Origin: Prevotella sp. | GTDB taxonomy: Bacteria; Bacteroidota; Bacteroidia; Bacteroidales; Bacteroidaceae | Assembly (NCBI GenBank): GCA_017619755.1 | Contig: JAFZRU010000057.1 | Span: forward strand, 1-64,000 | DNA length: 64,000 bases | Direction: 5' to 3' | In this document: positions 1 to 64,000 of the stretch, in pieces | How the letters are laid out: each line of letters opens with the position of its first letter | How positions within the stretch are numbered: the stretch's first letter is position 1 | The notes under the pieces: generated by a model | The model's database searches: none | What the model saw: only the letters and a program-made list of their open reading frames with translations | Told to the model about the DNA's origin: nothing | Translations under genes and position numbers: made by a program

Positions 1-27
1 GGTACAATAATATGAGTTTACGTCATT

Positions 28-492
28 ATGAGCAATATGAAGTTACGACGCGCCCCTCAGGTTCTGCATATTTACAACGGTGCCGGCTCCCTGGTCGCTG
101 ACAAGAGCCGCGGCATCGCGTTCGTCACCTACGATGCCAGCAACAACCCGGGCGCCATATATTTCACCAACGGCAGTGTGACGAAGTACGCCTATGATTC
201 CTCCGGGCAGAAGCTGCGCGTGATGCACCATACGGCAAAGCCTAACATCACGAGGACGTTCGGCGTGATGCCTCCCGAGCTGACCCCGTCTCAGACCTTG
301 AGTGCGGACACCACCGACTACCTCCTTGGCGGAAGCCTCGTCGCGACGAACGGCACGGTGGACAAGGTCCTCTTTGACGGCGGCTTCGCCGACGTGAGTT
401 CATCCGGCAGTTTCGTGTTGTTCTACTACAACAAGGACCACCTCGGCAACAACCGCGAGGCACTAATAAGGAGCGGCAAGTGGGATAGCTAA
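28..492 (+). pseudogene. RHS-core fragment
   Basis: The frame carries a YD-like repeat (TKYAYDSSGQKLRV) and ends with YYNKDHLGNNREAL, the signature of the conserved RHS core in Bacteroidetes YD-repeat proteins. Complete family members exceed 1000 residues and begin with a signal peptide; this piece has about 154 residues, has an in-frame stop at 13-15 just upstream, and stops a few residues after the core motif (IRSGKWDS) where an intact protein would go on to its variable toxin tip. I infer a displaced or decayed core module rather than a working gene. An intact upstream gene outside the window cannot be excluded but the upstream stop argues against it. Confidence 0.75.
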
Positions 493-554
493 AGACTATT
501 ATGTTACCAACGATAAGGGAGAAGAAACAGTTATTTTTCTCAATAATCAAAGAT

Positions 555-1109
555 ATGAAGATATTGTTAATAATGATTTTTTATGGAATATTTGGTCACT
601 TGTCTGTTTTATCTCAAGAGACCGCTATTTTTCATATACGTAAAATAAAGAAAATAGAGAATAGTTGTTATAAGTTGACTGCAAAAAAGAATGGAGAAAA
701 ATATACCATATACACACATTATGATGATGAGGAAAAGAATAATGGAGAAAAAATACAACTTTATGAGTATTTAGAGTTAACCATCATCCCATTTTTCAAA
801 ACAGAGCATACGACTTTGGCTGAGTTCAAAAATGCGATGGGTCTTCAAGTCAACTCGGAGGATAGCACACGTTTTATAGATGTGACTTTGCCGTTAAACC
901 ATCAGTTTATTAATATTGATTATTATGGCAATCTATTAAAAGTCAAGAAAAAGATGTTGTACTACACAACTGATATAAATGGAGTCTATAAGAAAAAATA
1001 CAGTAGGTCAATGAACTCAAATCTGTCAACCCCCTGGCCGGAATCGAGTACCAGATGCTGCCGAATGGATATACCATTCATTATGAGTATGACGGTTTCG
1101 GTAGATTGA
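555..1109 (+). CDS. Orphan exported protein fused to RHS debris
   Basis: I do not recognise this protein. The ATG at 555 is preferred over an upstream start at 501 because it gives a signal peptide (KILLIMIFYGIFGHLSVLSQ). The mature part is Lys/Glu-rich with no motif I know. It is much more AT-rich than its surroundings. From about position 1010 the frame runs through DNA that in another frame encodes an RHS repeat, so the last ~30 residues (SNLSTPWPESSTRCC and on) are probably not native. Lying between two RHS fragments, it could be a former immunity or cargo gene of a polymorphic-toxin locus; that is inference only. Confidence 0.5.
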   Translation: MKILLIMIFYGIFGHLSVLSQETAIFHIRKIKKIENSCYKLTAKKNGEKYTIYTHYDDEEKNNGEKIQLYEYLELTIIPFFKTEHTTLAEFKNAMGLQVNSEDSTRFIDVTLPLNHQFINIDYYGNLLKVKKKMLYYTTDINGVYKKKYSRSMNSNLSTPWPESSTRCCRMDIPFIMSMTVSVD

Positions 1110-1174
1110 CAACGTTCATCGACCATGACGGGAATGTCATTTCCACCAACAGCTACAATTATGGGAGGTCATGA
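1007..1174 (+). pseudogene. C-terminal fragment of a YD-repeat (RHS) protein
   Basis: In the frame ending at the TGA 1172-1174 the DNA reads GIEYQMLPNGYTIHYEYDGF and GRLTTFIDHDGNVISTNSYN, a textbook YD repeat. The frame is closed by TAG at 1004-1006, so only ~55 residues survive. It overlaps the end of the preceding ORF in a different frame. In intact loci this type of repeat stretch precedes the RHS core, so its position after the core fragment at 28-492 shows rearrangement. Confidence 0.7.
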
Positions 1175-1430
1175 AAATGAACAAGACACTTGTTCTTTTG
1201 CCCTGTCAGGGCGCGTTGCACATCTGCCATTTACAATACCCAGGGTGCTACCCTGGCTGATATCTGTTGGCCTTGCAGGCCGTCGTTGACCAAGCACATG
1301 TCATCATGCTCCCAAACTACCATGTATTCAAGATATTTCTTTGCAAATGGCCTGGTACGAAAGTAGGGACAGACATTATGTCGTCCTACCCCTACAGCAG
1401 CCCTGACCTCTTGGCATTTTTTTGAATAAC
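1175..1430. other. Gene-free stretch between RHS debris and ATPase remnant
   Basis: Apart from the palindrome cluster at 1201-1281 I see no credible coding frame, RNA gene or promoter in this interval. Short frames through it have no recognisable content. Confidence 0.5.
1201..1281. repeat. Cluster of three short palindromes
   Basis: Three perfect short dyads lie in 81 bp: CCCTGTCAGGG (1201-1211), CCAGGGT-gct-ACCCTGG (1240-1256) and GGCCT-tgc-AGGCC (1269-1281). No gene fits here. The arrangement resembles the palindromic flanks seen with small Y1/REP-type transposases, but no transposase is visible, so the assignment is tentative. Confidence 0.4.
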
Positions 1431-1512
1431 TCTGTTGGTGCGAAGATAGGCTTCACCTTGCACTACTCTGCTGGCGCGAAGATAGGCTTCACCTTGCACT
1501 ACTCTGCTGGCG
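1431..1512 (+). repeat. 36-bp tandem repeat, about 2.3 copies
   Basis: The segment starting CGAAGATAGGCTTCACC at 1441 recurs at 1477, exactly 36 bp later, and the block TCTGYTGGYG occurs three times (1431, 1467, 1503). The period is a multiple of three and keeps an open frame. The array ends exactly where the ATPase remnant begins (1511), so it marks a recombination junction or a slipped duplication. Confidence 0.8.
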
Positions 1513-1759
1513 CCGCTTCGGAAAGTCGATGGCGGCGAAGATGCTCTGCGCATACTACGACAAGTCGTGCAATTCGCGAGAACTCTTCGCTGACTTGGAG
1601 ATTGCCAGCCACCCATCTTTTGAGGAGCATCTCAACAAATACCCGGTCATCTACCTCGACTTGTCGGAGTTTGTGATGCAGTTCCATGAAACAGACGTGG
1701 TGGACATCCTCGACAAGAGATTGCGGGAAGATGTGCTCCTTATCGGAAACTGTCGGTGA
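1511..1759 (+). pseudogene. AAA-ATPase-like protein remnant
   Basis: The frame begins RRFGKSMAAKMLCAYYDKSC and continues FADLEIASHPSFEEHLNKYP and VIYLDLS. This is the N-terminal region of the Bacteroidetes AAA-ATPase-like family (PF09820 type), where RPRRFGKS is the degenerate Walker A. The expected ~500-residue protein is cut: the start lies in the 36-bp repeat, and after about 80 residues the frame runs into the 3' end of gpsA on the other strand and stops. The fragment is too short to be an enzyme. Confidence 0.7.
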
Positions 1760-2738
1760 GGAGCTTGATCTCTATTTGTGGCGAGATGCGCTCGTATAGG
1801 ATGTTATAGACGGCGTCGAGGATGGGCATGTTGACATGGAGGTGGCGGTTGATTTCCTTCATGCACTTGGTGCCGAAGAAGCCTTCGGCTATCATCTCCA
1901 TTTCAATTTGTGCACTCTTCACGCTGTAGCCCTTGCCAATCATCGTGCCGAAGACGCGGTTGCGGGAGAAATTGGAGTAGCCGGTGACGAGCAAGTCGCC
2001 CAAATAGACGGAGTCATAGACGTTGCGCTCTGCGGAGGGGCTGATGACTTTGAGAAAGCGGCTCATTTCCTGCACGGCGTTCGACATGAGGACGGCTTGG
2101 AAGTTGTCGCCGTATTTCAGTCCGCTGCAGATGCCGGCGGCGATGGCATAGACGTTTTTCAGCACCGAAGAGTACTCGATGCCGATGATGTCGCTGCTCG
2201 TCTTGGTCTTGATGAAATTGCTCGACAGCAACTGGGTGAAGGCTTGTGCCTTGTCCAGGTCGGTGCAACCCACGGTGAGGTAGGAGAGGCGCTCCAAGGC
2301 CACCTCCTCGGCATGTGAGGGGCCTCCGATGCAGGCCAGGTTCTCGTAAGGCACGTCATACACTTGGTGGAAATACTCCGAGCAGACCAGGTTCTCGTCG
2401 GGTACGATGCCCTTGATGGCTGTGATGATGAACTTGTCGCGTATGCGCGTCTTGAGTTTCTTGAGGTGGTTTTTCAGGTAGGGCGACGGGGTGACGAAGA
2501 CAAGCGTGTCGTATTGGTCCACCACCTTGTTGATATCGCTGGAGAAATAGATTTCGTTGGTGTCGAAATGCACGCTGGTGAGGTAGGCCGGGTTGTGGCC
2601 CATCCGCAGGAAGTCGGTGATGCGGTCGTCGCGGCGCATATACCACCCGATGTGATGGGTGTGCCCCACCACGATTTTGGCGATGGCGGTGGCCCAGCTG
2701 CCACCGCCGATGATGGCTGTCTTTCCGCAGTTGTGCAT
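1740..2738 (-). CDS. gpsA: NAD(P)H-dependent glycerol-3-phosphate dehydrogenase
   Basis: This cytoplasmic enzyme reduces dihydroxyacetone phosphate to sn-glycerol 3-phosphate for phospholipid synthesis. The 332-residue product has the N-terminal Rossmann loop GGGSWAT (11-17), the TAIKG lysine (K109) and the conserved LKNVYAIAAG segment with the second active-site lysine (K194), all typical of GpsA; the length is normal. It lies 55 bp behind lysS on the same strand, so co-transcription is likely. Its 3' end overlaps the ATPase remnant on the other strand by about 20 bp, which suggests rearrangement close to but not inside this gene. Confidence 0.93.
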   Translation of the reverse strand: MHNCGKTAIIGGGSWATAIAKIVVGHTHHIGWYMRRDDRITDFLRMGHNPAYLTSVHFDTNEIYFSSDINKVVDQYDTLVFVTPSPYLKNHLKKLKTRIRDKFIITAIKGIVPDENLVCSEYFHQVYDVPYENLACIGGPSHAEEVALERLSYLTVGCTDLDKAQAFTQLLSSNFIKTKTSSDIIGIEYSSVLKNVYAIAAGICSGLKYGDNFQAVLMSNAVQEMSRFLKVISPSAERNVYDSVYLGDLLVTGYSNFSRNRVFGTMIGKGYSVKSAQIEMEMIAEGFFGTKCMKEINRHLHVNMPILDAVYNILYERISPQIEIKLLTDSFR

Positions 2739-2793
2739 GTCTCGATGCGTTGTGCCACCGGGTATGGCTGTCCGGCGGCGGGTTGTTGGCTAC

Positions 2794-4527
2794 TTATTCT
2801 GTTTTTGCGGCCTCAATCCACTTGGCGAACTCCTCCACCTTGGGGTTGTCGTAGCCAAGTTTGTATTTCTTGTTCACGCCGCAGACGTCCATCTGCAACT
2901 TCTGGGGATTCACCTCTCGGATGTCTCCCACGAGGTAGTAGCCGCACTTGTTGAACACTGGCACCCATTGCTCCGGCACGCCGAGGGCTGCCCATTCAGC
3001 CACGGTGCTGCGTGGAGCCTTTTTCTCCGGGCGCATTTGCGGGAAGAGGAGCACCTCCTGGATGTAGGTCTTGCCCGTCATGAGCATGGTGAGGCGGTCG
3101 ATGCCGATGCCGATGCCGCTGGTGGGAGGCATGCCGTATTGCAGGGCGCGGAGAAAGTCCTGGTCGATGATCATCGCCTCGTCGTCGCCCTTGTCGGCAA
3201 GGCGCATCTGCTCCTTGAAGCGCTCCTCCTGGTCCAGCGGGTCGTTGAGCTCGGAGTAGGCGTTGGCCAGTTCCTTGCCGTTTACCATCAACTCGAAACG
3301 CTCCGTGAGGCCGGGCTTTGAGCGGTGCATCTTCGTAAGGGGGGACATCTCCACAGGGTAGTCGGTGATGAAGGTGGGCTGAATGAAACTGCCCTCGCAG
3401 GTTTCGCCGAAAATCTCGTCTATCAGCTTTCCCTTGCCCATCGTCTCGTCAACCTCGATGCCCAAACTCTTCGCCACGGTGCGGATTTCGTCCTCGCTCT
3501 TGCCGTAGAGGTCGTGACCGGTTTTCTCCTTGATAGCATCGAGGATGGGCAGGCGGCGGTAGGGAGCCTTGAAGCTCACCATGCGTCCGTCTATTTCACG
3601 CTCCGTGCTGCCATTGACGGCGATGCAGATGGTCTCAAGCAACTTCTCGGTGAACGACATCATCCACTCGTAGTCCTTGTATTGCACGTAAAGTTCCATG
3701 CATGTGAACTCCGGGTTGTGGTTGCGGTCCATACCCTCGTTGCGGAAGTTCTTGCCTATCTCATACACTCCCTCGAAACCACCCACGATGAGGCGCTTGA
3801 GGTAGAGCTCGGTGGCGATGCGCATGTACATATCCTGGTCCAGGGCATTGAAATGGGTCATGAAGGGGCGGGCACTGGCACCGCCGGCTATCATCTGGAG
3901 AGTGGGCGTCTCCACTTCGGTGTAGCCGGCCTCGTCGAGCACGCGGCGCATGGTGCGTATCACCGTGGCGCGTTGGAGGAAGGTCTCCTTCACACCCTCG
4001 TTCACCACCAAATCGACATAGCGTTGGCGGTAGCGAAGCTCTGGGTCGTCGAACTTGTCGTAGGCCACGCCGTCCTTGTATTTCACGATGGGGAGGGGCT
4101 TGAGGCTCTTGGAGAGTAGCGTCAGTTCTTGCGCGTGTACGCTGATTTCTCCTGTTTCCGTGCGGAAGACGAAGCCCTTGACTCCTACAAAGTCGCCGAT
4201 GTCGAGCAGTTTCTTGAAGACGGTGTTGTAGAGCGTCTTGTCCTCGCCGGGGCAGATGTCGTCGCGTTTGACATAGACCTGGATGCGTCCCTTGGAGTCT
4301 TGCAACTCCATGAAGCTGGCCTTGCCCATCACGCGGCGGCCCATCATGCGACCGGCCACCACCACGGCGCGAGGCTCAGCGTCGTCGCTGAACTCCTCGC
4401 GAATGTCGGTGGAGAAGGCGTTAGTAGGGTATGCGGCGGCCGGGTAGGGGTCGATGCCTAATTTGCGCAGCTCTTCCAAACTCTGCCGGCGGCCTATCTC
4501 TTGTTCGCTTAATTCCAATATGTTCAT
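2794..4527 (-). CDS. lysS: Lysyl-tRNA synthetase, class II
   Basis: It charges tRNA-Lys in the cytoplasm. The 577-residue product has an N-terminal OB-fold anticodon domain, then the class II core with [19 protein letters not shown] (motif 2 region) and [13 protein letters not shown] (motif 3). The usual enzyme ends near [11 protein letters not shown], but here ~74 residues follow, including [20 protein letters not shown], a small helical extension that I believe is common in Bacteroidetes LysRS. The start is the only reasonable ATG and is preceded by a TAnnTTTG promoter. gpsA follows on the same strand. Confidence 0.96.
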
Positions 4528-4554
4528 CTCTTGACTGATTTTTGCTTTAGCGGT

Positions 4555-4563
4555 GCAAAATTA
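4555..4563 (-). promoter_or_regulatory. -7 promoter box for lysS-gpsA
   Basis: Read on the minus strand the site is TAATTTTGC, matching the Bacteroidetes -7 consensus TAnnTTTG, 27 nt before the lysS ATG. A -33 box was not pinned down. Confidence 0.6.
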
Positions 4564-4745
4564 ATCATTTTTTTCGAAGTGGGCATCACTTCACACCTTT
4601 TTTCGGCGAAAAATAAGGAAAAAGAATCCCAAGACGATTTTTCTGAATTGGCAATTATGATTGCAAAAATTCAAATATTTATGGTAATGTGGCATCTTTC
4701 CATCAAAAAAGTTCGCTTTCCATGATTTTATTGGATTTATATTAT

Positions 4746-4754
4746 TAATTTTGC
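4746..4754 (+). promoter_or_regulatory. -7 promoter box for the menaquinone operon
   Basis: TAATTTTGC matches TAnnTTTG and ends 22 nt before the first gene of the men operon. It is divergent from the lysS promoter; the spacer between them is AT-rich and shows no other feature. Confidence 0.6.
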
Positions 4755-4776
4755 CCTTTGATAAAGAGAAAACACC

Positions 4777-5199
4777 ATGAATGTAGAAAACATCAAGGAA
4801 ATTATCGAAAGCAGCCCCAACCTCTCCACGCATTTGGGAATGAACTTTATCTCCACACCCGACGACGACATGGTGATGGCCACCATGAGGGTGGATGAGC
4901 GCAACCGCCAGCCCTTCGGCTTCCTTAGTGGAGGGGCCACGCTTGCATTGGCTGAGAACCTTGCCGGAGTGGGCTCCTCGGCGCTTTGCCCGGGGAAGAT
5001 TTGCGTGGGCATCAGTGTCAGTGGAAGCCATGTCAAGGCCGTGGTGGAGGGCGACACCGTCACCGCCTTGGCACATTTGGTGCAGAGGGGGAAGCGGCTG
5101 CATGTGTGGAACGTGGAAATCAACAACTCCGCTGGAGAACTCATCTCCACCGTTACTGTCACCAACTATGTGATACAACCCAAAAACCAACACAATTGA
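4777..5199 (+). CDS. menI: Hotdog-fold acyl-CoA thioesterase (probable DHNA-CoA hydrolase)
   Basis: A 140-residue PaaI/YdiI-type hotdog protein. As first gene of the men operon its likely job is to hydrolyse 1,4-dihydroxy-2-naphthoyl-CoA, the step after MenB. It shows QPFGFLSGGATLALAEN, the family's active-site helix: the catalytic Glu (in LAEN) is kept, but the His that usually precedes the GG (LHGG) is Ser here. The C-terminal GDTVTALAHLVQRGKRLHVWNVEI strand pattern, quoted in parts VTALAHL and HVWNVEI, fits the fold. It ends 1 bp before menF. The symbol is given from context; another thioester substrate is possible. Confidence 0.75.
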   Translation: MNVENIKEIIESSPNLSTHLGMNFISTPDDDMVMATMRVDERNRQPFGFLSGGATLALAENLAGVGSSALCPGKICVGISVSGSHVKAVVEGDTVTALAHLVQRGKRLHVWNVEINNSAGELISTVTVTNYVIQPKNQHN

Positions 5200-5200
5200 T

Positions 5201-6310
5201 ATGGGAGCTTTTGCCATTTACAGACTGCCATACGAGAGCACGTGCCGCCTTGTAATGCAGGAAGAGGGTCAGCCGGAGGAACTGCCGTCTGTCTTTGCAC
5301 TTGGAGGGAAGAATGGCTTTGTCATGGCCCCTTTCGCTACTGACCAACGTCATCCCGTACTGCTCATTCAACCTCAGACATGCGTCAACCTCGCACCGGA
5401 AATGCTGGAAACCACCGATATGGAATGGTGTGGGAAGATGGAACGCATCCTTGGCGAGCCGAAACAGGAGGAGAATACCAAGGCCGGCACCCATACGCAT
5501 TATGCCATCGACTTCGCCAATTTCCACTCGCACATCATGGAAGGGGAATTTTCCAAAATCGTCCTCGCCAGATGCTGCCGGGAGGAACGTCCGAAAGAAC
5601 TCACCCCCTTGAGGATGTTCACGAGGGCCTGTGGGCTATATCCAAGAATGTTTGTCGCTCTCGTCTCGGCACAACGGTGCGGCACGTGGCTCATGGCCAC
5701 GCCGGAGGTGCTGTTAGAGGGTAATGGGCGGCAGTGGCGCACCATGTCGCTCGCCGGGACGATGAAGCTTGATGACAAGCAGCTCGACTTCGACGAGCCG
5801 CCTATGCCACAGCCGACCGACAGCCACGACATCCTCTGGAGCATCAAGAACATACAAGAGCAGCGCTTCGTCTCTACCTTCATCACCGAGAGCCTTGAAC
5901 AAGTGGCCGGGGATATCGAGGAGAAGGGGCCGTTCACCATGCGGGCCGGAAATCTCGTGCATTTGCGAAGCGACTTCCTTTTCACCATGGAACAGGCAGA
6001 CGACATCGGAAAGCTGCTCGCCATACTCTATCCCACGCCCGCCGTGTGCGGACTGCCCAAGGACAGCGCACGCGACTTCATCTTGCGCAATGAGTTCGCA
6101 CCAAGACAATACTACAGCGGTTTCGCCGGACCCATGGCCACGCAGGACGACACCCACCTCTACGTCTCGCTGCGCTGTATGCGCATCGATGCAAGCGGGT
6201 GTTTTCTTTATGCCGGTGGTGGCATCATGGCCGACAGCGAGCAGGAAGCGGAATGGAAGGAGACGGAAGACAAAATGGGCACCATGAGGGCCGTATTGCA
6301 GTCGCCTTGA
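5201..6310 (+). CDS. menF: Isochorismate synthase (chorismate-binding enzyme)
   Basis: It isomerises chorismate to isochorismate, the entry step of menaquinone synthesis. The 369-residue product carries the chorismate-binding domain: GEFSKIVLARC contains the general-base lysine, LAGTMKLD and the C-terminal YAGGGIMADSEQEAEWKETE hold the conserved Gly-rich turn and the Mg-binding acidic residues. It is shorter than E. coli MenF (~430) because the N-terminal half is reduced. It starts 1 bp after the thioesterase gene and ends 15 bp before menD, so it is tightly coupled. Confidence 0.88.
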   Translation: MGAFAIYRLPYESTCRLVMQEEGQPEELPSVFALGGKNGFVMAPFATDQRHPVLLIQPQTCVNLAPEMLETTDMEWCGKMERILGEPKQEENTKAGTHTHYAIDFANFHSHIMEGEFSKIVLARCCREERPKELTPLRMFTRACGLYPRMFVALVSAQRCGTWLMATPEVLLEGNGRQWRTMSLAGTMKLDDKQLDFDEPPMPQPTDSHDILWSIKNIQEQRFVSTFITESLEQVAGDIEEKGPFTMRAGNLVHLRSDFLFTMEQADDIGKLLAILYPTPAVCGLPKDSARDFILRNEFAPRQYYSGFAGPMATQDDTHLYVSLRCMRIDASGCFLYAGGGIMADSEQEAEWKETEDKMGTMRAVLQSP

Positions 6311-6325
6311 CCAAAAGACACAAAT

Positions 6326-8017
6326 ATGTATTCGGATAAGGAAAACCTCAACATCCTCACCGCCTTGCTCGTCAAGCACGGCATACGACACGCCGTGGTG
6401 TGTCCGGGAAGTCGCAATGCGCCCATCGCCCACAACCTTCACGAGGCTGGCATCCGTTGCGTGCCTGTCACCGACGAGCGAAGTGCTGGCTTCCAAGCCC
6501 TCGGCATGGCACAAGCCACCGGACTGCCCGTCGTCGTATGCGTCACCTCCGGCACGGCGCTGCTCAACCTGGCACCTGCCGTGGCGGAAGCCTTCTACCA
6601 GCAACAGCCTTTGATGGTGGTGTCGGCTGACCGGCCTCTAAGATGGATTGACCAGCTCGACGGACAGACCCTCCCTCAGGAAAATGCCTTGAAACCCTTT
6701 GTGAGAAAGGCCGTCGCCCTGCCCGGCATCATCACTTGCGACGAGGAACGATGGCATTGCAACCGACTTGTCAACGAGGCTCTCGTAGAGGTTGGAGGGC
6801 GGATGGCAAGCCTCAAGAGCGAAGTGGCCGGTCCGGTACACATCAACGTGCCGTTGGAAGAGCCGCTCTTCGAGTTCAACACCGGGAGCCTGCCCGAACA
6901 AAGGGTGGTGATGAAAATCGACAAGGGGGTGGGAAAGGCCAACTACCGCTTCCTCGCACAACTGCTAAGCAGGGCGGAGAGGCCCATGGTTGTCGTGGGA
7001 CAGCACGAGCCGATGGATGAAGCCAAGACACTGGGGGCGGCGTTGCTGCGTACCAAGTCTGTCATTCTGGCGGAGAGGCTCGCGGGGTGTCACGACTTCG
7101 CCGTACCGGTGGACGAGGCATTGTTGCTCGTGAAGGATGACGAGGCCTATCAGCCCGACACCATTTTCTATTTCGGAGGGACGCTTGTCAGCAAGCGTCT
7201 CAAACACTTTCTGAGAAAAGCGGGAGCCAAAGGCACCGTTGTTCAAGTTGCCCCTGACGGACAACTGAGGGATGTGACCATGCACCTCGACTACCTCTGC
7301 GTCGGAACGCTTCAAGGCTTCATCGCATACTTGGGTCAGGAGGCATCGGTAAGTTCTGAGTCCACTGCCTTCCATCAACGGTGGGAGAAGGTGTTTGCAC
7401 AAGTCCGGCAGACAACCGACGATGAGCAGCCGCCCTTCTCGCAATTAGCAGTCGTGAAGTATTTCGAGCAACAACTCGACGATATGGAATATCCCTTCCA
7501 TCTGCATTACGCCAACAGCACGCCCGTCAGGCTCGCCAACAGTTTGGTTGGTCAGCATGTATGGTGCAATCGAGGGGTGAACGGCATTGAAGGCTCTCTC
7601 TCCACCGCCGTCGGGTTCTCCATCGCCACCGATGACCGGGTTTTCTGTGTCATCGGAGACCTCAGCTTCTTCTACGACCAAAATGCCTTGTGGAACCAGA
7701 ACCTCCGGGGAAACCTGCGCATCATACTGCTCAACAACGGAGGGGGAGGAATCTTCCACACGCTGCCAGGATTAGAAAAAAGTCCCGTGCGCGACACTTT
7801 GGTGACGGCGGGCCACCACACCTCGGCGCAGGGCATCTGCACACAAAACGACGTGGGTTATCTCAAGGCCGACAATATGGTAGATATGAAAAGGGGAATC
7901 GTGGCATTGCTCACCGAAAACCGCCAACGCCCCATGCTCCTCGAAGTATTCACCAATCCCGAAACCGATGCAAAAGCCCTCGCCAATCATTACAAGCTTC
8001 TGAATGACAGTCCTTAA
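6326..8017 (+). CDS. menD: SEPHCHC synthase (2-oxoglutarate decarboxylase/transferase)
   Basis: A ThDP enzyme joining 2-oxoglutarate-derived succinic semialdehyde to isochorismate. The 563-residue product begins with the pyrimidine-binding part (VVCPGSRNAPIAHNLHEAG, TSGTALLNLAPAVAEA) and ends with the pyrophosphate-binding motif (CVIGDLSFFYDQNALWN ... IILLNNGGGGIFHTLPG, i.e. GD-x(n)-NN). Length is normal. Its last codons AGT CCT TAA are the first unit of a tandem array that fills the gap to menB. Third gene of the operon. Confidence 0.95.
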   Translation: MYSDKENLNILTALLVKHGIRHAVVCPGSRNAPIAHNLHEAGIRCVPVTDERSAGFQALGMAQATGLPVVVCVTSGTALLNLAPAVAEAFYQQQPLMVVSADRPLRWIDQLDGQTLPQENALKPFVRKAVALPGIITCDEERWHCNRLVNEALVEVGGRMASLKSEVAGPVHINVPLEEPLFEFNTGSLPEQRVVMKIDKGVGKANYRFLAQLLSRAERPMVVVGQHEPMDEAKTLGAALLRTKSVILAERLAGCHDFAVPVDEALLLVKDDEAYQPDTIFYFGGTLVSKRLKHFLRKAGAKGTVVQVAPDGQLRDVTMHLDYLCVGTLQGFIAYLGQEASVSSESTAFHQRWEKVFAQVRQTTDDEQPPFSQLAVVKYFEQQLDDMEYPFHLHYANSTPVRLANSLVGQHVWCNRGVNGIEGSLSTAVGFSIATDDRVFCVIGDLSFFYDQNALWNQNLRGNLRIILLNNGGGGIFHTLPGLEKSPVRDTLVTAGHHTSAQGICTQNDVGYLKADNMVDMKRGIVALLTENRQRPMLLEVFTNPETDAKALANHYKLLNDSP

Positions 8018-8088
8018 AGTCCTTAAAGACCTTAAACTCCTTAAACCCTTAAACCCTTAAACTCTTAAACCCTTAAACTCTTAAACCC
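8009..8088 (+). repeat. Tandem array containing the menD stop codon
   Basis: The end of menD (AGT CCT TAA) is repeated: AGTCCTTAA twice, then AGACCTTAA, ACTCCTTAA, then 8-bp units ACCCTTAA/ACTCTTAA down to 8088. The first four 9-bp units each keep a TAA. The array occupies nearly the whole 82-bp menD-menB gap. A similar but shorter stretch is at 13250-13283. Confidence 0.85.
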
Positions 8089-8099
8089 CTACCTCCCTT

Positions 8100-8921
8100 A
8101 TGAATACAAGACAATGGAAAAAAATCAGAGATTTTGAAGAGATCCTCCTCGAAGAATATCACGGCATTGCCAAAATCACCATCAACCGGCCGCGCTACCG
8201 CAACGCCTTCACTCCAAGGACAACCTTGGAACTCTCGCAGGCCTTCGACTACTGCAGGGAGGCGCAGGATATCAGCGTCGTGCTGCTCACCGGAGCGGGT
8301 GACAAGGCTTTCTGCTCCGGAGGTGACATGCACGTGAAAGGACGTGGAGGATATGTGGACGAGGAGGGTGTGCCAAGGCTCAGCGTCCTTGACGTGCAGA
8401 TGCAGATCAGGAGGCTGCCCAAGCCCGTCATTGCCATGGTCAACGGATATGCCATCGGCGGGGGTCATGTGTTGCACCTCGTCTGCGACCTCACCATAGC
8501 CAGTGAAAACGCCATCTTCGGTCAGACAGGACCAAAGGTTGGCTCCTTCGACGCCGGTTTCGGTGCCTCGTATCTGGCTCGCATCGTAGGGCAGAAAAAG
8601 GCACGGGAGATTTGGTTCCTTTGTCGGCAGTACACCGCCAAGGAGGCCGAGCAGATGGGGATGGTCAACAAGGTGGTGCCGTTGGAAAGGTTGGAGGATG
8701 AATGTGTGGAATGGGCGGAAACCATGATGGAAAGAAGTCCGCTTGCACTCAGGATGATCAAGGCCGGCCTCAATGCAGAATTGGACGGACAGGCTGGCAT
8801 CCAGCAGCTCGCCGGCGACTGTACCATGCTCTATTATTTCCTCGACGAGGCCCAAGAGGGAGGGAAAGCTTTCCTTGAAAAGCGGAAACCCGACTTCAAG
8901 AAATACCCCAAACTGCCATAA
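8100..8921 (+). CDS. menB: 1,4-dihydroxy-2-naphthoyl-CoA synthase
   Basis: A crotonase-fold enzyme closing the naphthoate ring of o-succinylbenzoyl-CoA. The 273-residue product shows [15 protein letters not shown], the oxyanion-hole segment [12 protein letters not shown] and [14 protein letters not shown], which contains the MenB-specific active-site residues; the length matches the family. It starts right after the tandem array behind menD and is followed 16 bp later by menC. Confidence 0.95.
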
Positions 8922-8937
8922 CCCCAAACGTTTCTCC

Positions 8938-9978
8938 ATGTTGAAACTCACCATCACCGAGCGAACTTTTCATTTCAAACAGCCGGCGGGTACGTCGAGA
9001 GGCGTTTACACCACCCGGCGCTCCTGGTTTGTCACAGCCACAGACACCAACCATCCTGAGGTGACGGGGGTGGGGGAGTGTGCCCCACTGCCAAAACTGA
9101 GTTGTGACGACTTGCCCGATTATGCCGTTGTGCTGAGGACGATGTGCGACAAGGTGGAGCAAGAGGGGAAGCTCGACCTTGGCGGTGCGCTGCGTCATTT
9201 CCCCTCTATGCTCTTCGGATTGGAAACAGCCCTCATACGTCTCAGGACGGCCTCCGACATCATCTTTGACACACCGTTTACAAGAGGGGAAATGGGAATA
9301 CCCATCAACGGCCTCGTGTGGATGGGCGACTATGAGCAGATGCTCCATAGAATGGAGGAGAAGATGGAGAGGGGATTCAGATGCGTGAAAATCAAAATCG
9401 GAGCCATCGACTTCGAGAAAGAGCTTGACTTGGTGAGCCGTGTCAGAGACCGTTTCACGAAAGAGGACATCCAACTGAGGCTCGACGCCAACGGGGCTTT
9501 CACGCCCGGTGAGGTGATGGACGTGCTGCAACGATTGGCTAAATACAACATCCACTCCATTGAGCAGCCCATCCGACAGGGGCAGTGGGGGGAGATGGCC
9601 GATGTGTGCGCCAAGTCGCCCATACCCATCGCACTCGACGAGGAACTCATCGGCGTGAACGACAGGCAGGAAAAGGAAAGGCTTTTGGAGCAAATCAAAC
9701 CCCAGTACATCATCCTCAAGCCTTCGCTCCACGGAGGGGTGGCGGGAACCACCGAATGGGTGAATCTGGCTCGTGAAAGGGGCATTGGCTCCTGGATGAC
9801 CAGTGCCTTGGAGAGCAACGTGGGGCTGTCGGCCATCGCTCAGTTGGCAGCACAGCTTTATGGATGCCCGCCCACCATGCCACAGGGATTAGGAACAGGA
9901 CAACTCTTCACCGACAACATCGACCGTCCGCTGAAAGTGGTGGGCGACCAACTCTTCTACACCAAGGAAGGCACATGA
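8938..9978 (+). CDS. menC: o-Succinylbenzoate synthase
   Basis: An enolase-superfamily dehydratase turning SHCHC into o-succinylbenzoate. I chose the ATG at 8938 (LKLTITERTFHFKQPAGTSR) because the upstream in-frame extension overlaps menB and has no family match. The 346-residue product has the KIKIG lysine pair, the metal ligands in LRLDANGAF, SIEQPI and ALDEEL, and the second lysine in IILKPSLHGG. It ends in an ATGA overlap with menE, so the two are translationally coupled. Confidence 0.92.
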   Translation: MLKLTITERTFHFKQPAGTSRGVYTTRRSWFVTATDTNHPEVTGVGECAPLPKLSCDDLPDYAVVLRTMCDKVEQEGKLDLGGALRHFPSMLFGLETALIRLRTASDIIFDTPFTRGEMGIPINGLVWMGDYEQMLHRMEEKMERGFRCVKIKIGAIDFEKELDLVSRVRDRFTKEDIQLRLDANGAFTPGEVMDVLQRLAKYNIHSIEQPIRQGQWGEMADVCAKSPIPIALDEELIGVNDRQEKERLLEQIKPQYIILKPSLHGGVAGTTEWVNLARERGIGSWMTSALESNVGLSAIAQLAAQLYGCPPTMPQGLGTGQLFTDNIDRPLKVVGDQLFYTKEGT

Positions 9979-10937
9979 CACTCCGGGAATTTTATGACGA
10001 ATGGAACGCTCCGACATCCACCATCCTCGTTCACACCAGCGGTTCCACAGGTGAACCAAAACCTCTGCTGGTAGAGAAAAGGAGGATGGTGGCAAGCGCA
10101 ACGATGACCTGCGATTTCTTCGGACTCAGACCCGGGGACACCGCACTTCTCTGCATGCCCCTCGAATACATCGCAGGGAAGATGATGGTGGTCAGGGCAA
10201 TCACCAGGGGGATGAAACTTATCGACGTGGAACCGTCCGGGCATCCCATGGCAAGGCTCACGGACGAGCAACCCATACATTTGGCAGCGATGGTGCCGCT
10301 GCAGGTGTTCAACACCTTGGCGGTGGAGGAGGAGTGTGAGCGGCTGAAAAGGGTGAAGCACCTCATCATAGGGGGAGGGCCGCTTGACGAGCGAGTGGAA
10401 CAGCAGTTGAATAGCTTCCCCAACCATGTGTGGGCAACATACGGGATGACGGAGACACTTTCACACGTGGCTATGAGAAGGGTAAACGGACCAGAAGGCA
10501 CCAAATGGTACACGCCCATGCCGGGGGTGAAGATGGAGACTGCAGATGATGGTTGCTTGGTGGTGAAAGCCCCGGCACTATGCCAAGATGTGCTTCACAC
10601 GCATGACATCGTGGAGTGGCATCCCGACGGGAAAAGATTCAAGGTGGTGGGAAGAAGCGACAACATTGCTTGTTCCGGAGGGGTGAAGATACAAATGGAA
10701 AAGGTGGAGGAGGCACTCAGACCCTATCTCAAGTTTCCTTTTTTCGTGGCTAAGACAAAGGATGAGAAATTTGGGGAAATACTTGTCCTTGTAACCGAAG
10801 GGGGAGACAAACAAGAAATAGAAGACATTTTCAACCATGTCCTCCCACCATATTGGAAGCCGCGAAAAATCGTTTTTGTGAAGGTGCTACCGCTTACGGA
10901 AACGGGAAAGCCTTTGAGAAGAGTTGTTTTAGGTTGA
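9975..10937 (+). CDS. menE: o-Succinylbenzoate-CoA ligase, compact form
   Basis: An adenylating enzyme activating o-succinylbenzoate with ATP and CoA. Start at ATG 9975, overlapping the menC stop (ATGA). At 320 residues it is far shorter than the ~450-490 of E. coli or Bacillus MenE, yet it keeps the core motifs: HTSGSTGEPKP (A3 loop), VWATYGMTETLSHVA (A5), VVGRSDNIACSGGVKIQ and the C-terminal LPLTETGKPLRR with the catalytic lysine. The N-terminal subdomain is what is missing. A compact MenE is, from memory, usual in Bacteroidetes. Last gene of the operon. Confidence 0.9.
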   Translation: MTLREFYDEWNAPTSTILVHTSGSTGEPKPLLVEKRRMVASATMTCDFFGLRPGDTALLCMPLEYIAGKMMVVRAITRGMKLIDVEPSGHPMARLTDEQPIHLAAMVPLQVFNTLAVEEECERLKRVKHLIIGGGPLDERVEQQLNSFPNHVWATYGMTETLSHVAMRRVNGPEGTKWYTPMPGVKMETADDGCLVVKAPALCQDVLHTHDIVEWHPDGKRFKVVGRSDNIACSGGVKIQMEKVEEALRPYLKFPFFVAKTKDEKFGEILVLVTEGGDKQEIEDIFNHVLPPYWKPRKIVFVKVLPLTETGKPLRRVVLG

Positions 10938-10980
10938 ATGGCAGAAGGCCATAGCCCATCTGCCATCCAACACTTAATTT
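10937..10980. terminator. Hairpin between convergent menE and small-peptide gene
   Basis: ATGGCAGA (10937-10944) pairs with TCTGCCAT (10958-10965), followed a few bases later by a T-rich run on the plus strand. It sits between the convergent ends of menE and the peptide gene, as expected of a shared terminator, but the T-run is not adjacent. Confidence 0.45.
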
Positions 10981-10984
10981 TTTC

Positions 10985-11176
10985 TTATTCCTCTTCTGGC
11001 TGCTCGCCCCAGACACTCTTTCCGGTCGGCAGTTTGCCATCGGCATTCTCGTCCCATACGTGTACTTCGTTACTAAGGCCACCTGATTGGGGTATGGGTT
11101 CACCACCCTCCAAAACGGAGTCGATGAGGTTGATATCTACAAATCTTGCTTCAGGCTTGAAATAATTTTTTTTCAT
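10985..11176 (-). CDS. Small peptide, first of two related copies
   Basis: The ATG at 11176 gives a 63-residue product beginning MKKNYFKPEARFVDINLIDS and ending KSVWGEQPEEE. I do not know a function. It resembles the peptide at 13341-13517 (MKKxYxxP, a hydrophobic/VL-acidic segment near residue 20, acidic middle, K-x-x-W near the end). It has no classical signal peptide; the N-terminus followed by VLEGGEP could be a leader with a GG-like site, but that is a guess. It has its own -7 box at 11261-11269 and lies downstream of the dockerin protein gene on the same strand. Confidence 0.65.
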   Translation of the reverse strand: MKKNYFKPEARFVDINLIDSVLEGGEPIPQSGGLSNEVHVWDENADGKLPTGKSVWGEQPEEE

Positions 11177-11260
11177 GATGCAATTATATTTTGTTGTTGT
11201 TATTGTTTCAATGTCGGTCGTCTTGGAGAATGGGCTTGCCATTACATTTCCTAAAACGAT

Positions 11261-11269
11261 GCAAATTTA
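11261..11269 (-). promoter_or_regulatory. -7 promoter box for the 63-residue peptide gene
   Basis: Reads TAAATTTGC on the minus strand (TAnnTTTG), 84 nt before the chosen ATG at 11176. Confidence 0.5.
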
Positions 11270-11329
11270 TAAAAAATTTTGTTTGCTGCAAAGAATTTCA
11301 CACGATTTTTATGAATTTATTTTCTTTTC

Positions 11330-13156
11330 TTAGGAATGAAGGGTGATATACACTACATCCATCAAGTCGGAAACGTCTATTTCACCATCGACATTCGTGT
11401 CGCCGTTGTTGAAGTTGAAGTAGTCAACAGGTTTCTTCAGAATGTAATTCACTATCGTCATCACGTCAACAACATCTACCAAGCCGTCGTCGTTGACATC
11501 TCCAAGAAGGTTGCCGCTGTATTGGGTGAAGTCCAACTCTTCCGGAAGGTCGTGTCCCGTGATGTCAAGGTAGCAAGTGTTGTTGGCGATGTATTCCAGC
11601 ACCACGTTGCCATGGGCGTCGTCCTTGTTGTTCACCGCCACAAAGGAGCCTTTCTCGTCGCTCAGCACGCGCATGGTGGCAGGGTCGAACTTGGTGCGGT
11701 AAGTGCTCTCTTCATTTTTTCCGTCAATCAGCCAGATTTCACCCTTGAGGAGGTTGGGGGTCGTCAATGCCTCTGGGTCGCTTGTCAACGGCAGCAAGCG
11801 GTTGGAAGATGGCTCCGTGGAGGTGCACTCCAACAGGACGGCGGTGTAGGCAGGAACGATGCCGTCGGGAACTTCCACGATGTGGATGCTGCCATCGTCG
11901 AGGATGGCATCCACGGTGTAGGCCTTCACATTGTCCAAGCATTGGTAGGGGAAAGCGGTGTACATTGTTGTGTAGTATTTCCCATCCTTCAGCGTGCCGG
12001 CGGAGGGTATGGCGCCAAAATAGTTCTCGCTCAAGTGTTCCTCGTCGATGATGTGGAATTTCCAGCGATATTGCGTGCTGTTGTTGGGGCGGTTGTAGAG
12101 GTTGGGATAGCGGATGCTTCCTATCAGCTCCATATCACCTTTGGTGGTGTAGTCGGCATTGTCTTTCAAGTAGCCGGTGAAACCCTTCGCACTGCCATAG
12201 ATGAAATAGTCAATGGTATCGAATTTCTCCACCTTGAATTTCAAGTTGCTGATGTCGTAGGTGGAGATGCCCTGGCCGGTCATATCGACGGCGATAAGTC
12301 CACCGGTGCCGGTGGGTGTGCCTTTCAGACGCAATACCAAGGCGGGGAGCGAATGGCTCTTCTTGTGGCTCTTGTCCACAAGCATCATCGTGTTGGTGAA
12401 GTTGCGCTGATCCTCGGTAATGCTATCCTCCGACGTGCCGGTGACACCTAATAGCTTGTGGGAATAGGTGTTTTCCAAATAGACGTAGATGCCGTTTGTT
12501 TTAATCCCACGTTCCTCGAAAACAGCTGTGTAGGCACCTTGATTGTTGTTCGTGACTGTCAGGGTGTATGGGTTGGAGGTAATTATGCGGCTGGAGTTGG
12601 GTCGGCGCCAGCCCACGAACTTGCCATTGAGGTTGTCGGGGTAAGCGCGGATGGTTACCTTGTCGCCGACCTTGTTGGACGGGTTGTCAATCTCCACCGT
12701 GCCGAGCGTCTCGTCCTCCGACACGGGATAGACAAGGCCTTTTTCTACAAAATAGGCCTTGTAATAAGTATTCTTGGCGGTGCTGCTGGTGGTGGCGGTA
12801 GTGGTCACCAAGTCCGTGGTGTTTTTGGCGTGGCTGAACACCGTCTCAGTGCCGTTGTCATTCACCTTCGACCAATGGCTAAAGAAATAACCCTCGTTGG
12901 GTTTGGCGTAGAGGTAGGCAGTGACGGTGGCAGCCTTTACTTCCACTTTGGTTTCCTGAGAGAAGGGGACTGTCTGGTACCAATTGCTTTTCCACTTGAT
13001 GTTTTCCATGGCCTCATCCTGATTGGAGGCGTAAACCAGTCCCGCGCCATCGGGGGATGGTTCGACAGTGAATTTGTAATAGAATGTCGGACCGATTGCG
13101 TGGGTCAACGTGATGGCGCTGATCAGGGTCAGGAGGGATGCTAATAATCTCTTCAT
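11330..13156 (-). CDS. Large exported protein with C-terminal dockerin-like domain
   Basis: Start set at ATG 13156 so that the protein opens with a signal peptide (KRLLASLLTLISAITLTHA); 608 residues. The middle has Big/Ig-like repeats (HWSKVNDNGTETVF, AYPDNLNGKFVGWRRPNS). Residues ~370-540 share a domain with the 586-residue neighbour at 13559-15319: an aromatic-rich DGKYYTTMYTAFPY block, then IVPAYTAVLLEC and N-LLPL. The last ~60 residues are a type I dockerin-like pair of Ca loops (GDVNDDGLVDVVDVMTIVNY, GDTNVDGEIDVSDLMDVVY). Surface or secreted location is inferred. A 63-residue peptide gene follows. Substrate unknown. Confidence 0.8.
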   Translation of the reverse strand: MKRLLASLLTLISAITLTHAIGPTFYYKFTVEPSPDGAGLVYASNQDEAMENIKWKSNWYQTVPFSQETKVEVKAATVTAYLYAKPNEGYFFSHWSKVNDNGTETVFSHAKNTTDLVTTTATTSSTAKNTYYKAYFVEKGLVYPVSEDETLGTVEIDNPSNKVGDKVTIRAYPDNLNGKFVGWRRPNSSRIITSNPYTLTVTNNNQGAYTAVFEERGIKTNGIYVYLENTYSHKLLGVTGTSEDSITEDQRNFTNTMMLVDKSHKKSHSLPALVLRLKGTPTGTGGLIAVDMTGQGISTYDISNLKFKVEKFDTIDYFIYGSAKGFTGYLKDNADYTTKGDMELIGSIRYPNLYNRPNNSTQYRWKFHIIDEEHLSENYFGAIPSAGTLKDGKYYTTMYTAFPYQCLDNVKAYTVDAILDDGSIHIVEVPDGIVPAYTAVLLECTSTEPSSNRLLPLTSDPEALTTPNLLKGEIWLIDGKNEESTYRTKFDPATMRVLSDEKGSFVAVNNKDDAHGNVVLEYIANNTCYLDITGHDLPEELDFTQYSGNLLGDVNDDGLVDVVDVMTIVNYILKKPVDYFNFNNGDTNVDGEIDVSDLMDVVYITLHS

Positions 13157-13191
13157 TTTTATTCTTGATTTCTTCCAATGCAAAATATTTT

Positions 13192-13200
13192 GCAAAAGTA
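13192..13200 (-). promoter_or_regulatory. -7 promoter box for the dockerin protein gene
   Basis: TACTTTTGC on the minus strand matches TAnnTTTG; it lies 35 nt upstream of the ATG at 13156. Confidence 0.6.
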
Positions 13201-13207
13201 CGAAAAT

Positions 13208-13243
13208 CGTGGCGTTAACAAGGCATGTCGCCACGTTTTTTTT
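13208..13243 (+). terminator. Orphan plus-strand terminator in a minus-strand promoter region
   Basis: CGTGGCG (13208-13214) pairs with CGCCACG (13229-13235) and is followed by eight T on the plus strand. No plus-strand gene lies upstream for 2 kb, so it cannot serve a known gene; it could stop antisense transcription or be the unpaired half of a former element. Confidence 0.5.
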
Positions 13244-13249
13244 GATTTT

Positions 13250-13283
13250 TTAAGACCTTAAAGTCTTTAAAGTCCTTAAAGTC
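13250..13283. repeat. Short CTTAAAG repeat stretch
   Basis: Four imperfect units of CCTTAAAGT/CTTTAAAGT lie in tandem. They match the units of the array at 8009-8088, so the same short repeat occurs at two unrelated intergenic sites in this window. Confidence 0.7.
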
Positions 13284-13288
13284 ATTAC

Positions 13289-13321
13289 AAAAAAATGGCG
13301 GGTTGTAGCCCGCCATTTTTT
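13289..13321 (-). terminator. Terminator of the 13.3-15.3 kb unit
   Basis: ATGGCGGG (13295-13302) pairs with CCCGCCAT (13309-13316), flanked by A and T runs on both sides, 20 bp past the stop of the small-peptide gene on the minus strand. Confidence 0.75.
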
Positions 13322-13340
13322 ATCTCAGATTCAGGATGAT

Positions 13341-13517
13341 TTACTCCCAGGTCGTCTTGTTGCTGAACATGTCGTCCACTGCATCCTCGTACTCGTTGTC
13401 ACCTACGACATTGCCCACGGGGATGAAGGAAGTGTTACCAAAAAGACTGTCAAGCACATGCTGCTTCGTGTTCAAGGTCATCACCTTGCAAACCGGATTG
13501 ATATATTGCTTCTTCAT
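13341..13517 (-). CDS. Small peptide, second of two related copies
   Basis: A 58-residue ORF beginning MKKQYINPVCKVMTLNTKQH and ending MFSNKTTWE. It starts 41 bp behind the stop of the 586-residue exported protein and precedes a strong terminator, so the two are probably one transcript. It resembles the peptide at 10985-11176 in length, the MKKxYxxP start, the VLDS segment, an acidic middle and a Lys-x-x-Trp end. The repeated gene order argues that it is a real gene. I know of no function; a peptide product or a chaperone-like partner of the surface protein are possibilities without direct support. Confidence 0.65.
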   Translation of the reverse strand: MKKQYINPVCKVMTLNTKQHVLDSLFGNTSFIPVGNVVGDNEYEDAVDDMFSNKTTWE

Positions 13518-13558
13518 AATTTCTATGATGTTTTTTTATTTATCAAAAGAATTGTTTG

Positions 13559-15319
13559 TTATTTAACAACCATTTTCTTTCCGTTCATGATGTAGAGACC
13601 CTTGACAGGATTGCTCACCTGACGGCCCTGGATGTCATAGATGGTGGCGTTCTCAGCATTCTCGGTGGTCACTTCGGTGATGCCCAGGAGGAAGTCCTCG
13701 TCTACGATGCGGATGCTGTTGGCGTAAGCCTCGTCTTCGCTGAGGATCATGAAGGCCTGGTTGGGCTTCACGGTCTTGCCCTTGTACTTGAAGAAGCCAA
13801 GCGGGTTGAGGGTGTTTTTGCCGCTGTTGAACACGCGGAGAACCTTCCTGCTGATGGAGGTGCCGGCGTCGGTTGGACGGATGTGATAGATGAACTCGTC
13901 GTTATTGTCAGCGGAGACAGGTGAGTTGGCATCGAATTCGCTGGCGAAGAAGATACCTCTCAGGAACGAACGGTCGGTTTCCTCTTGGATGGCCTTGTTC
14001 AACTCCTCTTCAATATAAGGTTCGTCAATGGCGGGATGGAGCAGGTTGTTGGTGAAGCTGGTGGTCTTGCACTCTACAACAACAGGAGTACGGGCGGGAA
14101 CGATGTCCTTGTACTCTTTGGTTACCACGTAGCCTACGATGTCACCGGGGTTCGGCTGAACGCTGCCGAAGGTTCCGAGCTGCGGGCCATTCTGGATGCC
14201 CCATACACGTACGGTGTTGGCACCGTTGTCCACGATTTCCATGGGGAAGTCAGTGTAAAGAGTCTGATAGAAGTGACCGTCAAGACCTTCAATGTAGCTG
14301 TTGAGGGCGAAGTAGTTGGTGGTCTCAGTCTCAGTGCCTGGAACGATGGGCTCCAGATACCACTTGGAGAAGTCGCCGGCAACCTGGATTTCCGGGGTGT
14401 AGCCTGTATAGGGATAGTCAACCTTGTTCTCGTTGGCGAAGCTGACGAACTCACCAGCAACAGGACCCATGTCGAATTTCTGTGTGTGGGTGCGGAAGTT
14501 GGTCTTCACGTGGCCGCCGATGAGATAATAGGTGTGACCCATGTGGATGCGGTTGGTGTAGTCGGAGAGTTCATACTCGAAGAAATATTCCCACTCGGTC
14601 CAGAGTTGGTCCTGACCGTACTCTTCGCAGTAAGTCCTCACGTTGTCGAACAACTCGTCCCAGAGCCACTCGGTGTCGGGCCTTGTTCCACTCGGAACCT
14701 CGATGCCCTTCTCTTTCAGAAGGTTGGCAAGTGGGCGGGGATCGGGAGTGGTGCTCTTCAGATAGAAGGCAGTCTTGCCCTGTGAGTCAGTGGTTCTCTC
14801 AAGATACATCTTCGTGAAGAAGAACATCTCGTCGATAGCACCTTCCAGTTCCTCGTTGGTCAGGTTCCATCCGTAGATGCGGTTCATTGTCTTCAAGGAG
14901 CCGGTGAAGCCAGCCTTCATCGTACGAGCCATTGGGCTATAGACCTCTGCGGAGGCGTCAACAGCTTGTGAACGAAGGTGAGAAACCACGAAGTCACCCT
15001 CTTTGTAGTCATTGTAACCACTTCCGGGATTGGGCACATGACCCTCTTCCACGTCGGCTTCGATGTACATCACAGTACCCGGCATGGTGATGGCGTCCAG
15101 CTGTTTGGCCTGTGGCTGAGCAGTAGTGGGGGAGGTGACGTTCATCACGCCAGTTCCTCTTGCATTCAGATAGCCTACGTTGATTACGCGGAAGTAGCCC
15201 TCGAAACCATCGATGCCTTCGAGTTGGTCCCAAGCGTCAAGAGCGACTTGAGCCATAGCTCCAGTACTCATTGCGGTAGCAACAAGCGTCATTAATAAAC
15301 CTTTTGTAAATTTTCTCAT
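13559..15319 (-). CDS. Large exported protein with T9SS-type tail
   Basis: A 586-residue protein with signal peptide (RKFTKGLLMTLVATAMSTGA-MAQ). The central part is not recognised. Residues ~340-440 (ALNSYIEGLDGHFYQTLYTD, DIVPARTPVVVECKT, NNLLHP) correspond to the shared domain of the dockerin protein at 11330-13156. The C-terminus (ATIYDIQGRQVSNPVKGLYI, then NGKKMVVK) is a type IX secretion sorting/anchoring signal, predicting export to the cell surface. A 58-residue peptide gene follows on the same strand. The two cassettes are thus related but differ in C-terminal module. Confidence 0.82.
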   Translation of the reverse strand: MRKFTKGLLMTLVATAMSTGAMAQVALDAWDQLEGIDGFEGYFRVINVGYLNARGTGVMNVTSPTTAQPQAKQLDAITMPGTVMYIEADVEEGHVPNPGSGYNDYKEGDFVVSHLRSQAVDASAEVYSPMARTMKAGFTGSLKTMNRIYGWNLTNEELEGAIDEMFFFTKMYLERTTDSQGKTAFYLKSTTPDPRPLANLLKEKGIEVPSGTRPDTEWLWDELFDNVRTYCEEYGQDQLWTEWEYFFEYELSDYTNRIHMGHTYYLIGGHVKTNFRTHTQKFDMGPVAGEFVSFANENKVDYPYTGYTPEIQVAGDFSKWYLEPIVPGTETETTNYFALNSYIEGLDGHFYQTLYTDFPMEIVDNGANTVRVWGIQNGPQLGTFGSVQPNPGDIVGYVVTKEYKDIVPARTPVVVECKTTSFTNNLLHPAIDEPYIEEELNKAIQEETDRSFLRGIFFASEFDANSPVSADNNDEFIYHIRPTDAGTSISRKVLRVFNSGKNTLNPLGFFKYKGKTVKPNQAFMILSEDEAYANSIRIVDEDFLLGITEVTTENAENATIYDIQGRQVSNPVKGLYIMNGKKMVVK

Positions 15320-15443
15320 AATTTTTAAATTATTTAAGTTTATGTATAAGAATTCCTCTGTTGGGGAGGGGTTTCATACTCGCAGAATATCATCTTTGTT
15401 TCAGGTATGTTCCCTTGATTTTCACTTTTACGCGTATTTTGGT

Positions 15444-15452
15444 GCAAATTTA
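15444..15452 (-). promoter_or_regulatory. -7 promoter box for the T9SS-tailed protein gene
   Basis: TAAATTTGC on the minus strand, 124 nt before the ATG at 15319; the long AT-rich leader shows no clear fold. The rest of the 15320-15604 gap holds only A/T runs. Confidence 0.5.
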
Positions 15453-15604
15453 TAAACTCTTTCTGAAATGACAAAGAAATTCCTTTTATTTATTTCTTAA
15501 AAAACGTAAAAAGTACCCTGATTGGGTAATTTTTGTTTTTTTTTCATTTTTTTTTCTTTCTAAAGGATGGATTTCGATGTCGTCTTCCAACAATTGAAAC
15601 ACTG

Positions 15605-16654
15605 TCATCCTTCGCGGATGAAGTCCAGAGCCTCCAAAATCAGCTCCCTTTCGGCTGTCTGGTTGATGCGTATGTCGCCTACATCACCCAAGAGGGTGAA
15701 ATTGATGCTGCCCGACATGTTCTTCTTGTCGTGGCGCATCAGTTCGACCAATTTGGGGTAGTCGTCGCAGGTGATGGACGGGCGACCGTAGTGCTCGTGG
15801 ATGTAGCTCACCGTGGAGCGGAGCTTGTCCAAGGGGAAGTCGCAAAGCACACTGCCCAAGTAAAGCTCGCCCACAAGTCCGTGAGCCACGGCAATCCCGT
15901 GGAGCAACGGGCTGCCGGTGGCCATACTCCACGATTCTATGGCGTGGCCGATGGTGTGTCCCAAATTGAGGGCCTTGCGAATGCCATGCTCGCGGGGGTC
16001 AGCCTCCACGATGTGTTGCTTGACTGTAACCGACTGACCCACCATCGTTTGCAATTGGTGAAGTTCTGGTCGGCTGATGTCGAAGGAGAGCAGTTTCGAC
16101 CATGTGTCCAAGTTGGAGATGAGGCCGTGCTTGAGCATCTCCGCATAGCCGGAGCGAAGGTTGTCGTTGTCAAGCGTGGAGAGGAAGTTGGTGTCTATGA
16201 TGACAAACTGTGCGTCGGCGAACACGCCCACCTCGTTCTTCAGTCCGTGGAAGTTGAAGCCGGTCTTCCCTCCGACGGAGGCGTCCACCATGGAGAGCAG
16301 TGTCGTGGGGATGTTCACGTAGTCAATGCCGCGCTTGAATGTGCTGGCGGCGAAGCCACCCAGGTCGGTCACCATGCCGCCTCCAAGGCATATCATGCAA
16401 GAGTGGCGGGTGGCGCCTCCTTCCACCAAGGCCTCCCACACGCGCGTTACGTTTTCAAGCGTCTTTGAACTGTCACCGGAGGGGATGGTGACATGCACCG
16501 CATCCCGGAGGCCGATGAAGCCGTCGAGAAGCGGCCAGCACTTCTCACGCGTGGTGTTGTCGGTAAGCACGAAAATCTTGTCGTGGCTGCATTCCGCCAA
16601 TGCCTTCGACAAGTCTTCATACAACGACGTGGATAAAATCACTCCATTACTCAT
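15605..16654 (-). CDS. aroB: 3-Dehydroquinate synthase
   Basis: Second step of the shikimate pathway, using NAD and a divalent metal in the cytoplasm. The 349-residue product has the NAD loop ICLGGGMVTDLGGFAAST, FKRGIDYVNIPTTLLSMVDA followed by SVGGKTGFN, and the metal-binding NLGHTIGHAIE; the length is normal. Single gene with its own promoter, divergent from the receptor gene. Confidence 0.95.
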   Translation of the reverse strand: MSNGVILSTSLYEDLSKALAECSHDKIFVLTDNTTREKCWPLLDGFIGLRDAVHVTIPSGDSSKTLENVTRVWEALVEGGATRHSCMICLGGGMVTDLGGFAASTFKRGIDYVNIPTTLLSMVDASVGGKTGFNFHGLKNEVGVFADAQFVIIDTNFLSTLDNDNLRSGYAEMLKHGLISNLDTWSKLLSFDISRPELHQLQTMVGQSVTVKQHIVEADPREHGIRKALNLGHTIGHAIESWSMATGSPLLHGIAVAHGLVGELYLGSVLCDFPLDKLRSTVSYIHEHYGRPSITCDDYPKLVELMRHDKKNMSGSINFTLLGDVGDIRINQTAERELILEALDFIREG

Positions 16655-16756
16655 GTGCTCTCTCTTATTCCTATACCTTATTATTATATATAATCATAAA
16701 CACACCGGGCAGGTTTCCCGTGCAGGATATTCTTATGCAATGCTGACTTTTCAGCC

Positions 16757-16765
16757 GCAAAGGTA
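16757..16765 (-). promoter_or_regulatory. -7 promoter box for aroB
   Basis: TACCTTTGC on the minus strand matches TAnnTTTG, 102 nt before the aroB ATG. Confidence 0.5.
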
Positions 16766-16913
16766 GCAACTCTTGCCCAAATATGAAAATTTTTCAAGGA
16801 AAAACAGTTTGTTTCGATGGATTTCTTTTAAACCTTGGAAAGGATTGAGCGTCAAAAGTACAACAATCCAACACACGGCGCATGGCGCCATAGAGTTATT
16901 TAGGAAAAAAAAG

Positions 16914-19900
16914 ATGAAGAAATTTTTGGCATTTATCTGTTTGTGGATGGCTTTCACTGCCACCACGCACGCCCAGCAGGCCATCACCGGCCGCGTTGTG
17001 GACAAGGAGACCAAGGAAGGCATGTTCCAAGCCACCTTGCAGCTCCTGAAAAAGGACTCCACTTTTGTCACTGGTGTCTTGTCCAATGACGATGGTTATT
17101 TCAACCTGCCCGTTGAGACTCCCGGTAACTATATCCTCAAAATCACCAGCATAGGCTATGTCACCTATACTAAGGATGTCACCGTGGCAAGTGGCAAGAA
17201 ACTTGAAATGGGCACCATCAGCCTTGGCACCGATGCCATTCTCCTCAAGGAGGTGACAGCGACGGGCATGGCTGCAAAGGTGGTGGTGAAGGAAGACACC
17301 TTTGTCTATAACTCAGCCGCCTACCGCACGCCGGAAGGCTCCGTCGTGGAGGAGCTGGTGAGGAAACTCCCCGGCGCCCAGGTGGACGACGATGGGAAGA
17401 TCACCATCAACGGCAAGCAGGTGAAGAAAATCCTCGTCGATGGCAAGGAGTTTATGACAGGTGACACGCAGACGGCGCTGAAGAACCTTCCCACGTCCAT
17501 TGTGGACAGAATCAAGGCATACGACGAGCGGAGCGACCTCGCACGCATCACCGGCATTGACGATGGTGAGGAGCAGACCGTGCTTGACTTTGGCCTCAAG
17601 GCCGGTATGAACAGGGGATTTTTTGGAAATGTGGACCTCGGCATCGGCACCAAAGGACGTTATGCTGAGCGAGTGATGGCAGCCCTCTTCAAGGACAAGT
17701 ACAGGATCATGCTCATGGGAAGTGCCAACAACGTCAACGACCAAGGCTTCCCCGGTGGCGGTGGCCGTCGAGGCGGTGGCGGAATGGGCGGAATGGGCGG
17801 TGGCGGCCGCAATTCCAACAAGATGATAGGTCTCAACTTCAACTATGAGGATACCGACAAGCTTGAGATGGATGCCAGCGTCAGGTGGAACCACGGCAAC
17901 GGCGATGTCTTCTCGAAGCAGTCAACGCAGAATTTCGTGGGCTCGCAGAGTTTTGACAATAGCATCAGCCAAAACTACACACGCCGCAACTCATGGAACG
18001 GACAGATGCGTTTGGAGTGGATGCCCGACAGCATGACCAACATCATGTTCAGGCCAAGCTTCTCCATCTCTTCGAACGATGGCAACCAGACCAACGTGTC
18101 AGCCACTTTCAACGATGACCCCTACAAGTATGTTGAAGATCCTCTCGACACCTTGGAAATGGCAATCCTTGAGAAGAATGGCATTATGGTCAACGACCAG
18201 AGAACCATCAACCTCTCCTATGGTGAGTCGAAATCCCTCAATGGCATGTTGCAGTACAACCGCAAGCTCAACAACCGAGGGCGCAATGTCACTCTCCGTG
18301 TTGATGGCAACTACAGCGACAACGACAACACCAGCTTCTCCATCAATAGGGTGAATTACTATCAGCTGGGGCTCGATTCCACCTACATGCCTTCGACGAG
18401 GACCAACCGCTACAGCCTCACGCCGAGCACCAGGAAGGGATACTCCCTCCAAACCACTTATACCGAGCCTATTGCTCGCACCATGTTCATGCAGTTGAGC
18501 TACAAATACAGCTACAGCCTGAACGAGAGCGACCGCTCCACCTATGATATCTTGGACAGTGGTATTAGTCCGGGAATGGATTTCGCCAGCATTACACCGA
18601 GATACCGCACTTGGGACCCATACCTCTCCAGGTTATTGCAACCTCTTGACAGTTACAAGGATATCAACTTGAGCCGCTATTCTGAATATACCAACTTCAT
18701 TCATGACATCCAACTCACTTATCGATGGATCCAGCCCAAGTTCCAACTCAATGCCGGATTCTTGGTACAGCCGCAGCGTTCACGTTATGAACAGAATTAT
18801 TTGGGGCTTGATACTGTAACTGTCAGGAATGTGACCAATATGTCGCCGACACTTGACTTCCGCTATCGTTTCAATCAGTTGAGCAACTTGCGCATCCAGT
18901 ATCGTGGAACAACCTCGCAGCCGAGCATGTCCGACCTGTTGGACATCGTCGATGACAGCAACCCGATGAACATCACAAGGGGTAACCCCGGGTTGAAACC
19001 CTCGTTCACCAACAACTTCATGCTCTTCTACAACACCTATCTGCAAGCCCACCAGCGGTCCATCATGTCGTTCGTCAATTTCAGCACCACACGCAACAAC
19101 ATCAGCAACATGGTGACTTATGACAAAAATACCGGTGGACGTACGACACGACCGGAGAACATCAACGGCAACTGGAATGTCAACTCCGCCTTTATGTTCA
19201 ACACCGCCCTCGACAGCGTTGGTTACTGGAATGTCAACACCTTCACCAACTTGAACTATGCCAACAATGTGAGCTACCTGTTCTTGGACAATGTGACGAG
19301 GAAGAACAGCACGCGCACCACGACGGTGATGGAGCGTCTCTCGCTGTCCTATCGCAATTCCTGGATCGAGGTGGAGCCCAATGGTTCGCTCACCTACACC
19401 CATGCCCGCAACAAGTTGCAGAGCAGCAGCGACCTCGACACATGGATGTTCTCATACGGTGTCAACGTTAATCTATACATGCCTTGGGGAACCAGTCTCT
19501 CCACCAGCATCAGCGAGAACTCTCGCAGAGGCTACAACGACAAATCGATGAACAACAACGAACTGTTGTGGAATGCACAGGTTAGCCACGGATTCCTCAA
19601 GGGCAAGGCTTTGACCGTCAGTCTCCAACTCTATGACATCCTCCATCAGCAGAGCAGCTTCAGCCGCGTCATCAACGCCATGCAGCGTAGTGATACGGAA
19701 TACAACACCATCAACAGCTACGCCATGCTGCATGTTATCTACCGCTTCAACGCTTTTGGCGGCAAGCAGGCAAGGCAAGGTATGATGCCGGGTATGATGC
19801 CGGGCATGGGCATGCCTCCGGGTGGAATGCCTGGCGGTGGTCGTCCCGGTGGTAACGGTGGTGGTCGCCCCGGTGGTTTCGGTGGTGGCGGCGGCTTTGG

Positions 19901-19952
19901 CGGTGGCTTCGGTGGCGGCTTCGGCGGCGGACGTCCTGGAGGTGGCTTCTGA
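16914..19952 (+). CDS. TonB-dependent-receptor-like outer-membrane protein with Gly-rich tail
   Basis: Start at ATG 16914 (KKFLAFICLWMAFTATTHAQ signal peptide); an upstream in-frame extension to 16773 has no signal sequence. The 1012-residue product has an N-terminal carboxypeptidase-regulatory-like domain (ITGRVVDKETKEGMFQATLQ), a plug region (PEGSVVEELVRKLPGAQVDD) and a long beta-barrel of the OMP_b-brl_3 type. Two glycine-rich stretches stand out: GGGGRRGGGGMGGMGGGGR-like sequence near residue 285, and a ~60-residue tail of GMMPG and GGGFGG repeats after the last barrel strand. No SusD partner follows. Substrate unknown; a strong terminator ends the unit. Confidence 0.85.
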   Translation: MKKFLAFICLWMAFTATTHAQQAITGRVVDKETKEGMFQATLQLLKKDSTFVTGVLSNDDGYFNLPVETPGNYILKITSIGYVTYTKDVTVASGKKLEMGTISLGTDAILLKEVTATGMAAKVVVKEDTFVYNSAAYRTPEGSVVEELVRKLPGAQVDDDGKITINGKQVKKILVDGKEFMTGDTQTALKNLPTSIVDRIKAYDERSDLARITGIDDGEEQTVLDFGLKAGMNRGFFGNVDLGIGTKGRYAERVMAALFKDKYRIMLMGSANNVNDQGFPGGGGRRGGGGMGGMGGGGRNSNKMIGLNFNYEDTDKLEMDASVRWNHGNGDVFSKQSTQNFVGSQSFDNSISQNYTRRNSWNGQMRLEWMPDSMTNIMFRPSFSISSNDGNQTNVSATFNDDPYKYVEDPLDTLEMAILEKNGIMVNDQRTINLSYGESKSLNGMLQYNRKLNNRGRNVTLRVDGNYSDNDNTSFSINRVNYYQLGLDSTYMPSTRTNRYSLTPSTRKGYSLQTTYTEPIARTMFMQLSYKYSYSLNESDRSTYDILDSGISPGMDFASITPRYRTWDPYLSRLLQPLDSYKDINLSRYSEYTNFIHDIQLTYRWIQPKFQLNAGFLVQPQRSRYEQNYLGLDTVTVRNVTNMSPTLDFRYRFNQLSNLRIQYRGTTSQPSMSDLLDIVDDSNPMNITRGNPGLKPSFTNNFMLFYNTYLQAHQRSIMSFVNFSTTRNNISNMVTYDKNTGGRTTRPENINGNWNVNSAFMFNTALDSVGYWNVNTFTNLNYANNVSYLFLDNVTRKNSTRTTTVMERLSLSYRNSWIEVEPNGSLTYTHARNKLQSSSDLDTWMFSYGVNVNLYMPWGTSLSTSISENSRRGYNDKSMNNNELLWNAQVSHGFLKGKALTVSLQLYDILHQQSSFSRVINAMQRSDTEYNTINSYAMLHVIYRFNAFGGKQARQGMMPGMMPGMGMPPGGMPGGGRPGGNGGGRPGGFGGGGGFGGGFGGGFGGGRPGGGF

Positions 19953-19980
19953 TACCATTGATTATTCCGGTTACTCCGAT

Positions 19981-20026
19981 AAAAAACCGGCCATCGTCCT
20001 CAAAAGGGCGATGGCCGGTTTTTTTT
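19981..20026. terminator. Bidirectional terminator
   Basis: ACCGGCCATCG pairs with CGATGGCCGGT (stem 19986-19996 with 20009-20019), with A6 on the left and T8 on the right. It sits between the convergent receptor and hslR genes. Confidence 0.9.
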
Positions 20027-20042
20027 GCATCAAGGCAGGTCT

Positions 20043-20465
20043 TCATTCTTCATCCTCGTCATCTTCGTCGAAGAAGCCGAAGAGGGAAGGCTCCACGAAG
20101 GCGTCCATCTGACGGCGGTCCTTCTTCGTGGGGCGACCGGTGCCTCGGGCGCGGTCCACAAAGCCGCTGATACGGCTCATCTCCAAAATCTCATATTGCT
20201 TCGGGTCGGTCACGTTCTCGTAAATCTCCGGGACAAGTTTCGCACCCACACGGTGCTCTATGCATTGTAGGATGCGGAACGAGTAGGTCACGGGAGGTTT
20301 CTTCACGTCCACCACTTCGCCCGCCTTCACCAAGCGGGAGGGCTTCACGTTCATGCCGCCTATGGTCACGCGGCCGCTCTTGCAAGCCTCTGCCGCTATC
20401 GAACGGGTCTTGAAAATACGGGCGGCCCAGAGCCATTTGTCAATTCGTGCTTCAAGCGTGCTCAT
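20043..20465 (-). CDS. hslR: S4-domain RNA-binding protein (Hsp15-like)
   Basis: A small RNA-binding protein of the Hsp15 type, which in E. coli recycles stalled 50S subunits carrying peptidyl-tRNA. Start at ATG 20465 (STLEARIDKWLWAARIFKTR), the usual beginning of the family; 140 residues. The S4 motif spans ~6-60 (ACKSGRVTIGGMNVKPSRLV). The C-terminus is acidic (FFDEDDEDEE). It overlaps the end of pth by 14 bp, fitting a shared role in peptidyl-tRNA rescue. Confidence 0.88.
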   Translation of the reverse strand: MSTLEARIDKWLWAARIFKTRSIAAEACKSGRVTIGGMNVKPSRLVKAGEVVDVKKPPVTYSFRILQCIEHRVGAKLVPEIYENVTDPKQYEILEMSRISGFVDRARGTGRPTKKDRRQMDAFVEPSLFGFFDEDDEDEE

Positions 20466-21060
20466 CGGAAGAAGAAGTAGAAGGTGGGACGGCAAGCTTA
20501 CGCTTGTTGTAATGGTTCATCGTATAGTCGATGCCGACAAGGACGAAACTTTTCACCATCTCGACCGCCGTGTCGATGCTCGGCTGCAACTGCTCCAACT
20601 CCTCCGCGCAGAAACGCCCCAGCACGTAGTCAACCTGCGCCCCTCGGGGAAAATCGTTGCCGATGCCGATGCGAAGGCGGGCGTATTGCTGCCCTATGAG
20701 TTGCTGGATATGCCCCAAGCCGTTGTGCGTGCCAGCGCTTCCGTTGCCCTTCAAGCGGATGCCACCAAGGGGGAGGGAGAGATCATCGACAACGACTAAA
20801 AGTCGCGATTCATCCACCTTCTCCTTGTTCAACCAATAACGGACAGCGTTGCCGCTCAGGTTCATATAGGTCGTTGGTTTTAGCAGGAACAATTTTCGAC
20901 CGCGAAGGGAGGTCTCTGCCACATAGCCGTAGCGGCGGTCGTCGAAAACAATATTGGACGCCTTGGCGAAGGCGTCCAATACCATGTATCCTATGTTGTG
21001 GCGGGTGCCGGCATATTCCGCGCCGGGATTTCCCAACCCAACAATCAGGTATTTGTCCAT
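20452..21060 (-). CDS. pth: Peptidyl-tRNA hydrolase
   Basis: Releases peptides from prematurely dropped peptidyl-tRNA. The 202-residue product has the N-terminal VGLGNPGAEYAGTRHNIGYM with N11 and catalytic H21, and VVVDDLSLPLGGIRLKGNGS followed by AGTHNGLGHI with the conserved Asp and Asn. Length is normal. It is 47 bp behind rplY and overlaps hslR, forming a translation-quality operon. Confidence 0.95.
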   Translation of the reverse strand: MDKYLIVGLGNPGAEYAGTRHNIGYMVLDAFAKASNIVFDDRRYGYVAETSLRGRKLFLLKPTTYMNLSGNAVRYWLNKEKVDESRLLVVVDDLSLPLGGIRLKGNGSAGTHNGLGHIQQLIGQQYARLRIGIGNDFPRGAQVDYVLGRFCAEELEQLQPSIDTAVEMVKSFVLVGIDYTMNHYNKRKLAVPPSTSSSDEHA

Positions 21061-21107
21061 TGCGATGCTCTTTCATTGGCCCGACGGGATGCCGGGGCGG
21101 TGAATGC

Positions 21108-21716
21108 TTACTCCTCGGCGGCCTCCTCAGTGGCGGCGGCGTTCTTCGAGGCGGCGCGTGTCATCTTGATGGAGCATACCACGACCTCCTTGCTGGTGGC
21201 AAACTCAAGGCCTTCGTAGCTCAAATCGCCAACCTTGATGCTCTTGCCAATCAACAGATGGGTGACGTCCACGTCAAGCTGCTCTGGAATCTGCTGGAAG
21301 GGAGCGGTGACCTCGATTTTGCGGATGGACAAGTTCATACGACCACCATCGCGGATACCTTGGGCAAGACCCACCAAGTGCACGGGAATGCCGATGGTGA
21401 GAGGCTTCTCCTCGTTGATCTCATAAAAGTCGATGTGAAGCACGGCGTCGGTGGTGGGGTGGAACTGCAGCTCCTTCATGACAGCCGTATGGTGCTCGCC
21501 GTCGATGTCGAGGTTGATCACGTAAACGTGGGGGGTGTAAATCACCTTGCGCAAGTCGGTGGCGGCGACGGCGAAAGCCATCGCCTCGGGCTTGCCGTTC
21601 TCATCGCGAGCCTCGCCATAGAGATTGCAGGGCACCAAGCCCTCCTTACGCATCTGTTTCGTGGCCTTCTTGCCGGTAGCGGCGCGTTTCTGGCCTTTCA
21701 AACTGATTTCTTTCAT
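21108..21716 (-). CDS. rplY: 50S ribosomal protein L25, CTC form
   Basis: Binds 5S rRNA. The 202-residue product has the L25 domain (~1-95) with GKKATKQMRKEGLVPCNLYG and a C-terminal TL5/CTC beta domain, ending in an Ala/Glu-rich tail (KNAAATEEAAEE). First gene of rplY-pth-hslR with its own -7 box at 21807. Confidence 0.94.
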   Translation of the reverse strand: MKEISLKGQKRAATGKKATKQMRKEGLVPCNLYGEARDENGKPEAMAFAVAATDLRKVIYTPHVYVINLDIDGEHHTAVMKELQFHPTTDAVLHIDFYEINEEKPLTIGIPVHLVGLAQGIRDGGRMNLSIRKIEVTAPFQQIPEQLDVDVTHLLIGKSIKVGDLSYEGLEFATSKEVVVCSIKMTRAASKNAAATEEAAEE

Positions 21717-21806
21717 ACTTTTTTTAATGTGTTACTCTAAATTAAGTGATTGGGTTGCTTAATTCGCCATCACACGAAACGGTAGAGCCGTTGTGCAAAA
21801 AGCGGT

Positions 21807-21815
21807 GCAAAGGTA
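21807..21815 (-). promoter_or_regulatory. -7 promoter box for rplY-pth-hslR
   Basis: TACCTTTGC on the minus strand, 90 nt before the rplY ATG. Confidence 0.55.
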
Positions 21816-21910
21816 AGCAAATATTCCCGAATATGGAAAACCAAACAGGGATTTTTCATCTAAACTCACACATTTTTTCCCGATTTCTTGCAAATAACGA
21901 TGAAAATACG

Positions 21911-21919
21911 TATTTTTGC
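21911..21919 (+). promoter_or_regulatory. -7 promoter box for the nusB operon
   Basis: TATTTTTGC matches TAnnTTTG, 53 nt before the nusB ATG and divergent from the rplY promoter. Confidence 0.6.
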
Positions 21920-21972
21920 ATCATTGTTTCGCAAATATCAAAAACACAAACGTCTAATTCTTACGATTTCAC

Positions 21973-22923
21973 ATGATAAACAGGGAATTAATCAGAATCA
22001 AAGTCGTACAGCTCACATACGCCTATTACCAAAATGGCAGCAACAACCTCACCAAAGCTGAGAACGAACTGATTTACAGCCTTTCCATGTCATATTCCCT
22101 CTACAACTATATGCTCATGCTCATCGTGGCTATCTCCAAGGAGATGAGACATAGGGTAGAGGTGGCGACCAACAGGGCGAAGAGAGAGAACACCGAGCCG
22201 CCTACAACCAAGTTTGTTGACAACAGGTTTGCAAGGCAGTTGGAGGACAACCTTATGCTCCTCGACTTCGCCGACGAGCAGAAACTCTCATGGGCAGAGG
22301 ACATCGAGTTCGTAAGGAAATTGTGCAACATGGTGGAGCAAAGCCAGATTTACCAGGAATACTTGGGAGAGGAGGAGAGCTCCTACGAGGCCGACCGCGA
22401 GGTGTGGAGAAAACTTTACAAGGCCATCATTCAGGAAAACGATGACCTCGACGCACTTCTTGAGGAGAAAAGCCTGTATTGGAACGACGACAAGGAGGTG
22501 GTGGACACTTTTGTACTCAAAACCATCAAGAGGTTCGACCCGGCAAACGGAAAGAAGCAGGAACTGCTGCCTGAATACGACGACGAGGAGGACAAGGTCT
22601 TCGCATGCAAGCTCTTCAGGGCCACCATTCTCAATGCCGACCAGTATCAGCGTTACATGAGCGACGCCTCTCGCAACTGGGACTTCTCCCGTTTGGCGTA
22701 CATGGATGTCGTCATCATGCAAATTGCCATAGCAGAGATGATGACCTTCCCCAACATTCCTGTCAGCGTCACCATCAATGAGTTCGTTGACTTGGCCAAA
22801 CTCTACAGCACGTTCAAGAGCGGGGGGTACATCAACGGGATGCTCGACACCATCGCCCGCTTCCTCATCGACTGCGGAGAACTAAAGAAAACCATCGACC
22901 CGCCCAAGCCAAGGAGATTCTAA
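21973..22923 (+). CDS. nusB: NusB-family antitermination factor, long form
   Basis: NusB binds boxA RNA with NusE during rRNA antitermination. Here the C-terminal ~130 residues match the family (LAYMDVVIMQIAIAEMMTFP, TINEFVDLAKLYSTFKSGGY, then INGMLDTIARF). The protein has 316 residues against ~140 in E. coli, because a helical N-terminal half (INRELIRIKVVQLTYAYYQN...) precedes it; this long form is what I expect in Bacteroidetes. It leads the yajC-ybbR-coaE-DUF5606-pepT run, with gaps of 48 bp or less. Confidence 0.9.
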   Translation: MINRELIRIKVVQLTYAYYQNGSNNLTKAENELIYSLSMSYSLYNYMLMLIVAISKEMRHRVEVATNRAKRENTEPPTTKFVDNRFARQLEDNLMLLDFADEQKLSWAEDIEFVRKLCNMVEQSQIYQEYLGEEESSYEADREVWRKLYKAIIQENDDLDALLEEKSLYWNDDKEVVDTFVLKTIKRFDPANGKKQELLPEYDDEEDKVFACKLFRATILNADQYQRYMSDASRNWDFSRLAYMDVVIMQIAIAEMMTFPNIPVSVTINEFVDLAKLYSTFKSGGYINGMLDTIARFLIDCGELKKTIDPPKPRRF

Positions 22924-22971
22924 GCATGGGAGGGAAAAGAAAACAAACATCACAAATAAAATAGAAAAAAC

Positions 22972-23289
22972 ATGAACATTCATTTCGCACTTGCAGCGCA
23001 ATCAGCAGCCGGAGGCGGTTTCGACTTCCTCCTCATCATGCTGGTCGTATTCGGCATCATGTGGTTCTTCATGATCAGACCACAACAGAAAAAGCAGAAG
23101 GAAATACGGAATTTCCAAAATACATTGGAAAAGGGAGCCAAGGTGGTCACCGGAGGGGGCATTTACGGCACCGTCAGCCGCATCGACACTGAGACTGGAA
23201 AGGTGGAGGTGGAGATTGCCAAAGGGGTTGTCGTCTCTGTGGACAGGTCATACGTCTTCGCAGACTCCAAAGCCCTGCAACCCACGTGA
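22972..23289 (+). CDS. yajC: Preprotein translocase subunit YajC
   Basis: A single-span inner-membrane accessory of the Sec-DF translocase. The 105-residue product has one transmembrane helix (FDFLLIMLVVFGIMWFFMIR) followed by PQQKKQKEIRNFQNTLEKG and GAKVVTGGGIYGTVSRID, the diagnostic YajC motif. Its stop overlaps an alternative GTG start of the next gene. Confidence 0.95.
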   Translation: MNIHFALAAQSAAGGGFDFLLIMLVVFGIMWFFMIRPQQKKQKEIRNFQNTLEKGAKVVTGGGIYGTVSRIDTETGKVEVEIAKGVVVSVDRSYVFADSKALQPT

Positions 23290-23306
23290 CCCTACCCAAG
23301 AACATC

Positions 23307-24287
23307 ATGAGAGGCTCAAGAAAGGATGTCAACAAAACGTTAAGGAACTTCTTTCTCTGGATCAAGAGCAAGGAGTTTCTCGTTTTTTTGTTCTTCCTTC
23401 TTGTCAGCGGACTTTTCTGGGTGGTGCTGGCTGTCAAGGAGCCGGCCGAGAAGGAGATAGAGTTGCTCTTCACCGTCACCAACCAACCCTCCAACGTTGT
23501 CATCACAAGCGAAAAGGTGGACACCATCAAAGTCATTGTCAGGGACAATGGCTACAACCTTATCGGATATTTATTCGAAAGGCCCGAGCCCATTCAAATC
23601 AAGTTCGCATCATACGCCAAGGATGACGGGAAAATATCCGTCAACAACGCGGAGCTGATCAAGTTGGTGAGGAAAAGACTGGAACGGTCGGCGGAAATCG
23701 TGGCCATCAAACCCGAGAGATTGGAACTCTATTTCAACTATGGAGACAACAAGGTGGTGCCAGTGGCCCTCGACGCCGACATCAAGGCCGCCGACAAGTA
23801 TTTCATCACTCTCAAGAGATTGGAACCCGACACTGTCAAAATCTATGCCTCCAAGGACATTCTGGCTTCCATCGACTCCGCCAAGACAAGGTACACACGC
23901 ATCACCAACATCTCCGGGGAGACCACCTATCACGTAGCATTGAAGAAAATCAACGGGGTGAAATACGAACCGGCACAGGTGACGCTCCACGTCAATGCCG
24001 ACTTGCAGAGAGATGTCACGCTCGACGTTCCCGTGGAGATGGTTAACGTGCCAGACAGCGTCTTGTTGAGAGTGTTCCCATCGAAAGTCCGCGTCTCGTT
24101 TGTCACCGGCACCAGTTTGGTGGACAACATCTCTGCCGAGGACTTCAGGGTGGAGGTGGACTACAACGACGTGGAGCAGAACACCGACCAGAAGACACTG
24201 CCGCTGAAGCTCGTGACAAGCCCCAGCATGGCCAAGAGGCCAAAGATGGAGACCACAAAAGTGGACTATCTCATAGAGAAACTCTAA
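23307..24287 (+). CDS. YbbR-like domain membrane protein
   Basis: A 326-residue protein with one N-terminal transmembrane helix (EFLVFLFFLLVSGLFWVVLA) and extracytoplasmic YbbR-like repeats (~45-320). In Firmicutes YbbR/CdaR proteins regulate c-di-AMP synthase; in Bacteroidetes the role is unclear. I take ATG 23307 (RGSRKDVNKTLRNFF); a GTG at 23286 overlapping the yajC stop is the alternative. It ends 1 bp before coaE. Confidence 0.8.
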   Translation: MRGSRKDVNKTLRNFFLWIKSKEFLVFLFFLLVSGLFWVVLAVKEPAEKEIELLFTVTNQPSNVVITSEKVDTIKVIVRDNGYNLIGYLFERPEPIQIKFASYAKDDGKISVNNAELIKLVRKRLERSAEIVAIKPERLELYFNYGDNKVVPVALDADIKAADKYFITLKRLEPDTVKIYASKDILASIDSAKTRYTRITNISGETTYHVALKKINGVKYEPAQVTLHVNADLQRDVTLDVPVEMVNVPDSVLLRVFPSKVRVSFVTGTSLVDNISAEDFRVEVDYNDVEQNTDQKTLPLKLVTSPSMAKRPKMETTKVDYLIEKL

Positions 24288-24288
24288 G

Positions 24289-24867
24289 ATGGAGACAAAA
24301 GTGGCTGTCACCGGTGGCATAGGAAGCGGTAAGTCGCACGTATGCCATTTGCTCTCCCAAAGGGGGGTGAGGGTGTATGACTGCGATGCCGCTGCCAAGC
24401 GCCTCATGCGGTGCGACCCTGAAATCAAGAGTCGCCTCACTGCTCTCGTGGGAAGCGACGCCTACATCGACGGCTCGCTCAACAAGGCGGCCATCGCGCA
24501 ATTCATCATGGCCGGGGAGGAAAACGTCGGCAAGGTGAACAGCATCGTCCATCCCGCCGTGGCGAGGGACTTCATCAACTCTGGCATGAAATGGATGGAG
24601 TGCGCCATACTCTTCGAAAGCGGTTTCCAACAGTATGTCGATGTCGTGGTGTGCGTCACCGCGCCTTTGGAAACACGCATCAGGCGAGTCGTCAACAGAG
24701 ACGGCATCTCCACGGAGAAGGCTTTGGAGTGGATGGCCAGGCAGTGGCCACAGGAGCAAGTGGCTGCGCATAGCCATTTCATCATCGTCAACGACGGCAT
24801 CACAGACATCGACCCGCAAATCAACAGGCTCTTCGAATATCTTGGAGAGACAGAACAACATTTTTAA
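24289..24867 (+). CDS. coaE: Dephospho-CoA kinase
   Basis: Last step of CoA synthesis: ATP-dependent 3'-phosphorylation of dephospho-CoA. The 192-residue product has the P-loop GGIGSGKS (9-16), DCDAAAKRLM with the conserved Asp, and the lid region LETRIRRVVNRDG. It follows the YbbR gene by 1 bp and precedes the DUF5606 gene by 22 bp. Confidence 0.94.
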   Translation: METKVAVTGGIGSGKSHVCHLLSQRGVRVYDCDAAAKRLMRCDPEIKSRLTALVGSDAYIDGSLNKAAIAQFIMAGEENVGKVNSIVHPAVARDFINSGMKWMECAILFESGFQQYVDVVVCVTAPLETRIRRVVNRDGISTEKALEWMARQWPQEQVAAHSHFIIVNDGITDIDPQINRLFEYLGETEQHF

Positions 24868-24889
24868 CGACCATACAACAACAAGGAAA

Positions 24890-25333
24890 ATGAAAGAAAC
24901 CATCATGTCCATAGCCGGAAAGCCAGGGCTTTACAAACTGGTGTCAAGAGGAAAGAACAACCTTGTAGTGGAGACGTTGGACAACACGAAAAGGAGAATG
25001 CCCGTCTTCAACTCCAGCAGGCCCGTCAGCTTGGCCGACATCGCCATTTACACTGAAACCGAAGACGTGCCACTCATGAAGGTGCTGCTCGCTGTCAAGG
25101 AAAAGGAGGAGGCCAAGCCTTGCTCCATCAACTACAAGAAAGCTTCAGGGCCGGAACTCAGGGAGTATTTCGCAGAAATACTGCCCAATTTCGACCGTGA
25201 CCGCGTGCATGACAGCGACATCAGGAAACTCCTCCAGTGGTACAACATTCTCGTGGAGGCAGGCCTCACCGACTTCGAGGAAGACCTGCAACCCACCGAG
25301 GGCGACAACATCGACGACCGAAAGGAGCAATAG
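24890..25333 (+). CDS. DUF5606-like conserved protein
   Basis: Start at ATG 24890 (KETIMSIAGKPGLYKLVSRG), because the upstream in-frame part overlaps coaE. The 147-residue product has an SH3-like N-terminal half (IYTETEDVPLMKVLLAVK) and a helical C-terminal half (LREYFAEILPNFDRDRVHDS, IRKLLQWYNILVEAG). From memory this matches a Bacteroidetes family of unknown function that commonly follows coaE. It ends 3 bp before pepT. Confidence 0.75.
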   Translation: MKETIMSIAGKPGLYKLVSRGKNNLVVETLDNTKRRMPVFNSSRPVSLADIAIYTETEDVPLMKVLLAVKEKEEAKPCSINYKKASGPELREYFAEILPNFDRDRVHDSDIRKLLQWYNILVEAGLTDFEEDLQPTEGDNIDDRKEQ

Positions 25334-25336
25334 AAT

Positions 25337-26566
25337 ATGAACAAGCAACTCGTTGAGAGATTTATCAACTACACCAAGTTCGACACTCAGTCGAGCGAGG
25401 ATTCCACTACCGTGCCAAGCACTTCCAAGCAACTCGTCTTCGCAGAATACCTGCGCAAGGAATTGGAGAAGGAGGGACTCTCCGACGTGGAAATGGATGA
25501 CAAGGGATATGTCTATGCCACGCTCAAGGCCAACACCAAGCGAAAGGCACCCGTCATCGGCTTCATCTCGCATTACGACACCAGTCCCGACTGTAGCGGA
25601 TGTGGTGTCAAGCCACGTATCGTGGAGAATTACGACGGGGGAGACATCACCTTGTCTGAAGGCATCGTGTCGTCACCCAAGAAGTTTCCCGAACTGACCG
25701 CACACGTGGGGGAAGACCTCATCGTCACCGACGGGAAGACGCTCCTCGGAGCCGACGACAAGGCCGGCATCGCTGAAATCGTGCAGGCTCTATGCTTCCT
25801 GCGCGACCATGACGAGATAGAGCATGGAGACATCAGGGTGGCTTTCAACCCCGATGAGGAAATAGGAATGGGAGCGCACCATTTCGACGTGGAGAAATTC
25901 GGATGCCAATGGGCCTACACCATCGACGGCGGAGACCTCGGAGAACTGGAGTTCGAGAATTTTAACGCTGCGTCGGCCAAGGTGAAAATCAAGGGAGTGA
26001 GTGTGCATCCCGGCTATGCCAAGGGGAAGATGGTGAACGCCAACCGCTTGGCGGCGGAGTTCGCAGCACTCCTGCCCCAGGACGAAACCCCGGAGGCCAC
26101 GGAAGGCTACCAGGGCTTCTACCACCTCCTCGGCATACAGTCCAACATCGAGGGAGCGCAGCTCAGCTACATCATTCGAGACCACGACAGGGAGAAGTTC
26201 GAGGCCAGGAAGAAGGTCGTCCAACAGTGTGGAAAGGCCATCAACGACAAGTATGGTGAGGGCACGTGCCAGGTGGAGGTTAGTGACCAATACTACAACA
26301 TGAAGGAGAAAATCGACCCCAACATGCACGTCATCGACCTTGTCCTCATGGCCATGCAGCAGTGCGGCGTGCCGCCCAAGGTGATGCCCATCCGAGGTGG
26401 CACCGACGGAGCACAACTGTCGTTCAAGGGTCTGCCATGCCCCAACATCTTCGCAGGAGGGGTCAATTTCCACGGGCCTTTCGAGTTCGTTTCCATACAA
26501 GTCATGGAGAAAGCCATGGAAGTCATCGTGAAAATTTGCGAACTCACTGCACACTACAACGATTGA
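25337..26566 (+). CDS. pepT: Peptidase T (tripeptide aminopeptidase)
   Basis: A dizinc M20B exopeptidase removing the N-terminal residue of tripeptides in the cytoplasm. In 409 residues it shows [14 protein letters not shown] (H79 and D81), [14 protein letters not shown] (bridging Asp), [16 protein letters not shown] (catalytic and metal Glu) and [15 protein letters not shown] (last metal His). Length is typical. It closes the nusB run and is followed by a terminator hairpin. Confidence 0.94.
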
Positions 26567-26577
26567 TATCAACCTGT

Positions 26578-26609
26578 GACGGTTGGCCGCTGGTCAACCG
26601 TCTTTTTTT
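26578..26609 (+). terminator. Terminator after pepT
   Basis: GACGGTTG (26578-26585) pairs with CAACCGTC (26595-26602), followed by seven T. It lies 12 bp after the pepT stop. Confidence 0.85.
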
Positions 26610-26629
26610 CATCCAATACCTCAAGCAGA

Positions 26630-28876
26630 ATGTCAGAACTGGCTCCCCTTGTCACCGACCTCGCGCTCATCCTCGTCGTGGCGGGCGTGGTGACCATCGT
26701 CTTCAAAAAACTCAAGCAACCCCTTGTCCTGGGCTATATCGTCGCGGGATTCCTCGTCAGTCCACACATGCCGCTCACCATGTCGGTCACCGACTCCGCC
26801 GACATTGAGATATGGGCCAACATCGGCGTGATGTTCACGCTCTTCTCACTCGGCCTGGATTTCTCATTCAAGAAAATATTCAAGATGGGAGCCGCCCCCT
26901 TCATCGCCACCATCACCATCGTCTTCTGCATGATGACGACCGGCATTTTGGTGGGGCATCTCTTCGGGTGGACGAAGATGAACTGCATCTTCTTGGGTGG
27001 AATGCTTGCCATGAGTTCCACCACCATCATTTACAAGGCATTCGACGACTTGGCGCTTCGCCAGCAAAATTTTGCCGGCCTCGTCATGGGGGTGCTCATC
27101 CTGGAGGATATCCTCGCCATCGTCCTCATGGTCATGCTCGCCGCCATCAGCGGGGGAGGAGCGGGAAGTGGCGAGATGCTCGCCAGTGTGCTCAAACTGG
27201 TCTTCTTCCTCGTCTTGTGGTTCGTCGTCGGCATCTTCATCATACCGCTCTTCCTTAGGTCCACGCGAAGGCTCACCAATGCGGAGACACTGCTCATTGT
27301 TTCGCTCGGACTGTGCTGCCTCATGGCGGTCGTTTCCACCAAGGCGGGCTTCAGCAGTGCTTTCGGGGCCTTTGTCATGGGATCCATTCTGGCGGAGACC
27401 GTAGAGGCGGAGAAAATCATCAAGGTCGTTGAGCCGGTGAAAAACCTCTTCGGGGCCATCTTCTTCGTTTCCGTGGGAATGCTTGTCGATCCCAACGTCA
27501 TTGTGGAGTATGCCGTGCCCATTATGGTCCTTGTCGCCACCATCCTCCTGGGGCAGGCCATCTTCGGCACTATGGGCTTCCTCTTCTCCGGGCAGTCGCT
27601 CAAGTCGGCCATGAGGTGTGGGTTCTCCATGGCGCAAATCGGAGAATTCTCTTTCATCATCGCCACGCTTGGATGCGACCTCAAGGTCATCGAGAACTTC
27701 CTCTATCCCGTCGTGGTGGCCGTCTCGGTCATCACCACTTTCCTCACACCTTATATGATAAAGGCAGCGGTGCCGTGCCACGATTTCTTGGAGAAACGGC
27801 TGCCGCGGTCATGGGTGAAGTGGCTCAACCACCTCGCCATGAGCCAGAACACCACCAAGGTGGAGGACAGGAAATGGAGGAGGCTACTTTTGGAACTCGG
27901 CGGATACACCCTCGTCTATTCCATCCTCTCGGCTGCCACCATCGCCGTGATGTTCACTTTCATGCTCCCATTTATGAAGAGGCTTATGCCGCTATCTTGG
28001 GCCAATATCCTATGCGGACTGCTCACCATCGGCACCATATCGCCCTTCCTCAGGGCCATCATGGTGAAGAAAAACCACAGCGAGGAGTTCAAGGCCCTAT
28101 GGACGGAGAACCGCCTCAACCGACTTCCACTCGTCTTCACCATCGTTGTCAGGATAGCCATCGCACTGGCTTTCGTCTTTTTCGTGTGCAACAAGGTCAC
28201 CCACTTCTCCCATGCCGTGCTCATCTGCTTGGGATTGGTCTTCATCGTCATCATCGTGATGTCAAGATGGTTGAAGCATAGGAGCATCACGTTGGAGAGA
28301 ACTTTTGTCAAGAACTTGCGGTCGAGGGACATCGAGGCGCAAGTGAGAGGGAAGAGAAAGCCGCTTTTTGAAGGGAAACTGCTCGACAGAGACATCCACA
28401 TCTCTGATTTCGAGGTGCCGGCAGGTTCGTTATGGTCGGGAAAAACGCTCAAGGAGTTGGAATTGGGTAAAAAATACGGCATCCATGTGAGCAGCATCCT
28501 CAGGGCGGGGAGAAGGCTTAACATTCCCGACGGCGATTCCATCATCTTCCCAGCCGACAAATTGCAGGTTATTGGAAGTGACGAACAACTCGCTACATTT
28601 GGAAAAGCACTCGAACAGGAACTCTTCTCCGAGGATTACGACTTGGAGAAGAGGGAGATGAAACTCAAGAGAATGGTCATCAGCGGCAATTGCCCGTTCT
28701 TTGGGAAAACATTGGAGCAGAGCGGTATCAGGCAAATCTACAACTGCATGGTGGTGGGGCTTGAAGAAGGAAAGGAGAACCTTTCCACCGTGAAAGCCTC
28801 CTACAAGTTTGACAAGGGGGACATTATCTGGGTGGTAGGAGAGGAAGAAGACCTCGAACGACTCCTCGCCCTGTGA
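26630..28876 (+). CDS. CPA2-family cation:proton antiporter with RCK-C domains
   Basis: An inner-membrane monovalent cation/H+ exchanger of the KefB/KefC-like CPA2 family. ATG 26630 (SELAPLVTDLALILVVAGVV) is preferred; the in-frame extension to 26576 is the pepT terminator. The 748-residue product has ~12 helices with LGYIVAGFLVSPHMP, GVMFTLFSLGLDFSFKK and GLVMGVLILEDILAIVL motifs, a second small membrane block (~420-570), and two C-terminal TrkA-C-type domains (~590-665 and 680-748). The NAD-binding RCK-N domain of KefC is absent. It forms its own unit between two terminators. Confidence 0.86.
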   Translation: MSELAPLVTDLALILVVAGVVTIVFKKLKQPLVLGYIVAGFLVSPHMPLTMSVTDSADIEIWANIGVMFTLFSLGLDFSFKKIFKMGAAPFIATITIVFCMMTTGILVGHLFGWTKMNCIFLGGMLAMSSTTIIYKAFDDLALRQQNFAGLVMGVLILEDILAIVLMVMLAAISGGGAGSGEMLASVLKLVFFLVLWFVVGIFIIPLFLRSTRRLTNAETLLIVSLGLCCLMAVVSTKAGFSSAFGAFVMGSILAETVEAEKIIKVVEPVKNLFGAIFFVSVGMLVDPNVIVEYAVPIMVLVATILLGQAIFGTMGFLFSGQSLKSAMRCGFSMAQIGEFSFIIATLGCDLKVIENFLYPVVVAVSVITTFLTPYMIKAAVPCHDFLEKRLPRSWVKWLNHLAMSQNTTKVEDRKWRRLLLELGGYTLVYSILSAATIAVMFTFMLPFMKRLMPLSWANILCGLLTIGTISPFLRAIMVKKNHSEEFKALWTENRLNRLPLVFTIVVRIAIALAFVFFVCNKVTHFSHAVLICLGLVFIVIIVMSRWLKHRSITLERTFVKNLRSRDIEAQVRGKRKPLFEGKLLDRDIHISDFEVPAGSLWSGKTLKELELGKKYGIHVSSILRAGRRLNIPDGDSIIFPADKLQVIGSDEQLATFGKALEQELFSEDYDLEKREMKLKRMVISGNCPFFGKTLEQSGIRQIYNCMVVGLEEGKENLSTVKASYKFDKGDIIWVVGEEEDLERLLAL

Positions 28877-28908
28877 GATGAGATGGACGAATATGCCAAC
28901 TTTGTATG

Positions 28909-28942
28909 AAAAAGCCCTCGCCTTGAATGGGAGGGCTTTTTG
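28909..28942. terminator. Bidirectional terminator
   Basis: AAAAAGCCCTC pairs with GAGGGCTTTTT around a 10-nt loop, between the convergent antiporter and alpha-galactosidase genes. Confidence 0.88.
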
Positions 28943-28943
28943 C

Positions 28944-30686
28944 TTATCGTAAAATTTTCTTTCTGTCCTGAATGTAAATGCCTTTGTCAGGGGCGTGGGA
29001 GAGGGAACGGCCTTGCAGGTCGTGCATATTGGAAGAATGACTTTCGTGTCGACCTGTCTGATGAATGGCGGAGGGGTTGGGGGTGAGTTCGATGTAGTCG
29101 ATGTCGGGCATCCAGGACTTGGCGTTCGACAACCGTATGGTGTTGTCGCCTTTCTCCAAATGGATGGTGATGCGCTTCTTGCCCACGGTCTGCCAGCCGC
29201 CGGAATTGACGTTGACGGTTTGCACTTCCTTGCCGTTCACGCTGACGGTGATGTTGCGGTTCTCTCCCGAGATATAGGCGATGTCGAGGTCGTATTCGCC
29301 ACCGTTGACGCTATAAACATCCCTCCACAGCAAGTCGTTGGCCTCGCTGTAACCCAGCCATCCGGCTTTGAAGCCGGCGGAGCAGAAGGTGGCGGCTTCA
29401 TAGATGCCGGTCCTCTCCTGCTGGTTGTTGAGCAACTCCTGGTAGTCGCTGATGTAGCCTGTCTCCGCCTCATAGCGTGTGCGCTCCAACCGTGTCTCTG
29501 CCTCCGCCACGTAGATGCGTGTGCCGTGGGTGGGAACGATTACGTCAAAGCTGTTCTCATATTCGCCGAGGTCGTTTCTTTCAAATACATCGCGCAGTTT
29601 CACTCGGCCTCCAAGGTCAAGTTTGGAGAAATCCACTGTGACTTTCCGCAGTCCGTCGCCGGGGTTATAGACTGCAAAGGCTCGGCGGTTGCCATGAAGG
29701 GTTTCGATGTCTTTCACCAGGATGTGGCAGTTGTTGCTCAGGTCGGCTACATACGCTTGCAGGCAAAGCGTGTCTTGGTTGAGGGCTATCAGTTCGCTGT
29801 TTTTCAGCAGGTTGAGCGTGTTGGCCCTGATGTTGCTCAGGTCGCACCCTATGAGCAGTGGCGACGACATGATGCACCATAGGCCGAAATGGGTCTTGTC
29901 TTCTTCCTGGCTCATCGAGCGTCCCACTTCGAGCATGTCCATGTCATTGTAATGTCCGTCGTAGCAGTAGGCGGAGAGATAGAGGTTCTCCGCCAAGATG
30001 CCCTTTACGGAGTTCCAACTGTCGTTGATGTCGTGGGTGGTGCGCCACGAGAAAGCCACGTCGTGCACCCACGTGCCGGGGTAGTTCCACCGGCATACGT
30101 TCATCCTCACATCATCGCGCCCGGTGTTCTTGATGGCCTGGCTGATGGCAGTGTAACGCTCCTGTGGGTCGAGGGCCAGGCGCTGGGAGTTCTGGGGTGC
30201 GTCGCCCCCGCAGAAGTCAACCTTGATGAAGTCGAAGCCACATTCCTTGAAATAGAAGTCGGCGTCATGCTGGTCGTAGTGGTAGAACCCCACGTTCACG
30301 CTTTGTGTGTCGCCATTGTAATAATTGCCGCAGGTGTTGCATCCGGCATCGCTGTAGATGCCGGCTTTCAACCCCTTCGTATGAATGTATTCCACCAACG
30401 GCTTCAGTCCGTTGGGAAAGCGTGTGCTGTGTATGAGCAGTTCACCGGTGGTAGTGTTGCGTCCTCCGAAGAAGCCGTCGTCGATGTTGATGTGGTCAAA
30501 CCCCACGTCTTTCAGGCCTTTTGACACCATGGCGTCGGCCTGTCGCTTGATGAGTTGTTCGTTGATGTTCACACCGTAGGTGTTCCATGAGCTCCACCCC
30601 ATGGTGGGGCCGTTCTGGGCATAGGCACTGCCGCCCGTCAGGAGACAGCCGCCTGTCAGTATGAGTGATAGAAGAGTTCTTTTCAT
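28944..30686 (-). CDS. GH27 alpha-galactosidase with carbohydrate-binding module
   Basis: A secreted glycoside hydrolase cleaving terminal alpha-galactosyl residues. ATG 30686 gives a signal peptide (KRTLLSLILTGGCLLTGGSA). The GH27 barrel follows: GPTMGWSSWNTYGVN, DHINIDDGFFGG, and FDFIKVDFCGGD with the nucleophile D157; the acid/base is probably D219 in RTTHDIND. A CBM6/35-like beta domain (~435-550) contains EYDLDIAYISGENRNITVSV. The C-terminal DLQGRSLSHAPDKGIYIQDR, then KKILR, is a T9SS-type tail, so surface display is likely. Total 580 residues. It lies 100 bp after lptD with no clear promoter between. Confidence 0.88.
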   Translation of the reverse strand: MKRTLLSLILTGGCLLTGGSAYAQNGPTMGWSSWNTYGVNINEQLIKRQADAMVSKGLKDVGFDHINIDDGFFGGRNTTTGELLIHSTRFPNGLKPLVEYIHTKGLKAGIYSDAGCNTCGNYYNGDTQSVNVGFYHYDQHDADFYFKECGFDFIKVDFCGGDAPQNSQRLALDPQERYTAISQAIKNTGRDDVRMNVCRWNYPGTWVHDVAFSWRTTHDINDSWNSVKGILAENLYLSAYCYDGHYNDMDMLEVGRSMSQEEDKTHFGLWCIMSSPLLIGCDLSNIRANTLNLLKNSELIALNQDTLCLQAYVADLSNNCHILVKDIETLHGNRRAFAVYNPGDGLRKVTVDFSKLDLGGRVKLRDVFERNDLGEYENSFDVIVPTHGTRIYVAEAETRLERTRYEAETGYISDYQELLNNQQERTGIYEAATFCSAGFKAGWLGYSEANDLLWRDVYSVNGGEYDLDIAYISGENRNITVSVNGKEVQTVNVNSGGWQTVGKKRITIHLEKGDNTIRLSNAKSWMPDIDYIELTPNPSAIHQTGRHESHSSNMHDLQGRSLSHAPDKGIYIQDRKKILR

Positions 30687-30786
30687 GGATTTGTTATGGT
30701 TGACGGAGTTGTTGGACGGGGAAGGTGAAGTAGGTGTCGTAGATTTTTGGCAGTAACTCATTGATTCTTATTTGTAGGTTGGATAT

Positions 30787-33690
30787 TCAATACCATCTCA
30801 CGGCGTTGCTGTAACCGCTTCGCTTGTCGTATTTCAATGCGTCGGTGAGGGTGGATGCGTTGCACCTGAAGGTGAAATTGTAACTTGTGTAGGGTGCGAG
30901 CACCACGGAGCACGACATGTTGAAGCAGTGCAGGTCTCGGGAGAGTGATGCCGTGGTCATCGACATCTTCTTGTTCTCGAAGTCGTAGCCGGAGGAAAAG
31001 CTGATGTTCCACCCCTCGCTCAGACGGACGTTTCCGCTGACGTTGAGTGTTTGGGTGAACTTGTATGGGTACCGCATGGTGTGTTTGTTGAACTTCCCGC
31101 CGGTGTTCTCTCGCATGGAGATGCCGTATCCAAAGCTCAGCGACCAAGGCATGCTGAAGAGCATGTATCCGTCGTCGTCGGTCTCCGCCTTGCCGCCGCT
31201 TTTCTTGCTCGCTCCTTTTTGCCCACGCACCATGTCGTCGTCGATGTTGCTCTCGATGTCGGTGTCGATGCCCTCGTCATCGTCAAGGTCCTCGTCGTCC
31301 TTGTCTTTCTTCCCCTCGCCGCTGAACCATTTCTTCAGCTTGTCGGGCGTGAGGGTGAAGGAGACGTTTTGCGACATTCCCTGGAAGCGTCCGAAACGAC
31401 CGTAGCCATATTCGGTGTGGTTGCCTATGTAGGGGCGCCCGTTGTCGTCAAGTTCGTAGGCGTAGGTGGCAAAGAGGGCGTTGAGGTTGAACGTGTAGCG
31501 CTTCCACCATTTCAGTCGCAACTGCATGCTCAAGTCGGAGAGGGGGTGGTATTTGGCGGCCATGTTGTAGCCCATGCTGAGGCCGAGCATGTCGATGAGG
31601 CTGATTTTCTTGAAGCCGGTGGAATCGTTGTCCGACTTGATTTTCATCTCCAAGTTGTTCTCTAAGTTCACTTGGATGCTCTGTCGCATGCCGGAGCTGG
31701 GTGCGCCCCAGAGGCTGTTTTCGTAGGGGGAATATTCCACCAGTCTGACAGTGCCATCGGCGTCGGTTACTTGGTAGCTGTCGCGGTAGCCGTAGCGATG
31801 GGAGCCGAAATTGGGCTGGTAGGTGTAGCTGATGTTGGGTGTGAGCACGTGGCGAATGGCCTGGATTTTGTCTCCGAAGATTTTCCGGCTGGGGATGTAG
31901 GTGCCGTAGAGTTTTGTAGAGAGCGACATGCTCAGGTTCCAGTCGTAAACGTTGTAGAAGCCGTAGGTGGTGTCGGTCACCTCCGTCTGGCGTGCATTGT
32001 CCCAGTAGCGGCGCACCTTGCTGCTGTACATGCGGTCGGTGAAGTTGAACGATGGCGTGACGTTCAGGTAGTCGAAGAGGGTGAATGAGCCGCTCACCGG
32101 GATTTTGTGAATCATGCCATTGCGCCAGTCCTTGATCAGGTTGGCTTTCAGCAGTTGGTCTTCCTTCGAGGTGATGGAGTTGCTGAACTGTCCGGTGTAA
32201 GTGACGGCAATTTTCTCATACCATCGCTCCTTGCCTACCATCTTTTTCCGTTTGAAGGGGTTGAAGCGTGAGATGGAGACGTTCAGGTCGGGGAGGGTCA
32301 TCGTGATGATGGAGTCGCGCATGTTTTGGGAGAGGTTGAACGTGGTGTTCAGCGACAGGCCGATGCTTGAGAAATTGGTGCCGTAGTTCACTGAGGAGGT
32401 ACGCGTGCTTTGTGTCATCGCCTGGGGGTTGTACATGCTCGTGAGGTTGTTGCGCTCATAGCTTGACGTGGCGAAGTTGACACTGGCCGACAGTGTGCTG
32501 AAGGGGTTGGCTTTCGGGTCCTGGCGATGGCTCCACTGCACCTTGAAACTCTCCTGCTCTTGGAAGTCGGGCATTCCCTTGTCACCTGTCTTCGTGTCTT
32601 GGTAGTTGAAATAGAAGGAGCCGCCGTAGCGGTAGCGCTTCTTGTAGTTGGTGGCGGCGGAGATGCCCCAGGAGCCTTTGGTGTAGATCTCGCCTAAGAT
32701 CTTGAGGTCCCACTTGTCGTTGATGGCAAAATAGTAGCCTCCGTTTTGCAGGTAGAAGCCGCGTGTGTTCTCGTCGCCGTAGGAGGGCATGATGAAACCG
32801 CTGGAGTAGCTCTTGGTGAAGGGGAAGAAGCCGTAGGGGATGGCCAAGGGCAGCGGCACGTCGGCCACCACCAAATAGGCGGAGCCGAAGACGACGTCCT
32901 TGCCGGGGCGCACCTTGGCGCGGGAGAGGGCGATGTAGAAGTCGGGATGCTCGGCGTCGCAGGTGGTGTAGGTGCCGTGTTCCAAGTAGAGGTTGCCCTC
33001 AGAGTCGCGCTTCGAGTGCTGGCTGAAGAGGAATCCGTCCTCCTGCTCGGTGTAGGCGTTGGCGATGAATCCTTTTTTGCTCTTGAAATTGTACATCATG
33101 CTGTCGCTCTGATACTCATCCTTGCCCATCTTGAACACCGGCGTTCCGCGCTGGCCCTTGCGCTCCGTGCTGTCTGGCACGCCATTGGCTTCCACCAAAC
33201 TCTGGTCCAGGTTCATGTGCACGCGCTCGCTGGTGAGGTTCATCTCCTCGTAGTCCACCTTGGAACTACCGTAGAGGAAGGCGTTTTTCGTCGAAGCGTC
33301 ATACACAATGGAGTCGCTCGCGCTGAATGTCACTGGGGAGTCGATGCCGTTGGGTTTCGCACGGTTGATGGAATCCTGCCGCAGGGAGTCGTCTATAGCC
33401 TTGTTGTGGTGGTAGATGGCCAAATGGAGGGAGTCCATGGAAAGTGTGTCGATTTCCAAAGAGGTGTTTTCTGCGTCGAGAGTGTCAGTCTCGATGGCAT
33501 TGCCAGATCCTACGAGGTTGTCGGCGGCTACGACGATACTGTCTTTTGAGAGGCTGTCGAGGCCGAGGCTGTCAGGCACGGCATAAATGCCATCCCCTCC
33601 CTTCACGCGGTATCGAGAGGGGTATGGTGTAGAGGCCAGCATCACCATGATGACGGCGAACAACAGTATGATAACCGATTTGATTTTCAT
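30787..33690 (-). CDS. lptD: LPS-assembly outer-membrane protein LptD
   Basis: Inserts LPS into the outer leaflet with LptE. ATG 33690 gives a membrane signal (KIKSVIILLFAVIMVMLAST). An OstA-like beta-jellyroll occupies ~120-300 (FSASDSIVYDASTKNAFLYG, SSKVDYEEMNLTSERV, GTYTTCDAEHPDFYIALSRA), then PLAIPYGFFPF introduces a long beta-barrel ending in an aromatic residue. An acidic, low-complexity insert (KDKDDEDLDDDEGIDTDIES) lies in the barrel region near residue 820. At 967 residues it is within the range I expect for Bacteroidetes LptD. A duplicated promoter-bearing repeat precedes it. Confidence 0.87.
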   Translation of the reverse strand: MKIKSVIILLFAVIMVMLASTPYPSRYRVKGGDGIYAVPDSLGLDSLSKDSIVVAADNLVGSGNAIETDTLDAENTSLEIDTLSMDSLHLAIYHHNKAIDDSLRQDSINRAKPNGIDSPVTFSASDSIVYDASTKNAFLYGSSKVDYEEMNLTSERVHMNLDQSLVEANGVPDSTERKGQRGTPVFKMGKDEYQSDSMMYNFKSKKGFIANAYTEQEDGFLFSQHSKRDSEGNLYLEHGTYTTCDAEHPDFYIALSRAKVRPGKDVVFGSAYLVVADVPLPLAIPYGFFPFTKSYSSGFIMPSYGDENTRGFYLQNGGYYFAINDKWDLKILGEIYTKGSWGISAATNYKKRYRYGGSFYFNYQDTKTGDKGMPDFQEQESFKVQWSHRQDPKANPFSTLSASVNFATSSYERNNLTSMYNPQAMTQSTRTSSVNYGTNFSSIGLSLNTTFNLSQNMRDSIITMTLPDLNVSISRFNPFKRKKMVGKERWYEKIAVTYTGQFSNSITSKEDQLLKANLIKDWRNGMIHKIPVSGSFTLFDYLNVTPSFNFTDRMYSSKVRRYWDNARQTEVTDTTYGFYNVYDWNLSMSLSTKLYGTYIPSRKIFGDKIQAIRHVLTPNISYTYQPNFGSHRYGYRDSYQVTDADGTVRLVEYSPYENSLWGAPSSGMRQSIQVNLENNLEMKIKSDNDSTGFKKISLIDMLGLSMGYNMAAKYHPLSDLSMQLRLKWWKRYTFNLNALFATYAYELDDNGRPYIGNHTEYGYGRFGRFQGMSQNVSFTLTPDKLKKWFSGEGKKDKDDEDLDDDEGIDTDIESNIDDDMVRGQKGASKKSGGKAETDDDGYMLFSMPWSLSFGYGISMRENTGGKFNKHTMRYPYKFTQTLNVSGNVRLSEGWNISFSSGYDFENKKMSMTTASLSRDLHCFNMSCSVVLAPYTSYNFTFRCNASTLTDALKYDKRSGYSNAVRWY

Positions 33691-33698
33691 TTCGATGT

Positions 33699-33707
33699 GC
33701 AAAGGTA
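33699..33707 (-). promoter_or_regulatory. -7 promoter box immediately before lptD
   Basis: TACCTTTGC on the minus strand ends only 8 nt before the lptD ATG, predicting an almost leaderless mRNA if used. Confidence 0.45.
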
Positions 33708-33784
33708 GTGCAAGCCGAACACAAAACAAAATAAAAATAGCTTTTTATTTAGTTTTGTTGAGGCGCAGCCTACTTTCGGCGTTG

Positions 33785-33793
33785 ACAAAGGTA
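33785..33793 (-). promoter_or_regulatory. Second -7-like box upstream of lptD
   Basis: TACCTTTGT on the minus strand, in the second copy of the duplicated segment at 33699-33866, 94 nt before the ATG. Confidence 0.4.
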
Positions 33794-33878
33794 GTGCAAA
33801 CTGAGCGGAATACAAAAAGAATAACATTCTTTTTTATTCCTGAAGTGCCGCCTACCTTATTCAAAGTATTATAAAATA

Positions 33879-33980
33879 GGAGATGATAGGAGGAAATAGG
33901 AGATGATAGGAGATGATAGGAGTTTCCTATCCTATACCCACCTATTTCCTCCTATCTCTTCCTATCACCTCCTATCTCCT
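33879..33980. repeat. Inverted ATAGGAG/CTCCTAT array at a gene end
   Basis: About five ATAGGAGATG/ATAGGAGGAA units run on the left (33879-33922) and about five complementary CCTCCTAT-type units on the right (33930-33980). The two arms can form a long hairpin. The right arm extends into the stop codon (TAG, minus strand, 33972-33974) of the four-helix gene and its last codons AGG AGA. Confidence 0.8.
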
Positions 33981-34667
33981 TGCTTTTCTTAGCTCTTCTT
34001 CCATGACTTGTAATCGCAGCTTTAGGGTTGCTATTTCTGCTTTCAGCTGCTGGTTTTCTGCTTCCAGGGCTTTTATATGGGTATCTTGAGCCTTTCGGTA
34101 GCCTGTGCGGGCGGCATGCATGCGCTCTTTGATACCACCCTCTTCCACAAAAATGCGCTCCAGACGCGCTAAATAGCCACGCATCATCGTGTCGGTCTGA
34201 TGGCAAAGGGTGATGGCCATATTAGCCATCTCCTCATCGTTCATCTTAGTCAACAATGGTGCGTAGGCGCTGTAGTCGTTATGGGAGTGGCAAAACTCCC
34301 GAAGGCGCTGCTGACGTGGACTGTCTGTCGGCCAAAGGTCGAGATGATGGGTGTTCAGATAGTCTTGATAGTCGGAACAAAGTTCTTGGATACTGCCACG
34401 AGCTGCGTTGATTAGCTTGATTTCTACCTCTGAACTGGTTTTACCATCTTCACTGCCTTCCACAATGTTTTGCTTTCCGCTACGGGCAGCTTGAACCATT
34501 TGGTCCACAGTACGATCACCATAGAGGGGGAGGTAACGATGACAGAATTCTACTGTCATCTGGTAAAGGACGTCACTCTTGCGGTAGAAGAATAGCTGCT
34601 TCCAATCAACGTCTTTTTTCAGTACTCCTCCCTTGGTATCGTATTCCATAGTGTCATAGTGTTTCAC
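33972..34667 (-). CDS. Four-helix-bundle suffix-domain protein
   Basis: Related to the 23S rRNA intervening-sequence four-helix proteins: QMVQAARSGKQNIVEGSEDG and SSEVEIKLINAARGSIQELC are the family core, here with a C-terminal coiled-coil extension (KALEAENQQLKAEIATLKLR). Function unknown. The GTG at 34667 overlaps the TGA of the upstream HD gene; ATG 34649 (MEYDTKGG) is the alternative start. Its stop codon lies in a repeat array. Confidence 0.8.
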   Translation of the reverse strand: MKHYDTMEYDTKGGVLKKDVDWKQLFFYRKSDVLYQMTVEFCHRYLPLYGDRTVDQMVQAARSGKQNIVEGSEDGKTSSEVEIKLINAARGSIQELCSDYQDYLNTHHLDLWPTDSPRQQRLREFCHSHNDYSAYAPLLTKMNDEEMANMAITLCHQTDTMMRGYLARLERIFVEEGGIKERMHAARTGYRKAQDTHIKALEAENQQLKAEIATLKLRLQVMEEELRKARR

Positions 34668-35200
34668 TCAAACATCTTCTCCCATTGCAGGAAGCGCTGG
34701 AGGCCCTCCTCGCCAAATTTTGCGATGCTCCGCTCCGCCTGCTCCAAGGTTTTCTCGCGCTCAGGGTGTGATTTGGAGAAAAACTTGTCGGCGTAGCAGA
34801 TGAGTTGCTCCTCCAAGGTCTCTGGGAGGAAATCACGGTGGGGGAGGGGAAGGTTTTGGGTGACGATGTCGCAGAGGGAAAGTCCCGCCCCGGTGTGTCG
34901 CTCGCACACCCTTGCGTGACGCTCCAACCCCTCGGCGCGGAGCATGGCAGCCCCTAAGATGCCATGGCAGATGTAGGGATGTGTGCCGTGGCAGTGTATG
35001 CCGGGTGCGTCGGTCTGACAGATGCCGATGTCATGCAGCATCGCCGCCTCCTCGATGAACTGCAGGTCGAGGCCCGGCCAGGGATGAGAAACAGCAATCT
35101 GCAGCGCCTTTTGCGCCACAGACTGGCTATGCATAAGGAGGAGGCGGCGCAATGCGCCGTCCTCCGGATAATGCTTGTAGATGAGCTGCAGGTAGTCCAT
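34664..35200 (-). CDS. HD-domain phosphohydrolase
   Basis: A 178-residue cytoplasmic HDIG-type protein. ATG 35200 (DYLQLIYKHYPEDGALRRLL) is chosen; the frame upstream overlaps the carboxyltransferase gene. The metal motif is present: H24, EAAMLHDIGIC (H56-D57), GIHCHGTHPYICHG and the distal RHTGAGLS. Substrate unknown. It starts 11 bp after the carboxyltransferase and overlaps the four-helix gene, so the three form one operon. Confidence 0.85.
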   Translation of the reverse strand: MDYLQLIYKHYPEDGALRRLLLMHSQSVAQKALQIAVSHPWPGLDLQFIEEAAMLHDIGICQTDAPGIHCHGTHPYICHGILGAAMLRAEGLERHARVCERHTGAGLSLCDIVTQNLPLPHRDFLPETLEEQLICYADKFFSKSHPEREKTLEQAERSIAKFGEEGLQRFLQWEKMFE

Positions 35201-35210
35201 CCTGCAGAGG

Positions 35211-36989
35211 TCATTCGGCGTTGGGCCGCTCGATGTAGGCGATGACATCGCCCTTCATCACCTTGCTGCCGCGCTTGGCGTTGATTTCCACCAATCTGCC
35301 ACCTAAGGCCGCCGGCACCTCCACAATCTCGCCCCATGGAGCTTGGATGTAGCAGAACTTGTCGCCTTCCTTATACTCCTTGCCGATGTATGGCTCGACG
35401 GTGGGCGCACATTCGCCGTCGCCGTTGAACTCCCAGTAGATAGCCCCCTTCACCGGTGCCACGATGGCGTCGGCCCTGGCGTGCTTGAAGGCGCTGATCT
35501 GCTCCGGCGTGAGTTTTGCGCCGAGGCGGGCGTCCTTCGCCTTCTGCAGGTCGGCGAGGAAGTTTTTCTTCGCCTGCCCACTCTTGAAGTTGCGGTATTG
35601 CTCCGGGTGCATGCCCAGTTCGTAAAGCTCCTCGTCGTCCGGTCCGTACTCCCAGCCGTTTTCGTCCATCTCCTTGCGGAAGTCGTCCAAGGCATTGGGG
35701 ATGAGGGTGTGCGGGTCGGCATCGGTGAACTCCCTTCCTTGCTTGGCGGCAAGCTCCTTGAGTTCCGGGGCGATTTCGCCGGGGATGCGTCCGCTCTTGC
35801 CCAGCACTATGCCCCACATGGCATCGTCCATCATCACGTAACGGCCCTTGCCTTGTTCGAGGGTGAGGAGGTTGGTCAGTGCTATGTTCTTCACATACTG
35901 TGAGAAAGGTGTCACCAAGGGTGGGTATCCCACCTTCGGCCACACATAGGCCACTTCGTCGAAGAGCTGCACCAAGAGGTCGTCGATGCTCAGCTCCGGC
36001 TCGCCCTTCTTCGCACGTGTCTTGTTGATGATCTGGTGGATGCCGCCGAGGTCGGCCATCATAGAGCCCATCATGCCACCGGGAAGGCCGCAGCCCAAGA
36101 GCAGCGAACTCATGTGCTTGTTGCCTGGGTTGATGAAATAGCCCAACCATTCGTCGATGAACTCCTGTGTGAGCGAGCGGGCCTTCATGTAGGCCTTCAT
36201 GTTGATGTCGGCCACCTCGAAGCCCTCGTTCTTCAGCATGCTCTGCACGGAGATGATGTCGGGATGTACCTTGCCCCATGACAGCGGTTCGATGGCCGTG
36301 TCGATGATGTCGCCACCATTGTTGCACACCTCCAAGATGGAAGCCATAGAAAGGCCGGGGCCGGAGTGGCCGTGATACTGGATGATGACCTCGGGGTGCT
36401 TGTCCTTGATGGACTTGGTGAGTTTGCCCAGCATGGCCGGCTGGCCGATGCCCGCCATGTCCTTTAGACAGATTTCTGAGGCTCCGGCGGCAATCACCTC
36501 GTCAGCGATGCGGCTGTAGTATTCCACGGTGTGCACCGGGGAGGTGGTGATGCACAGCGTTGCCTGGGGCGTCATGCCTGCCTCCAAGGCCCATTTGATG
36601 CTCGGGATGATGTTACGGGTGTCGTTCAGGCCGCAGAAGATGCGGGGGATGTCCACTCCTTGTGCATGCTTCACCTTATATTGTAGTTGGCGCACGTCGT
36701 CGGGCACCGGGTACATGCGAAGCGCGGTGAGGCCGCGGTCGAGCATGTGTGTCTTGATGCCCACCTGGTTGAAGGGCTTGCAGAATGCGCGGACGGCTGC
36801 GTTGGGGTTCTCGCCGGCCAGGAGGTTCACCTGCTCGAAGGCACCGCCATTGGTTTCCACACGGGAGAAGCATCCCATGTCGATGATGACCGGGGCGATG
36901 CGCTCCAACTGGTCTTTGCGGGGTTGGAACTTGCCTGATGACTGCCACATGTCACGATAGACAAGACTGAACTGGATTTTCTTTTTCAT
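35211..36989 (-). CDS. Pyruvate/oxaloacetate carboxyltransferase-like protein
   Basis: A 592-residue protein of the biotin-dependent carboxyltransferase family (oxaloacetate decarboxylase alpha / pyruvate carboxylase B). The barrel shows YRDMWQSSGKF (RD-x-x-QS), ASEICLKDMAGIG with the active-site lysine, and IQYHGHSGPGLSMAS with the metal-binding HxH. The usual GxTSQP loop is EPLSWGKVHPD here. The C-terminal ~75 residues resemble a biotinyl domain (KGDVIAYIERPNAE), but the MKM biotin site is missing (CYIQAPWGEIVEV instead). It may work with a separate biotin carrier. Own promoter; HD and four-helix genes follow. Confidence 0.8.
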   Translation of the reverse strand: MKKKIQFSLVYRDMWQSSGKFQPRKDQLERIAPVIIDMGCFSRVETNGGAFEQVNLLAGENPNAAVRAFCKPFNQVGIKTHMLDRGLTALRMYPVPDDVRQLQYKVKHAQGVDIPRIFCGLNDTRNIIPSIKWALEAGMTPQATLCITTSPVHTVEYYSRIADEVIAAGASEICLKDMAGIGQPAMLGKLTKSIKDKHPEVIIQYHGHSGPGLSMASILEVCNNGGDIIDTAIEPLSWGKVHPDIISVQSMLKNEGFEVADINMKAYMKARSLTQEFIDEWLGYFINPGNKHMSSLLLGCGLPGGMMGSMMADLGGIHQIINKTRAKKGEPELSIDDLLVQLFDEVAYVWPKVGYPPLVTPFSQYVKNIALTNLLTLEQGKGRYVMMDDAMWGIVLGKSGRIPGEIAPELKELAAKQGREFTDADPHTLIPNALDDFRKEMDENGWEYGPDDEELYELGMHPEQYRNFKSGQAKKNFLADLQKAKDARLGAKLTPEQISAFKHARADAIVAPVKGAIYWEFNGDGECAPTVEPYIGKEYKEGDKFCYIQAPWGEIVEVPAALGGRLVEINAKRGSKVMKGDVIAYIERPNAE

Positions 36990-37049
36990 TCGTTATCAGT
37001 TTAAAGTTGGATGTAAGGCTAATAGCATTCCGTGTTTCACTAACACGCC

Positions 37050-37058
37050 ACAAAGATA
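37050..37058 (-). promoter_or_regulatory. -7 promoter box for the carboxyltransferase operon
   Basis: TATCTTTGT on the minus strand, 60 nt before the ATG at 36989. Confidence 0.5.
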
Positions 37059-37238
37059 GCGAAAATTTCTTCATCCGCAACGTCCAAGAGCGTTTTTTTG
37101 CGCAAAAACCGATGTTTTTTCATATTTTATGCGGTCAAGATGTCCTGAGGGGGTAAAAAGTGAACAATTCATTTTTGCAAATAACTCTCACGGAAATAAA
37201 AAAATGTCGTGTTGTTTTGTGGAATCAACTAAAAGGAG

Positions 37239-37247
37239 TATTTTTGC
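37239..37247 (+). promoter_or_regulatory. -7 promoter box for the lipoprotein gene
   Basis: TATTTTTGC matches TAnnTTTG, 37 nt before the ATG at 37285. Confidence 0.55.
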
Positions 37248-37284
37248 AACTTCAATTAGGTAATGTCACGACAAATACAACCAA

Positions 37285-38070
37285 ATGAAAACTTCTTCCT
37301 TGCTCACATTGCTGCCCATGCTCCTGCTCTTCATCGCCTGTGGCAGGACGGAACGGCAGCCAGAGTCCTTGGAGACGACGCCGGCTACGAAAAGCTATGT
37401 CTCCGTGGGTGACTCAATGCTCTACGGACTGGCTTGCGACGGTTGCTCCGACTCCGTGCTTGTGTTCCTGCCCGACAAAGGGGGAGACCCTGTCAATTTC
37501 AGTATCGTGGAGGCCAGGCTCAACCACAAGGTTTTCGGCAGGCCCCGCATAGGAGACCGCATGGCTGTCCTGGTGGACACCGTCAACCCAAAAGTGCTTA
37601 TGCTGGCCATCAACATGGAGCAGGTGAAAGGCACCTGGTTTTATGAGGAACTGCCCCAACTGCGTCGCCGCATACCCACTCCCGACAACAATGAGGTGGC
37701 ACGGGAAGTGAAGGAAAAGGAGCAACATCGGCGAGACTCTTTCCTGCAAACGTTCATGGTGCCTCGGGAGTATGTCTATACGTTGAAGCGCGACCACACC
37801 GTGAGTACACAGGGAGGGCCGCCGCGCACCACTTCGCTCGACGGCAACACCCCCGTGGAGTACCCCCCTATGAAGAGGTACGCCGAATGGCATCTGTGCA
37901 ACGGGAAAATCATTTTCACTTATTCCTCCTTCCCCGTTCCCGGCGACAACGACTCCGTGACCTTGGTCAACGACACGGCGGAGTTCGTCATGCTCAGGCG
38001 CGACACCATGGCCCTGCGCTTCAGCGACCGCATACAAGGCTTTAAACTCAAGCCTGACAGCTTGAATTAA
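37285..38070 (+). CDS. Lipoprotein of unknown function
   Basis: I do not recognise this family. The 261-residue product opens with a lipoprotein signal (SLLTLLPMLLLFIACG, Cys at the lipobox), so it is a membrane-anchored exported protein. The mature part contains SVGDSMLYGLACDGCSDSVL and a C-terminal half that reads like a METRNL/META-style beta fold (HLCNGKIIFTYSSFPVPGDN, FVMLRRDTMALRFSD), without a motif I can name. Single-gene unit with its own promoter; the next gene is 180 bp away. Confidence 0.7.
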   Translation: MKTSSLLTLLPMLLLFIACGRTERQPESLETTPATKSYVSVGDSMLYGLACDGCSDSVLVFLPDKGGDPVNFSIVEARLNHKVFGRPRIGDRMAVLVDTVNPKVLMLAINMEQVKGTWFYEELPQLRRRIPTPDNNEVAREVKEKEQHRRDSFLQTFMVPREYVYTLKRDHTVSTQGGPPRTTSLDGNTPVEYPPMKRYAEWHLCNGKIIFTYSSFPVPGDNDSVTLVNDTAEFVMLRRDTMALRFSDRIQGFKLKPDSLN

Positions 38071-38188
38071 TTGATAATTAATTATTTACAATAGATTTTA
38101 AGGAAAAAGTATTTACGTCTCTCTATGCCAAATACCAACAATATTGTAACAAATTGGCAAAAAATTTGGTGTTTCAATTAGAATTTCG

Positions 38189-38197
38189 TACTTTTGC
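38189..38197 (+). promoter_or_regulatory. -7 promoter box for the repeat/dockerin protein gene
   Basis: TACTTTTGC, 53 nt before the ATG at 38251. Confidence 0.55.
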
Positions 38198-38250
38198 CGC
38201 TTGTTAAATAATTACATGATACTATCAACTTAATAAATTAAAAATTGCTT

Positions 38251-40353
38251 ATGAAAAGATTATCTCTTCTAACCCTGCTCGTTGCGCTGTTGAGTGTAAC
38301 GGCATTCGCACAAAAGGGCGTCAACCCACGCCTGGTGCAAAAATCAATTCAAAGCCAAAGTCCTGTGATGATGAACATGAGTCCAAGGATGATGAAGGCG
38401 AAACCACAGATGTTAACGGCAACTCCAAAGAAGGTGAAGACGAGTCCAAGGATGATGAAAGGGGCACTCCGTCAATCTCAGACCGTCACCAACAAGCCGA
38501 GGCGCATTGCCGCCGCTAACGAACTGGTGACTCCTCCTGAAACGGCTACCACCGAGACCCTCTACACCTATCAGGGCAAATTCTATGTTAATACCAGTAG
38601 TGGTTGGTCGAATGCCACGTCATACAAAGAGAGCATCACTATAGCTATCGACGGTGAAGACTTCTACATCCAGGGACTGGCTTACTGGTTTGAGGATGCT
38701 TGGATCAAAGGTACAATCGATGGTGATAAGGTAGTTTTTGAAAACTCACAGTTCATTGGTGAGGATGATTATGGGTCAGAGTATCTTGTCGGCACCGATG
38801 ATTGGGAGACTTTGTCCGACAACATTGTCTTCAGCTACGATGCCGAGGAGGGTATTCTGGCGGCTGAAACCACCTACATCCTTGAAAATGGTTCGGAGGA
38901 TGAGATTGAAGCTTATTGCTACTGGAGCTCACCCACGTTCTTAAGAGAGCTTCCCGAGGTGGTACCACCTTCTACGGAACTGGTGACTCCTCCTGAAACG
39001 GCTACCATGGAGACTTTCTACACCTTTGATGGCATTTTCTATGTTTACAGTAGTGGTTGGAAGAATGCCACATCATTGATGGAGAGCATCACTGTAGCTA
39101 TAGACGGCAACGACATTTACATCCAGGGCCTGGCTTATTGGTTTGAGGATGCTTGGATAAAAGGTACGATTGATGGTAACATGGCTATTTTTGCAGGTCC
39201 ACAATTTATTGGCGAGGATGAATATGGGGCTGAGTATCTCGTAGGCTCTGACGATGGGGAAACTTTCTCCGACATCGTCTTCTACTACGATGCCGAGGAA
39301 GGCATTTTGTACGGAGACACTCCTTTTATCATTGAGAATGCTTCGTATGAAGAGGTTGATCCTTATTGCTATTGGTCTATGCCCACATTCTTTAAGAATC
39401 CTCCTGAGGTGGTGACGCCTCCTGAGGATTTAGTGACCGATGATTATGTCATCGTTTATGTTGACAGAGAAGGAAATCCTGGTTACGGCAGTCTGACTGT
39501 TGGCTTCGACGGCAATGATGTATATATTCAAGGATTCTGCAGCTATTTGCCAGACGCATGGATGAAGGGTACCTTGGATGGAGAGACCATCACTTTCCCC
39601 GGTGCTCAGTATTTCGGACCTTATGGCAATTATAAGATATTCCTCCAGGGCTTGGATGTTGTATTCACGTATGATAAAGAAGCTGATAAAATGATTGCTT
39701 CAGATGACATCTATACCATTACCTTTGATGGACTTTTGGCCGACTCCTATAGTGAGGCTGTCATCCTCAAAGTGGTGGAGAAAGCTGGTGTTCCCAGTAC
39801 GCCTACCATCAGTGAGATATACGAGTCGTCATACGGCCCCATTGCTTACTTTACCATTCCTTTGCTTGATGTTGATGGCAATCCTATGGTATCTTCAAAA
39901 CTTTCCTTCCAATTCTTCTATCAAGTAGGGGATGAGGTTTATCCGGTGACTTTTGATCCCGACGACTATTATTACCTTGAAGAGGCCATGACTGTCATCC
40001 CGTATGGTTTCTCGGAAGATTATGACTTCTATGCTAATGCTATTTACCTCAATATGGACTTCTCCGATTGGGACAAGATTGGCATCCAGAGCATCTATAC
40101 TGGCGGCGGCGAGGAGAACGTGTCGGAAATCTTCTGGTTCAACCTGAAGGAAGAAGAGTTCCCCATGGGCGACGTCAACCATGACGGTCAAGTGAACGTC
40201 ACCGACGTGATGCTGGTGGTGGACTATGTGATGGGTAACAACCCGCCCGTCTTCTTCGAAGACCAGGCAGACGTGACTGGCGATGGTGACATTACTGTCT
40301 CCGACGTGACGGCCATCGTGGACATCGCACTCAACGGTCAGGTAAAGGACTAA
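38251..40353 (+). CDS. Exported protein with tandem domains and C-terminal dockerin
   Basis: ATG 38251 gives a signal peptide (KRLSLLTLLVALLSVTAFAQ). After a basic, repetitive linker (SPRMMKAKPQML, TSPRMMKG) come three related ~150-residue domains starting near residues 91, 243 and 392 (ELVTPPETAT, ELVTPPETAT, DLVTDDYVIV). The first two are very similar at DNA level with a 456-bp period, so the duplication is recent. Each has SITIAIDGEDFYIQGLAYWF-type core and YDAEEGIL. The C-terminal ~60 residues are a dockerin-like Ca-loop pair (GDVNHDGQVNVTDVMLVVDY, ADVTGDGDITVSDVTAIVD). 700 residues; ligand unknown. Confidence 0.8.
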   Translation: MKRLSLLTLLVALLSVTAFAQKGVNPRLVQKSIQSQSPVMMNMSPRMMKAKPQMLTATPKKVKTSPRMMKGALRQSQTVTNKPRRIAAANELVTPPETATTETLYTYQGKFYVNTSSGWSNATSYKESITIAIDGEDFYIQGLAYWFEDAWIKGTIDGDKVVFENSQFIGEDDYGSEYLVGTDDWETLSDNIVFSYDAEEGILAAETTYILENGSEDEIEAYCYWSSPTFLRELPEVVPPSTELVTPPETATMETFYTFDGIFYVYSSGWKNATSLMESITVAIDGNDIYIQGLAYWFEDAWIKGTIDGNMAIFAGPQFIGEDEYGAEYLVGSDDGETFSDIVFYYDAEEGILYGDTPFIIENASYEEVDPYCYWSMPTFFKNPPEVVTPPEDLVTDDYVIVYVDREGNPGYGSLTVGFDGNDVYIQGFCSYLPDAWMKGTLDGETITFPGAQYFGPYGNYKIFLQGLDVVFTYDKEADKMIASDDIYTITFDGLLADSYSEAVILKVVEKAGVPSTPTISEIYESSYGPIAYFTIPLLDVDGNPMVSSKLSFQFFYQVGDEVYPVTFDPDDYYYLEEAMTVIPYGFSEDYDFYANAIYLNMDFSDWDKIGIQSIYTGGGEENVSEIFWFNLKEEEFPMGDVNHDGQVNVTDVMLVVDYVMGNNPPVFFEDQADVTGDGDITVSDVTAIVDIALNGQVKD

Positions 40354-40382
40354 TTATTCTCCTTTCCCATCGGCTATATATC

Positions 40383-40430
40383 ATTCGGGCGGACTTGCAC
40401 AATATGCAGTCCGCCCGAATTGTGTTTCTC
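40383..40430 (+). terminator. Terminator after the repeat/dockerin gene
   Basis: ATTCGGGCGGACT (40383-40395) pairs with AGTCCGCCCGAAT (40408-40420), a 13-bp perfect stem, followed by TGTGTTTCTC. It lies between convergent genes. Confidence 0.8.
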
Positions 40431-40433
40431 CCT

Positions 40434-40466
40434 TCTCTCCTATCTCCTCCTATTTCCTCCTAATCA
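40434..40466. repeat. CTCCTAT array next to the queF stop
   Basis: Four units of the CTCCTATYTCCT type lie directly downstream of the queF stop codon (40467-40469, minus strand). The motif is the same as in the array at 33879-33980. Confidence 0.75.
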
Positions 40467-40931
40467 TCAATACTTGTATCTGAGCAGTCGCTCCTCTGCC
40501 ATGCGCTCGTAGCGTGTGCCAGGACGTCCGTAATTGGCGTAGGGGTGGATGCTGATGCCACCGCGTGGCATGAAGATACCTGTCACCTCGATGTATCGCG
40601 GGTCCATGAGCTTGATGAGGTCCTTCATGATGGTGTTCACGCAGTCCTCGTGGAAGTCGCCGTGGTTGCGGAAACTGAAGAGGTAAAGCTTGAGGCTCTT
40701 GCTCTCCACCATGCGTTTGTCGGGAATGTAGCTGATGATGATTTCGGCGAAGTCCGGCTGGCCGGTGATGGGGCAGAGCGAAGTGAACTCCGGGCAGTTG
40801 AAGCGCACCCAGTAGTCGTTCTCCTGATGGCGGTTCTCAAAGGTTTCCAGCACCTCTGGGGCGTAGTTTTGGGCGTAATTGGTCTCAGCGCCGAGCAATT
40901 TCAGCCCCTCTTCTTTTCTCTTTTCGGTCAT
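40467..40931 (-). CDS. queF: preQ0 reductase (7-cyano-7-deazaguanine reductase)
   Basis: Reduces preQ0 to preQ1 with NADPH in queuosine synthesis. The 154-residue, monodomain QueF shows [17 protein letters not shown] with the thioimide-forming C53 and D60, [20 protein letters not shown] with the signature substrate/NADPH residues. It starts 6 bp after the yhhQ-type gene, with which it shares a leader containing a candidate preQ1 riboswitch. Confidence 0.94.
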
Positions 40932-40937
40932 GGCGGA

Positions 40938-41627
40938 TTAGATGTTGAATATTTTCAAGATGTCGTAACTGATGCCTTCGTCATAGACGTCCTCCTGCTC
41001 GTGGTGCTTGACGAATGCCACCACGCGGATAGTGACGGGCAGCACCACCACCTCGTAGGCGGTTTTCAGCACCAACTGCCAGAGCATCATCCATGGCAGT
41101 TCATTTGTGGGGATGACGCCCAAGAAGGCCAAGGGGAAGAACACTAAGGAGTCGGCTCCCTCGCCCAATATGGTGCTGAGGATGGCTCTCAGTGAGAAAT
41201 GCTTGCCTTTCGACTGTAGCTTCATGCGGCTCATCACATAGGCGTTGATGAAACTGCCGGCGAGGAATGCTGCGAAAGAGGCAAAGACAATGCGAGGAGC
41301 CAGTCCGAAGATGGCATGGAAGCCTACATCGTTGTTCCAGTAAGGGGCGCCGGGTATGGCGTCGCACAATGCGCAGATGGCGACGAAGAAGAAATTCATC
41401 GCAAATCCCGTCCATATAAGCAGGCGCGCCTTGCGATATCCCCAAACTTCGCACACGCAGTCGTTGATGATGTAGGAAACGGGGAACACCAGCAAGCCGC
41501 CGGTGACACTCACCGACCCCAAGGCTATCTGCTTCGTTCCCAATAGGTTTGCCGCTATCAGGCAAACGGTGAAGAGCATGCTGAACAACAGGAACAGCAC
41601 ACTCACTTTAGAAGTGTTCTTTCTCAT
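40938..41627 (-). CDS. yhhQ: Queuosine-precursor (VUT/YhhQ-family) transporter
   Basis: A 229-residue inner-membrane protein with about six helices. ATG 41627 (RKNTSKVSVLFLLFSMLFTV) is chosen: it follows directly on the folded leader, and an in-frame extension to 41759 would run through it. ANLLGTKQIALGSVSVTGGL, VFPVSYIINDCVCEVWGY and ARLLIWTGFAMN are family hallmarks. E. coli YhhQ takes up preQ0 and preQ1; here the pairing with queF suggests preQ0/preQ1 import feeding QueF. First gene of a two-gene operon. Confidence 0.9.
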   Translation of the reverse strand: MRKNTSKVSVLFLLFSMLFTVCLIAANLLGTKQIALGSVSVTGGLLVFPVSYIINDCVCEVWGYRKARLLIWTGFAMNFFFVAICALCDAIPGAPYWNNDVGFHAIFGLAPRIVFASFAAFLAGSFINAYVMSRMKLQSKGKHFSLRAILSTILGEGADSLVFFPLAFLGVIPTNELPWMMLWQLVLKTAYEVVVLPVTIRVVAFVKHHEQEDVYDEGISYDILKIFNI

Positions 41628-41630
41628 TTT

Positions 41631-41660
41631 CTTGTTTTTTAAGAGGTTTCCAAGCACTCT
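41631..41660 (-). promoter_or_regulatory. Candidate preQ1-I riboswitch aptamer
   Basis: Read on the minus strand (41660 to 41631) the leader can form an H-type pseudoknot: P1 AGAG (41660-41657) with CUCU (41645-41642); P2 CUUG (41654-41651) with CAAG (41634-41631); a free C at 41646 directly before the P1 3' strand, where preQ1-I aptamers pair with the ligand; a U right after the P1 5' strand; and an A-rich loop UUAAAAAA (41641 and 41640-41635 region) between P1 and P2. The P2 3' strand ends 3 nt before the yhhQ ATG, so ligand binding would block initiation. Fold found by eye; no covariance test. Confidence 0.65.
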
Positions 41661-41675
41661 GATTATAAATCGGCT

Positions 41676-41684
41676 GCAAAGGTA
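41676..41684 (-). promoter_or_regulatory. -7 promoter box for yhhQ-queF
   Basis: TACCTTTGC on the minus strand; the predicted transcript starts ~10 nt before the riboswitch-like fold and ~45 nt before the ATG, so the leader is little more than the aptamer. Confidence 0.6.
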
Positions 41685-41833
41685 CAACTTTTCCATCATA
41701 AAATGAAGACAGTATCGTTTTTTATTTGAAGATTTCGGCCTTCTGTTTTGCCATTTCAATCGTTACTTGAGATTTTCTCCAAAATCATGGTGAAAAAGGA
41801 GGCCCAAAATTTGCATATTTCCGTCTGTAAAAC

Positions 41834-41842
41834 TATCTTTGC
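41834..41842 (+). promoter_or_regulatory. -7 promoter box for the thioredoxin-like gene
   Basis: TATCTTTGC matches TAnnTTTG, 31 nt before ATG 41874. Confidence 0.55.
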
Positions 41843-41873
41843 ACCCAATCGTGACAATGACCAAACAATACGA

Positions 41874-42935
41874 ATGATGAGAAAACTGTTTTTCTTGATG
41901 ATGATGATTGTCGCCACCATTTCCTTGGAGGCACAAGAGAAGATGCACATAAAAGGCACGTGTCCGGAGGGAATGGACACCGTGCTGGTCATCGACTTGG
42001 CACATGGATACCTCTATGCGCGCATCCCCGTCAGGCAAGGGATATTTGCCACCACGCTACCCGTGGAGAAGGAAGCCGTCATGGGCATTGGCTCATACTC
42101 CTATTACATCCCCTTCTTTGCTGACGGAGACACCTTGGTCGTGGACTTGGAAAAGCATGCCGTGAAAGGCTCGCGGCTTAATGAGATGACATTCCGGTGC
42201 GACCAGGCTCTTGACTCCATCGACCATTCGCTCACGGGAAGGATGGAGACCTTGAAGAAGCTGGCCGAGGAGGGTGATGAAGTTTTCGCCCGCCAGCAGA
42301 TGAAAGACCTCATGGAGAGCCGCGTCGCACGGCGCATCAATGTCCTCAAGCCTTACGCCGACACTATGGTGCCTGCGGCCTTCCTCCCTGACATGTTCAT
42401 GGAGATGAACTATGAGCAGGTGAAGCCTTGGCTACGTGACGACGCACCCTACTGGAATCACCCCCGTATGAACGTGGCCAAGCAGTATGCCGAGGGGTTG
42501 AAGAAGAAACAGCCGGGAAGGAAATTTGTCAACCTCGCCATGCGTGACCTCGACGGTGTCATACGCCACTTGGACGAGTGGTGTGGCAAGGGCAACTACG
42601 TCCTGGTGGACTTCTGGGCCAGTTGGTGCGGACCTTGTCGCAAGGAGATGCCCAACGTGGTGGAGAACTATGTGAAATACCACGGAAAAGGCTTTGAAAT
42701 CGTCGGGGTCTCCTTCGACCAGAAAGCAGAGCCGTGGAAGGCCGCCGTCAAGCAGATGGGCATGGACTGGGTGCAAATCTCCGACCTCAAGGGATGGGAG
42801 AGCGCCGCCTCGGAGGCTTACGGCGTGATGGCCATCCCTTCCAATGTCTTGCTCGACGGTGAGGGGCGCATCGTGGCCTATGACCTGCGAGGCGAGAAAT
42901 TAGGTGAGAAACTGAAGGAACTCTACGGCTTCTAA
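41874..42935 (+). CDS. TlpA/ResA-like thioredoxin with N-terminal DUF4369-type domain
   Basis: An exported thiol-disulfide oxidoreductase. The two ATGs at 41874/41877 start a signal peptide (RKLFFLMMMIVATISLEAQ); longer frames run through the promoter. Residues ~22-110 (HIKGTCPEGMDTVLVIDLAH, ARIPVRQGIF) look like the DUF4369 beta domain common in Bacteroidetes; the C-terminal half is a thioredoxin fold with DFWASWCGPCRKEMP (CGPC near 252-255) and VMAIPSNVLLDGEGRIV (cis-Pro loop). Probably periplasmic and membrane-associated. 353 residues; single gene. Confidence 0.87.
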   Translation: MMRKLFFLMMMIVATISLEAQEKMHIKGTCPEGMDTVLVIDLAHGYLYARIPVRQGIFATTLPVEKEAVMGIGSYSYYIPFFADGDTLVVDLEKHAVKGSRLNEMTFRCDQALDSIDHSLTGRMETLKKLAEEGDEVFARQQMKDLMESRVARRINVLKPYADTMVPAAFLPDMFMEMNYEQVKPWLRDDAPYWNHPRMNVAKQYAEGLKKKQPGRKFVNLAMRDLDGVIRHLDEWCGKGNYVLVDFWASWCGPCRKEMPNVVENYVKYHGKGFEIVGVSFDQKAEPWKAAVKQMGMDWVQISDLKGWESAASEAYGVMAIPSNVLLDGEGRIVAYDLRGEKLGEKLKELYGF

Positions 42936-43888
42936 GCGGTCGCCGGGGAGAGGACCACTGCGTTGTAGAGCAACCATGCCATGTAGGTGGCGAAGACGGC
43001 GGTGAGGGCTGCACCCTCCCATCGCTCCACCAAGAGGCGGGTATAGGAGAAGCACCACAGCATTGCCATACCAAGCGTCATCACCGCATAGTCGATGAGG
43101 GTAATGCCTTGTAGTTCCATGGGGCAGATTAGTCCCGTCAGACCAATGATCAATAGCACGTTGTAAACATTGCTGCCTATCACGTTGCCGATGGCGATGG
43201 CACTCTGACCTTTGCGGGCTGCCACCACGCTCGTGGCCAGTTCGGGAAGTGACGTGCCGCCGGCGACGATGGTGAGGCCGATGACGGCATCGGATACATG
43301 CAGTGCTCGCGCCACGCGGGTGGCGGCGTCAACGAAGACATTGCTTCCCAACACCAAGCACGACAGACCCAGGACTACCAAGATAGTGGCGGCAAGTGGC
43401 GTGCGTGCCTCGTGAGCCTCCATCGTGGCTTCCGGCTTTTCACGCTTTGCCCGATACAGCGTGTAGCCCATGAAGACGAGGAAGATGGCGAAGAGCAGCA
43501 GGGCGTCGAGGCGTGACACGCGACCGTCGAGGCACAACACGGCAAGCAGTACGCCGGCCAGCATCGACCACGGCATGTCTTTCCACACCGTGGAGCGGAG
43601 GATGGCGATGGGGGCCACCATGGCCGCCACGCCCACGATGAGCAACGTGTTGAAGATGTTGCTGCCCACCACGTTGCCAACGGCCAAGTCGGAGGTGCCT
43701 TTCAACGCCGACACCATGCTGATGCACAGTTCGGGCATGGAGGTGCCAAGGGCGACGATGGTGAGGCCGATGACCATCTCGGGAATGTTTAGTCGCTGGG
43801 CGATGGCCACCGCCCCGTCGGTCAAGCGGTCGGCGCCCCACAGCACCAAGACGATGCCCACGATGATTAAAAGGATGTCTATAACCAT
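42932..43888 (-). CDS. Calcium/sodium antiporter (CaCA family, YrbG-like)
   Basis: A 318-residue inner-membrane exchanger with ~10 helices built from two inverted halves. Both alpha-repeat motifs are visible: GTSMPELCISMVSALKGTSD ending VGNVVGSNIFN, and GTSLPELATSVVAARKGQSA ending IGNVIGSNVYN. It overlaps the end of the msrC gene by 10 bp, so the two are one operon, and converges on the thioredoxin gene with a 4-bp overlap. Confidence 0.92.
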   Translation of the reverse strand: MVIDILLIIVGIVLVLWGADRLTDGAVAIAQRLNIPEMVIGLTIVALGTSMPELCISMVSALKGTSDLAVGNVVGSNIFNTLLIVGVAAMVAPIAILRSTVWKDMPWSMLAGVLLAVLCLDGRVSRLDALLLFAIFLVFMGYTLYRAKREKPEATMEAHEARTPLAATILVVLGLSCLVLGSNVFVDAATRVARALHVSDAVIGLTIVAGGTSLPELATSVVAARKGQSAIAIGNVIGSNVYNVLLIIGLTGLICPMELQGITLIDYAVMTLGMAMLWCFSYTRLLVERWEGAALTAVFATYMAWLLYNAVVLSPATA

Positions 43889-44394
43889 TGTATGTCGAAT
43901 TTTTCTTTGTCAAGCAAGCGGCAGACGGCTTCCAAGCCCTCGCGGTCGATGAGGTCGAAAGCACCCGTCTCGCGGGAGTCGATGTCGAGCACGCCTGTCA
44001 CCGCACCTGATGCGTCGTGCAAAGGCACCACGATTTCCGAACGCGACTCCGAGGAGCAGGCGATGTGTCCTGGAAACTGCTCCACGTCATCGACGATGAT
44101 GCTCTCGTTGCGTGCCCACGCCGTACCGCAGACACCGCGTCCTTGCTCGATGGTGAAGCATGCCATCGTGCCTTGGAAGGGGCCAAGGCGCAGCTTTCCC
44201 TCGCTTACAAGGTAGAAACCCACCCAGAAGAAGCGCTCGCCAAACGTCATCCTCAGCAGTGACGACACGTTGGCCAAAACGCCGATGAAGTTGCGCTCGC
44301 CCGATACCAGGCTGCTCACTTGACTTTGTAAGGAGGCGTAAGTGGCACGTCGGTCGCATGACGCCTCTGAAGGTGTATGATATGCTTGTTCCAT
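43879..44394 (-). CDS. msrC: Free methionine-(R)-sulfoxide reductase (GAF domain)
   Basis: Repairs free Met-(R)-sulfoxide using three cysteines in a GAF fold. The 171-residue product has C79, C89 (GRGVCGTAW) and C113 (HIACSSESRSEIVVP); their spacing of 10 and 24 equals that of E. coli fRMsr (C84, C94, C118). DIDSRETGAFDLIDREGLE follows as in the family. The -7 box ends only 7 nt before its ATG. It overlaps the antiporter gene downstream. Confidence 0.9.
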   Translation of the reverse strand: MEQAYHTPSEASCDRRATYASLQSQVSSLVSGERNFIGVLANVSSLLRMTFGERFFWVGFYLVSEGKLRLGPFQGTMACFTIEQGRGVCGTAWARNESIIVDDVEQFPGHIACSSESRSEIVVPLHDASGAVTGVLDIDSRETGAFDLIDREGLEAVCRLLDKEKFDIQWL

Positions 44395-44401
44395 TTCGCT
44401 T

Positions 44402-44410
44402 GCAAAGGTA
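44402..44410 (-). promoter_or_regulatory. -7 promoter box immediately before msrC
   Basis: TACCTTTGC on the minus strand, 7 nt from the msrC ATG (44394), implying a nearly leaderless transcript. Confidence 0.55.
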
Positions 44411-44534
44411 CATCTTTTTTTTCTGAATGAGCAAATGTTGGTGTTGAAAAGAAAGATGGAGGCGTTTTTTCAAAAAAATGCTATGAAAATGAAATATTTT
44501 GTGTCAAAATGCAAGGAAATGGAAAAATATTGCG

Positions 44535-44543
44535 TACATTTGC
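44535..44543 (+). promoter_or_regulatory. -7 promoter box for the trpB paralogue
   Basis: TACATTTGC matches TAnnTTTG, 28 nt before ATG 44572. Confidence 0.55.
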
Positions 44544-44571
44544 ATCAGATTTACTTAATTCCAAAAAAAAT

Positions 44572-45936
44572 ATGACTCGACAAAAAAGATTCATCCTCCA
44601 AGAGAGTGAGATTCCCACCAAGTGGTACAACATTCAGGCCGAAATGCCTAACAAGCCTCTGCCACCCATCCATCCTGGCACGAAGCAGCCTTTGAGCGCC
44701 GAGGACTTGGCACACATCTTCAGTCTGGAATGCTCCAAGCAAGAGCTTGACGCTGAGCATCCGTGGATTGACATCCCGGAGCCCGTGTTGGAAATGTACA
44801 AATACTATCGCGCCACGCCTCTTGTTCGCGCCTACGCCTTGGAAGAAGCTCTTGGTACACCGGCACACATCTATTTCAAAAACGAGAGCGTCAATCCCCT
44901 TGGCTCTCATAAAATCAACTCCGCCCTGGCACAGTGCTACTACTGCAAGCAGGAGGGCGTCACCAATGTCACCACGGAGACGGGGGCAGGGCAGTGGGGA
45001 GCCGCCCTCAGCTATGCCGCCAAGGTCTTCGGACTGGAGGCTGCCGTCTATCAGGTGAAGATTTCCATGCAGCAGAAGCCCTACCGCTCCTCCATCATGC
45101 GCACCTTCGGGGCCACCGTGGAAGGTTCGCCCTCGATGTCCACACGCGCTGGAAAGGACATCATCACACGCGACCCCATGCACACCGGTTCTTTGGGCAC
45201 CGCTATCTCGGAAGCCGTGGAACTGGCCACCACCACTCCCAACTGCAAATACACCCTTGGTTCCGTGCTCAACCATGTCTCCCTCCACCAGTCAATTATC
45301 GGCTTGGAGGCTGAGATTCAGATGCAGATGGCCGGCGAGTATCCCGACAAGGTGATTGCTTGCTTCGGAGGAGGCTCCAATTTCGGAGGGTTGGCATTCC
45401 CGTTCATGCGACACAATTTCACTGGAGAGCGCAACACGGAGTTTATCGCTGCCGAGCCGAACAGCTGTCCCAAACTCACACGCGGCGTCTTTGACTATGA
45501 CTTCGGTGACGAGGCTGGCTACACTCCGCTGCTGCCCATGTTCACCTTGGGACACGACTTCAAGCCGGCCAACATCCACGCCGGAGGTCTGCGCTACCAC
45601 GGAGCCGGCATGATTGTCAGCCAGCTCATCAAGGACGGATATATGAAGGGTGTGGACATCCCGCAGCTTGAGACATTCGAGGCCGGCATCCTCTTCAGCC
45701 GCACAGAGGGCATCATACCGGCACCGGAGAGTTGTCATGCCATCGCGGCCACCATTCGCGAGGCCCTCAAATGCAAGGAGACGGGCGAGAGTCAGGTCAT
45801 CCTCTTCAACCTCAGTGGTCACGGCCTCATCGACATGACGGCATACGACCAATACATCAACGGCGATTTGCGCAACTACGATCTCTCCGACGAGGAATTG
45901 GCAGAGGGTATGTCCCGCCTGCCTCACCTGGTGTAG
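44572..45936 (+). CDS. trpB: TrpB-like (TrpB2-type) pyridoxal-phosphate tryptophan synthase
   Basis: Condenses indole and serine to tryptophan. ATG 44572 (TRQKRFILQESEIPTKWYNI) is chosen; the upstream frame lies over the promoter. The 454-residue product belongs to the longer TrpB2 branch rather than the ~400-residue TrpB1: NESVNPLGSHKINSALAQ holds the PLP lysine K114, TETGAGQWGAALSYAA and CFGGGSNFGGLAFPF the substrate and phosphate loops. It stands alone, without trpA or other trp genes, which fits a TrpB2 that salvages free indole; this is inference. Confidence 0.88.
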   Translation: MTRQKRFILQESEIPTKWYNIQAEMPNKPLPPIHPGTKQPLSAEDLAHIFSLECSKQELDAEHPWIDIPEPVLEMYKYYRATPLVRAYALEEALGTPAHIYFKNESVNPLGSHKINSALAQCYYCKQEGVTNVTTETGAGQWGAALSYAAKVFGLEAAVYQVKISMQQKPYRSSIMRTFGATVEGSPSMSTRAGKDIITRDPMHTGSLGTAISEAVELATTTPNCKYTLGSVLNHVSLHQSIIGLEAEIQMQMAGEYPDKVIACFGGGSNFGGLAFPFMRHNFTGERNTEFIAAEPNSCPKLTRGVFDYDFGDEAGYTPLLPMFTLGHDFKPANIHAGGLRYHGAGMIVSQLIKDGYMKGVDIPQLETFEAGILFSRTEGIIPAPESCHAIAATIREALKCKETGESQVILFNLSGHGLIDMTAYDQYINGDLRNYDLSDEELAEGMSRLPHLV

Positions 45937-45958
45937 CATTGTAACATATAGAAACATC

Positions 45959-46012
45959 AAGCAGCCAAGCCATTGCCCGCTTCCCACGGGCAATGGCTTG
46001 GCTGCTTGTTTT
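45959..46012. terminator. Long bidirectional terminator
   Basis: A 21-bp inverted repeat (45959-45979 with 45987-46007; AAGCAGCCAAGCCATTGCCC in the left arm) with a 7-nt loop, followed by GTTTTG. It separates the convergent trpB and small dockerin genes. Confidence 0.85.
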
Positions 46013-46032
46013 GCCTTGCTTGCAAAAGGGTG

Positions 46033-46446
46033 TCAGTTGTTGAGGATGAGCGACACCAAGGCTGTCACGTCAGTGACGGAAATGATGCTGTCGCCATCGA
46101 CGTCGGCACGCTCGGAGGACGTGGCATCCAACGGATGGCCAAGGATGTTGTCCACTATCAGCATCACATCGACTACGTTGATGTAGCCGTCGTTGTTCAC
46201 GTCGCCCAAAAGGAAAGAGGCGCTATTGGTGAAATACATTTTTGACAAGTCATCGAGCGACAGTTGCCTACTCTCCTCGCCGTTGACGGCGGTGAGCAGG
46301 TCGTCGGTGAACGTGATCACAGTGCCCACGGCGGTGATGGACACTTTCGTCCCGTCGTTGCGCACGAAAGTCAGATGTTCATAGTCGTCGCCGTACATTG
46401 GCAGAAACAGGGTGAGGGCGAGAATGGTCGTCAGTAGTTGTCTCAT
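46033..46446 (-). CDS. Small exported dockerin-domain protein
   Basis: ATG 46446 (RQLLTTILALTLFLPMYG signal peptide) is preferred over a GTG at 46458. The 137-residue product has a short beta N-terminal part (FVRNDGTKVSITAVGTVITF) of the kind that reads Ser/Thr/Gly-rich ahead of dockerins, and a C-terminal pair of Ca loops (GDVNNDGYINVVDVMLIVDN, ADVDGDSIISVTDVTALVS). It is the smallest of three dockerin-like proteins in the window. Partner and role are unknown. Confidence 0.8.
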   Translation of the reverse strand: MRQLLTTILALTLFLPMYGDDYEHLTFVRNDGTKVSITAVGTVITFTDDLLTAVNGEESRQLSLDDLSKMYFTNSASFLLGDVNNDGYINVVDVMLIVDNILGHPLDATSSERADVDGDSIISVTDVTALVSLILNN

Positions 46447-46510
46447 CTTTGTTTTCACGGTTTTTTATGGCAGGCTGTTAGCCGCCCGCCTTCGCTTCTT
46501 CTAATACTAT

Positions 46511-46519
46511 GCAAAGATA
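46511..46519 (-). promoter_or_regulatory. -7 promoter box for the small dockerin gene
   Basis: TATCTTTGC on the minus strand, 64 nt before ATG 46446. Confidence 0.5.
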
Positions 46520-46677
46520 GACCTTTTTTCTGAAAGGCGGTTCTTTTTTCAACAAAAACTTGTTTTTTTTCAGCGAAAAAATGTCTGCTTGTTTCACCAA
46601 TGGACTTGTTTTTTACGAGAAATGGAAAGCAAAGTCAAAATACCACCTGAATTTTTTGCTGTTTGGGAAAATATGGC

Positions 46678-46686
46678 TAATTTTGC
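46678..46686 (+). promoter_or_regulatory. -7 promoter box for aspS
   Basis: TAATTTTGC matches TAnnTTTG, 38 nt before the aspS ATG. Confidence 0.6.
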
Positions 46687-46724
46687 ATCTATTATTCACA
46701 AGGACAAACAATCATATAATAATA

Positions 46725-48482
46725 ATGTATAGGACGAAGACATGTGGGGAGTTGAGGCTCTCCGATGCCGGCAGTGAAGTGACATTGGCCGGATGGGTGC
46801 AGCGCAGCCGCAAGATGGGCGGCATGACGTTCATTGACTTGCGTGACCGCTATGGTTTGACCCAGTTGGTGTTCAACGAGGAGATTGACAACGAATTGTG
46901 CGACCGTGCCAACAAATTGGGTCGCGAGTATTGCATCCAAGTCACAGGAAAAGTGAGAGAGCGCGAGAGCAAGAACCCCAAGATGCCCACCGGCGACATA
47001 GAGATTATTGCCTCGGCCCTCAACGTGCTTAGCGAGAGCATCACCCCGCCTTTCACCATTGAAGACAAGACCGACGGTGGTGACGACATTCGAATGAAAT
47101 ACCGTTACCTCGACTTGAGGAGAAATGCTGTGAGGCGCAACTTGGAGTTGCGTCACAAAATGACCATCGCCATCCGCAATTTCCTCGATTTCAAGGACTT
47201 CATCGAGGTGGAGACACCCATTCTCATCGGCTCCACGCCGGAGGGGGCACGCGATTTCGTCGTTCCTTCACGCATGAATCCCGGGCAGTTCTACGCCCTG
47301 CCTCAAAGCCCGCAGACCCTCAAGCAGCTCCTTATGGTGAGCGGCTTCGACCGCTATTTCCAAATAGCCAAATGCTTCCGAGATGAGGATCTCCGTGCCG
47401 ACAGGCAACCGGAGTTTACTCAAATCGACTGCGAGATGAGCTTCGTGGAACAGGAAGACGTCATCTCCCTCTTCGAGGACATGTGCCGCCACCTTTTCAA
47501 GGAACTCCTCGGCGTGACGCTCCCCGACAAACTGCAGCAGATGACTTGGCACGAGGCCATGCGCCGCTTCGGTAGCGACAAGCCCGACCTCCGCTTTGGC
47601 ATGGAGTTCGTGGAGTTGATGGACCTTATGCAGACCGGGAGTTTCCCCGTCTTTGACCAGGCGGCATACATCGGTGGCATCTGCGTGCCGGGCTGTGCCT
47701 CCTACACTCGCAAGCAGCTTGACCAACTTACTGATTTCGTGAAGCGTCCGCAAGTGGGTGCCAAGGGTTTGGTGTATGTCAAATACAACGCCGACGGCAC
47801 TGTCAAGAGCAGCATCGACAAGTTTTATTCCAAGGAGACCCTGCTGGCGCTCAAGGAGCGGATGGGGGCTTCCGATGGAGACTTGGTGCTCATCCTCTGC
47901 GGCGACAACACCAACAAGACGAGGGTGCAGTTGTGTACGCTGCGCTTGGAGATGGGCGACCGCTTGGGACTGCGCGATAAGAATCGTTTCGAGTGCCTGT
48001 GGATTGTCGATTTCCCGCTCTTCGAGTGGAGCGACGAGGAACAGCGCCTCATGGCCACCCACCACCCCTTCACCATGCCCAACCCCGACGACATCCCGCT
48101 GCTTGACGAGCATCCCGAGCGCGTCAGAGCGAAGGCTTACGATTTCGTGTGCAACGGCATCGAGGTGGGAGGTGGAAGTCTCCGTATTCACGACGGCAAG
48201 TTGCAGGCGAAGATGTTCGACATCCTCGGCTTCACGCCGGAAAGGGCCATGGCGCAGTTCGGCTTCCTCATCAATGCATTCAAGTATGGTGCGCCGCCAC
48301 ATGCCGGCCTGGCTTTCGGTCTCGACCGTTTCGTGGCCATCTTTGCCGGACTGGACAGCATCCGCGACTGCATCGCCTTCCCCAAAAACAATAGCGGGCG
48401 CGATGTGATGCTCGACGCACCATCAGAGCTTGACCCCAAGCAGCTTGACGAACTGCTCATCCAGGTGGTGGAGAAGGAATAA
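46725..48482 (+). CDS. aspS: Aspartyl-tRNA synthetase, bacterial type
   Basis: Charges tRNA-Asp. ATG 46725 ([20 protein letters not shown]) is the family start; a longer frame from 46560 crosses the promoter. The 585-residue product has the OB-fold anticodon domain ([20 protein letters not shown]), class II motif 2 ([19 protein letters not shown]), a GAD insertion domain typical of bacterial AspRS (~290-410) and motif 3 ([20 protein letters not shown]). Length is normal. Confidence 0.96.
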
Positions 48483-48603
48483 AATCACCCTTTTCCACGG
48501 CAGAATGGTTGACTTATATCAAGAAAAATCAGAAAACGAGCTTTTTGCGTCCTTTCTTAGTCTTTTTTTAGTAAAAAAATTAGATGAAATGAAATAAAAG
48601 GCG

Positions 48604-48612
48604 TAACTTTGC
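48604..48612 (+). promoter_or_regulatory. -7 promoter box for the winged-helix protein gene
   Basis: TAACTTTGC matches TAnnTTTG, 63 nt before ATG 48676. Confidence 0.55.
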
Positions 48613-48675
48613 AGCGAATTTAAAAGTTTGGTACTTAACAAGTTCAAATCATTTACTTTTTGTTTTTACTAAATC

Positions 48676-48966
48676 ATGGCAGAAAAGAAAACTACAAAGG
48701 CAGCCGCAGAGAAGAAGGCTACCACAGAGAAGAAAGCAGCTACCAAAAGGACTGCTAAGAAAGTTGAAGTCATCATCAATTCCGAGACTGTTGGTTTCAA
48801 GGCTGGTGATGTCTATCAGGCACTGTTCGCAGCCGAGAAGGCTTTGAACGTCAAGCAGATTGCCAAAGCAGCAAAGATTTCAGAAGAGGAGACTCTCCTC
48901 GGCATGGGATGGCTGTTCAAAGAGGGCAAAATCAAGGAAGAAGAAGGTCTCTTCACGCTCGCTTAA
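48676..48966 (+). CDS. Winged-helix (DUF2582-like) protein with histone-like N-terminal tail
   Basis: A 96-residue protein. Residues 1-28 are Lys/Ala-rich (AEKKTTKAAAEKKATTEKKA), like a histone-H1 tail; 30-96 (GDVYQALFAAEKALNVKQIA, KISEEETLLGMGWLFKEGKI) look like a compact winged helix of the DUF2582 type. Nucleic-acid binding is likely from composition and fold, but the target is unknown. Single gene between aspS and a terminator. Confidence 0.82.
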   Translation: MAEKKTTKAAAEKKATTEKKAATKRTAKKVEVIINSETVGFKAGDVYQALFAAEKALNVKQIAKAAKISEEETLLGMGWLFKEGKIKEEEGLFTLA

Positions 48967-48984
48967 TCTCTACCACCATATCTG

Positions 48985-49026
48985 AAAGGCCGGCATTATC
49001 ACAATGCCGGCCTTTTGATTTTTTTA
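48985..49026. terminator. Terminator after the winged-helix gene
   Basis: AAAGGCCGGCATT (48985-48997) pairs with AATGCCGGCCTTT (49003-49015), followed by TTGATTTTTTT. Confidence 0.88.
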
Positions 49027-49069
49027 CATTTTCATCTTTCATTTTTCATCTTTCATTTTTCATCTTTCC
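49027..49069. repeat. Tandem array containing the stop codon of the TPR gene
   Basis: Three units of about 14 bp (minus strand GAAAGATGAAAAAT) run in tandem. The TPR gene ends GAA AGA TGA (stop at 49060-49062, minus strand), so the array repeats its last codons and stop codon. Confidence 0.8.
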
Positions 49070-50019
49070 TTCGGAAAATACTTTTCCTTCATCTTGCGGT
49101 AGAACGCTTGCTGGCTTGCCTCATCCACCGGCTGAGCATCAGCAAGGGTACGCCGCAAATCCTCTATTTCCCGTGTGTTGTGGAAACCCTGTTGTTGGCG
49201 TATGGAGATGCACCGCTCCAGTTCGTATGCAGCACGGGCGTTGTCGCGTCCTGCTAACAGTTGTGCCAACTCGAAGTGGTAGCCGGAGCGGAATTTGTCC
49301 TGACGCTGGCGGGTGATGGCTTGGATGAGGAGGGCGGCTCGCTCACCGGGTTCCTCGGTGAGTTCTGCCAGTTCGGCATACAGCCAACTGTCGTGGTGGC
49401 GTGTGAGCAGTTGGCGATAGAGTTCGGCGGCTTTCCCAGGCTCCTGCATGATGACATATACTTGTGCCATGTGGCGCACCACGTTCTTGTCACGAGGATG
49501 ACGTCGAAGGGCCTCCTGCAGCAGCGGCATCACCTTCAGCGCACGCTCTGGCGTAGGCGAACGCTGCAAGTCGTGGAAGGCCAAGGTGAGTATGCGTAGG
49601 GCGTTGGAGGGGAGGGGGAATTTACGCTCTCCCGAGGGGGCTGCCTCCTTCGCCTCCGGTATCACAGGCTTCCAGTCGGCCTCGGTGAGATGCTCTGCTC
49701 CAAACTGTTCGAGGAATTGCAGCATGCTGAAATTCTCCACCTCCTTTCCCAACCGGAGTGCGGCATTCACCACGGCGGCGTGTGCCTTGCTGTCACAGTC
49801 GTCGATGGACGGCAGCACACGCAGCAATGCCTCGAAAATCTTCTGTGCCTCTTCCACGCGTTTTTCACCCAGTCGTTTCTTCAACATGTCACTGGCCGTC
49901 CAAAACATTGCCAACGTGGTGTATTTGCCCTTGTGTACGGCATACATCGGGCGGATGGCATCGTAGGCCTCCTCTATTCGGCCTTGTTTGCGCAACTCGA
50001 AAATGTCTTTTACTTCCAT
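49060..50019 (-). CDS. Tetratricopeptide-repeat protein
   Basis: ATG 50019 (EVKDIFELRKQGRIEEAYDA) is chosen because the upstream frame crosses the promoter. The 319-residue product is all-helical with TPR-like repeats (KNVVRHMAQVYVIMQEPGKA followed by AELYRQLL; SWLYAELAELTEEPGERAAL). There is no signal peptide, so it is probably cytoplasmic. Function unknown. Divergent from xylB; its 3' end lies in a tandem array. Confidence 0.78.
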   Translation of the reverse strand: MEVKDIFELRKQGRIEEAYDAIRPMYAVHKGKYTTLAMFWTASDMLKKRLGEKRVEEAQKIFEALLRVLPSIDDCDSKAHAAVVNAALRLGKEVENFSMLQFLEQFGAEHLTEADWKPVIPEAKEAAPSGERKFPLPSNALRILTLAFHDLQRSPTPERALKVMPLLQEALRRHPRDKNVVRHMAQVYVIMQEPGKAAELYRQLLTRHHDSWLYAELAELTEEPGERAALLIQAITRQRQDKFRSGYHFELAQLLAGRDNARAAYELERCISIRQQQGFHNTREIEDLRRTLADAQPVDEASQQAFYRKMKEKYFPKER

Positions 50020-50045
50020 GTTTTTTGTTTTTTCTCTCTTTGTCT

Positions 50046-50054
50046 GCAAAAATA
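50046..50054 (-). promoter_or_regulatory. -7 promoter box for the TPR gene
   Basis: TATTTTTGC on the minus strand, 26 nt before ATG 50019. Confidence 0.55.
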
Positions 50055-50117
50055 CAATAAATCTCCCAACAAACATTTTTTTTAAAGTTTTTTTGTTCGT
50101 TTTTGAAAAAAAAGCAC

Positions 50118-50126
50118 TAACTTTGC
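50118..50126 (+). promoter_or_regulatory. -7 promoter box for xylB-xylA
   Basis: TAACTTTGC matches TAnnTTTG, 44 nt before the xylB ATG. The leader shows no strong operator. Confidence 0.6.
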
Positions 50127-50170
50127 AAGTGCAAGCCTTCATAAGCGTTTATGTTTAAATCATTCATACT

Positions 50171-51670
50171 ATGTCAAGAAGATATCTATTAGGTTTCGAT
50201 GTCGGCAGCAGTTCTGTCAAGGCATCGTTGGTGGATGCAGACAGCGGAGCATGCGCTGCATCGGCTTTTTTCCCGGAAACAGAGGCTCCCATCAAGGCTG
50301 TCAAGGCAGGATGGGCTGAGCAAGAGACCAAGTCGTGGTGGAATTACGCCAAGATGGCGCTGGCAAAGATCATGGCTGAGACCGGGGCTGTGGGAGAAGA
50401 CATCAAGGCCATTGGCATCTCTTATCAGATGCACGGCCTCGTGTGCGTGGACAAGCAACAGCAAGTTCTCAGACCTTCCATCATCTGGTGCGACTCCAGG
50501 GCCGTTCCTTACGGAGAGAAGGCTTTCAAGGAAATAGGAGAGGAGAAATGCCTCGGCCACCTGCTCAACTCACCTGGAAACTTCACTGCTGCAAAACTCG
50601 CATGGGTAAAGGAGAATGAGCCGCAGTTGTTTGATAAAATCTACAAGTTCATGCTCCCTGGTGATTTCATCGCCATGAAGCTCAGCGGTGTGATCAACAC
50701 CACCATCAGCGGACTCAGCGAGGGTATGTTCTGGGACTTCAGGAAAAAGAAGGTGGCCGACTTCCTCATGAAGTATTTCGGCTTCGACGACAGTCTCGTA
50801 CCCGACATCGTGCCTACTTTCAGCATTCAAAGCGAGGTGTGTGCAGAGGCGGCAGCAGAATTGGGTCTCAAGAAAGGAACACCTATCTCATACAGGGGTG
50901 GCGACCAACCCAACAACGCCCTCTCACTCAATGTCTTCAATCCGGGAGAAATCGCCTCCACCGCCGGCACCTCCGGAGTGGTTTATGGCGTGCTCGGCGA
51001 AATCAATTATGATAAGAGAAGCCGTGTCAACACCTTCGCACATGTCAACTACACAGAGAAACTCAACCGCCTGGGTGTGCTGCTGTGCATCAACGGAACA
51101 GGTATTCTCAATGCCTGGGTGAGAAGAAATATCGCTCCAGAGGGAATCTCATACGCCGAAATGAACGATTACATGGCCAGCGTACCCATTGGAAGCGACG
51201 GAGTGGCCATCATTCCTTTCGGAAATGGTGCGGAGCGCGTGCTCGAAAACAAGGAGGTGGGATGCTCCATCCATGGCATCAACTTCAACAAGCACGGAAA
51301 GGCGCATCTCATGAGAGCAGCACAGGAAGGCATCGTCTTCAGTTTCTGCTACGGTATGGAAATCATGAGGGAGATGGGAATGGACATCAAGAAGATACAT
51401 GCTGGGAAGGCCAACATGTTCCTCAGCCCGCTATTCAGAGACACCCTTGCAGGAGTCAGCGGGGCAACCATCGAGTTGTTCGAGACCGATGGCAGCGTGG
51501 GTGCTGCGAAGGGAGCCGGCATTGGCTGCGGCATCTACAAGGACAACGAGGAGGCTTTCGCTACGCTTCACAAACTGTCTGTCATTGAACCTGACGAGAA
51601 GAGAAGACCCGAATACTTGCAGGCATACGCCAACTGGAAAGAGCGGCTCTCTGCAGTCACTGGGGCATGA
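50171..51670 (+). CDS. xylB: Xylulokinase
   Basis: Phosphorylates D-xylulose to xylulose 5-phosphate for the pentose phosphate pathway. The 499-residue FGGY kinase has the N-terminal GFDVGSSSVKASLVDADSG phosphate loop, GISYQMHGLVCVD (substrate-binding Met-His-Gly), SYRGGDQPNNALSLN with the catalytic Asp and the C-terminal TDGSVGAAKGAGIGCG adenosine loop. xylA follows 73 bp downstream, so the two make the xylose entry operon; no transporter or regulator is next to it. Confidence 0.93.
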   Translation: MSRRYLLGFDVGSSSVKASLVDADSGACAASAFFPETEAPIKAVKAGWAEQETKSWWNYAKMALAKIMAETGAVGEDIKAIGISYQMHGLVCVDKQQQVLRPSIIWCDSRAVPYGEKAFKEIGEEKCLGHLLNSPGNFTAAKLAWVKENEPQLFDKIYKFMLPGDFIAMKLSGVINTTISGLSEGMFWDFRKKKVADFLMKYFGFDDSLVPDIVPTFSIQSEVCAEAAAELGLKKGTPISYRGGDQPNNALSLNVFNPGEIASTAGTSGVVYGVLGEINYDKRSRVNTFAHVNYTEKLNRLGVLLCINGTGILNAWVRRNIAPEGISYAEMNDYMASVPIGSDGVAIIPFGNGAERVLENKEVGCSIHGINFNKHGKAHLMRAAQEGIVFSFCYGMEIMREMGMDIKKIHAGKANMFLSPLFRDTLAGVSGATIELFETDGSVGAAKGAGIGCGIYKDNEEAFATLHKLSVIEPDEKRRPEYLQAYANWKERLSAVTGA

Positions 51671-51743
51671 CATGAATGTCGTTAGTACCTAAAATTTTCT
51701 AATTCAACTTTTTTCAACATCCTATTTCAATTTAAATTCAATT

Positions 51744-53060
51744 ATGGCAAAAGAGTATTTTCCGCAAATCGGAAAGATTCCCTTTGAGGGACCTGAGAGC
51801 AAGAACGTAATGGCTTTCCACTACTATGACCCTGAGAAGGTGGTCATGGGTAAGAAAATGAAGGACTGGCTGAAATTCGCCATGGCATGGTGGCACACCC
51901 TCGGTGGAGCCTCTGGAGACCAGTTTGGAGGACAGACACGCTCATACGAGTGGGACAAGGCTGATGACGCCGTACAGAGAGCAAAGGACAAGATGGACGC
52001 CGGCTTCGAAATCATGGAAAAACTCGGCATCGAGTATTTCTGCTTCCATGACATTGACCTCGTCGAAGAGGGTGGCTCCATCGAGGAATATGAGGCTCGC
52101 TTGAAGGCCATCACCGACTACGCACTGGAGAAGATGAAGGGCACCAACATCAAACTCCTCTGGGGCACCGCCAACGTCTTCGGCAACAAGCGCTATATGA
52201 ACGGCGCCGCCACCAACCCCGACTTCGACGTCGTGGCTCGTGCTACCGTCCAAATCAAGAACGCCATCGACGCCACCATCAAGCTCGGAGGCACCAACTA
52301 TGTGTTCTGGGGCGGACGTGAGGGTTACATGAGCCTGCTCAACACCGACCAGAGGAGGGAGAAGGAGCACCTCGCACTCATCCTCGGAGCCGCTCGCGAC
52401 TATGCTCGCAAGAATGGCTTCACCGGCACCTTCCTCATCGAGCCAAAACCCATGGAGCCCACCAAGCACCAGTATGACGTCGATACGGAGACCGTCATCG
52501 GCTTCCTCAAGGCTCACGGCTTAGACAAGGACTTCAAGGTGAATATCGAGGTGAACCATGCCACTTTGGCAGGCCACACCTTCGAGCACGAACTCGCTGT
52601 AGCTGTGGACAATGGCATGCTCGGATCCATCGACGCCAACCGTGGTGACGCACAGAACGGATGGGACACCGACCAGTTCCCCATCGACAACTTCGAGCTC
52701 ACACAGGCCATGATGGAAATCATCCGCAATGGTGGTCTCGGAAACGGCGGTACCAATTTCGACGCCAAGATTCGTCGCAACTCCACCGACCCAGACGACA
52801 TCTTCATCGCACACATCAGCGGTATGGACGCCATGGCTCGTGCACTGCTCAATGCTGCAGCCGTCCTCGAAGAGAGCGAGTTGCCCGCCATGAAGAAGGA
52901 GCGCTACGCCAGCTTCGACAGTGGCATCGGCAAGGAGTTCGAGGAAGGAAAACTCTCATTGGAGCAAATCTACGAGTATGGAAAGAAAGTGGAGGAGCCC
53001 AAGCAGATTTCTGGCAAGCAGGAGAAATACGAGACCATCGTGGCTCTTTACTCCAAGTAA
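51744..53060 (+). CDS. xylA: Xylose isomerase
   Basis: Interconverts D-xylose and D-xylulose with two divalent metals. The 438-residue class II enzyme shows FCFHDIDLVEEGGS (catalytic His and Asp), GTANVFGNKRYMNGAATNPD, LIEPKPMEPTKHQYD with metal Glu and the lysine, EVNHATLAGHTFEHELA and GSIDANRGDAQNGWDTDQFP with the remaining ligands. It is close in length to the Bacteroides/Piromyces-type isomerases. A terminator follows at 53091. Confidence 0.97.
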   Translation: MAKEYFPQIGKIPFEGPESKNVMAFHYYDPEKVVMGKKMKDWLKFAMAWWHTLGGASGDQFGGQTRSYEWDKADDAVQRAKDKMDAGFEIMEKLGIEYFCFHDIDLVEEGGSIEEYEARLKAITDYALEKMKGTNIKLLWGTANVFGNKRYMNGAATNPDFDVVARATVQIKNAIDATIKLGGTNYVFWGGREGYMSLLNTDQRREKEHLALILGAARDYARKNGFTGTFLIEPKPMEPTKHQYDVDTETVIGFLKAHGLDKDFKVNIEVNHATLAGHTFEHELAVAVDNGMLGSIDANRGDAQNGWDTDQFPIDNFELTQAMMEIIRNGGLGNGGTNFDAKIRRNSTDPDDIFIAHISGMDAMARALLNAAAVLEESELPAMKKERYASFDSGIGKEFEEGKLSLEQIYEYGKKVEEPKQISGKQEKYETIVALYSK

Positions 53061-53090
53061 GAAGAATTTCCTTTGGAATGAACCAAGTGT

Positions 53091-53119
53091 CCGCCGGCTC
53101 GCAAGGGCCGGCGGATTTT
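53091..53119 (+). terminator. Terminator after xylA
   Basis: CCGCCGGC (53091-53098) pairs with GCCGGCGG (53107-53114) and is followed by ATTTTG. Confidence 0.8.
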
Positions 53120-53176
53120 GATGCTAACGCCAAGAACCGACACCCAATTAGGGTATTGCTTGATGTAAAGCCAAAA

Positions 53177-53255
53177 TACAACCTTTTTTGGTTGTAAAGC
53201 AGAAATACAACCTTTTTTGGTTGTAAAAAGGGCAAAAACAACAGAAAAAAGTTGT
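53177..53255. repeat. Repeated TACAACC/GGTTGTA palindromes
   Basis: The 20-bp palindrome TACAACCTTTTTTGGTTGTA occurs at 53177-53196 and again at 53206-53225 (29-bp period). A weaker ACAAC-N8-GTTGT dyad follows at 53238-53255. No gene covers the area. Confidence 0.85.
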
Positions 53256-53363
53256 GTGTTTCCTTCTTTTCACAGTGGCATCAACGCCTTCTTGGCACAA
53301 AATCCATTTGCAAAGCACTATAATTTGGGTCAGCGGAATTTTCAGAAAAGAATGCTGTTACTA

Positions 53364-53371
53364 TATCTTTG
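53364..53371 (+). promoter_or_regulatory. -7 promoter-like box upstream of the FISUMP-like gene
   Basis: TATCTTTG matches TAnnTTTG, followed after 9 nt by the 22-bp direct repeats; the ATG is 149 nt further on. Confidence 0.4.
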
Positions 53372-53380
53372 ATTTGAAGG

Positions 53381-53437
53381 ATAGGGATTATCCTATTTGA
53401 AAATAGGGATTATCCTATTTGAAAATAGGGATAATTC
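53381..53437 (+). repeat. 22-bp direct repeats, 2.5 copies, each with an inner dyad
   Basis: The unit ATAGGGATTATCCTATTTGA plus AA occurs at 53381-53402 and 53403-53424, and a partial third (ATAGGGATAATTC) starts at 53425. Each unit contains the dyad ATAGG-N-ATTAT-CCTAT. The spacing of two helical turns and the place just after a -7 box suit a repressor or activator site. Confidence 0.8.
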
Positions 53438-53520
53438 TTTTTTTAACAGTAGGATAGTTTGTTTCTTTGTAAATCAAATGGCAGCAAATACAAGAACCAA
53501 CAAGTAAAAATTTGACAACG

Positions 53521-54315
53521 ATGAAAAAACTACTTTCTTCTCTTTCCATAATGATCATGGTGTTAACGGCATACGCACAATCATGCCCCGACGACCACCA
53601 CCCACATATGATAGACCTCGGACTGCCTTCTGGCACTCTTTGGGCCTGCTGCAATGTAGGAGCTGACAAGCCCGAAGCCTACGGCGGCTATTATGCTTGG
53701 GGGGAGACGGAGGAAAAGGATAAGTATAATGAAGTCTCATATAAATATTGTACAGGTGATAATCCCAACGATTTCGGATGGTATGAACATACGCAATATC
53801 AAGACCTTGGCAGCGATATCGCAGGCACGCAGTACGACGTCGCCCATGTGAAATGGGGTGGCTCTTGGGTGATGCCATCGCTGGATGAGATCAAAGACTT
53901 GTTCAACAACTGCACTTGCACTTTGACTTTTATGAACGGTGTCCATGGTCAAAAGTTCATCAGCAAGAACAACGGCGCTTCCATCTTTTTGCCTACGGCG
54001 GACCAATTCTTCCCCGGCGAAATCGGCCAATACTGGTCGTCAACGCAGGAACCGTCGGATCTGAAATGGGCCTACGGTCTGTACTTCCATTTGGACGGCA
54101 CAGACTGGTGTACTTTCTCCCACCCACTCGGTCTCACTGTTCGCCCCGTTATGTCTGGAACCAGTAACATTCATCTTCCCGAATCATCTTCAGGCATATC
54201 CAACCAAGCCATCTACAATCTCTACGGCATAAAAGTCGCTGACACTATGGCCGACACGAGCACTCTGCATCCCGGCATCTACATCATAGGCGGCAAGAAG
54301 ATAGTGATAAAATAA
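53521..54315 (+). CDS. FISUMP-like exported protein with T9SS tail
   Basis: ATG 53521 gives a signal peptide (KKLLSSLSIMIMVLTAYAQ). The 264-residue product has the Fibrobacter-major-paralogous-type fold: HMIDLGLPSGTLWACCNVGA, YYAWGETEEKDKYN, GGSWVMPSLDEIKDLFNNCT, GQYWSST and GLTVRPVM are its hallmarks. The C-terminus (AIYNLYGIKVADT, LHPGIYIIGGKKIVIK) is a T9SS-type signal, so surface or secreted location is expected. Ligand unknown. Upstream repeats suggest specific regulation; a terminator hairpin follows. Confidence 0.82.
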   Translation: MKKLLSSLSIMIMVLTAYAQSCPDDHHPHMIDLGLPSGTLWACCNVGADKPEAYGGYYAWGETEEKDKYNEVSYKYCTGDNPNDFGWYEHTQYQDLGSDIAGTQYDVAHVKWGGSWVMPSLDEIKDLFNNCTCTLTFMNGVHGQKFISKNNGASIFLPTADQFFPGEIGQYWSSTQEPSDLKWAYGLYFHLDGTDWCTFSHPLGLTVRPVMSGTSNIHLPESSSGISNQAIYNLYGIKVADTMADTSTLHPGIYIIGGKKIVIK

Positions 54316-54364
54316 ACCTATCATCTTCTTCCAAGATTACTACTTGATTTCAATTTCCATATTG

Positions 54365-54402
54365 AAGCAGCCTCCATGCACATCACATGGAGGTTGCTTT
54401 TT
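54365..54402 (+). terminator. Terminator after the FISUMP-like gene
   Basis: AAGCAGCCTCCATG pairs with CATGGAGGTTGCTT (one mismatch), followed by TTT, about 50 bp after the stop. Confidence 0.75.
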
Positions 54403-54539
54403 GTGTGCATGGAGCAATGAATGTGATTTTCAAGCTAATAATACCCTCGAAATATGCTTTCTGTACCGCCATTGGTTTTCTTACTTCAAAACCAAGTCTG
54501 GCTTCTCTTATGATTCAAGCCGCCCACATAATGTATTCG

Positions 54540-54862
54540 TTATGGATGCTCATATACTTCAGTAATATCTGGAAGTCCTTTGAACATTGGATAACTTACA
54601 TATTCACGGTCAATCATTCTGGCATACTCCTTTTCATATCGGTTTAGAGATTTAATAAGATAAGCAGAACTTGGCCGGCCACAATAAACATCTATTATTA
54701 TCATTATCTTCTTCAGAATCTTTTGAAAGTTTGTAAATCATTGACATATAGTGGAATTTCTTCGATATAGCAACCAAAAGAAACAAACTGGGAACAATAA
54801 TTCTGAAAACAAAAGAATGAAAAAATCAGCTTAACAAATCTTGACTTGAAAAATAACGAAAT
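54540..54862 (-). pseudogene. Decayed ORF with probable frameshift
   Basis: On the minus strand one frame reads FVSFGCYIEEIPLYVNDLQT (stop near 54722) and a second frame continues from about 54715 with IIIDVYCGRPSSAYLIKSLN then EKEYARMIDREYVSYPMFKG and LPDITEVYEHP (stop at 54540-54542). Both look protein-like and would join by a one-base shift. I do not recognise the family. It could be the remnant of a gene carried with the restriction-modification island. Confidence 0.4.
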
Positions 54863-55083
54863 TTTCAGATTATGTCATTTGGGGTGTCATTCGGATTTGA
54901 TAAAATGGCAACAGATTTGAATATGTGGAAGATGGGAACATATTTGATGTTTTATAAATCGTTATGGCTTAAACTCGCTCCCAAAGAGGGTGCTTAATTT
55001 GGCAATTTGCAATAATTTCAGAGAAATTATTGTGTTTTGTGATACTTTTACCAGATAACAACCGTAACATCATAGAATTTTAT
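54863..55083. other. AT-rich leader region of the restriction-modification locus
   Basis: No coding frame is visible. It contains the perfect dyad AATAATTTC-aga-GAAATTATT at 55011-55031 and ends at a promoter box. Confidence 0.5.
55011..55031. promoter_or_regulatory. Perfect 9-bp inverted repeat upstream of the XRE gene
   Basis: AATAATTTC (55011-55019) and GAAATTATT (55023-55031) form a perfect dyad with a 3-nt spacer, 53 nt before the -7 box. It is a candidate binding site for the XRE regulator, by position only. Confidence 0.45.
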
Positions 55084-55092
55084 TATCTTTGC
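55084..55092 (+). promoter_or_regulatory. -7 promoter box for the restriction-modification operon
   Basis: TATCTTTGC matches TAnnTTTG, 26 nt before the ATG at 55119. Confidence 0.6.
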
Positions 55093-55118
55093 ACTAAACT
55101 TTATCTTTATAGAATATT

Positions 55119-55328
55119 ATGGCTAAGCTAAATCGTATAAAGGCAGTTCTTGCCGAACAAGAAAAAACCAGCAAATGGTTAGCAGAACAAGTTGGGAAGT
55201 CTGCATGTACCGTAAGTAAGTGGTGTGGCAATAGTGTTCAACCAGACTTGATCACTTTGGACAAGATTGCAAAACTGCTTGATGTTAACGTAAAAGACCT
55301 TCTCAACAATACAGACCCCAAATCATAA
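55119..55328 (+). CDS. XRE-family helix-turn-helix regulator
   Basis: A 69-residue single-domain Cro/CI-type HTH: RIKAVLAEQEKTSKWLAEQV, GKSACTVSKWCGNSVQPDLI and TLDKIAKLLDVNVKDLL give the five helices, with the recognition helix in SACTVSKWC. It lies 22 bp before the restriction endonuclease gene, in the position of a controller (C) protein that delays nuclease expression until DNA is methylated. It is a little different from classical C proteins, so the controller role is inference. Confidence 0.85.
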   Translation: MAKLNRIKAVLAEQEKTSKWLAEQVGKSACTVSKWCGNSVQPDLITLDKIAKLLDVNVKDLLNNTDPKS

Positions 55329-55350
55329 TCATAAGACACTAAAAATTGAT

Positions 55351-56442
55351 ATGACAAAGTATAAAGACATTATCAACGATATTTGTAAGAACATCCATAC
55401 AGGGCTTATTGATTTTGATGAGCCACGGAGTGAGGCATCAATGCCGACACAAGCATCTTCTGAGTTCATAACGAACAAGCAACAGGGTGATTGGGCTGAA
55501 GATGTTATATTTCGAGCTATCAATGAAAACTCTGATAATATTGTTGCCGTTAGATATGGAAAGTCGGATGATTTGGTTGCTGGTGATGTGGGGTTTGAAC
55601 AGTTCTTCAATGACTACCAAAACGAGTTGGACACAATAGGTAAAAGACCTGATATACTCCTATTTAATGTGCGTGATTTTGATGAGCAACTTGGCTATGA
55701 TATTAGTTCTCAAAAAAGCAGTGATATTGGCGAGTATGTCTCAAAAGCTATTGCTGGCATAGAAGTCCGCTCTAGTGCATTTTTGATCAATAAATATACA
55801 GAAGAAGCCAATAGAGTTGTTCGTGAAAATACAGAGAGGGCAATAGAGTTAAAAAGAGAAGTGTTATTGAATTATGTCGATTTGCTGAGACAAAAACGTC
55901 CTGAACTAATTGATATATTGCAACAATTAAATGAAACAACAGTTAGGACTCTTGATTATAGGGTGACTTCCTGGCGTTCTTCACAACGCTTGCAAGAATT
56001 ATCATCAAAACTTTCAGAGATTAAGAAATGTATAAAAGCTATTCAAAAAAGAAATACTCTTTCAATCACTCCTAAAGTAGAAGATCTTAAAGTTGTTCAT
56101 AAGTGGATTATGACATACAATGTTCCACATTTCTATGTTCAAGTTTTTTTTGACCGAATTTATGGTGTTTCCTTCAAGCATATTTTGGAACTTGTTTCCA
56201 ATCCTGAATTAGAAGATGATAAGTATTTCATTGAACAGGACACAAAGAACCAGAATAAAACAACTATAAAGATACCATCTCAGGACGGAGTTTGCTTAGC
56301 ACAGGCTGTTACCGAACCCAACCATCATAGTGTCCGAAAAGAATTGAACAAAGGGCGATTGCTTTTTTATGTGAAATTTGATGGCGGAGAGGCATTCTTA
56401 GACAAGCATAATTTTGATTCATTGTTTTGCTGCAGCTTATGA
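55351..56442 (+). CDS. Type II restriction endonuclease (AccI-family candidate)
   Basis: A 363-residue protein whose place between an XRE gene and an adenine methyltransferase marks it as the nuclease. A PD-(D/E)xK-like site can be read as KRPDILLF (D101) and AGIEVRSSAFLINKY (E138, with Arg where Lys is usual). Length and the IEVRSSxFL segment recall the AccI family (GT/MKAC), which is a memory-based suggestion. The middle (~150-240) is a coiled helical region. It overlaps the methyltransferase by ATGA, giving translational coupling. AT-rich, foreign-looking composition. Confidence 0.65.
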   Translation: MTKYKDIINDICKNIHTGLIDFDEPRSEASMPTQASSEFITNKQQGDWAEDVIFRAINENSDNIVAVRYGKSDDLVAGDVGFEQFFNDYQNELDTIGKRPDILLFNVRDFDEQLGYDISSQKSSDIGEYVSKAIAGIEVRSSAFLINKYTEEANRVVRENTERAIELKREVLLNYVDLLRQKRPELIDILQQLNETTVRTLDYRVTSWRSSQRLQELSSKLSEIKKCIKAIQKRNTLSITPKVEDLKVVHKWIMTYNVPHFYVQVFFDRIYGVSFKHILELVSNPELEDDKYFIEQDTKNQNKTTIKIPSQDGVCLAQAVTEPNHHSVRKELNKGRLLFYVKFDGGEAFLDKHNFDSLFCCSL

Positions 56443-58613
56443 TCACAGAAAAAGAATACATTAAAAAAATCTCCATTGGTCATAGGAAGAAATATGCGCA
56501 GTATTTTACTCCTGAGCAAATTTCTGACTTTATGGCATTATGGGTGCTTGGCGGCAAAAAGGGAAAATTGGACATTCTAGAACCAGCATTTGGTTTAGGT
56601 GTGTTTAGCAGATCTTTGTATAAACTGAATCCACAGATACGAGTAGTTGGATATGATATTGACAGGACTATTTATACATACGCCAACCAAATTTTTGTAA
56701 GACCCCAATATGATGTCAGCATAAATAATGAAGATTATATAACGGCTTCATGGACTGATAAATTTGATGGAATCATTTGTAATCCTCCATACCTCAAGTT
56801 TCATGACTACGATAATGCGACTCTTATACCTATTGTAAATAGCAAACTACATACTCACCTCAACGGTTTTACAAATATTTATACGTTGTTTCTTCTGAAA
56901 TCTATTTTTCAGATGAAAGACGGAGCTAGAATGGCTTATATAATACCATCTGAATTTTTAAATTCAGATTATGGTGTAGAAGTTAAACGATCGCTTATAC
57001 AAAGTGGCGTATTGAAGCATGTCATCATAGTTGATTTTACTCAATGTGCTTTTGATGATGCTTTAACTACGGCATGTATTCTATTGTGTGAGAATGATAA
57101 AAGTTCAGACTCTGTTCATTTTTCAAACATCAATAATGTTTCTGAACTCTATTCTTCTTTGGCAGAATATAAAACATTTGCTTCCCGTCAACTAAATCCT
57201 GAGGTAAAATGGAAACAATATTATGAGGACACTAAGTCGTCTAAATATAATGATTTAGTGCCATTCTCAACTTTTGCCAAAGTTTCGCGAGGAATTGCAA
57301 CTGGAGCGAATGATTACTTCACATTTAAGGCATCAAAAATTGACCAATACAACATCCCTGAAAAAGCTTTCCGCAGATGTGTATGCCACTCAGCAGATGT
57401 TAAAAACCAGATATTTACAGAGGATGATTTCGAGAGTCTTGTTAATCACGATAAAGCCGTTTTTCTATTTAATGGCTGTGCAAACGAAAATGAACCTTAT
57501 GTACAAAATTATATCCGTTTAGGTGAAGAAATAGGCATTGATAAGAAATATTTAACGGCTAGTCGCACCCCTTGGTATGCCCTCGAGAGCAGACAACCAT
57601 CACCTATTTGGGTGTCAGTGTTTAATAGAAATGGATTACGTTTTGTTCGCAATAAAGCTGGAGTTTATAATTTAACAACTTTTCATTGTGTCTATAATTC
57701 AGGAGTGATAGATACGGACATACTCTTTGCATATCTTGTCACAAATGTTGCCAAAGAAATATTGTTGGATAATTCTCGCCAATACGGCAATGGTCTGGTC
57801 AAGTTTGAACCAAACGATTTAAATAAAGGTAATGTTGTTGATTTAAGGAAATTATCAACAGAAGAAAAAAAATTAGTTTTAAGAGCTTCCAAAACATTGC
57901 ATCATTATGGTAGTTTATACAATCAGACAATTGCTGTTCTTGACGACTTCTTTAGTGCAAAATATACTAATGGCGCGACTGACTTAATCAGTTATTCTGA
58001 TAGAATTGAAAGAATAGTTGCAGATAAACCAATTGTAAAAGAAAAGAAGGTGAAAGCTGATAGAATCAAGCAGCTCAACTTCTTGGACCTTTTTGACCAG
58101 TACGAATTTGAACCTATTGCTCAGAATAGTATGGTTTATGAGGATATTGTGTCTGATTACAACACTGTTCCAATCCATTTGCGTTTGCCAATGTTAATCG
58201 ATAATTCAAAGAATATCCTTATCTGCAATGTTAAGAGGGATAATTGGGAACAGTATCATCACGGTTCTGCAAAAATCTACTATACAGGTAAGAGGTTTCC
58301 TTCTACAGTTGCACTCAACAAACTTTATTACTTTATGCCATATCTCCCGGGCAAAGGCGTCCGTGATTTATACTATATTAAGATTGCTAGATTAGGCTTC
58401 CGTAAGGAAGGACAGGAGAATGAGGACAAGAACGATCTTCGACTTGTATTTGAGATTGAGCGACTTGGTCAACTTTTCGAAGATTACAAGAAGATAAAGC
58501 TTGAAATCTGGCGCACTTTTACGGACACCAATATAGAGAAAATTCTTCAAATCGATGATGATACCGCTAATTCATCATATCAAGATTATCAACTGAGTAT
58601 ATTAACCCACTGA
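56439..58613 (+). CDS. N6-adenine DNA methyltransferase (Eco57I/TaqI-like class)
   Basis: A 724-residue gamma-type amino-methyltransferase. ATG 56439 overlaps the nuclease stop. RKKYAQYFTPEQISDFMALW is the N-terminal motif X region, LDILEPAFGLGVFSRSLY motif I (SAM binding, 48-55), GYDIDRTIYTYA motif II, and CNPPYLKFHD motif IV (NPPY, 115-118). The long C-terminal part (~280-724) should hold target recognition. It protects host DNA against the partner nuclease. The stop codon lies in the left arm of a 12-bp terminator stem. Confidence 0.9.
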   Translation: MITEKEYIKKISIGHRKKYAQYFTPEQISDFMALWVLGGKKGKLDILEPAFGLGVFSRSLYKLNPQIRVVGYDIDRTIYTYANQIFVRPQYDVSINNEDYITASWTDKFDGIICNPPYLKFHDYDNATLIPIVNSKLHTHLNGFTNIYTLFLLKSIFQMKDGARMAYIIPSEFLNSDYGVEVKRSLIQSGVLKHVIIVDFTQCAFDDALTTACILLCENDKSSDSVHFSNINNVSELYSSLAEYKTFASRQLNPEVKWKQYYEDTKSSKYNDLVPFSTFAKVSRGIATGANDYFTFKASKIDQYNIPEKAFRRCVCHSADVKNQIFTEDDFESLVNHDKAVFLFNGCANENEPYVQNYIRLGEEIGIDKKYLTASRTPWYALESRQPSPIWVSVFNRNGLRFVRNKAGVYNLTTFHCVYNSGVIDTDILFAYLVTNVAKEILLDNSRQYGNGLVKFEPNDLNKGNVVDLRKLSTEEKKLVLRASKTLHHYGSLYNQTIAVLDDFFSAKYTNGATDLISYSDRIERIVADKPIVKEKKVKADRIKQLNFLDLFDQYEFEPIAQNSMVYEDIVSDYNTVPIHLRLPMLIDNSKNILICNVKRDNWEQYHHGSAKIYYTGKRFPSTVALNKLYYFMPYLPGKGVRDLYYIKIARLGFRKEGQENEDKNDLRLVFEIERLGQLFEDYKKIKLEIWRTFTDTNIEKILQIDDDTANSSYQDYQLSILTH

Positions 58614-58650
58614 TTTTCAGTAGTAATACCAAAAGTCAGTGGGTTAATTG
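58602..58650. terminator. Hairpin containing the methyltransferase stop codon
   Basis: TTAACCCACTGA (58602-58613) pairs with TCAGTGGGTTAA (58636-58647); the TGA stop is part of the stem. No long T-run follows, so it may protect the 3' end as much as terminate. Confidence 0.7.
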
Positions 58651-58732
58651 TTCTCCAAATGAATCCTAAAACATAATGGGAGGTCAGCACTCCATAAAAT
58701 ACAAAATTGAAGCGGTTTTTTCCTTTTCCCCG

Positions 58733-59359
58733 CTATTTCCCCCTCTTCCTCCAATAGCGTTTGCCCACATACCATGCCACGGCGATGATGACGATGGCGA
58801 TGATGGTCCATTTGATGTAGTCGCCGTATTCCATCAGTTTTTCGTCGAGTTGGCTCTCTGGGACGAAGGAGTGCATGTACCATCCGAGTGCTGCAAGAAT
58901 GCTGTGCCATGCCCCGGCTCCGATGGTGGTGTAAAGCAGGAATTTCCAATAGGGCATTTTCGACAGTCCGGCGGGGATGGAGATGAGGTGCCGTATGCCT
59001 GGGATGAGTCTGCCGGTGAGTGTTGCAGCCACGCCGTGGTCGTAGAAATATTTCTCGCTTTTCTCCACCTTCTCCTGGTTGAGCAGGCAGAGATGTCCCA
59101 ACCGGCTGTTGGCAAACTTGTAGATGATGGGTCTCCCTAAGAAATAACCAGCCACATAGTTGATGGAGGCTCCCACGTCGGCCCCGATGGTGGCAAAGAG
59201 GATGACGAGCCACACGTTGAGATGTCCTCCTGCGGCGTGGTAGGCTGCTGGTGAGACGACAAGCTCCGACGGTACGGGGACGACCGTGCTTTCCAAGAGC
59301 ATGAGAAGGAAGATGGTGGGGTAGGTGAGGTTGCCCAGAAGGGCGCTTATCCAATTCAT
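58733..59359 (-). CDS. DedA-family membrane protein
   Basis: A 208-residue polytopic inner-membrane protein of the DedA/VTT (SNARE-associated) family, some members of which flip undecaprenyl phosphate or phospholipids. ATG 59359 overlaps the stop of the TPR gene (ATGA). Family marks are LLMLLESTVVPVPSELVVSP, ADVGASINYVAGYFLGRPII, FYDHGVAATLTGRLIPGIRH and ISIPAGLSKMPYWKFLLYT. A C-terminal helix and a basic tail (GKRYWRKRGK) end it. Last gene of glnS-TPR-dedA. Confidence 0.9.
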   Translation of the reverse strand: MNWISALLGNLTYPTIFLLMLLESTVVPVPSELVVSPAAYHAAGGHLNVWLVILFATIGADVGASINYVAGYFLGRPIIYKFANSRLGHLCLLNQEKVEKSEKYFYDHGVAATLTGRLIPGIRHLISIPAGLSKMPYWKFLLYTTIGAGAWHSILAALGWYMHSFVPESQLDEKLMEYGDYIKWTIIAIVIIAVAWYVGKRYWRKRGK

Positions 59360-60774
59360 AACGGGTTGTCTGATGCGTAGTTGACGTATTCTTGCGGCTC
59401 CATGTCTTCCGGGAAGAGTGTGGAGAGCAGTGATTTGGCGGAGGCCGGGTCGGCCTCCACCGCTTTTTTCAGGTGGGCGATGTATTCCTCGTGCAGCCCT
59501 AAGTCGTGAGCGCAAAGGGCCAAGTAGGCGTAGGATTGCGGCTGCTTGTCCAGGTCGCCCGGGGTGAGTGTGCAAAGGATGTTGTATGCCACTTGAAGGA
59601 TGCTGTTGTCGTAGAGCGACACGGCCACTCTGAGCATGATGCCGGGTTGGTAGCGCGACTCCTCCAAAGCCCGCTTGTAGTAGATTTGCGCATGGGCGTC
59701 GTCGCCATTCTCGCAAAGGATGTGCGCCCTCGACACCATCAGTTCGCAGCGGTCCACTTCCACGAATTGCTCCATCTTGTCCAAGTATGCCAATGCCCGC
59801 TCCTTTTGCCCGATGTGGCTGTAGGTGAAGGCCTCCTCCTGGTAGATTTCCGGCAATCGGTCGGGGTAGTGTCGCTTGGCACGTGTCTCCGCCTTGCGCA
59901 GCGCCGCCAACCCCTCCTCGTAGCGTTCCAAGTGGAAGAGGCAGTTGGCTGTGTTGAGATATCCATCCACATTGCTTGAGCGCACTTGCGAGAGGCGGTC
60001 GAAATACTCGATGGCCTCCTCGTCATTCTTCAGCTGCATGAGAGCCTGGCCCTTGTAGAGCAGGGCGTCCTCGTCGTTGGGGTTGATGGCGATGGCATAC
60101 TCGCAACTCGAGATGGCCTCGGAGAACTGGCCGTTGGCCAGTTGGGCACTTGCCAAGAGGTCCCAGTAGTAGGCGGAGTAGGGGTTCTTGTCTATCAGGC
60201 TGTTGAAGATGCGCTCGCTGTCCTTGTAGTCGCCCTCGTAATACTTGATGCGTCCTTCCACCTCGCGGTAGTCCTCCTGGTCGGTTTCGTCCGACTTCTT
60301 CAACCATTTCTTCGCCAGTTCCACATATTCGTAGTCGATGAAGAGGATGGCAGAGTCGAGGACGAAGTCGAGATAGTCGAGGTCGTCGAGTTGTTCACCG
60401 CTGGCCTCCAAGAAGAGGTCGGCCTTCTCACCCTGGTTGGTCGCCACGAGGATTTCGGCCTTGATGTAGAAATATTCCAGGTCGGTCTTGTCTGTGATTT
60501 GCTCGGCCAACACCTCTGCCTTCTCCGGGTTGTTCTCGTTGAGTAGGGCCATCCTCGCTTTGAGCACCAAGGGGGCGGTGGCACCCTCGAAGAGACTCAG
60601 GGCGTAGTCGGCAGCGGCCAAAGCCTTGGCCGGATACCCCATCCAGTGGTAGTATTCGGCAATGTCGGCCAACTGGTCGCTGTCGAGATAGAGGGTTTTG
60701 CCCTTATTCATGGCATCCTCATACCTTGCCAAGGTGTCGGTGAACTCCTTGCTGTCGTAATAGTTGCTCTGCAT
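59356..60774 (-). CDS. Tetratricopeptide-repeat protein
   Basis: A 472-residue, largely acidic helical protein without signal peptide. Clear TPR units include YYWDLLASAQLANGQFSEAI, EDALLYKGQALMQLKNDEEA and QSYAYLALCAHDLGLHEEYI. It is probably a cytoplasmic scaffold; no catalytic motif is visible. It starts 48 bp after glnS and is coupled to dedA by an ATGA overlap. Confidence 0.85.
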   Translation of the reverse strand: MQSNYYDSKEFTDTLARYEDAMNKGKTLYLDSDQLADIAEYYHWMGYPAKALAAADYALSLFEGATAPLVLKARMALLNENNPEKAEVLAEQITDKTDLEYFYIKAEILVATNQGEKADLFLEASGEQLDDLDYLDFVLDSAILFIDYEYVELAKKWLKKSDETDQEDYREVEGRIKYYEGDYKDSERIFNSLIDKNPYSAYYWDLLASAQLANGQFSEAISSCEYAIAINPNDEDALLYKGQALMQLKNDEEAIEYFDRLSQVRSSNVDGYLNTANCLFHLERYEEGLAALRKAETRAKRHYPDRLPEIYQEEAFTYSHIGQKERALAYLDKMEQFVEVDRCELMVSRAHILCENGDDAHAQIYYKRALEESRYQPGIMLRVAVSLYDNSILQVAYNILCTLTPGDLDKQPQSYAYLALCAHDLGLHEEYIAHLKKAVEADPASAKSLLSTLFPEDMEPQEYVNYASDNPL

Positions 60775-60822
60775 GCGTTGGAGGCGTCGTTTGTGGGAGG
60801 CTTGGCTTCCCTGCGGCTGATG

Positions 60823-62619
60823 TCACATCTTTTTCGACCAGGTGTCCTTCAGTCCCACGGTTTTGTTGAACACCGGGTGCTCCGGGGTGGACGTGGCATC
60901 GGGGGTGAAATAGCCGATGCGCTGGAACTGCAGGTAGCGGAGGGGTGCCATGGTGGCGGCGAAAGGCTCCACGTAGCAGTGTTTCAGCACGGTGAGCGAG
61001 TCGGGGTTGAGGAGTTGGCGCATGGCGTCCACGGTGTGGCATTGCTGCTGTTCGCGGAGGGCTGCCAGTTCGTCGCGTGGGTTCTCCACCTTCCATAGGC
61101 GGTCGTAGAGGCGCACCTCGGCCTCCACGGCGTTGTGGCATCCCACCCAGTGGAGCGTCTTGCCCTTGATTTTGCGGTCGGAGCCGGGTAGGCCGCTGCG
61201 GCTCGCCGGGTCGTAGGTGCAGTAGATGGTGGTCACGCGACCTTCCTCGTCCTCGTCGTAAGGATGCTCCTCGTCGCATTTCACGATGTAGGCGTTCTTC
61301 AGCCTCACCTCCTTGCCGGGGGCTAAGCGCAGGAATTTCTTCGTAGCCTCCTTTTGGAAGTCGTCGCGCTCTATCCACAGTTCACGGCCAAACTCCACGG
61401 TGTGTGTGCCGTCAGCCTCGTTTTCCGGGTTGTTGATGGCGGTGAGCTGCTCGTGTTGATCTTCGGGGTAGTTGGTCACCACCACCCGCACCGGGTCCAA
61501 CACGGCGGACACGCGGATGGCACGGCTGTTGAGGTCCTCGCGCACGGCGCTTTCCAACAGACCCATCTCGTTGAGGGCGTCGTAGGTGGTGTAACCTATC
61601 TTGTCGATGAACTTGGCGATGCTCTCCGGGCTGTAGCCTCTGCGTCGGAAACCGCAGATGGTGGGCATGCGCGGGTCGTCCCATCCGTCCACCAAGCCCT
61701 CTTTGACCAAGGCGAGGAGGTTGCGCTTCGACATCAGCGTGTAGCTGAGGTTGAGTTTGTTGAACTCCGTCTGCCTTGGCCCGAGGTAGGAGTTGAATGT
61801 CGCTGCGTCCATGGGCAGCGGCTTCCCCTCGGCTTGCAACTCTTGCATGTATTCGCGCATCCAGGTGACGAAGAGGTTGTAGAGGGGGCGGTGCTCCACG
61901 AACTCCAAAGTACAGAGGGAGTGTGTGACACCTTCGAGGTAGTCGCTCTGGCCGTGGGTGAAGTCATACATGGGGTATGCGTTCCACTTGTTGCCGGTGC
62001 GGATGTGCGGTATGTTCATCACGCGGTAGAGCAGTGGGTCGCGGAAGAGCATGTTGGGATGTGCCATGTCGATTTTCGCACGCAGCACGAGGGTTCCCGG
62101 TGTGGCCTCTCCGCTGTTCATAAACTCAAAGAGGCGCAGGTTCTCCTCCACCGGGCGGTTGCGGAAGGGGCTGTCGGTGCCGGCTTTTGTCGTCGTGCCT
62201 TTCTGCTGTGCTATCACCTCCGCGCTCTGCTCGTCGATATAGGCGCGGCCCTTGCGGATGAGCCATACGGCGAAGTCCCACAACTCCTGGAAATAGTCGC
62301 TCGCATAATAGACGTTGGCCCATTGGTAGCCAAGCCACTTGATGTCGTGCTCGATGCTCTCGATGTACTCCGTGTCCTCCTTTGTCGGGTTCGTGTCGTC
62401 GAAACGCAGGTTGCAGATGCCGCCATATTTCGATGCGATGCCGAAGTCCATTGCGATGGCTTTGGCGTGGCCGATGTGGAGGTAGCCGTTGGGCTCCGGG
62501 GGGAAGCGCGTCTGCACACGCCCTCCGTCGGTGCCTTCAGCCAGGTCTTTTTCCACTTGCTTTTCTATGAAGTTGAGGCTTCGTTTCTCGCTGCTGATGA
62601 TTTCGTCTGTTGTTGCCAT
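60823..62619 (-). CDS. glnS: Glutaminyl-tRNA synthetase
   Basis: Charges tRNA-Gln directly. ATG 62619 (ATTDEIISSEKRSLNFIEKQ) is chosen; the upstream frame crosses the promoter. In 598 residues the class I motifs are present: RFPPEPNGYLHIGHAKAIAM (HIGH) and LSYTLMSKRNLLALV (KMSKS-like MSKR). DDTNPTKEDTEYIESIEHDI follows HIGH as in GlnRS and separates it from GltX. The C-terminal beta-barrel anticodon domains end with PEHPVFNKTVGLKDTW. Slightly longer than E. coli GlnRS. A TPR and a DedA gene follow. Confidence 0.95.
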   Translation of the reverse strand: MATTDEIISSEKRSLNFIEKQVEKDLAEGTDGGRVQTRFPPEPNGYLHIGHAKAIAMDFGIASKYGGICNLRFDDTNPTKEDTEYIESIEHDIKWLGYQWANVYYASDYFQELWDFAVWLIRKGRAYIDEQSAEVIAQQKGTTTKAGTDSPFRNRPVEENLRLFEFMNSGEATPGTLVLRAKIDMAHPNMLFRDPLLYRVMNIPHIRTGNKWNAYPMYDFTHGQSDYLEGVTHSLCTLEFVEHRPLYNLFVTWMREYMQELQAEGKPLPMDAATFNSYLGPRQTEFNKLNLSYTLMSKRNLLALVKEGLVDGWDDPRMPTICGFRRRGYSPESIAKFIDKIGYTTYDALNEMGLLESAVREDLNSRAIRVSAVLDPVRVVVTNYPEDQHEQLTAINNPENEADGTHTVEFGRELWIERDDFQKEATKKFLRLAPGKEVRLKNAYIVKCDEEHPYDEDEEGRVTTIYCTYDPASRSGLPGSDRKIKGKTLHWVGCHNAVEAEVRLYDRLWKVENPRDELAALREQQQCHTVDAMRQLLNPDSLTVLKHCYVEPFAATMAPLRYLQFQRIGYFTPDATSTPEHPVFNKTVGLKDTWSKKM

Positions 62620-62678
62620 GGTCTTGCTTTGTTGAGTGTGGAGCGCCGCGACTGTCGCTGACGCTTGTCTTTGAAAAT

Positions 62679-62687
62679 GCAAAATTA
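62679..62687 (-). promoter_or_regulatory. -7 promoter box for glnS-TPR-dedA
   Basis: TAATTTTGC on the minus strand, 59 nt before the glnS ATG. Confidence 0.6.
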
Positions 62688-62861
62688 ATGCATTTTTGCA
62701 AAATATCATCCTTTCCACCTCTTTTTTTCTTCTTTTCTTCTTTAGAGAATCTATTCAGCACTTTCAACACGCACTCGACTTTGTCGCTTCGCTTGTCGAG
62801 GAATACGGGTATGGTTTGTCGATTTTTTCAGTAGATGGAGGACAAATAATGAATTTTTTCG

Positions 62862-62870
62862 TATTTTTGC
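62862..62870 (+). promoter_or_regulatory. -7 promoter box immediately before the sensor gene
   Basis: TATTTTTGC ends 7 nt before ATG 62878, so the predicted mRNA has almost no leader (or the second ATG at 62890 is the start). Confidence 0.55.
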
Positions 62871-62877
62871 AAGCAGA

Positions 62878-64000
62878 ATGAAAAAGGACATGATCAAGTT
62901 GGCTGTTGGTGCGCTGTTCATGGCGTCACTGCTGCTTTCCTGCTCCAAGGGTGGGGAGAGGTACCGCATCGGCGTGTCGCAATGCTCGGAGGACATCTGG
63001 CGTGACAAGCAAAATGCGGAGTTGAGGATGGGGGCTTACTTTCACGACAACGTGGATTTGAAGTTCGCTGCTGCATACGACAGTGATGAGCGGCAGGTTC
63101 AACAGATAGACAGTTTGGTTAACAGTGGCATCGACCTGCTGATTGTGGCCCCCAATCAGGTATCCACCATCTCACCCGCCATCGACCGCGCCTATGACAA
63201 GGGCATTCCCGTGATTGTATTTGAGCGGAAGACTAACTCACGGAAATACACCGCCTTCATCAGTGCCGACAACTATGAGATGGGGCGCGTGATGGGTGAG
63301 TATGTTGTCTCACGGCTCCATGGCAATGGCCGTGTGTTGGAACTTATGGGGCTGGAAGGCTCGTCGCCCGCCATAGAGCGGCACAATGGGTTCACTGATG
63401 CTTTGAAGAATGCCCCCGGTGTCTCGGTCATGGCATCCTTACAAGGCGATTGGACAGAGCCGACAGCATACGAAACCACCAAGAAATGGTTGTCAAGCAA
63501 CAAGGATGCACACATAGACTTGGTTTTCGGCATGAATGACCGCACTGCCATGGGGGCGCGCAAAGCCTTTGCGGAAATGGGTGGCTATTCACCGCTGTTT
63601 TGTGGCATTGACGGCCTTCCCGGTGAGAACGGTGGCATAAAGTTGGTGCTTGACTCATTGCTGGAGGCGTCATACATCTATCCCACCCACGGAGACCAGT
63701 TGATAGACCTGGCTGTTGACATACTTGACGGGAAACCATACGAAAAGGAGACCATGCTTATGTCCGCCCTTGTCACCCGCGACAATGCCAAGGTGCTGCT
63801 GATGCAGGGTGAGGAATTGATGCGACAAGCCGATCGACTGGACTTGCTACACCAAAAAGCCGACAACTACCTGCATGAACTCGATACGCGCCGCGTCATC
63901 AATTGGCTGGCCTTGGGAATCATCGTCCTGTTGTTGGTGGTGTTCGTTCTCTTTTATCTGTATCATCTGAGAAAAATTGCCTTGCAAAGAGAGCGAGTGG
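62878..64000 (+). CDS. Periplasmic sugar-binding sensor, probable hybrid two-component system (partial)
   Basis: The frame is open to the window end. It starts with a membrane/lipoprotein-like signal (KLAVGALFMASLLLSCSKGG), then a LacI/RbsB-type periplasmic binding domain (~28-300: YRIGVSQCSEDIWRDKQNAE, IDLLIVAPNQVSTISPAIDR, VLELMGLEGSSPAIERHNGF, LVFGMNDRTAMGARKAF), a coiled linker and a transmembrane helix (WLALGIIVLLLVVFVLFYLY, ~345-365). This is the front of a Bacteroidetes hybrid two-component system of the BT1754 fructose-sensor type, whose kinase, receiver and AraC parts would follow outside the window. That continuation is inferred. Confidence 0.82.
   Translation, partial: MKKDMIKLAVGALFMASLLLSCSKGGERYRIGVSQCSEDIWRDKQNAELRMGAYFHDNVDLKFAAAYDSDERQVQQIDSLVNSGIDLLIVAPNQVSTISPAIDRAYDKGIPVIVFERKTNSRKYTAFISADNYEMGRVMGEYVVSRLHGNGRVLELMGLEGSSPAIERHNGFTDALKNAPGVSVMASLQGDWTEPTAYETTKKWLSSNKDAHIDLVFGMNDRTAMGARKAFAEMGGYSPLFCGIDGLPGENGGIKLVLDSLLEASYIYPTHGDQLIDLAVDILDGKPYEKETMLMSALVTRDNAKVLLMQGEELMRQADRLDLLHQKADNYLHELDTRRVINWLALGIIVLLLVVFVLFYLYHLRKIALQRERV

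Follow-up and report, generated by a model that had tools for sequence, protein, structure and literature searches.

A candidate preQ1-I riboswitch at the yhhQ start codon of a Prevotella genome, and tandem copies of its aptamer in relatives

The short leader in front of a yhhQ gene in Prevotella sp. raises the question of whether it is a preQ1-I riboswitch, and of how such a riboswitch would act at a start codon that has no Shine-Dalgarno (SD) sequence. The whole stretch of DNA that was analysed (64 kb) is called the window here. The element, AGAG-UG-CUUG-GAAAC-CUCU-UAAAAAA-CAAG (30 nt), lies on the minus strand at 41660-41631, directly upstream of the yhhQ start, and all features that follow are on the same strand. 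The P1 5′ strand AGAG (41657..41660) pairs with 41645-41642, which is the P1 3′ strand CUCU (41642..41645), assigned from the sequence and from P1 covariation; the P2 5′ strand CUUG (41651..41654) pairs with 41634-41631. Loop L1 is UG (41655..41656), and its U after P1 is invariant in the alignment of relatives called A1 below. L2 is GAAAC (41646..41650), which ends in an A and the presumed ligand-pairing C (41646). The A-rich L3, UAAAAAA (41635..41641), occupies -8 to -14 from the ATG, contains As that are invariant in A1, and aligns with UAAAAAAC of the RF00522 consensus. The P2 3′ strand CAAG (41631..41634) covers -4 to -7, the place of an SD sequence, yet it is not one; it is followed by AAA and then by the yhhQ ATG at 41627-41625. 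An earlier sequence-only reading had proposed an H-type pseudoknot before this ATG, with a P1 of 4 bp, an L1 of 2 nt and a P2 3′ strand ending 3 nt before the start codon, and the lengths and coordinates agree with it.

The two genes downstream are both queuosine-related, as that reading had also held, and both exceed the cut-offs of their protein models. The first, yhhQ (40938..41627, 229 aa), belongs to the preQ0/preQ1 transporter family (TIGR00697, 114 bits against a cut-off of 51, E 6.8e-33). The second, queF (40467..40931, 154 aa), encodes the preQ0 reductase that makes preQ1 (TIGR03139 QueF-II, 178 bits against a cut-off of 87, E 4e-53), and 6 nt separate the two genes. Elsewhere in the same genome, queC and tgt are present. 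Upstream of the element, TACCUUUG (41684-41677) is a probable -7 promoter box of the TAnnTTTG type, which we take to be a Bacteroidetes promoter element, and judging from the sequence the leader transcript would probably begin a few bases downstream of it. This assignment is based on the sequence and on the recurrence of the box in relatives: of the 91 related matches (defined below), 70 have a TAnnTTTG box no more than 80 nt upstream, compared to an average of 4.5 and at most 11 in single-base shuffles. A longer yhhQ frame of 273 aa from an upstream TTG was rejected because the TTG is upstream of the promoter box and the frame would read through the aptamer.

YhhQ was matched in 35 of the 60 genomes searched for orthologues, and leaders were taken from the best 30 loci. 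A covariance model was built from leaders, with the P2 pairing not included. On the window's own genome the model gave one strong site (E 2.2e-9, the next at E 1.04), and there was no significant model match near that genome's own queC. The scan of the order at E 0.05 returned 79 rows from 72 of 393 genomes. All but seven of these rows (E 0.017-0.046) were examined; of the 72, 65 are non-training, and 62 of those are located upstream of yhhQ (49), queC (12) or queD (1). Three order-level matches (L099, L103 and L104, E 0.006-0.013) were counted as misses, since by eye they lie inside other coding sequence with no queuosine gene downstream. Removing a weak second match in L057 (E 0.66) left 94 of the 95 model matches, and removing the three misses left the 91 related matches, which include two copies from one leader (L006). 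At a loose limit of E 0.5, the genus scan had matches in 192 of 299 genomes. The phylum scan at E 0.01 had matches in 3 of 345: the window's own genome, another genome from its family, and a genome from a different family of the class (E 0.0097). Thus, the model finds little outside the order, where it may miss diverged relatives. The aptamer lies 3-6 nt before queC in L061, L065, L068, L069, L073, L076 and L092 and 4 nt before queD in L090, so it marks a small queuosine regulon in those genomes.

The position of the element relative to the start codon is conserved. In 85 of the 91 matches, the P2 3′ strand is followed by the ATG at a distance of 2-7 nt; the strand is CAAG in 82 of the 91. GGAG, GAGG, AGGA and AAGG are all absent within 20 nt in 76 of the 85 leaders, and neither GGAG nor GAGG is found in any of them. 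Bacteroidetes mRNAs are described as lacking SD sequences, with As at -3, -6, -12 and -13 aiding initiation in Flavobacterium johnsoniae (PMC6847099, excerpt), and Bacteroidia ribosomes as not recognising SD sequences (PMC9976891, excerpt). In the window all four of these positions are A, with -6 in P2 and with -12 and -13 in L3; among the 85 leaders, A is found at -3 in 50, at -6 in 67, at -12 in 72 and at -13 in 70.

We infer the ligand, the direction of switching, the translational mechanism and the coupling to queF as follows. Free of ligand, the short leader would be nearly unstructured and its A-rich start region would be open. When preQ1 is plentiful, it would pair with C41646 and stack between P1 and P2, and the H-type pseudoknot would close. 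The closed P2 would then hold -4 to -7 while L3 docks -8 to -14 into P1, and the 30S subunit could not load at the ATG 3 nt away, which would lead to less YhhQ and, through the 6-nt gene gap, also to less QueF. What the closing of the pseudoknot by its ligand would hide is the A-rich start context and not an SD sequence, which is absent in the window.

An alternative is that the preQ1-I aptamer acts mainly on transcription or on RNA stability, for example through Rho access, and not on translation initiation. Some members do need another platform: in 5 of the 12 queC cases (L050, L056, L082, L086 and L093) the ATG is found 69-169 nt downstream of the aptamer, so start masking cannot be the whole story there, which suggests a different expression platform in these five leaders. 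In addition, only the last copy touches the ATG in the tandem arrays described below. However, the 3 nt between P2 and the ATG in the window leave no room for a terminator hairpin, and the equally close ATG of the 85 leaders also argues against this alternative, which we consider unlikely.

A preQ1-I (type II-like) translational OFF riboswitch in the yhhQ-queF leader is very probably what the window element is, to judge from sequence comparisons. In Rfam scans, the lowest-E family at the site was PreQ1 (RF00522), with a score of 15.8 bits against a gathering cut-off of 39, a cut-off that is an annotation threshold and not a feature of the RNA. At the gathering threshold Rfam reported nothing in the window, and in 20 aptamer-bearing loci it reported no PreQ1, only tRNA, SRP and 5S. 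PreQ1 exceeded its cut-off in none of 149 genomes of the order, in a scan that used fast filters and scored no more than 38 candidates per genome, so that matches can be lost. The family was also found below the cut-off in relatives (12.5 bits in L152; 25.8 bits, E 0.0008, in L015). The preQ1-II and preQ1-III models were not found at the site up to E 10. Other families that overlap the site (snoZ196, isrC, Rp_sR47, SBRMV1 pseudoknot, mir-71 and 7SK) were dismissed as chance, with E 0.74-9.9 and out of place. The type II features found in the window are the H-type pseudoknot, the AC before the P1 3′ strand, the U after P1, the A-rich L3 and the queuosine genes downstream; the AC is the stated mark of type II, with the C as the specificity base (PMC11625349, excerpt).

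How new is such an element in this phylum? Reports of preQ1-I from Bacteroidota are traced in a review (PMC11625349, excerpt) to work that is presumably McCown 2014. The sequence-only reading knew of no well-described preQ1-I riboswitch in Bacteroidetes; in this it was mistaken, since types I and II have been reported from Bacteroidota (PMC11625349, excerpt), and the window element thus adds to a known class. The use of yhhQ as a target of preQ1 riboswitches has also been published (PMC5372724 and PMC11625349, excerpts). A literature search on preQ1 riboswitches in Bacteroidetes and Prevotella gave no description of this leader group among the matches listed, and the excerpts of PMC11625349, PMC10043782, PMC3766115, PMC2258182, PMC6593275 and PMC10570037 do not describe it.

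It is also conceivable that the conserved leader structure binds another ligand, such as preQ0, queuine or another deazapurine, or a protein, instead of preQ1. The 4-bp P1 departs from the Rfam consensus, and YhhQ-family transporters may differ in substrate (PMC5372724, excerpt). In contrast, the nucleotides linked to recognition are kept (the C before the P1 3′ strand, the A preceding it, the U after P1 and the As of L3), and the true matches examined all precede queuosine genes, so we regard a ligand other than preQ1 as quite improbable.

We next turn to whether the fold could be due to chance. A descriptor with a 4-bp P1 and P2, a U after P1, an AC before the P1 3′ strand and an A-rich L3 matched a single place when both strands of the 64-kb window were scanned, whether or not one G-U pair was allowed. 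The strict form had no match in any of 40 dinucleotide shuffles of the window, and the form allowing one G-U had a mean of 0.1 and a maximum of 2; for the 200-nt stretch around the element, at least one match was obtained in 9 of 20,000 shuffles. Since the descriptor was composed after the element had been seen, the independent test is covariation. Folding of the window leader without the pseudoknot was weak (-4.7 kcal/mol, z 0.74); since the fold is a pseudoknot, no signal is obtained by single-strand folding.

In alignment A1 there are 22 aptamers, which come from 20 of the 30 orthologue loci (three of them from L006). Ten loci were omitted: five with long L2 inserts, L013 and L018 with weak aptamers, L019 and L025 with none, and L010 as a near-copy. 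Standard pairs made up 91.4% of A1 compared to 79.9% when shuffled, and double-change cells numbered 24 compared to 5.9. The covariation score was 0.336 compared to 0.104 in shuffles, none of 500 of which scored as high, and the best slid version reached 0.163. Two A1 statistics were not significant: the number of pairs with a double change (4) was reached in 39 of 500 shuffles, and that of further pair types (9) in 435 of 500. P1 takes the forms AGAG/CUCU, CGAG/CUCG, CGUG/CACG, GGGG/CCCC and others in A1, and P2 is CUUG/CAAG or CUAG/CUAG; CUAG/CUAG occurs in L014 and L028, and AUUG/CAAU in L095. The U after P1 (T9), A27-A30 of L3 and the C before the P1 3′ strand are invariant, and the A preceding that C is nearly so. 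A wider alignment of the 95 model matches, of which 90 are distinct and a few are false or weak, gave a covariation score of 0.284 compared to 0.059 in shuffles (none of 500 as high) and double changes at 5 pairs, a count reached by 2 of 500 shuffles. P2 is absent from the model behind this alignment, so its pairs there are not forced. At one pair of P1 we found C-G, A-U, G-C and U-A, and at another U-A, A-U and G-C, and most of P2 hardly varies. Both helices thus covary in relatives, which also retain the C, the U and the A-rich loop, so that neither outcome named by the sequence-only reading as refuting it was seen; together with the descriptor and the queuosine-gene context, these results bear out the pseudoknot and argue for the preQ1-I assignment that the sequence-only reading had made. 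That the fold arose by chance, or that an A-rich start region with no regulatory role is shared by descent, is already disfavoured and very improbable: L3 and the P2 3′ strand do overlap an A-rich start context, which is favoured in Bacteroidetes in any case (PMC6847099, excerpt), and single-sequence folding is not significant, but both helices covary, the P1 and P2 letters differ between copies within one array (L152, below), and three different queuosine genes lie downstream.

The preQ1-I pseudoknot also varies in its loops and is lost in places. A pattern for the GGGG-type aptamer, scanned over 70 loci (L001-L030 and L105-L144), found 10 inserts of 15-26 nt in L2. All 10 contain a hairpin, two of them weak (-0.6 and -1.2 kcal/mol), and their summed energy was -52.0 compared to -21.6 in single-base shuffles, with none of 500 as low. 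These loci (L016, L021-L024, L127 and L129-L132) belong to one Prevotella clade, with stem letters that differ, and the L2-hairpin label needs 3 changes on a quick YhhQ tree compared to 9.7 in shuffles. L125, L126 and L128, which carried the label "single" in the YhhQ tree, carry their hairpin insert not in L2 but in L3, where it separates the P1 3′ strand from the A-rich stretch; L098 has a long L3. Of the 30 orthologue leaders, two (L019 and L025) lack an aptamer altogether; P2 is lost in L018 and reduced to 3 bp in L013. By eye, yhhQ in L019 and L025 follows close behind an upstream frame that resembles a calcium/sodium antiporter.

The window carries a single copy of the aptamer and is not tandem; in some relatives, the aptamer is repeated. 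A tandem pattern scan of named genomes, covering AGAG-, CGAG- and CGUG-like copies only, returned 13 contigs, of which two from the same bin, L146 and L155, are probably one locus, leaving 12 arrays. These arrays are present in the deposited sequences: 7 in Bacteroidales, where NCBI also places Segatella, and 5 in records titled Mailhella or Desulfovibrionaceae. Triplets are found in Segatella baroniae DSM 16972 (L145), Prevotella illustrans A2931 (L153), an uncultured Bacteroidales bin (L152) and Candidatus Minthosoma equi (L154, where the P1 of the middle copy has 3 bp). Doublets are found in L148, L149, L150, L151, L155/L146, L156 and L157, and in L147 the second copy is interrupted by the contig end. 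The genus scan gave adjacent matches in at least 3 of 299 genomes (G012, G553 and G684, which correspond to L153, L157 and L145). The spacing between complete copies is 0-18 nt, which leaves no room for one terminator per copy. In L152 the copies abut with 0-nt linkers; their P1s are, in order, CGAG/CUCG, CGUG/CACG and CGAG/CUCG, and their P2s CCUG/CAGG, CUUG/CAAG and CUUG/CAAG. The differing letters suggest, at the level of sequence, that each L152 copy is maintained by selection.

Of the 13 contigs, 10 have YhhQ next to the array, and the other 3 end before it would be reached. On the YhhQ tree the tandem label needs 6 changes compared to 9.7 in shuffles, at least 3 of them on well-supported branches. 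The Mailhella YhhQ proteins are 59-60% identical to that of the window; two Bacteroidales bins have 49%, and many others are higher than Mailhella. Horizontal transfer of yhhQ with its doublet to Mailhella was considered and is not claimed here, the tree having no outgroup and the records being metagenome bins. The Mailhella and Desulfovibrionaceae leaders (L146, L147, L149, L151 and L156) have an AGGAGG 46-48 nt upstream of the first copy, with a possible upstream reading frame, and where readable they have no SD sequence at the yhhQ start itself.

A 2022 survey of RefSeq 80 and environmental data placed preQ1-I among the classes not found in tandem (PMC9481103, excerpt). Our literature search on tandem preQ1 aptamers led, among the matches listed, to a paper on two ligands in one pocket and to no array. 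We tentatively propose, with slightly less than even confidence, that in Bacteroidales, and in Desulfovibrionaceae records with a similar YhhQ gene, preQ1-I pseudoknots serve as SD-free locks on the start site that have been multiplied in several lineages into contiguous doublets and triplets, maybe stacked end to end, that would give a steeper, cooperative response and would be the first tandem preQ1-I riboswitches.

The window element alone is a modest addition, and the main interest lies in tandem arrays and an SD-free platform occurring in the same family. A Bacteroidales-wide set of probable preQ1 riboswitches below the Rfam cut-off is missed by annotation that relies on that cut-off. The family also offers a natural test of a translational riboswitch where ribosomes ignore SD sequences, and tandem arrays of preQ1-I, one of the smallest aptamer classes, allow a direct test of whether adjoining pseudoknots exert cooperative control. 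Salvage and sharing of queuosine precursors are thought to be important in the gut community (PMC6593275 and PMC10570037, excerpts).

Among known systems, the window element was compared with the three types of preQ1-I and with tandem riboswitches of other classes. Like preQ1-I type II (RF00522) of Bacillus subtilis and Thermoanaerobacter tengcongensis, it has an H-type P1/P2 pseudoknot, an A and the specificity C before the P1 3′ strand, an A-rich L3 and queuosine genes downstream. A U after the P1 5′ strand is a feature of the preQ1-I class. Unlike type II, the window P1 has 4 bp and its score is below the Rfam cut-off, 76 of the 85 leaders have no SD-like 4-mer, one clade carries a hairpin in L2, and some relatives carry tandem copies. 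With type III of Escherichia coli it shares the AC before the P1 3′ strand and, if the mechanism proposed here is right, translational control of the same transporter family (PMC11625349, excerpt). However, type III buries an AAGG SD sequence in P2 and is described as almost confined to Pseudomonadota, whereas in the window the P2 3′ strand is CAAG followed by AAA, and AAGG is absent. Type I has the same overall pseudoknot, and there the formation of the pseudoknot is described as more important than SD burial (PMC11625349, excerpt); it differs in having UC before the P1 3′ strand and two bound preQ1 (same excerpt), where the window has AC. In carrying doublets or triplets of one aptamer per leader, L145, L152, L153 and L154 resemble the tandem glycine, c-di-GMP-I, SAM-I, FMN and other riboswitches.
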